From a virus, in the IMG/VR virus record IMGVR_UViG_3300030102_002602, positions 1 to 20,447 of that record: a DNA stretch of 20,447 bases; one strand, 5' to 3'. Below the pieces are notes generated by a model. It was not told the DNA's origin and did not search any database. It saw only the letters and a program-made list of their open reading frames with translations. This document shows, piece by piece, positions 1 to 20,447 of this stretch (the first letter of the stretch is position 1; the number at the start of each line of letters is the position of its first letter). The translations under genes and the position numbers were made by a program.

Positions 1-11
1 ATAGCAGTACA

Positions 12-152
12 ATGACCGAGGAAGATAAAAAATACAGACAAGGAAGATCTAAACAACAAGTTGAGAGAACTTATAAATGTATTGAATTTATGATGGGTGT
101 TGTTGCAATTATTGTTTTCTTTGTTATTATAAACTTTATTTTTAATTTATGA
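12..152 (+). CDS. Small single-helix membrane protein
   Basis: This is a 46-codon reading frame. The N-terminal half is strongly charged (starts MTEEDKKYRQGRSK, rich in K, R, E and Q). From about residue 26 to the end there is one unbroken hydrophobic stretch (MMGVVAIIVFFVIINFIF), long enough for one membrane helix. With the positive charges before the helix, the N-terminus is expected to stay in the cytoplasm. Its stop overlaps the next gene's start (ATGA, 149-152), the translational coupling seen elsewhere in this block, which is the main reason to accept so short a gene. I do not recognise a family. Small phage membrane peptides can act in exclusion, lysis or membrane anchoring, but nothing in the sequence chooses among these. 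The left window edge lies only 11 bases upstream, so the promoter and the previous gene cannot be seen. Confidence 0.6.
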   Translation: MTEEDKKYRQGRSKQQVERTYKCIEFMMGVVAIIVFFVIINFIFNL

Positions 153-466
153 AACAGACAGAAGAATTAATAAAAGAGGTAGGACGTGAGATCGTCATGC
201 TTCTTATTGAAAAGAACAAAGCATATGGGGATACAGCAAACCACCCACCGCAGATATTTAGTAAGCTATCAGCAAGAGAAGGTATACTTGCAAGGATAGA
301 TGATAAATTGAGCCGTATAAAAAACAAAGGACTTAATGATCTGACAGAAGATAGTGTAGCAGATCTAATTGGTTACTTAATACTTTATAAAGTTCAAATA
401 AGAAAAGAAGAAAATAAAATCAAGGATAAATTAATAAAACAAAAAGATGAAAAGAAAAGTATTTGA
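149..466 (+). CDS. DUF1599-type nucleotide-metabolism protein
   Basis: The 105-residue protein carries the pattern of the DUF1599 family (also called nucleotide modification associated domain 1), a small all-helical group common in phages and Bacteroidota and related in fold to MazG/dUTPase-type NTP pyrophosphatases. Recognisable blocks are KNKAYGD (residues 22-28, matching the family's KN-x-x-YG start), RIDDKLSRI (49-57) and EDSVADLIGYLIL (67-79). In such folds the acidic residues in the last two blocks bind metal and nucleotide. Residues 83-105 form a very lysine-rich tail. The likely role is control or modification of the nucleotide pool during phage replication; the exact substrate is unknown. 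It overlaps the gene before by 4 bases and the gene after by 20. No Shine-Dalgarno sequence precedes the start, only A/T-rich sequence. Confidence 0.75.
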   Translation: MKQTEELIKEVGREIVMLLIEKNKAYGDTANHPPQIFSKLSAREGILARIDDKLSRIKNKGLNDLTEDSVADLIGYLILYKVQIRKEENKIKDKLIKQKDEKKSI

Positions 467-749
467 TGCGTACGCAACAGCAATAGCAAAAGAATTTCAT
501 TTGGAATTAGATCAGATGTTTTCTCCGGCAAGACGAAGAGACATTGTGGACGCACGACAAATGTTATATTATTTATGTATGGAAAGACCTATTAGACTTT
601 CATATATACAAACCTTCATGGAACAGAATGATTGTCCGGTCCAGCATAGTACCATATTACATGGATACAAAAAAGCAAAGGAGCTAATTGACAATGATAA
701 AGACTATCAAAATATTATTGATAGTATAAAAGAAACGAATGCAGTATAA
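447..749 (+). CDS. DnaA domain IV-like DNA-binding protein
   Basis: The 100-residue protein aligns by eye with the C-terminal DNA-binding domain of bacterial DnaA (Bac_DnaA_C). It has the leading helix IAKEFHLELDQMFS (residues 13-26), then RRRDIVDARQMLYYL (29-43), corresponding to the RxRxxxxARQxAMxL block, and HSTILHGYKK (67-76), corresponding to the DnaA signature DHTTVLHAxRK. This signature forms the recognition part of the helix-turn-helix. There is no AAA+ ATPase domain and no room for one: the protein is the DNA-binding module alone. The asparagine-cysteine-rich stretch between helices (EQNDCPVQ) is longer than the turn in E. coli DnaA. It probably binds specific sites in phage or host DNA, as an origin-recognition or transcription factor, but its target is unknown. 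A second protein of this type is encoded at 7725-8147. Confidence 0.8.
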   Translation: MKRKVFDAYATAIAKEFHLELDQMFSPARRRDIVDARQMLYYLCMERPIRLSYIQTFMEQNDCPVQHSTILHGYKKAKELIDNDKDYQNIIDSIKETNAV

Positions 750-1173
750 GATAAAAGATATAGTGTTACAAGCAGTTGCAGATCAAAAAACAATAAAGAA
801 CGTATTGCCTAAAGGCATGAGTGTTATTGGTAGAGGGTGTAAGATCCAGCAGTTTGATGATAAGACTGAAATACTTAATTTAGGCAAAGGCGGAGATTAC
901 TTCAAAGAGTGTACGCCTAACGAGTATGATATGTTTTTTGAACATGGTTGGCTCATTGGTAGCAAGCTGGTCCAAATTAACAATACACTACATAAATTAA
1001 ACATCATTGAGGATCGTATTAAAACAGAAATGAATACGAGAAAGAATGATAAGCATATACAAAATTTAAAATCAAGAAGAGAAACTCTTCTTAATAAGTA
1101 TACAAATTATAAACAAGAATTAAATTCAATTAAATCAAAACAAAATGGAAAAAGTTTACCAAAATCTGAGTAA
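739..1173 (+). CDS. Hypothetical protein with basic coiled-coil C-terminus
   Basis: The 144-residue protein is not recognised. Residues 1-85 look like a compact mixed fold (KIKDIVLQAVADQKT, then a glycine-containing beta-like part with VIGRGCKI and LNLGKGGDYF). Residues 85-144 are charged, helical and rich in K, N and R with a heptad-like spacing, probably a coiled coil or a nucleic-acid-binding tail. The gene starts 11 bases before the end of the DnaA-domain protein gene and overlaps the annealing-protein gene by 29 bases, so it is embedded in the replication/recombination operon. A role in DNA metabolism is therefore likely by context only. The coding frame is well supported by the tight packing and by the absence of a competing frame. 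Confidence 0.6.
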   Translation: MQYKIKDIVLQAVADQKTIKNVLPKGMSVIGRGCKIQQFDDKTEILNLGKGGDYFKECTPNEYDMFFEHGWLIGSKLVQINNTLHKLNIIEDRIKTEMNTRKNDKHIQNLKSRRETLLNKYTNYKQELNSIKSKQNGKSLPKSE

Positions 1174-1729
1174 GATCTCAGTGCAAGACAAAGTAGAAAA
1201 AAAAGGTAGGTTTGATTATCTATCTTGGGCGTGGGCATGGCATTACCTACAAAGTAATTATCCCAATAGCACACGTAAAGTTTATGAGAACATAGATGGA
1301 GTACCATATTTTACAGACGGCAAGTTTGCAAATGTAAAAGTAGGTATTACTATCAATGGTGTAGAACACATAGATTATCTTCCGGTTACAGATAATTTAA
1401 ATAGATCTATACCAATAACAAAGATGACATCATTTGATGTTAACAATGCTATTCAAAGATCAACAGCAAAAGCTATTGCAATGCATGGATTAGGTTTATC
1501 ATTATGGATTGGGGAAGATACCGCAAGACTTGACGATGATAAGAAATCTTCAAAGAAAATGTCCGGCACTTTTTCTTTACAAATTGGAGACGGAAACTGG
1601 GAGAAAGTTCTCAAGTTTGTTGTTGCCAACAAGAAGCAAGGACTACCATGGATCATTGAAAAACTTTCAACGAAATACAAAGTAACTAAAGTAATTGAAA
1701 AGGAAATAGCAAAGATTGTTAAGTCATGA
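1145..1729 (+). CDS. Single-strand annealing protein, Sak3/DUF1071 family
   Basis: The 194-residue product matches the DUF1071 (Sak3-like) single-strand annealing proteins. The N-terminal signature is EKKGRFDYLSWAWAW (residues 18-32), equivalent to the family's EKK-x-x-x-x-YLSWAxAW. A second conserved block runs from about 96 to 125, with SFDVNNAIQRSTAKAIA followed by HGLGLSLWIGED, ending the conserved core. After residue 130 comes a lysine/serine linker and a variable tail (about 147-194). Such proteins coat single-stranded DNA and anneal complementary strands, usually with a partner exonuclease. Here the exonuclease gene starts directly at the end (4-base ATGA overlap), forming a classic recombination pair. 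An SSB-like gene follows two genes later. The start has only A-rich sequence upstream and overlaps the previous gene by 29 bases. Confidence 0.85.
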   Translation: MEKVYQNLSKISVQDKVEKKGRFDYLSWAWAWHYLQSNYPNSTRKVYENIDGVPYFTDGKFANVKVGITINGVEHIDYLPVTDNLNRSIPITKMTSFDVNNAIQRSTAKAIAMHGLGLSLWIGEDTARLDDDKKSSKKMSGTFSLQIGDGNWEKVLKFVVANKKQGLPWIIEKLSTKYKVTKVIEKEIAKIVKS

Positions 1730-2532
1730 CAGAACAAGAAGTATTAAAAAAATTAAGGAATGATAGTGATTACTATGGTGCCTTTGGAAAACAATATTTA
1801 TCAGCTTCAAACGTAAAGCAGTTGATTAGTAAACCAACAGAGTTTGGATTAGTAGAAAAAACATTAGCTTTGATTCAAGGTAGATACTTTCACTTGTATA
1901 TGTTGGAGCCAGATAAGATAGATGAGATCCCAGTCCATGACTCAAAGAGCAGAGTTACTAAAGCTTTCAAAGAATTTGCGGAAGAAAACAATTTAGATCA
2001 GTATGATATTTTGTTACAAAAAGAAAGAGATCATATGAATAACTTGTGCGATAAAATGAAAGCAAACTTAGAGATCAGCGAACTGGTTTACGATAGTAAG
2101 GTAGAGTATGAGGTCCCGGCTATAAAACAAATAGAAGGAGTTATGTGGAAGGGTAAGTGTGATGTCTTAAACCCAAATGCTTTTCAATTACAAATAGAGG
2201 ATCCAGAAACCGGAGAGCTTCAGCTCCTGGACTATCCTGACGGAGCGATCATAGATTTAAAAACATCTTCTGATGTACATAAATTTAAATGGTCATGTCG
2301 AGAATATTGTTATGATGCGCAAGCTTATATCTATTCAACATTATTTAATAAACCTTTTGTTTTTATAGTCATAGATAAAAAGAACGGAGCTATGAAGATA
2401 GCACCGACAACTACTGATTTTATAGATCGAGGTAGAGAGAAAGTAAAGAAAGCAGTTAGAGTTTATAATAAATTTTTTAGCGATGATAAAACACACGAAA
2501 TTTCTAATTACGTTTATACTGAGGCTCTTTAG
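1726..2532 (+). CDS. RecE/DUF3799-type PD-(D/E)XK exonuclease
   Basis: The 268-residue protein has the pattern of phage RecE/lambda-exonuclease-like nucleases of the DUF3799 type. An N-terminal block (YLSASNVKQLISKPTEF, residues 24-40) is followed by GRYFHLYMLEP (52-62) with the family histidine (H57). The catalytic core has E128 (VEYEV), D146 in KGKCDVL, and D177/K179 in AIIDLKTS, giving the D...(D/E)xK motif. AQAYIY (199-203) supplies the conserved glutamine (Q199). The loop between D146 and D177 is unusually long and acidic (about 30 residues). The enzyme would resect double-stranded ends to give single strands for the annealing protein encoded immediately upstream, whose gene it overlaps by 4 bases. 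The length fits the family. Confidence 0.85.
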   Translation: MTEQEVLKKLRNDSDYYGAFGKQYLSASNVKQLISKPTEFGLVEKTLALIQGRYFHLYMLEPDKIDEIPVHDSKSRVTKAFKEFAEENNLDQYDILLQKERDHMNNLCDKMKANLEISELVYDSKVEYEVPAIKQIEGVMWKGKCDVLNPNAFQLQIEDPETGELQLLDYPDGAIIDLKTSSDVHKFKWSCREYCYDAQAYIYSTLFNKPFVFIVIDKKNGAMKIAPTTTDFIDRGREKVKKAVRVYNKFFSDDKTHEISNYVYTEAL

Positions 2533-2671
2533 TAAAGCCAAGTATAAACTGAAGTTAGACGACAAAAAATTGTGGATAGAAGTTCCAACTATCTACATGA
2601 GCATAGAAGAGAAACAAAGTTGTATCTCAAATGCTGTTAATATTTTGGAGCGTAATATTAAAACAAAGTAA
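2483..2671 (+). CDS. Small hypothetical protein in recombination cassette
   Basis: A 62-codon frame fills the space between the exonuclease and SSB-like genes. The product is basic, with a hydrophobic start and a middle KAKYKLKLDDKKLWIEVP that looks like a beta hairpin; the end is helical. I do not recognise it. The ATG at 2483 overlaps the exonuclease by 50 bases, which is long for this genome, so the true start may lie further in. There is no other ATG before residue 39, and a non-ATG start near the exonuclease stop (for example the CTG at 2519) is possible. It ends one base before the start of the SSB-like gene, and this packing argues that it is translated. Confidence 0.5.
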   Translation: MIKHTKFLITFILRLFSKAKYKLKLDDKKLWIEVPTIYMSIEEKQSCISNAVNILERNIKTK

Positions 2672-2672
2672 T

Positions 2673-2969
2673 ATGAGCGAAGTAAAAAAGAAGTACATTA
2701 AAGTTGGTAATGGTGTTGAGAAGTTTGACGGAAATCTTGTAGAGGTTTCATTATGTCTTTCTGATATTCCACAAGAGCATCGTTTCCAGTACGAAGGTAA
2801 ATGGTATGTTAAGTTGAAAGTCAATAAAAATATTGACGGACCAAGCGAGTATGGTAAGACACACTACGTAACTATCAATGAGTGGAAACCTGAAGCACAG
2901 GCAAAGAAAGAGCCTGTTACAGAAGCAGTTCAGCCTGACACATCTCAGGGTACAGATCTGCCTTTCTAA
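2673..2969 (+). CDS. SSB-like single-stranded DNA-binding protein
   Basis: With the ATG at 2673 the product has 98 residues. The frame is open 14 codons further up, but that part overlaps the previous gene and is unlike a normal protein start. Residues 6-72 look like a small beta-barrel with alternating strands (KYIKVGNG, LVEVSLCLSDI, WYVKLKVNK, THYVTINEW), compatible with an OB fold. Residues 73-92 form a flexible A/E/Q/P-rich linker. The C-terminus is TDLPF, nearly identical to the acidic tip (DDxPF) of bacterial SSB that recruits partner proteins. This tip, together with the neighbouring annealing protein and exonuclease, is the basis for the call. The core is not an obvious canonical SSB sequence, so it is probably a divergent phage type. 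A terminator follows the gene at 3007-3044. Confidence 0.65.
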   Translation: MSEVKKKYIKVGNGVEKFDGNLVEVSLCLSDIPQEHRFQYEGKWYVKLKVNKNIDGPSEYGKTHYVTINEWKPEAQAKKEPVTEAVQPDTSQGTDLPF

Positions 2970-2970
2970 G

Positions 2971-3002
2971 ATATGTTTGGAATGCCGAAAGGCACTACAT
3001 AT
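2971..3002 (+). other. RNA hairpin with GAAA tetraloop after the SSB-like gene
   Basis: Two bases after the SSB-like stop, ATATGT (2971-2976) can pair with ACATAT (2997-3002). Inside it, TGCC (2983-2986) pairs with GGCA (2991-2994) across a GAAA loop, a stable GNRA-type tetraloop. The two stems are separated by an asymmetric internal loop of 6 and 2 bases. No T-run follows directly, so it is not itself a terminator. It may protect the 3' end of the upstream mRNA or form part of the control region with the terminator next to it. Confidence 0.4.
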
Positions 3003-3017
3003 GATTGGGAGGTTTAA
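2973..3017 (+). other. Possible 14-codon leader-like reading frame
   Basis: An ATG three bases after the SSB-like stop codon opens a 14-codon frame (product MFGMPKGTTYDWEV) ending with TAA at 3015-3017. It runs through the hairpin at 2971-3002 and through the whole 5' arm of the terminator at 3007-3044. A ribosome translating it would therefore disrupt both structures. This geometry is that of a leader peptide over an attenuator, but a frame this short can easily occur by chance, and there is no ribosome-binding signal or composition evidence that it is used. Confidence 0.2.
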
Positions 3018-3044
3018 TTGATAAGTGGTTTGCCTCCCTTTTTT
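3007..3044 (+). terminator. Rho-independent terminator after recombination cassette
   Basis: GGGAGG (3007-3012) pairs perfectly with CCTCCC (3033-3038), with a possible extra T-G pair inside, and is followed at once by six T (3039-3044). The loop of 20 bases is longer than usual. In such AT-rich DNA a 6-bp pure G/C-type stem beside a T-run is striking. It would end transcripts that run through the annealing-protein, exonuclease and SSB-like genes, separating them from the primase unit. Confidence 0.6.
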
Positions 3045-3047
3045 ATG

Positions 3048-3162
3048 TAGTATACTATGACACTTATGACAGAACAATTTTATAATATCCAATAATATAT
3101 TTTATACTCTCATTAAATTTTTATATATTATTTTTCTATTATTTTTTTGTCATTTCCGTCAT
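3048..3162 (+). promoter_or_regulatory. AT-rich island bracketed by inverted pairs of ATGACA sites; candidate origin or operator
   Basis: On the left, ATGACA occurs at 3057-3062 and again at 3066-3071, nine bases apart. On the right, the complement occurs twice, TGTCAT at 3148-3153 and CGTCAT at 3157-3162, also nine bases apart. The whole is a dyad of two tandem pairs. The roughly 76 bases between the pairs are almost pure A/T, suited to strand opening. A 10-bp perfect palindrome, TAGTATACTA, sits at 3048-3057 against the left pair. This is the longest gap between genes in the window (2970-3191). It lies directly upstream of the primase-helicase gene, so it may serve as a replication origin, as the promoter/operator of that gene, or both. 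TATAAT-like strings occur (3081-3086), but in AT-rich DNA they prove nothing. Confidence 0.45.
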
Positions 3163-3191
3163 CAAAGAATAAAATATAATTAAATAGAACA

Positions 3192-5594
3192 ATGGAAATC
3201 ACTATATTCAAAGATATAAAGGAGACCTCTCAGCCTTTTTACAGACAAGCAATACTTATCCTTCAAAGGATCAAAGATGGTGCGTCTAAAGAGCTTGTAA
3301 AAAGAATTAGAGAAGAGAAAGATAAGGAGAAGGTTAACTCCTTGAAACAAAAACTACCAGCCGTATGTTTCAGTGGTAACTTTACGAAACGAAATGATAA
3401 ATCTTTAAATCAACACAGCGGTTTGATCTGTTTGGATTTTGATGGATACCCAAGCAATAGAGATTTGTTGCAAGAAAAAGAGAGACTATCAAAAAATAAA
3501 TATGTTTATTCTGTATTTATATCTCCATCAGGTAAAGGACTCAAAGCTATAATTAAGATACCGCCAATAGCTGACAACCATAAGAGTTACTTTAATAGTT
3601 TAGAAAAACATTTTGGATCTGAATACTTTGATAAGACATGTAAGAACTTATCAAGAGTCTGTTATGAAAGTTATGATCCTTTGATACATATAAACGAAAC
3701 CGCAAGTGTATGGGATAAGCTTGAAGAAAAAGAATACACAGAGATAATTAAGAATGTAGATCTACAAACTATCCCGGTTACTGATGAAAATAAAATTGTA
3801 GATATACTGGTCAAGTGGTGGCAAAAGAAATATCCAATGACTGAAGGGCAGAGAAACAATAACGCATATGTTTTAGCCAGTGCCTTCAATGACTTTGGTG
3901 TCAACAAAACTTTAGCAGAGTTTGTATTAAATGGTTTCCAAACAAAGAACTTTAATAAGTCAGAGATCAAAAGAACTATTGATAGCGCTTACTCACAAGT
4001 ACAAAACTTTGGAACAAAATATTATGAGGACGAAGACAAAGTCAACATGATCAAACATAAATTAAAAAGGGGAGTATCCAAAAAAGAATTACGAACACAG
4101 CTGACAGAACTCGATGCAAACATAGTAGAGAATGTAATCAATAGATTAGAAGAGGAGCAGTCAAACCATAAGTTCTGGACCAAGAATGACAAAGGTGTTA
4201 TAAAAATTATACACATACTATTTAAACATTTCTTAGAAGAGAATGGCTTTTATAAGTTTTGTCCTGAAGGTAGTAAGAACTATGTCTTTGTAAAAGTAAC
4301 TAACAACTTGATTGATCATACCAGTGAAAAAGAAATAAAAGATTTTATTCTAAATTATTTGTTAGACATTGATGACTTGTCTGTCTATAATTATTTTGCT
4401 GAACACACCAGATATTTTAGAGAAGAGTTTTTGACATTGTTAAGTTCAATAGATGTATACTTTATTGAAGATAAAAAGAATACTACATACTTATACTATC
4501 GTAATGGTGCAGTTGAAATTAGTAAAGACAATATAAAACAAATAGATTATTTAGACTTAGGCGGTTACGTTTGGAAGGACCATGTAATAGATCGAGACTT
4601 TGCTTTGTGTGAAAGTATTGATTGTGATTATCAAAACTTTATTAAGAACATATGCGGTGGAGATGATGATAGAATAAATTCTATGAGATCTACAATAGGT
4701 TATATGTTACATGGCTGGAAGAACTTAGCTTATTGTCCGGCAGTAATATTAAATGATGAAGTTATATCTGATAACCCAGAAGGCGGAAGCGGTAAGGGAT
4801 TGTGGGTCAACGGCCTCAGCCACATGAAGAAGGTAGTAATAATTGATGGCAAGTCTTTTAACTTTGAAAGATCTTTTGCATACCAGTTAGTAAGTGCAGA
4901 TACCCAAGTCCTATGCTTTGATGATGTAAAAAAACATTTCGACTTTGAACGTTTGTTTTCTGTAGTAACAGAAGGTTTGACTTTAGAAAAGAAAAACAAA
5001 GACGCTATCAAGATTCCTTTTGCTAAATCTCCAAAGATTGTAATCACCACAAACTATGCTATAAAAGGTAAAGGTACCTCATTTGAAAGACGTAAGTGGG
5101 AGCTGGAGTTAGCTCACCATTACAATAAAGATTACACACCTCTTGAAGAGTTTGGTAAGCTGATGTTTGGAGATTGGAATGATGAAGAGTGGTGTCAGTT
5201 TGACAACTATATGATTAAATGTTTACAGCTTTATTTAGAAAAAGGATTGCAGAAGAGCGAATTTGTAAACTTAAAAGTCAGAAGACTATCAGCTGAAACA
5301 TGCCATGAGTTTATAGAATGGTGTGGTGTATTGGAAAATAATATACACGAAAAATTAAAACCAGCCGGTAAGATAGCGAAGCAAGAACTATACCATGATT
5401 TTATAGAAGACAACCCAGACTTCGCACCTAAATCAAAACTAACTGTAAGCCGTACACGATTTAACAAATGGCTTGTAGCCTTTGGTTTATTTGCCTATGA
5501 GTGTGAGCCAGAACAAGGGCGAGATAAAAGCATGAGATGGATAAGGTTTAGATTGAAACATGAATTAGAAAAACAGACAGACTTTGAATTTTAA
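3192..5594 (+). CDS. Primase/SF3-type helicase with BT4734-like N-terminal domain
   Basis: This 800-residue replication protein has several domains. Residues about 55-175 match the BT4734/VirE-N type domain related to archaeo-eukaryotic primases: GLICLDFDGY with D82 and D84, SPSGKGLKAIIKI from 111, and LSRVCYESYDP (153-163). Residues about 200-285 resemble a primase C-terminal helical domain (GQRNNNAYVLASAFN). The helicase ATPase follows: Walker A PEGGSGKG with K535, Walker B VLCFDD (D577, D578), sensor ITTN (N621), and a probable arginine finger in ERRKWELE (R633/R634). A C-terminal domain with a winged-helix look (about 710-800) ends it. It would prime and unwind phage DNA, in the manner of P4-like primase-helicases. 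The BT4734-type N-terminus is found mainly in Bacteroidota. The gene follows the only sizeable gap in the window and overlaps the next gene by 11 bases. Confidence 0.85.
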   Translation: MEITIFKDIKETSQPFYRQAILILQRIKDGASKELVKRIREEKDKEKVNSLKQKLPAVCFSGNFTKRNDKSLNQHSGLICLDFDGYPSNRDLLQEKERLSKNKYVYSVFISPSGKGLKAIIKIPPIADNHKSYFNSLEKHFGSEYFDKTCKNLSRVCYESYDPLIHINETASVWDKLEEKEYTEIIKNVDLQTIPVTDENKIVDILVKWWQKKYPMTEGQRNNNAYVLASAFNDFGVNKTLAEFVLNGFQTKNFNKSEIKRTIDSAYSQVQNFGTKYYEDEDKVNMIKHKLKRGVSKKELRTQLTELDANIVENVINRLEEEQSNHKFWTKNDKGVIKIIHILFKHFLEENGFYKFCPEGSKNYVFVKVTNNLIDHTSEKEIKDFILNYLLDIDDLSVYNYFAEHTRYFREEFLTLLSSIDVYFIEDKKNTTYLYYRNGAVEISKDNIKQIDYLDLGGYVWKDHVIDRDFALCESIDCDYQNFIKNICGGDDDRINSMRSTIGYMLHGWKNLAYCPAVILNDEVISDNPEGGSGKGLWVNGLSHMKKVVIIDGKSFNFERSFAYQLVSADTQVLCFDDVKKHFDFERLFSVVTEGLTLEKKNKDAIKIPFAKSPKIVITTNYAIKGKGTSFERRKWELELAHHYNKDYTPLEEFGKLMFGDWNDEEWCQFDNYMIKCLQLYLEKGLQKSEFVNLKVRRLSAETCHEFIEWCGVLENNIHEKLKPAGKIAKQELYHDFIEDNPDFAPKSKLTVSRTRFNKWLVAFGLFAYECEPEQGRDKSMRWIRFRLKHELEKQTDFEF

Positions 5595-6819
5595 ACTACG
5601 AGATTATCAGAAAAGGATTGTGCGTCAAGGCACCAAGGTTATAAATGATCATGGCTTTTTATACTTAGCCATGGAAGTCCGTACGGGTAAAACTCTAACC
5701 AGCCTGTCTATATGTTCTAAACTTAACGCTTATAATGTTTTGTTTGTTACAAAGAAAAAAGCTATTTCAAGTATTGTAAACGATTACAAATTACTTAAAC
5801 CTAACTATGAGATCACAGTAATTAATTATGAAAGCTTACATAAAGTGTCTCATGAGACCATGTTTGATTACATAATATTAGATGAAGCACATACTTTGGG
5901 TGCATTTCCAAAGAAGAACAAACGATGTGAGACAGTTCAACGTCTCATTAATATACATAGGGCCAAAGTAATTTTACTATCAGGTACACCTACACCTGAA
6001 TCATACTCTCAAATGTTTCATCAGGTCCATGCGATTCCAGGTAACCCATTTCAAACCTTTAAAAACTTTTATCAGTTTGCTAAAGTGTATGTAAGAGTCA
6101 AGCAAAGAAAGATCAATAGTTTATTTATTAACGATTGGTCTGATGGATTACGAACTATCTTAGATCAAATGAAACCATACACAATATCATACACTCAGAA
6201 AGAAGCTGGCTTTGTGGTAGACACAAACGAAAAAGTTTTGTTTGTCGATATAGATCCATCGGTTAAAAAAATTATAAGCGAACTTAAAAAGGAAAGGGTA
6301 GTACAAGGAGATGAAGAAGTAATTTTAGCTGACACTCCAGTAAAGCTAATGACAAAAGTACATCAACTTTGTTCAGGCACTGTTAAGTTTGAAAGCGGTA
6401 GGTCTATGGTTATAGATCTAACTAAAGCTAATTATATACGCAAGAAGTTTGCAGGTAAAAAGATTGCTATCTTCTACAAGTTCAAAGCAGAACTTGAAGC
6501 ATTGAAGGAAGTGTATGGAGATCTATTGTGCGAAACATTAGAAGAGTTTAACAACACTCCAAAGACAATAGCATTACAAATAGTATCTGGACGTGAAGGA
6601 ATTAGTTTACGAAAAGCTGAAGCATTAATATATTATAATATAGATTTCAGCGCTACAAGTTATTGGCAGTCAAGAGATAGAATGACAACTAAAGATAGAT
6701 TATATAATAAAATCTTTTGGATCTTCTCCAAAGATGGCATAGAAAAAGATATATATAAAGCAGTAGTAAAGAAGAAAGACTACACACTAAATCATTTTAA
6801 GAGAGATTTATTAACTTAG
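5584..6819 (+). CDS. SF2 DEAH-box (SNF2-like) DNA helicase, TTG start
   Basis: The 411-residue protein is a compact superfamily 2 helicase. LRDYQKRIV (residues 5-13) is a Q-type motif, MEVRTGKT (30-37) is Walker A with K36, LDEAH (99-103) is motif II, and LSGTPTP (132-138) is motif III. VSGREGISL and WQSRDR (361-366) give motifs V and VI with the arginine finger. The start codon is TTG at 5584: an in-frame stop lies at 5566-5568, no ATG follows it, and the next in-frame ATG (residue 30) would remove the Q motif. The start overlaps the end of the primase-helicase gene by 11 bases, so the two are probably translationally coupled. Phage helicases of this type remodel replication or recombination intermediates; the precise role is unknown. 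Confidence 0.85.
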   Translation: MNFKLRDYQKRIVRQGTKVINDHGFLYLAMEVRTGKTLTSLSICSKLNAYNVLFVTKKKAISSIVNDYKLLKPNYEITVINYESLHKVSHETMFDYIILDEAHTLGAFPKKNKRCETVQRLINIHRAKVILLSGTPTPESYSQMFHQVHAIPGNPFQTFKNFYQFAKVYVRVKQRKINSLFINDWSDGLRTILDQMKPYTISYTQKEAGFVVDTNEKVLFVDIDPSVKKIISELKKERVVQGDEEVILADTPVKLMTKVHQLCSGTVKFESGRSMVIDLTKANYIRKKFAGKKIAIFYKFKAELEALKEVYGDLLCETLEEFNNTPKTIALQIVSGREGISLRKAEALIYYNIDFSATSYWQSRDRMTTKDRLYNKIFWIFSKDGIEKDIYKAVVKKKDYTLNHFKRDLLT

Positions 6820-6823
6820 TGTT

Positions 6824-7198
6824 ATGATAAGATATATAATATTTATTTTACTTTTTGTTGGTTGTTCACCTATATACTATCAACAAAAGCCAAAGATCAC
6901 CCACGTGTTAGCACTTACAGAGGAAGGCGATACTTTAAAAATACCTATTGATGCTATCAAGCCTACTAATATATATCGTATTTATGATAATGTTCACACA
7001 TACCCAAGGTATTGGAATTATTATCATTGGAATGGCGCACCCACTTACTATCCGCATTGGAACAAACCAAAGCCGTTAGATCATGGTGGTAACAATAACT
7101 CAAATAATAATACAATAACAACACCAGTCATTAAACCTGCACCGAATAGTGTGGTAACTCCACCGAAGCCAGTGAACCCTGGGCGTGGAGGAAACTAA
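6824..7198 (+). CDS. Predicted phage lipoprotein
   Basis: The 124-residue protein starts with a short hydrophobic signal sequence (MIRYIIFILLFVG) and a cysteine at position 14, giving the lipobox-like FVGC-SP. This fits lipoprotein processing by signal peptidase II. The mature part has a small beta-like segment (ITHVLALTEEGDTLKIP), then an aromatic stretch very rich in Y, W, H and P (about 50-82), then a low-complexity tail of N, T and P with a GRGGN end. The acidic export signal often seen right after the cysteine in Bacteroidota surface lipoproteins is absent. It sits four bases after the helicase gene and two before the nuclease gene, an odd place for an envelope protein. Known phage lipoproteins such as T5 Llp block superinfection, so exclusion is one possibility, not shown. 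Confidence 0.65.
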   Translation: MIRYIIFILLFVGCSPIYYQQKPKITHVLALTEEGDTLKIPIDAIKPTNIYRIYDNVHTYPRYWNYYHWNGAPTYYPHWNKPKPLDHGGNNNSNNNTITTPVIKPAPNSVVTPPKPVNPGRGGN

Positions 7199-7200
7199 CT

Positions 7201-7443
7201 ATGACTGAACAGCAAATACAAACTAAAAAAATAAAAGAGTTAGAGGCTGAAGGATATTATGTTATTAAATTAAAGTTAACAAATAAGAATGGCATACCAG
7301 ATCTTATGGCTATACCCAAAGACTCGGATGTTTTTTTTATAGAAGTTAAAGGAAAAAAAGGAAAGGTATCAAAGTTACAAGAGTATAGAATTAAAGAACT
7401 AAAAGATCATGGAGTTAGAGTTGAAGTATACAAAGGCGATTGA
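7201..7443 (+). CDS. VRR-NUC-type PD-(D/E)XK nuclease
   Basis: This complete 80-residue protein matches the minimal VRR-NUC fold. After an N-terminal helix come KLKLTNKNGIPDLMAI with the metal-binding D34, then FFIEVKGKKG with E48 and K50 forming the ExK half of the motif, then LQEYRIKELKDHGVRVEV with the conserved Q60. Stand-alone phage members cut structured DNA such as Holliday junctions or flaps, so this may resolve recombination or replication intermediates before packaging. It is one of the few genes here with a purine-rich GGAGG at a workable distance (7187-7191, nine bases before the ATG). That string also encodes the glycine-rich end of the lipoprotein, so it may be coincidental. The next gene starts 35 bases before its stop. 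Confidence 0.8.
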   Translation: MTEQQIQTKKIKELEAEGYYVIKLKLTNKNGIPDLMAIPKDSDVFFIEVKGKKGKVSKLQEYRIKELKDHGVRVEVYKGD

Positions 7444-7795
7444 ATACGAAGTAGAAGATTCGTTTATGATTACGTTAGAAAATGCTGATCCATTTATAGC
7501 GTACAAGATTGCTTTGTATATAGAAGATCATCTTCCTGAGATACCTAATAATGATTTTCATACACACTTACTTGCTGGTATCGTTCATGATGATGGGAAA
7601 CCCTATCCCTTTGTTGTTGAATGTTTGAAGACAGCTGATACATTTTTAACTTTTACAGACTTAAAGTTCATTTCATTAAATGAATACTTAGATTTTATAA
7701 ACTTAAATTCATATATCAAATCAAATGGTAAATCTAAAACCCGAAACCGTCATATATATTGCGGAAAAAATTTTACAACTGGACCTGAGATCTAA
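7409..7795 (+). CDS. Hypothetical protein with long overlaps on both sides
   Basis: The 128-residue frame is not recognised. Residues 1-105 are acidic and look like a folded alpha/beta protein (DPFIAYKIALYIEDHLPEIP, then LLAGIVHDDGKPYPFVVECL). The last 23 residues are abruptly basic and polar and lie in the overlap with the next gene. It overlaps the nuclease gene by 35 bases and the second DnaA-domain gene by 71 bases, the largest same-strand overlap in the window. The first part is probably real, because no other frame covers 7444-7724. The C-terminal extension may be unconserved or result from a lost stop. Its start could also be later, for example the ATG at 7466. Confidence 0.5.
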   Translation: MELELKYTKAIEYEVEDSFMITLENADPFIAYKIALYIEDHLPEIPNNDFHTHLLAGIVHDDGKPYPFVVECLKTADTFLTFTDLKFISLNEYLDFINLNSYIKSNGKSKTRNRHIYCGKNFTTGPEI

Positions 7796-8147
7796 CAGCA
7801 GAAGAGAAGATTATATCGAAGGTAGAGCTATAGTATACTATATACTTAGGTATAAACTTGGCTTGACTTATCAACAAATAGCCAAAGTTTTTAACAAAAA
7901 CCACGCTACTGTACTCCATGCGTTAAAAGAGTGGCCGTATATGGTTAAATATCGTAGCGAAATAGAACATAAAAAGGATCATATAGTAGAATATATAAAT
8001 GAAAACTGCGTATCAGATAAAGATGGACGTAAGGATATTAAGATCAAAGCTTGCGAGGACGAAATATTTTTATTAAATTCAAGGATAAACGAACTTAAGA
8101 AAAAACTAACAGAGTTATATAAATTAAAACATGCACGAAGATTGTAA
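7725..8147 (+). CDS. Second DnaA domain IV-like protein with coiled-coil tail
   Basis: The 140-residue protein has a DnaA-type DNA-binding domain in its first 75 residues. SRREDYIEGRAIVYYIL (25-41) corresponds to the RxRxxxxAR block, and LTYQQIAKVFNKNHATVLHALKE (47-69) is the helix-turn-helix with NHATVLHA in place of DnaA's DHTTVLHA. Residues 75-110 are charged, and residues about 108-137 form a likely coiled coil (LNSRINELKKKLTELYKL), suggesting dimers. There is no ATPase domain. The sequence differs clearly from the other DnaA-like protein (447-749), so this is not a recent duplication. It could be a transcription regulator or origin binder. It overlaps the previous gene by 71 bases and the next by 17. 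Confidence 0.75.
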   Translation: MVNLKPETVIYIAEKILQLDLRSNSRREDYIEGRAIVYYILRYKLGLTYQQIAKVFNKNHATVLHALKEWPYMVKYRSEIEHKKDHIVEYINENCVSDKDGRKDIKIKACEDEIFLLNSRINELKKKLTELYKLKHARRL

Positions 8148-8376
8148 ATATACATATGAAGATATAGATAAAATTGCAGGGTATGTTACTTGGTCAGACA
8201 GAAAAAAAGTCAGCACACTCAAACATATTGATTGTGTTATGTACTGCAACTTGGGAATTGATAGTACAGTAGCTGAAAAAAAATTAGTAAAACAACGATC
8301 AAGAAATATTTACAGAGTCATTAAAAACATAGACGAAAGTTTAGGAAAATTATTGCTTGATTGTATGGATAGATAA
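8131..8376 (+). CDS. Small hypothetical protein
   Basis: The 81-residue product has no recognised domain. It is helical in appearance, with four cysteines (positions about 5, 35, 39 and 78) and two acidic starts (YTYEDIDKIAG). Cysteines 35 and 39 (CVMYC) are spaced C-x3-C, which could bind a metal, but no matching second pair is obvious. It overlaps the DnaA-domain gene by 17 bases and ends three bases before the next gene, so it belongs to the same operon. Confidence 0.5.
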   Translation: MHEDCKYTYEDIDKIAGYVTWSDRKKVSTLKHIDCVMYCNLGIDSTVAEKKLVKQRSRNIYRVIKNIDESLGKLLLDCMDR

Positions 8377-8379
8377 AAG

Positions 8380-8571
8380 ATGGCCCATATATCTCAGGAC
8401 GATGTGAATACCATAGCTCACATAAATAGTGTGACTAATGGACTCCACGACCTTTCTGATGAGTTATATGAGGATCTAATGGACAGGGAAAACGAGAAAG
8501 CAAAACAAACCGCACAACATATCTGCAAGCTCATGGCAGAGTTGATCCAATCACTAAGTGACGACATATGA
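8380..8571 (+). CDS. Small acidic helical protein
   Basis: The 63-residue product is predicted to be almost wholly helical and is acidic (LSDELYEDLMDRENEKAKQ). It has no recognised motif. Its stop overlaps the next start (ATGA, 8568-8571), and it begins three bases after the previous stop, so it is very likely translated with its neighbours. Small acidic early phage proteins sometimes inhibit host enzymes by mimicking DNA, but nothing specific is seen here. Confidence 0.5.
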   Translation: MAHISQDDVNTIAHINSVTNGLHDLSDELYEDLMDRENEKAKQTAQHICKLMAELIQSLSDDI

Positions 8572-8885
8572 AGAAAGAAACCGCACAAGAGCTTCGTGCT
8601 TTTGCTGAAACTATTGCACAAAGATATTCCAATACAGCCAGAGAATGTAATCATAACAACGAATCGTTTGGTGTAGACGAAGTAATACCTACATCAGATC
8701 ATTCTGCTGTAATAAATTTTAAAAAAAATACTGGTAAGATTGCAGTGGCTTTCGCCTACTACATTACTAAAGGTCGGTCAAAGGGTTGGAAGTATTTTTT
8801 CCCAACTGATTCCCACGTGAACGGAATGCAGGCATTCCTTTTTTATAAGCTACAAGCGGAGCGGTTAAACTATAATAAGAATTAA
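8568..8885 (+). CDS. Hypothetical protein, last gene of rightward block
   Basis: The 105-residue product is not recognised. It has an N-terminal helix (AQELRAFAETIAQRYS), a beta-like middle (SAVINFKKNTGKIAVAFAYYI) and an aromatic/basic end. The start overlaps the previous gene by 4 bases. Its last 40 codons overlap, on the opposite strand, the end of the minus-strand gene 8767-9111. A strong rightward terminator (8823-8844) lies inside its coding sequence, 41 bases before its stop. The terminator sequence encodes GMQAFLF here, so these bases carry two kinds of information. If termination is efficient, full-length protein would come only from read-through transcripts. Confidence 0.55.
   Translation: MKKETAQELRAFAETIAQRYSNTARECNHNNESFGVDEVIPTSDHSAVINFKKNTGKIAVAFAYYITKGRSKGWKYFFPTDSHVNGMQAFLFYKLQAERLNYNKN
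8721..8746 (-). terminator. Weak candidate terminator for leftward (virion) transcripts
   Basis: Read on the minus strand, ACTG (8746-8743) and CAGT (8733-8730) can form a short 4-bp stem over a 9-base loop, followed after one A by eight T (8728-8721). It begins about 20 bases past the stop of the last minus-strand gene (8767), where a terminator would be expected. The stem is weak and could be chance. Confidence 0.25.
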
Positions 8886-9111
8886 GCATTTTGTGTTCTC
8901 TTAATTCGCTACACTTCTCATAGTCTTCTAAGTCTGCAAAGTATTCTATTAATACATCAAACACATCATCATCCATAGATACCACCGGCATAGTTGGATT
9001 GAATATAAAAGCTGGTTGTACATTTTTCTCCAGCATTTCTTCATAGGTTTCTTTACCTGTTAGAAGTTTGTAGCTGTCAACCATGGTTCTATGTTCATCA
9101 AAGTATTGCAT
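8767..9111 (-). CDS. Small acidic protein at the end of the virion operon
   Basis: The frame codes for 114 residues. The first 77 form a convincing small protein: acidic, with VFDVLIEYFADLEDYEKCSE (about residues 50-69) as its strongest part. This helix resembles a UVR-type motif (a pattern like EDYExAxxLRD), but the match is short and unproven. The remaining 37 residues overlap antisense the 3' end of 8568-8885 and are basic and irregular, possibly just read-out of the other strand until a stop appears. It starts one base after the stop of the giant ejection-protein gene, so it is co-transcribed with it. Function unknown. Confidence 0.55.
   Translation of the reverse strand: MQYFDEHRTMVDSYKLLTGKETYEEMLEKNVQPAFIFNPTMPVVSMDDDVFDVLIEYFADLEDYEKCSELREHKMLNSYYSLTAPLVAYKKGMPAFRSRGNQLGKNTSNPLTDL
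8823..8844 (+). terminator. Rho-independent terminator for rightward (replication) transcripts
   Basis: GGAATGC (8823-8829) and GCATTCC (8832-8838) are perfect complements, forming 6-7 pairs around a 2-4 base loop, followed directly by six T (8839-8844). It is oriented to stop plus-strand transcription exactly at the junction of the convergent gene blocks. It lies inside the plus-strand gene 8568-8885 and also inside the antisense end of 8767-9111. On the minus strand the hairpin is not followed by T, so it works in one direction only. Confidence 0.7.
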
Positions 9112-9112
9112 G

Positions 9113-12100
9113 TTAAAAGTCTATTTGCTGACTTGCCTCCTCACTTAATTCATCCAAGGCTTGTTGATCTTCATCATAAAGATCATCAAACGCATCTGTT
9201 TGTAATTCATCTCTTAATAGATTTAAATCTTTATTGCTATCATCTTGACTTGGTATGTATGGTTTTTCTGATCCTTTACCATACATTTGTTTTAAAATTA
9301 TTCTTCTTATATCTTTATAGAATGGTAATAAACCTAAATTACCCATAACTTCAATAGACATTCTGGTAGTAAGCTCATTCATATTTTTTTGTCTGCTTTC
9401 TTCAGTCTTATTAAAAGCAGCTCTACTTCCTACTCTACCCGTACGCAACAAACTTTTAGCAAGAGGTCCGTATGGTCCACCGAATATTTTAATAAGCGTA
9501 TCTAAATTCAAACCAAAATCTTTTTGAAGGTCTTGTTTACCCAACTGATTAAATATTAACGAATGTTTGTAAGGATTATATTCTTCACCATTTCTAAGAT
9601 CACCTAAGAATGGTTCGTTCAAACCATGCTCTATCATAAAGTTTACAGGTAGCGCAGGTATGTTTCCTAAGTTTCTTCTGATTCCTAAACTTGCTATGGA
9701 TCCTATCATTTGTCTTGCTAATAAACTTGCAAAGTCTTTTTCTTTATCTTTTTCTTTTTCTTCTGCTCCAAATAATTCTTCATCGAATAGTTGTGTAAGA
9801 GCTGTGTATCCCACCATATACATTGCCATTCTCATTGTAACTCCTGTTAATAGTCCGGCAGCCTCACCTTTACTTATGTCACCTGATTTATATAATGCAT
9901 TGATTGCGTGCCTTGCACTACCAAATTCAAACAACTGAAATCTAATCATAAACCTATTAGCTTGTTTATAAGCTCGAGTAGGTAATGAATCTCCTGGTCT
10001 AATCATATTCTTACCGATACCATCGAATGGATTGGTAGATGAAGCTACTGTAATTGCATTTTTATCTGCTGCTTTTGTAGCTATCTCAACTGCTTCTTTG
10101 TACTTAGGATCGTTAAATTTAGATTTACCTTCTGAAAACTTTTCTATTTCTTGTGGTGTAAGGTTACTAATCTTTTCTTTGTTTATCTGCTTTACAGCTT
10201 TAACAAACGCATCGTTGAATGTACCAAACCATAAAGGTCTTGATACAGCCTGATCACCATACGATAATAGTCTTGCAGAAACTTTATCAACAGCTTTGGC
10301 AGTTTGTTTTAACGGAATGTATTTTAATATTTGTAAAGCTTTATCCGCTACAACACTCCTTGCTTGAGAGTTACCTTGATCAGGTCTAACAAATTCATTT
10401 AAGTCTGCCATCTTTCCACCCAACTCATCTATATTATATAGTTTTTGTGTAACAGCTGATCCTGCTTTTTTCAAAAAGTTTGTTCCTATCTCAACTCTGT
10501 TAGGATTTGTTAATGTTATACCTGAATAATTTTTAAATGCTTGAGCGGACAGCTTAGGGTTTTTAACCATCATTAACAAGTTAGATCCCATTTCAACTAA
10601 CATTCTTGGCGCTGATGCCAATGATTGATAGTATCCTAATTTAGCTATAGGTCCACCTATCTTATCTAAAACATTCATGTCAAAGAAAGATTTTTGGAAA
10701 ACAGTTTGTAATCTATTTACAACAGTCTCATCTAACGCAGTCGCTACGTCTACTGCAGCTTGATTGTTTGCAGCTTCAGCGTTTTTAGTTAATTGATTAA
10801 TTGTTTTTCTTACAGTTCTAACTTCTCTTGTCATATAATAATCCAGGTTGGTTTCCTGAACACCTCTTCTTGCAGAATAAGATGGATCAAAACTTATTGG
10901 TTTTGCACCCGCAGTTCTTTCTACTATAGTTGCTGATTTAGTAGAAGGCAACTCAGTAAATCTTTCTTGTTGTTTTAGTAAGTTGGTGTTTTGTCCATCA
11001 ACATCTAACACAGCGTGGTGTGAATAATCATTTAATAAATTAATTTTGTTACCATGTAGTGAACCAGAAATGTACACTGCTTTGTTAGCTAATGATTGAT
11101 TTACCTTATCAATGATACCTAAATATTTTTTTTCAGCAGGTGTAAAACTATCTTCTATTTTTTTCATATCAATAACTCCATCTACACCATACTTGTCCAT
11201 TAAATCTCTTAATATAGTTTTTGAATAAGGATCTAAAACTTTTTTATTGTTTACGGTTTTTTGTGCAAACTCCATCGCTGCTGGAGCTTTTGGATTTGGT
11301 TTACCATCTACAATATTAGCCTCGTGTTCTCTTTGTAATTGGTATAATCTAATTTTATATTTTGATTCGATGACTTTATTTCTACTTTTTGTAATACCTA
11401 ACTTTCTTCTTATCTTAGGTACATCAGCTTCTAATATAGCATCTGCTTGATCTATTTCTTTATATGTAAGTTGAGTTTCAGTATTATACTTTGAATATGC
11501 TCTACCTATGGCACCTATGGTGTTATCATAAATAGCTTTACTATTAAAGTTTCCTAATATATCGTCAATAAAAAACGATGACTGTCCTTCTAATTTATCA
11601 ACTAAGAAATCAGTCTTTGAAGATAAAGCTGCTTTTATACTGCTGCCATAGTTAGCCATTCGATTAAGTATACCAGGTCTACTTGCCTGTGTCAATACTT
11701 TCTTGCCACCTTTTGTTTTAAGATTATCTAAAGTTCTTGCTCTTCTGTTACTATCAACTTCAGTCAATATATCTGTAACATCTTTTACAAGTATACCATT
11801 CTGTATTTGTTTCTTACCTGCTCTTAACTTCTCTACCAAAGAATAATCTTTAGTCCCATCTTTCTTTTCTCTTACTAAACCTTTAATATCTTCAGTGGTT
11901 AACTTTTGAATATCTCTTGCGTCTTGTTTTTGTGCTTCGTCTTGCAGTTGATTTATTTCTGATGCTCTAATTTGATCAGACTTAATTTCTTTGACAGCTT
12001 TTACTAAATTATATTCTTTAGCTTCTACTTCTGCTGGTGCTGCTTGCACTGTTGCTTCTGCATTTTCATATGCTGCATTTAGAATATCTTCTGCTATAGC

Positions 12101-15100
12101 TACATTTTCTTTTAAATTCTTATTTAAGTTTACTTGAGATCTGCTTGTGCCAAATTGATCTACTAAATCTAAATATGCATCAACCTTATTATCTGGTATA
12201 GCAAATGGATTTATACTAAATAAGTTTTCTAATACAACCTTTGAAGCATTTGGTATAGATCCAGTTTTTCTACCACCTATATTTTTCTTAGCTCTATTAG
12301 CTTTCGTCTTAGCAGCTCTTAATGTTTCTATTGATTCAGCTTTAGTAAATACTCTATCAACATATTCTAAAAAGTTTTCTACAGATTTTTTATTGTTAAG
12401 ATTTACGTTAGCTAATCTTGAAGTAATTGCAGTTGATTGTGCTGTGGTTATCTTTCTACCTTTACGTAGTCCTTTCACTTGCGCAGCTATGTTTTGCATA
12501 GATTTTTTATATGCTTTAGCTGATTCTCTTGCGGCTTTAACTTCAAGTTTAATTTGATCCTTAAGCGCAACTCTTTCGTTGACTACTACCTTTTTATCTT
12601 TTGGTTTACCAATAATTTTTTTAGCTGTTGGAGCTTTTTTAATTTTGATACCAAGTTGTTCATTCAATTTTCTAACTAAATCGTTTCTTGATACATCATC
12701 AAGCTGTTGGTATAGTTTAGAGTTTTGTAAATATTTAAGAGTGTTGTCCAGTAATACTTTAGGACTGGTACTTTTACCTACCTTACGACCTTTTGTTTTT
12801 GTAACTATGTCATCAATAATAGTTTGTACTCTGTCCGGATCAGCTGTAACTTTTTCTTCTACAACTGTTTCTTGTATGTATTCATTAGGGGATATACCAG
12901 CGGCTTCAGCGTCTCTGTTTATCGCTGAGATGACCTTCTTATAAAGGTTTGTCCCTTCCTTGCCTTGCTGAATGAGCCTTTGGCGAGCATTTGATAATAT
13001 CTGTTTCCTTGAATCTCTGGTGATATATCTGCTTTCGATTGCTTCTTGGCTGACGAGGTTGTGTTTGACATTTTTTTCATCTAATTTGTTTAATAAGTCT
13101 GCTCTTTGTTTGTACCATTGTTCATTTCTAAACTCATGTACATCCAACAAAGTTAATAAATTTTTATCAGTATCCAAAGTATATTCATCAATACCTACTT
13201 CTTGCAGTGCCTCAAACGTAAGTTGAGGGTCTGATACTGAGATAGTTACTTGGTCTGCATTATGAGTTGGACTATTCTCTTCAACAACTTGTGAAGCTAT
13301 AGAACTTTCTTGAACTTCTGGAGCCAATGCTGCAACCATAGATGCAAACTCTGATGCTTGATCTAATGTTGCATTTTTAAGTTTTACAACATTACTTACT
13401 TCTCTTATCTTGGTTCCTCCTTCATTTACGTATCCACCTACTGCTTCATCTATATCAGTTTCTACACCTAACTCTTTACCTATATCTAACAGGTTTTGTT
13501 TGTATTGTTTAAACTGAGGTGATTGTCTTAAACCTTGAGCTTGATCAGTTGACTCAATAGAAGCTTCAAAAAATGGTGCTACATTAACAGCTATTTCCTC
13601 TTGCGTCTGCGTCTCAATCGGAGTTTGGTCTTGGGTTTTACTCTCTTCGGTAACGATCCCTTGGGTGTCTCTCTCTCCCACTGCTTGGCTATCTCCGGTA
13701 GATTCTTGTACATCCACTTGCGCTGCGCTTGACTCTTGAAGGGCATTTAATTTTTCTTTTATTTGTTGAGCGGTGGGATTTTCCACACCTTCAGACTGCA
13801 ATGCATCTATTGCTTGCTGTTCTGTAAAGGTACTAACTTCTGGTGATTTATCCTTAGCCTTCTCTTGTGCCTGTCGTGTTATTTCATCAAGCCTTTTATT
13901 TATTTCTGCTATCCTGATTTTATTTGCTTTTAAATCAGGGTCTTTCATGTTTCTTAATTCTTGCTCTAACTTAACAGATTCAGCTCTATCTTTACCTTCA
14001 AGAAAAGATGGTAGATCTAATGCTATTTGAGCAGCTTGTTTTTTATCATCAACGATCTGTTGCAGTTCAGGATCGTTTACTATACTAAACTGTATTGTTC
14101 TTATATCTGCAGGTGATGCGGTATCAATAAACTTCATCAACTGTTCCTTTGTCATTTTTTCTACAGTTCCTTTTTTATTTTTTATACCATAAGCTGGAGG
14201 GTTAAATACATCTACACCTGGATTGTTAACGCCCATCATTTCAGTTATAGATCGACCTGTTATTGCCGCTGGCACTGATAAGACTGCGCTTTGTGTTCCA
14301 GTGATTGCTTCAAACCCTATCTCAGCTACATCAAGATCTTGATCAGCTACTAATCTTCCTGCCGTTTCTCCAGTACCTCCACCAATAGCTTCAATACCTG
14401 CAGTTTTTAAAGCCGCTTGTGCTTTCATTCCTTTAGTTATGGCTTTGTTTGCCTCCTTTGCAAGCTTTATAGATTTTCCACCTATTTTTCCAGCTACTCC
14501 TGCAGTTAGTCCATCAATAACACCAATGGTAAATCCTCTTCCAGCAGCTCTATTTCTAATGCTTTGTAATGCAACCTCATCTTCAAGCACAGCTCTTACG
14601 CCTTCTTCATCAAAAGCTAATCCTTTCTTTTCTACTTCTTCTTTCATGAACTCAGTAAATGCTAATCCTGTTTCAAGTGTTGCACCTGCACCCATCAGTG
14701 TGCCGAAGATGGCACCTTTTTTTGCACCCAGCACTGCGCCCGGTGCTGCACCTATACCACCTGCTAATGCTCCAACTCCCGCACCTGTCGCTGCACCTGT
14801 CGCTGCACCTAAACCTGCACCAATACCAGCACCTGCAGCTACAGTTGGATTCATCATAGCTGAGAAAGATGATATTAAAAGTTGTGGTAATACAGTTGGG
14901 TTTTGTGCAACTCCCGACATGAACCCCCATATACCTCCGCCTGCTCTACTATAAATATTATTGAAGCTTTTCATTTCATCAGACATTCCATAGGAGTCCA
15001 TGTTTTCTACTGCATCAATATATTCTTGAACAGCTTCATCTGACATAGAAGAACCCTGAGCATAAGCCAGTATAGCATCATCTACAGATGCACCTTGGCC

Positions 15101-15514
15101 TAAGCCTTGAGCGCCTGCTCTGTACATGTCTCCAAAAAAATCTGTGATAAAGTTTTTACCGAAAGCTCTTTCTATAGCTGTGTCTTTTTCAACAGCATTT
15201 ATACCTGCTCCGTATCTTAAACCTTTAGGGTTTTCCAAATTTGCATCCAATGAAACATTGAACGATTCCATTCCTAAACTGCCAGCCGTAGGATCCGTTT
15301 GACCAGGTAAAACGGATAAATCTTTTTTTTTTAAGTCCGGAAACAGACTTTCTAACTCTTCCGGGGATTCTACCGCACCTTCAGGCATTAATGGATACAA
15401 TACCCCTAACCCTTCGTTAGCAATAACTTGCTCGAGAGATTCCATATCAAGTCCCGCAGGATTACCAGCGTCCTCTATAATACCTAATAATAATTCTAAT
15501 TGATCTTTATCCAT
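9113..15514 (-). CDS. Giant internal virion/ejection protein, gp16-like by position
   Basis: This 2133-residue protein takes almost a third of the window. It starts MDKDQLELLLGIIEDAG, with an acidic N-terminal region containing SPEELESLFPDLKKKD (about 49-64). Residues about 190-290 are membrane-prone and hold a glycine zipper, with many GxxxG/AxxxG steps such as GAGIGAGLGAATGAATGAG. A second glycine/alanine-rich part lies near 330-425. The middle (about 440-1250) is Q/E/K-rich and coiled-coil-like. A further hydrophobic helix (MAMYMVGYTALTQLF) lies near residue 1890. I see no lysozyme or transglycosylase motif, which T7 gp16 has at its N-terminus. Its place after gp14-like and gp15-like genes and its huge size suggest an ejection protein that helps form the channel for DNA entry. 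Some parts also recall phage polyvalent proteins, so additional domains are possible. Confidence 0.7.
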   Translation of the reverse strand: MDKDQLELLLGIIEDAGNPAGLDMESLEQVIANEGLGVLYPLMPEGAVESPEELESLFPDLKKKDLSVLPGQTDPTAGSLGMESFNVSLDANLENPKGLRYGAGINAVEKDTAIERAFGKNFITDFFGDMYRAGAQGLGQGASVDDAILAYAQGSSMSDEAVQEYIDAVENMDSYGMSDEMKSFNNIYSRAGGGIWGFMSGVAQNPTVLPQLLISSFSAMMNPTVAAGAGIGAGLGAATGAATGAGVGALAGGIGAAPGAVLGAKKGAIFGTLMGAGATLETGLAFTEFMKEEVEKKGLAFDEEGVRAVLEDEVALQSIRNRAAGRGFTIGVIDGLTAGVAGKIGGKSIKLAKEANKAITKGMKAQAALKTAGIEAIGGGTGETAGRLVADQDLDVAEIGFEAITGTQSAVLSVPAAITGRSITEMMGVNNPGVDVFNPPAYGIKNKKGTVEKMTKEQLMKFIDTASPADIRTIQFSIVNDPELQQIVDDKKQAAQIALDLPSFLEGKDRAESVKLEQELRNMKDPDLKANKIRIAEINKRLDEITRQAQEKAKDKSPEVSTFTEQQAIDALQSEGVENPTAQQIKEKLNALQESSAAQVDVQESTGDSQAVGERDTQGIVTEESKTQDQTPIETQTQEEIAVNVAPFFEASIESTDQAQGLRQSPQFKQYKQNLLDIGKELGVETDIDEAVGGYVNEGGTKIREVSNVVKLKNATLDQASEFASMVAALAPEVQESSIASQVVEENSPTHNADQVTISVSDPQLTFEALQEVGIDEYTLDTDKNLLTLLDVHEFRNEQWYKQRADLLNKLDEKNVKHNLVSQEAIESRYITRDSRKQILSNARQRLIQQGKEGTNLYKKVISAINRDAEAAGISPNEYIQETVVEEKVTADPDRVQTIIDDIVTKTKGRKVGKSTSPKVLLDNTLKYLQNSKLYQQLDDVSRNDLVRKLNEQLGIKIKKAPTAKKIIGKPKDKKVVVNERVALKDQIKLEVKAARESAKAYKKSMQNIAAQVKGLRKGRKITTAQSTAITSRLANVNLNNKKSVENFLEYVDRVFTKAESIETLRAAKTKANRAKKNIGGRKTGSIPNASKVVLENLFSINPFAIPDNKVDAYLDLVDQFGTSRSQVNLNKNLKENVAIAEDILNAAYENAEATVQAAPAEVEAKEYNLVKAVKEIKSDQIRASEINQLQDEAQKQDARDIQKLTTEDIKGLVREKKDGTKDYSLVEKLRAGKKQIQNGILVKDVTDILTEVDSNRRARTLDNLKTKGGKKVLTQASRPGILNRMANYGSSIKAALSSKTDFLVDKLEGQSSFFIDDILGNFNSKAIYDNTIGAIGRAYSKYNTETQLTYKEIDQADAILEADVPKIRRKLGITKSRNKVIESKYKIRLYQLQREHEANIVDGKPNPKAPAAMEFAQKTVNNKKVLDPYSKTILRDLMDKYGVDGVIDMKKIEDSFTPAEKKYLGIIDKVNQSLANKAVYISGSLHGNKINLLNDYSHHAVLDVDGQNTNLLKQQERFTELPSTKSATIVERTAGAKPISFDPSYSARRGVQETNLDYYMTREVRTVRKTINQLTKNAEAANNQAAVDVATALDETVVNRLQTVFQKSFFDMNVLDKIGGPIAKLGYYQSLASAPRMLVEMGSNLLMMVKNPKLSAQAFKNYSGITLTNPNRVEIGTNFLKKAGSAVTQKLYNIDELGGKMADLNEFVRPDQGNSQARSVVADKALQILKYIPLKQTAKAVDKVSARLLSYGDQAVSRPLWFGTFNDAFVKAVKQINKEKISNLTPQEIEKFSEGKSKFNDPKYKEAVEIATKAADKNAITVASSTNPFDGIGKNMIRPGDSLPTRAYKQANRFMIRFQLFEFGSARHAINALYKSGDISKGEAAGLLTGVTMRMAMYMVGYTALTQLFDEELFGAEEKEKDKEKDFASLLARQMIGSIASLGIRRNLGNIPALPVNFMIEHGLNEPFLGDLRNGEEYNPYKHSLIFNQLGKQDLQKDFGLNLDTLIKIFGGPYGPLAKSLLRTGRVGSRAAFNKTEESRQKNMNELTTRMSIEVMGNLGLLPFYKDIRRIILKQMYGKGSEKPYIPSQDDSNKDLNLLRDELQTDAFDDLYDEDQQALDELSEEASQQIDF
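14781..14816 (-). repeat. 12-bp tandem repeat coding for part of the glycine zipper
   Basis: GCACCTGTCGCT occurs twice in a row (14781-14804, plus-strand reading) and is followed by a diverged third copy, GCACCTAAACCT (14805-14816). Further GCACC steps follow up to about 14840. On the coding (minus) strand the unit encodes four residues of the alternating Ala/Gly/Thr helix. The zipper probably grew by slippage of this unit, so copy number may vary between relatives. Confidence 0.6.
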
Positions 15515-15515
15515 A

Positions 15516-17576
15516 TTAATTAGATTGTAACCACTTCAAATAATCAGCCATTGATTGACTACCACTTGGGTTGGCATCTTTGTCATTAACCCAATCCTTG
15601 TAGTTGAGCTGAGTCTTAAATGTAGTTTTAGTTCTCTTCTCATTCATGTTGTCGATACCTTTTTGAATGGTTTCTTCTATCTTTCTCATTACATATTGTG
15701 GAGTTCTATCAGTACCGAAATCTATCTTTAATTTTTGACCACCAAACTCAAACTCAACTGTATCTGTACCAGCTGTGTCTACGATTTTAAATGATGTAAA
15801 TGGATCTTGATAACCCATATCATTATTTAATTTAATCAAGTCAGTAGGTAGCATAGATTTTAATACGTTTCTAATTGAAGGACCTATTTCATCTGTCATA
15901 TCATCAAAACCGGTATCATCTCCGAAGTCATCTATCAAATACTCTAATGGATCTTTTCCGCCTAATACTTCAGACGCTTGTGTGTTTACAAGTTTACCAT
16001 AAGATAATTCAGACTGTCCTCTTCTAAAGTTAAGTATATCTTCTTCTGCTCTTCTATCACCAAACTTGTAATCTTTTTTGTTTATAATGTCTATTATTTC
16101 CTCTTCGGATACTACATCATCACCAAGTCCAGGAACTATTTGATTAAATATATTTGCTGTGTCTTTAGAAATCTTAGTATCTATTCTGCCTCCTTCTTCA
16201 TCAGTTGTGAATCTTTGTACTTCATATTCACTACCATCATTTCTTACAATTCTAATACTGTCGTTGGTAACAACAATACCTCTGATACCTTTTGTTTGCA
16301 TTTCTTCAGTAGATAAAGTGCTGTTGAACTGATCAATCATGTTGTTAGCTTCGTTCTGTGCCGTTTGCACATCGCCTGTCAACATACTATTTATTTGTTT
16401 GATGTAACCAAACCTTTTATCTTCTTTTTCTATTCTATCTCTATCTTCTCTATCTGCAACCGGATCGTTCTTTCCAGGTAAAGGTTTACTCTTAGTAATC
16501 TCTAAGTCTAATTGAGTTTCAACTTCAAGCTGTGCTAACCTTTCCGCATCCGCAAATTGTTCTTTTGTTAATTGTACTGAAGGTGAACCATTCTCATCAG
16601 AGACTGTTAAAATAACTTTACCTCCAGCTTTGGTTGGGTCTTGGGTAAAGGTATACCCTTTAGAAGCTAAGACTTGAGCTGCTCTAAAACTTGATGATGA
16701 TCCATCTTCATTTTTAGCACCTACTAATTCAACCACTTGATCTTCAAGCCATTTATCATAGGTAACACCACCACCAATATCAGTTAGTTCAAATAGTTGT
16801 CTAAAGTTTTTAATCTTTGTAGATTCCGCTCCTCCATACCTTACAGTATAACTTTCCATTTCTTCTTTAATAACACTTGCCAATGGACTTACAATATTTT
16901 CTGTAACATATTTACCTGTGTCAATCTTTTGTTCTTGATAGTCAGATATTTTAAGCATCTGTGATGGAGTGTGAAAGAATTTTTTATGATCAGGATTGTT
17001 TGCGTCAGGCATTATAAGTTTAGAAGCATCGTTTGGATCTGGTATCATTTCTACTAACATAAGTTCTCCATTAGCTGGATTGGTCCAGATCTTTTTATTT
17101 TTCATGTTACCAAACTTATGAGAAGTGTCTTTCCAAAACTCTTCTAATGCTGAAGCCTCACCATTTGCTATTCTTGTTAAAGCTTCTTGGTATTTAGCAT
17201 CGTAGTTTTTAGCAAAGTTTGATAAAGATGCATAACCATCTTTTTGTCTTTGCATCATTACATTAAAATCTTTTATATCTAATAGACCTCTTCTTACTAA
17301 ATCGTAGTTAGCTTGTAATGATTTGGTTGATAGATCAGAAGCATCTATCAATGCAGTGTTCATGCTTGGATTGTTTACATCAGCAATCTCACTTAATGTG
17401 TTCATAGCTGCTGTAGTATCATCAGCTATCTTTTGTCTTTGTGCTTCTCTATTCGCAGAGATAGCTTCTAAACCTGTAGTAAGGTCGGATGCTATCTGTC
17501 CCCAATCAACAAATGTTCCTTCAACATCTTTTTGCTGATAAATAGAATATTGATTACCTCTTTGATTTTCAGCCAT
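15516..17576 (-). CDS. Internal virion protein, gp15-like by position
   Basis: The 686-residue protein is soluble in character: acidic, Q/D/E/N-rich, with long helical parts and no membrane segment. The start MAENQRGNQYSIYQQKD is followed by a helical N-terminal region (about 25-150, with LTTGLEAISANREAQRQKIA). The region about 380-450 is strongly charged and helical. The C-terminal part (about 600-686) contains alternating beta-like stretches (VEFEFGGQKLKIDFG). No enzymatic motif is seen. Its size is close to T7 gp15 (747 residues), and it lies between a gp14-like and a giant gp16-like gene with gaps of four and one bases. The ejection-protein role is inferred from order and size, not from sequence identity. 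Confidence 0.65.
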   Translation of the reverse strand: MAENQRGNQYSIYQQKDVEGTFVDWGQIASDLTTGLEAISANREAQRQKIADDTTAAMNTLSEIADVNNPSMNTALIDASDLSTKSLQANYDLVRRGLLDIKDFNVMMQRQKDGYASLSNFAKNYDAKYQEALTRIANGEASALEEFWKDTSHKFGNMKNKKIWTNPANGELMLVEMIPDPNDASKLIMPDANNPDHKKFFHTPSQMLKISDYQEQKIDTGKYVTENIVSPLASVIKEEMESYTVRYGGAESTKIKNFRQLFELTDIGGGVTYDKWLEDQVVELVGAKNEDGSSSSFRAAQVLASKGYTFTQDPTKAGGKVILTVSDENGSPSVQLTKEQFADAERLAQLEVETQLDLEITKSKPLPGKNDPVADREDRDRIEKEDKRFGYIKQINSMLTGDVQTAQNEANNMIDQFNSTLSTEEMQTKGIRGIVVTNDSIRIVRNDGSEYEVQRFTTDEEGGRIDTKISKDTANIFNQIVPGLGDDVVSEEEIIDIINKKDYKFGDRRAEEDILNFRRGQSELSYGKLVNTQASEVLGGKDPLEYLIDDFGDDTGFDDMTDEIGPSIRNVLKSMLPTDLIKLNNDMGYQDPFTSFKIVDTAGTDTVEFEFGGQKLKIDFGTDRTPQYVMRKIEETIQKGIDNMNEKRTKTTFKTQLNYKDWVNDKDANPSGSQSMADYLKWLQSN

Positions 17577-17580
17577 GGTA

Positions 17581-18417
17581 TTATGTTCCGTAAATTAATT
17601 TTCTCAATGAAGCTAAGTCTGTTACTGAACCTAAGTCTAAGTTTAAATTCTTAAACCTATCTTGACCTAATAAGTTTTTAAATCCTGAAACAATATCATC
17701 TTGTTTTCTTAGACCTCTAATATCTTGTTTAGTTAAACCTAAACCTTTAATCTTATCAATCATTTCACCACCTGTAATTCCATATTGTGTAGATAATGAT
17801 TCAATACTGTCAGTCCCTGCTAATAGATCTTGTCCAGCGGATGCAGCTTTGTCAGCTTTGCTTGTTCCAAATAATGGAACTAAGTCTGCTGCTGAACCCA
17901 TAGCTGTACCAACACCTTGGATTGCAGATTGAATAGCCATTCCTCTTTCTTTCTCAGCATCTCTTTGCATAGCCATTTGATCAGCTGCTGCTCCAACATC
18001 CATTTGTTTTAGATCTTGATTTATTTTTTCTTTAGCATCTGCTTTCATTTTAGCATTATCATATAATGCTTTCTCCATTCCAATTCTGGTTGTTTCGTTT
18101 GCTTGTGTGTTTGCGGCTGCTAATGATCCTATACCAGCTGATATGTTTCTTGCATCACCTTCTTGTAATGCTTGTATACCTTGTGTTAAACCTGCTTGGT
18201 TTTGTCTAAACTGTTCGTTATATGCACTGGTAGGAACATTCAAAGCATCGTAAAAATTTGTCTCTGCTTTTTTTCTTGCAGCCTCCATATATTTTTTTCT
18301 CTGGTCCGCTGCTGCTGCTGCTTGTTTCTTTGCTTTCCCGGCTTGTGCAATACTCATCCCTGCACTTCCTAAGCCTGTTACTATACCGGTAATTGCTGCT
18401 GCTGTTGCTAATGCCAT
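17581..18417 (-). CDS. Internal virion protein, gp14-like
   Basis: The 278-residue protein begins with a hydrophobic Ala/Gly helix (ALATAAAITGIVTGLGSAG, residues 2-20). A long basic, Ala-rich coiled coil follows (KAKKQAAAAADQRKKY onward), then a Q/A/M-rich helical middle to about 150. There is a second glycine/alanine patch near 160-180 (IQGVGTAMGSAADLVPLFG) and a C-terminal domain with repeated short helices. This layout is typical of podovirus gp14-type internal virion proteins, small membrane-active proteins ejected first to open the outer membrane; T7 gp14 has 196 residues. It is followed downstream by the gp15-like and gp16-like genes, the T7 order. Only one base separates it from the acetyltransferase gene upstream. 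Confidence 0.7.
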   Translation of the reverse strand: MALATAAAITGIVTGLGSAGMSIAQAGKAKKQAAAAADQRKKYMEAARKKAETNFYDALNVPTSAYNEQFRQNQAGLTQGIQALQEGDARNISAGIGSLAAANTQANETTRIGMEKALYDNAKMKADAKEKINQDLKQMDVGAAADQMAMQRDAEKERGMAIQSAIQGVGTAMGSAADLVPLFGTSKADKAASAGQDLLAGTDSIESLSTQYGITGGEMIDKIKGLGLTKQDIRGLRKQDDIVSGFKNLLGQDRFKNLNLDLGSVTDLASLRKLIYGT

Positions 18418-18418
18418 A

Positions 18419-18829
18419 TTATAATATTTTAATCATTTCATGTGTATAAGACGAACCTTCTACGTATCCTATACTTTTATATGCGTTTGCTAACGATTGA
18501 TTTTTTATCAATGCGTAAACATATTTGTTATCTAAACTTTCCGCAAACAATGTAATTGTTTTAATTAACAATAACAATGCTGTCTTTCTAACTTTTTTAT
18601 CTTTAAAATGAAAGTCCGATATAATCCAATCACACCATGCTACTTGAGCATTAGTGGTATACATAAACCCTGCACATATAGGTCGGTCTCCATAACTAAC
18701 CATAAAACCACCTGTACCATTTAACGGTAAAAATTCTTTTGTTGGCGCAGGCCATCTCCAGTCTTTCCACCAGTGACGCAAATAATCGTCATAATCACTT
18801 GGCTTTAATGGTTCTATATTTAATTGCAT
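18419..18829 (-). CDS. GNAT-like N-acetyltransferase
   Basis: The product has 136 residues from the ATG at 18829; the frame extends to a TTG at 18838, a less likely start. The pattern is that of GNAT proteins found in marine phages: a Trp-rich N-terminus (HWWKDWRWPAP), then GTGGFMVSYGDRPICAGFMY forming the central beta strands, WCDWIISDF, a basic stretch KDKKVRKTALLLLIKTI where acetyl-CoA would bind, and ANAYKSIGYVEG near the end, the usual GNAT C-terminal NxxLYxxxGF-like motif. The classic Q/RxxGxG/A pyrophosphate loop is not clear: KKVRKTA stands in its place, so activity is uncertain. It sits between a structural gene and the ejection-protein genes, suggesting a virion- or host-modifying role. 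The substrate is unknown. Confidence 0.65.
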   Translation of the reverse strand: MQLNIEPLKPSDYDDYLRHWWKDWRWPAPTKEFLPLNGTGGFMVSYGDRPICAGFMYTTNAQVAWCDWIISDFHFKDKKVRKTALLLLIKTITLFAESLDNKYVYALIKNQSLANAYKSIGYVEGSSYTHEMIKIL

Positions 18830-18851
18830 TTTAAGCAAAGATAATAAAAAA

Positions 18852-19631
18852 CTATGGAAAACTTTTCATCACACTGCTACCTACAGCAAATAGCTCTACC
18901 GGTGCATTTGAACTGTTAGTAAGTTTAAACTCCATATAATATCCTCTCATACCATATGATTCAGCTAATGTGTTATTAACAAACATTATGAAGTCTCCAG
19001 TAGCTGGTGCTGTTGCGGTCGCTGCAGAACTATCAACAGTTATAGTGTTATTTACTCTATCTAAATTAGTTACAACTCCAGCTTCTACAGGCGCTGCTCC
19101 ATTAACTAATGTATACACTGTAGCTCCTATTGTAATTATATTTCCTATGGGTACACCAAAGGATACAACAAGTGCATTATTTGGACCAACTACATTTGTG
19201 TTCGTACCTATACCATTACTATAACGTAATGCATAATTTGTAATACCATCGTTATGTCTTATGTAACCGTACCACTCTCCTTCTTTTTGTTCAAAGTCTA
19301 TATTAGGTAAAGCAGTATTTACATTACCCTGACTTAAATCAGTAACTAATGATTCACAACTCCATTCAGAATTACTTTCAAAAGATATTGTCTTAAATAA
19401 TTTAATACTTAATGATGGTTCAGGGTTGAACACACTGGTCATTGACGATGGAGTAAACTGATCGTAAAAAGTATTTCTTAACGGATTCACATTATGTCTA
19501 TATAAGTTCCCACCTGAAAATGTATATAGGTATGCATTCATACCTCTTATATATTCAGGATAAAAACTATAGAAAGAAGGCCAACCTTTTACGCCTTCAT
19601 CATATGTTAATGTATATACTTCACAAGCCAT
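18852..19631 (-). CDS. Beta-rich phage structural protein
   Basis: The 259-residue protein is rich in aromatics, N, T, S and G and has no membrane segment. The N-terminal part has WPSFYSFYPEYIRGMNAYLY and FSGGNLYRHN, followed by SVFNPEPS and KLFKTISFES; these blocks resemble a conserved structural protein of marine phages known to me only as a pattern. Residues 110-140 hold KEGEWYGYIRHNDG. Residues about 150-215 form a beta-like insertion with V, I, T and A alternation, compatible with an exposed domain. The C-terminal strand block GMRGYYMEFKLTN ends it. Its place between the tail-fibre-like gene and the ejection cassette suggests a tail or tail-tip component. The start ATG follows the upstream gene by ten bases. 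Confidence 0.65.
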   Translation of the reverse strand: MACEVYTLTYDEGVKGWPSFYSFYPEYIRGMNAYLYTFSGGNLYRHNVNPLRNTFYDQFTPSSMTSVFNPEPSLSIKLFKTISFESNSEWSCESLVTDLSQGNVNTALPNIDFEQKEGEWYGYIRHNDGITNYALRYSNGIGTNTNVVGPNNALVVSFGVPIGNIITIGATVYTLVNGAAPVEAGVVTNLDRVNNTITVDSSAATATAPATGDFIMFVNNTLAESYGMRGYYMEFKLTNSSNAPVELFAVGSSVMKSFP

Positions 19632-19641
19632 AATTACAAAT

Positions 19642-20447
19642 TTAACAATTTCCTACTGTTGATACTAAACCGTTGTTACCAACTACTATATATATTCTAT
19701 TCGGTGATGTTCCTCCCAGATAATAATATCCTGACGGTAAGGTCAAGCCACCTGAAGCAGAATTGTATACTACATCACTTACCACTGGTAACACTCCATT
19801 ACCATCATGATAATAAGTTTGATCAGCTACAGGACTTCCAGCACAAACATCATTGAATACACCGTTAACACTTGAAGCATAAGCGGTTCTTGAAGCACCA
19901 CCAGTACAAGGCTGAGAACTAACTATCACACCATTTCTAACACCTAATGATATAGTGCCTGGTACACTAAAATATTTTATCGTACCTGTATCATTTAAAT
20001 AACTGCTGCCGTCTGCTTGATCAAAAACAAAGTTACCTATCTCTGGTAATGTATTAGTGTCAACAGTAAATGGAGGTGTTGTTCCTGTTGCGTTACGAGC
20101 AAAATAATAATCTTGATCATTTGTACCACACGCTGTTGTACTGCCCAACGCAGAACCTTTGAAAGCTACTAAATCTTGTGGACAACTTATTTGCCATCTA
20201 AATAATGTACCACTTAGTGGTCCAAATATTTGTAGATTAACTACATCTTTATTAATTATATTTTTTGGTATAACCATTGTGTATGTAGGTGATCCACTTG
20301 AAGCTGTACCCACTTGAGAATTAACAACTGTTATATTTCTTGTACCACCGGTTTGTGTATAAGTACCACTAATAAGCTCATACTCATCTATGTTTGTATG
20401 TGGACTGCCTGTAATTAATCCGGGATTTGATGCACCTACATATGTAG
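19642..20447 (-). CDS. Tail-fibre-like protein with cysteine-bounded repeats (5' end beyond window)
   Basis: The frame is open to the right edge of the window, so 267 C-terminal residues are visible and the start is outside. The GTG at 20313 is not a real start, because 44 open codons (including SPHTNIDEYELISGTYT) precede it without a stop. The protein is beta-rich and full of G, S, T, N, Y and V. Two related segments of about 80-87 residues occupy the C-terminal part (20166-19906 and 19884-19645). Each has an early cysteine, a DxxYY step, a P-containing loop, an aromatic strand pair, and an NG(V/L)xVS...C ending. Such modules are typical of receptor-binding or adhesin-like tail proteins in Bacteroidota phages. 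A host-recognition role is inferred. Confidence 0.65.
   Translation of the reverse strand, partial: TYVGASNPGLITGSPHTNIDEYELISGTYTQTGGTRNITVVNSQVGTASSGSPTYTMVIPKNIINKDVVNLQIFGPLSGTLFRWQISCPQDLVAFKGSALGSTTACGTNDQDYYFARNATGTTPPFTVDTNTLPEIGNFVFDQADGSSYLNDTGTIKYFSVPGTISLGVRNGVIVSSQPCTGGASRTAYASSVNGVFNDVCAGSPVADQTYYHDGNGVLPVVSDVVYNSASGGLTLPSGYYYLGGTSPNRIYIVVGNNGLVSTVGNC
19645..20166 (-). repeat. Two diverged copies of an approximately 85-residue module in the tail-fibre-like gene
   Basis: Copy A (20166-19906) contains ACGTNDQDYY, then PEIGNFVFD, IKYFSVPGT, and ends RNGVIVSSQPC. Copy B (19884-19645) contains VCAGSPVADQTYY, then PVVSDVVYNSASG, GYYYLGGTS, and ends NNGLVSTVGNC. Positions of cysteines, tyrosine pairs and the NG turn agree, but overall identity is low, so the duplication is old. 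The DNA itself shows no obvious repeat. Confidence 0.5.

Follow-up and report, generated by a model that had tools for sequence, protein, structure and literature searches.

The AAA+ domain is the part of the initiator DnaA by which it opens DNA, and at several phage and bacterial origins initiation is aided by an adjacent promoter. Iteron origins of the pSC101, RK2 and F type and the ori and crr regions of the satellite phage P4 combine direct boxes one helical turn apart with an IHF site, an AT-rich segment and inverted boxes. In P4, whose alpha protein reads its own iterons, two separate iteron regions act together. The oriC of E. coli is defined by boxes, an IHF site, an AT-rich unwinding element and strict spacing (PMC5742627). 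The phage element described here resembles E. coli-type oriC in its strict spacing, in boxes that point at an AT-rich island, in an IHF-consensus sequence motif that stands beside the proximal boxes of many copies at a helically fixed distance and in a presumed binder with the fold of DnaA domain IV. It differs from oriC as the binder has neither an AAA+ domain nor domain I, the boxes read WWWT(T/C)(G/A)(A/T)CA instead of TTATnCACA and vary from phage to phage, an inverted pair lies beyond the island and many genomes carry two copies. With iteron origins it shares direct boxes (most often 11 bp apart), an IHF-like motif, an AT-rich segment and inverted boxes, but the presumed initiator is a DnaA-domain-IV protein and not a winged-helix protein of the RepA/RepE type or P4 alpha. 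Among the papers searched on phage DnaA-domain-IV origins and on phage iteron/IHF origins, none with a description of such an element was found. Judged from sequence comparison, the chances are marginally better than even that it is one of two copies of an oriC-like phage replication-origin module bound by the small protein A (Table 1).

The element came to light in the window, i.e. the whole analysed stretch of 20,447 nucleotides, which belongs to an incomplete viral record of 33.8 kb. In the original prediction, two ATGACA sites and two inverse copies, each pair with 9-bp spacing, were said to face each other across an AT-rich island in the gap before the primase-helicase gene. All four sites and both spacings are indeed present, and the gap is 222 bp long. 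As single 6-mers are short, one might think of chance repeats in AT-rich DNA, but a comparable arrangement of any GC-containing 6-mer appeared in none of 4,000 dinucleotide-shuffled 222-bp gaps and in none of 40 shuffled whole windows. Chance is thereby left with next to no probability, and it is refuted by the conservation of the geometry in dozens of relatives. The paired pattern is found nowhere else in the whole record, and the four repeated sites around the AT-rich stretch are real and part of a strictly built DNA element. The window copy consists of the four-box frame alone, without IHF-like site and direct boxes. Its island shows the strand bias of most copies (33 of 42 at the primase, 32 of 33 at groEL, see below), with the A-rich strand running from the proximal (primase-side) to the distal pair.

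Table 1: Features of the window and, in the last six lines, of relatives carrying the module. Positions refer to the window unless another record is named.
Feature	Position	Strand	Remarks
Gene A, DnaA-domain-IV-only protein, 100 aa	447..749	+	PF08299, 40.4 bits (cut-off 31.5); predicted fold
Small gene upstream, SSB-like acidic C-terminal tip (...DLPF)	2631..2969	+	sequence
Intrinsic terminator, GGGAGG...CCTCCC then T6	3007..3044	+	-22.6 kcal/mol, z -3.9
10-bp palindrome TAGTATACTA	3048..3057		seen in window, absent from relatives' gaps
Distal box 1, ATGACA(C)	3057..3062	+	seen in window; frame recurs in relatives
Distal box 2, ATGACA(G)	3066..3071	+	seen in window; frame recurs in relatives
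AT-rich island, candidate unwinding element, ~91% A+T	3072..3147		most AT-rich 80-bp stretch of the 33.8-kb record
Proximal box 1, TGTCAT on + (ATGACA on -)	3148..3153	-	seen in window; frame recurs in relatives
Proximal box 2, CGTCAT on + (ATGACG on -)	3157..3162	-	seen in window; frame recurs in relatives
Primase-helicase (BT4734-like_N, PriCT_1), downstream of module	3192..5594	+	domain matches; ATG at 3192
Gene B, DnaA domain IV and long C-terminal helix, 140 aa	7725..8147	+	PF08299, 45.0 bits (cut-off 31.5); predicted fold
Antisense ORF beside groEL	MW202828, 40229-40705	opposite groEL/groES
Antisense ORF beside groEL	G007, 59216-59665	opposite groEL/groES
Antisense ORF beside groEL	G010, 37137-37601	opposite groEL/groES
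Antisense ORF beside groEL	G012, 54991-55443	opposite groEL/groES
Antisense ORF beside groEL	G022, 9513-9863	opposite groEL/groES
Antisense ORF beside groEL	G024, 7618-7968	opposite groEL/groES

The original prediction had also noted a palindrome touching the left pair, which is present but not kept in the gaps of the relatives. We therefore rejected it as part of the module, and it probably lies outside. It adjoins an intrinsic terminator missing from the original prediction, a stem at 3007-3038 followed by U6, to which no shuffle was equal. A terminator scanner overlooked this stem because its loop is longer than the scanner allows. Standing just before the left pair, the terminator cuts the window module off from the upstream genes, among them the small gene with the SSB-like tip, which showed no Pfam or PHROG match. 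A hairpin followed by a T-run is found at the equivalent place in nearly all primase gaps of the relatives. Elsewhere in the window, the late arm contains a minus-strand ORF of 2133 aa (9113-15514), probably encoding a very large virion-associated protein.

For the comparison with relatives we used 80 viral contigs carrying the same primase-helicase and read the gaps upstream of it, 63 of which were distinct. A scan anchored on TG/CA only and allowing 45-114 bp between the pairs recovered the four-box frame in 49 of these 63 gaps and in none of 960 shuffled ones. The spacer, counted from 7-mer to 7-mer, measures 73-77 bp in 48 of the 49 copies, and between the module and the start of the primase there are 18 to 80 bp, depending on the phage. 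The check in relatives proposed together with the original prediction thus turned out strongly in its favour: the geometry of the sites is kept while the rest varies, and the letters of the boxes co-vary within a genome. Two details had to be revised, as the sites are better described as RTGNNNN-type boxes than as 6-mers and the 9-bp spacing of the window is not a fixed rule: with clade and side it changes between 7, 8 and 9 bp. From phage to phage the letters of the boxes are different, with ATGACR in the group of the window and ATGTTCA, ATGTCRA, ATGTTRA or GTGTTRA elsewhere, and one clade (L073, L075, L078, L082-L084, L088) has, as judged by eye, a single box per side. The four-box structure is also carried by the complete circular metagenomic genome MW202828. 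Another form of the primase copy, called type 2, shows the order pair, island, inverted pair, IHF-like site, direct boxes and primase start. Among the seven module-bearing records compared, the island is the AT-richest 80-bp stretch in six (G000, G007, G010, G022, G024 and MW202828; not in G012). The element belongs to a large family of uncultured Bacteroidota phages. Two further relatives of the window primase (L256 and L257, the latter with direct boxes in its module) lie on contigs binned into Flavobacteriales and Cytophagales MAGs, which is consistent with Bacteroidota hosts. In three contigs (L058, L060 and L066) the gap upstream of the primase holds a tRNA-like sequence (GGTTCGATTCC...CCA) in place of the module; a tRNA was suspected by eye, and ARAGORN calls none in these gaps. 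Cultured elemo phages have a tRNA-Met a short way upstream of their primase.

Scanning complete relatives revealed a second copy of the module with the same letters directly upstream of the phage groEL gene, and a groEL-centred search added 80 further loci whose upstream regions were read. Here the order is terminator, about three direct boxes, IHF-like site, box pair, island (mostly 75-79 bp), inverted pair, TAnnTTTG promoter and groEL. The commonest spacing of the direct boxes is 11 bp, so that the helical-turn repeats typical of iterons are seen in this copy, whereas the window copy has pairs only. Relative to the neighbouring gene the module is oriented in opposite ways at primase and groEL. 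The two copies of one contig agree in 2.92 of 4 variable positions compared to 2.07 after permutation (p ~1e-4, box lists entered by hand from the scans), and the agreement also holds with 8 non-redundant pairs. As the letters are shared within a genome, one trans-acting factor probably reads both copies. Three genomes (L018, L053 and L066) have no primase copy but retain the groEL copy with other letters (ATTCCAA, ACGTCGA, TCGTCGT), making the groEL copy the more constant one. A TG-anchored pattern search for a relocated module had found nothing in these exceptions because their box letters differ, and the modules were revealed by the regions upstream of groEL. In the record of the window itself groEL was not found within the 33.8 kb available. 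For the original prediction, which had placed the origin in the gap before the primase, this means that the module there is conserved but represents the second, optional copy, while the groEL copy is constant and fuller.

Of 38 groEL copies, 28 have an IHF-like motif, WATCARNNNNTTR, outside the proximal pair (0.4 expected), as do 8 of the 28 primase copies with room for the site (0.25 expected); it is a sequence match to the IHF consensus (PMC5742627) relaxed at one position. Its offsets of 9-10, 20-22 and 30-31 bp correspond to whole helical turns, the phasing to be expected if a bend has to bring bound proteins face to face. Of 62 regions upstream of groEL, 60 contain TAnnTTTG, the sigma-A -7 box of flavobacteria (PMC9723704), compared to 8% expected, the most frequent distance from the distal pair being 18-24 bp. 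Of 56 primase gaps, 4 contain it (5% expected, 2.7 by chance). The main rival of an origin is a regulatory role, either alone or jointly with replication. If A or another phage regulator bound the boxes and IHF assisted in looping, the module could time the groEL/late and the primase operons, and the groEL promoter in nearly all phages would fit well, as would the terminators just upstream of both copies, which make new transcription starts necessary. A purely regulatory function is nevertheless rather unlikely in our view. The promoter does not exceed chance at the primase, thus the module is not simply a promoter operator, and together with the opposite orientation at the two genes this argues against a mere operator. 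Moreover, the distances to the -7 box at groEL (6 to 54 bp) and to the primase ATG vary while the inner geometry is fixed, and an operator needs no island of strictly kept length that is among the AT-richest stretches of the genome. A canonical promoter is not a companion of every copy, although the module may additionally act as an operator at groEL. If the regulatory function were the right one, the element would be the control site of a phage regulon with an unusually strict architecture. A plain promoter in the window gap was likewise considered and rejected: there are sigma-70-like matches at 3057 and 3147, but the gap, like nearly all primase gaps, lacks the -7 element of Bacteroidota.

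Concerning the protein that reads the boxes, the original prediction had pointed to two DnaA-domain-IV-like genes, and both indeed match Bac_DnaA_C (PF08299) above the gathering score with a predicted DnaA domain IV fold. The model of A (pLDDT 92) superposes over its whole length on the DnaA domain IV-DNA complexes 3PVP and 1J1V (TM 0.80-0.84), and the predicted fold of B is that of DnaA domain IV (TM 0.85 to the target) with an extra helix. Compared to Bac_DnaA_C, A and B differ in being stand-alone proteins whose recognition regions diverge between phages along with the boxes, and the AAA+ domain III of a full DnaA initiator is absent from both. A was found in all 17 contigs of at least 57 kb examined, B in 7 of them.

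In 41 phages with distinct A sequences and hand-read box lists, distances between the boxes correlate with distances between the DNA-binding halves of the A proteins (r 0.23, p 0.0017; given GroEL r 0.25, p 0.0007), but not significantly with those between the first 26 residues, and not with GroEL (r 0.03). When the primase is controlled for in the primase-centred set, a partial correlation of the DNA-binding half is still seen (p 0.017), and the box letters do not correlate with Sak, which is encoded close to A (r 0.03). A is most likely the box-binding protein, as far as fold and co-variation can tell; the correlations are small, and one is also seen for the N-terminus of the primase in the primase-centred set, so that they are support and not proof. 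The link between sites and DnaA-domain-IV-like genes made originally is thereby strengthened for 447-749, by fold, co-variation with the letters and presence in the long contigs. That the boxes are read by B, by the primase-helicase itself or by host DnaA, which would change the identity of the binder only, seems quite unlikely. B has the same type of domain, and a correlation with the boxes is seen for it in a small set (n 21, r 0.28), but it was not detected in 10 of the 17 long contigs although the module is present there. Similarly, residues 1-180 of the primase correlate with the boxes in the primase-centred set, whereas its C-terminus does not and was rejected as a binder. Host DnaA boxes (TTATnCACA) are not matched either, since the C at position 6 occurs in 6 of 248 boxes and the window boxes match at 3-5 of 9 positions, which suggests independence from host DnaA.

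The ATTCCAA phages L153, L157, L158 and L170 possess a recognisable subfamily of A with changed basic loop and recognition helix. However, L018 has a different A despite its ATTCCAA boxes, and the recognition region of A is common to L165 and L168 although their letters differ, therefore a simple code between A and box is not established, and a search by eye for a residue-by-base code found none. Boxes of the ATTCCAA or ATTCCGY type occur in L168 and in the four phages mentioned above. A single array in L161/L162 mixes the letters ATGTCGC and ATTCCGC and resembles a transitional state between two specificities, and in L082 (3302-3591) gene A is split over two frames by a frameshift or a sequencing error.

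Taken as a DNA element, the observation is stronger than could be known from the window, with an oriented cluster of four boxes there and more in relatives next to an AT-rich stretch, and its reading as an origin is plausible at roughly even chances. From these features we infer binding, bending, unwinding and replication as follows. A complete module would have about three direct boxes and one box pair directed at the AT-rich island, between them an IHF-type bend site, and the second, inverted pair would close the far side of the island. A would occupy direct as well as paired boxes, IHF or HU would bend the DNA, and the strain between the two facing pairs would open the constrained island. 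Next the primase-helicase of the phage, encoded beside one of the copies, would be loaded, and the host polymerase would then extend. The groEL copy, also located beside the groEL promoter, would be the main origin.

As to where replication would start, the original prediction stands in its geometry but less so in its location. The GC skew of six complete relatives reaches its minimum 0.4-1.3 kb from the groEL copy and 8-11 kb from the primase copy. The groEL copy sits at the divergence of early and late genes, so that the skew minimum is confounded by gene direction and does not count as independent evidence. Being constant, fuller and near the skew minimum, the groEL copy is probably the primary origin, or both copies act together, and the promoterless primase copy may be a second origin or a helper site.

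Several findings speak against an origin. The module was not found in the cultured relatives checked, i.e. phi46:1 and phi18:3 (whole genomes) and elemo and Panino (stretches), A has no AAA+ domain, the window copy has the bare frame, and the groEL copy is nearly always accompanied by a promoter, as an operator would be. A joint role would combine the evidence for replication and for transcription: one A-IHF complex would open the island and also set groEL/late transcription, with the adjacent promoter aiding initiation. The position of the groEL copy at the early/late divergence agrees with this, but the primase copy has no canonical promoter, and we regard a joint role with its presumed coupling as improbable. 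Returning to the origin, we propose more tentatively, at somewhat less than even chances, that replication in a large clade of Bacteroidota phages starts at an oriC-like replicator present in two copies, and that the protein reading it is a DnaA of which nothing is left but the DNA-binding domain. Its specificity would have been rewritten repeatedly with the boxes following (ATGACA, ATGTCGA, ATGTTCA, ATGTTGA, ATGTCGC, ATGGCAG, ATTCCAA, ACGTCGA) and avoiding host DnaA boxes. If true, this would provide origins for a whole clade of uncultured phages, pose the question how a DnaA without motor domain starts replication and offer dozens of natural protein-site pairs for reading and swapping the recognition code of DnaA domain IV.

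Some further observations concern the surroundings of groEL. About 250-300 bp upstream of it, a short conserved TTTGTTCTGTTTTGATT precedes the terminator in many diverse phages (L132-L211) and is possibly an RNA feature. All six complete genomes carry an antisense ORF beside groEL (Table 1), which was considered as a possible regulator and gave no Pfam match. In G012 the two contig ends (1-400 and 57200-57672) hold similar, non-identical groEL-side modules, resulting either from a strain mixture at the circular join or from a true duplication. The 105-kb contig of L018 (G001) has gene A and the primase twice, at places about 60 kb from each other and with different boxes, and looks like two phages joined in assembly.
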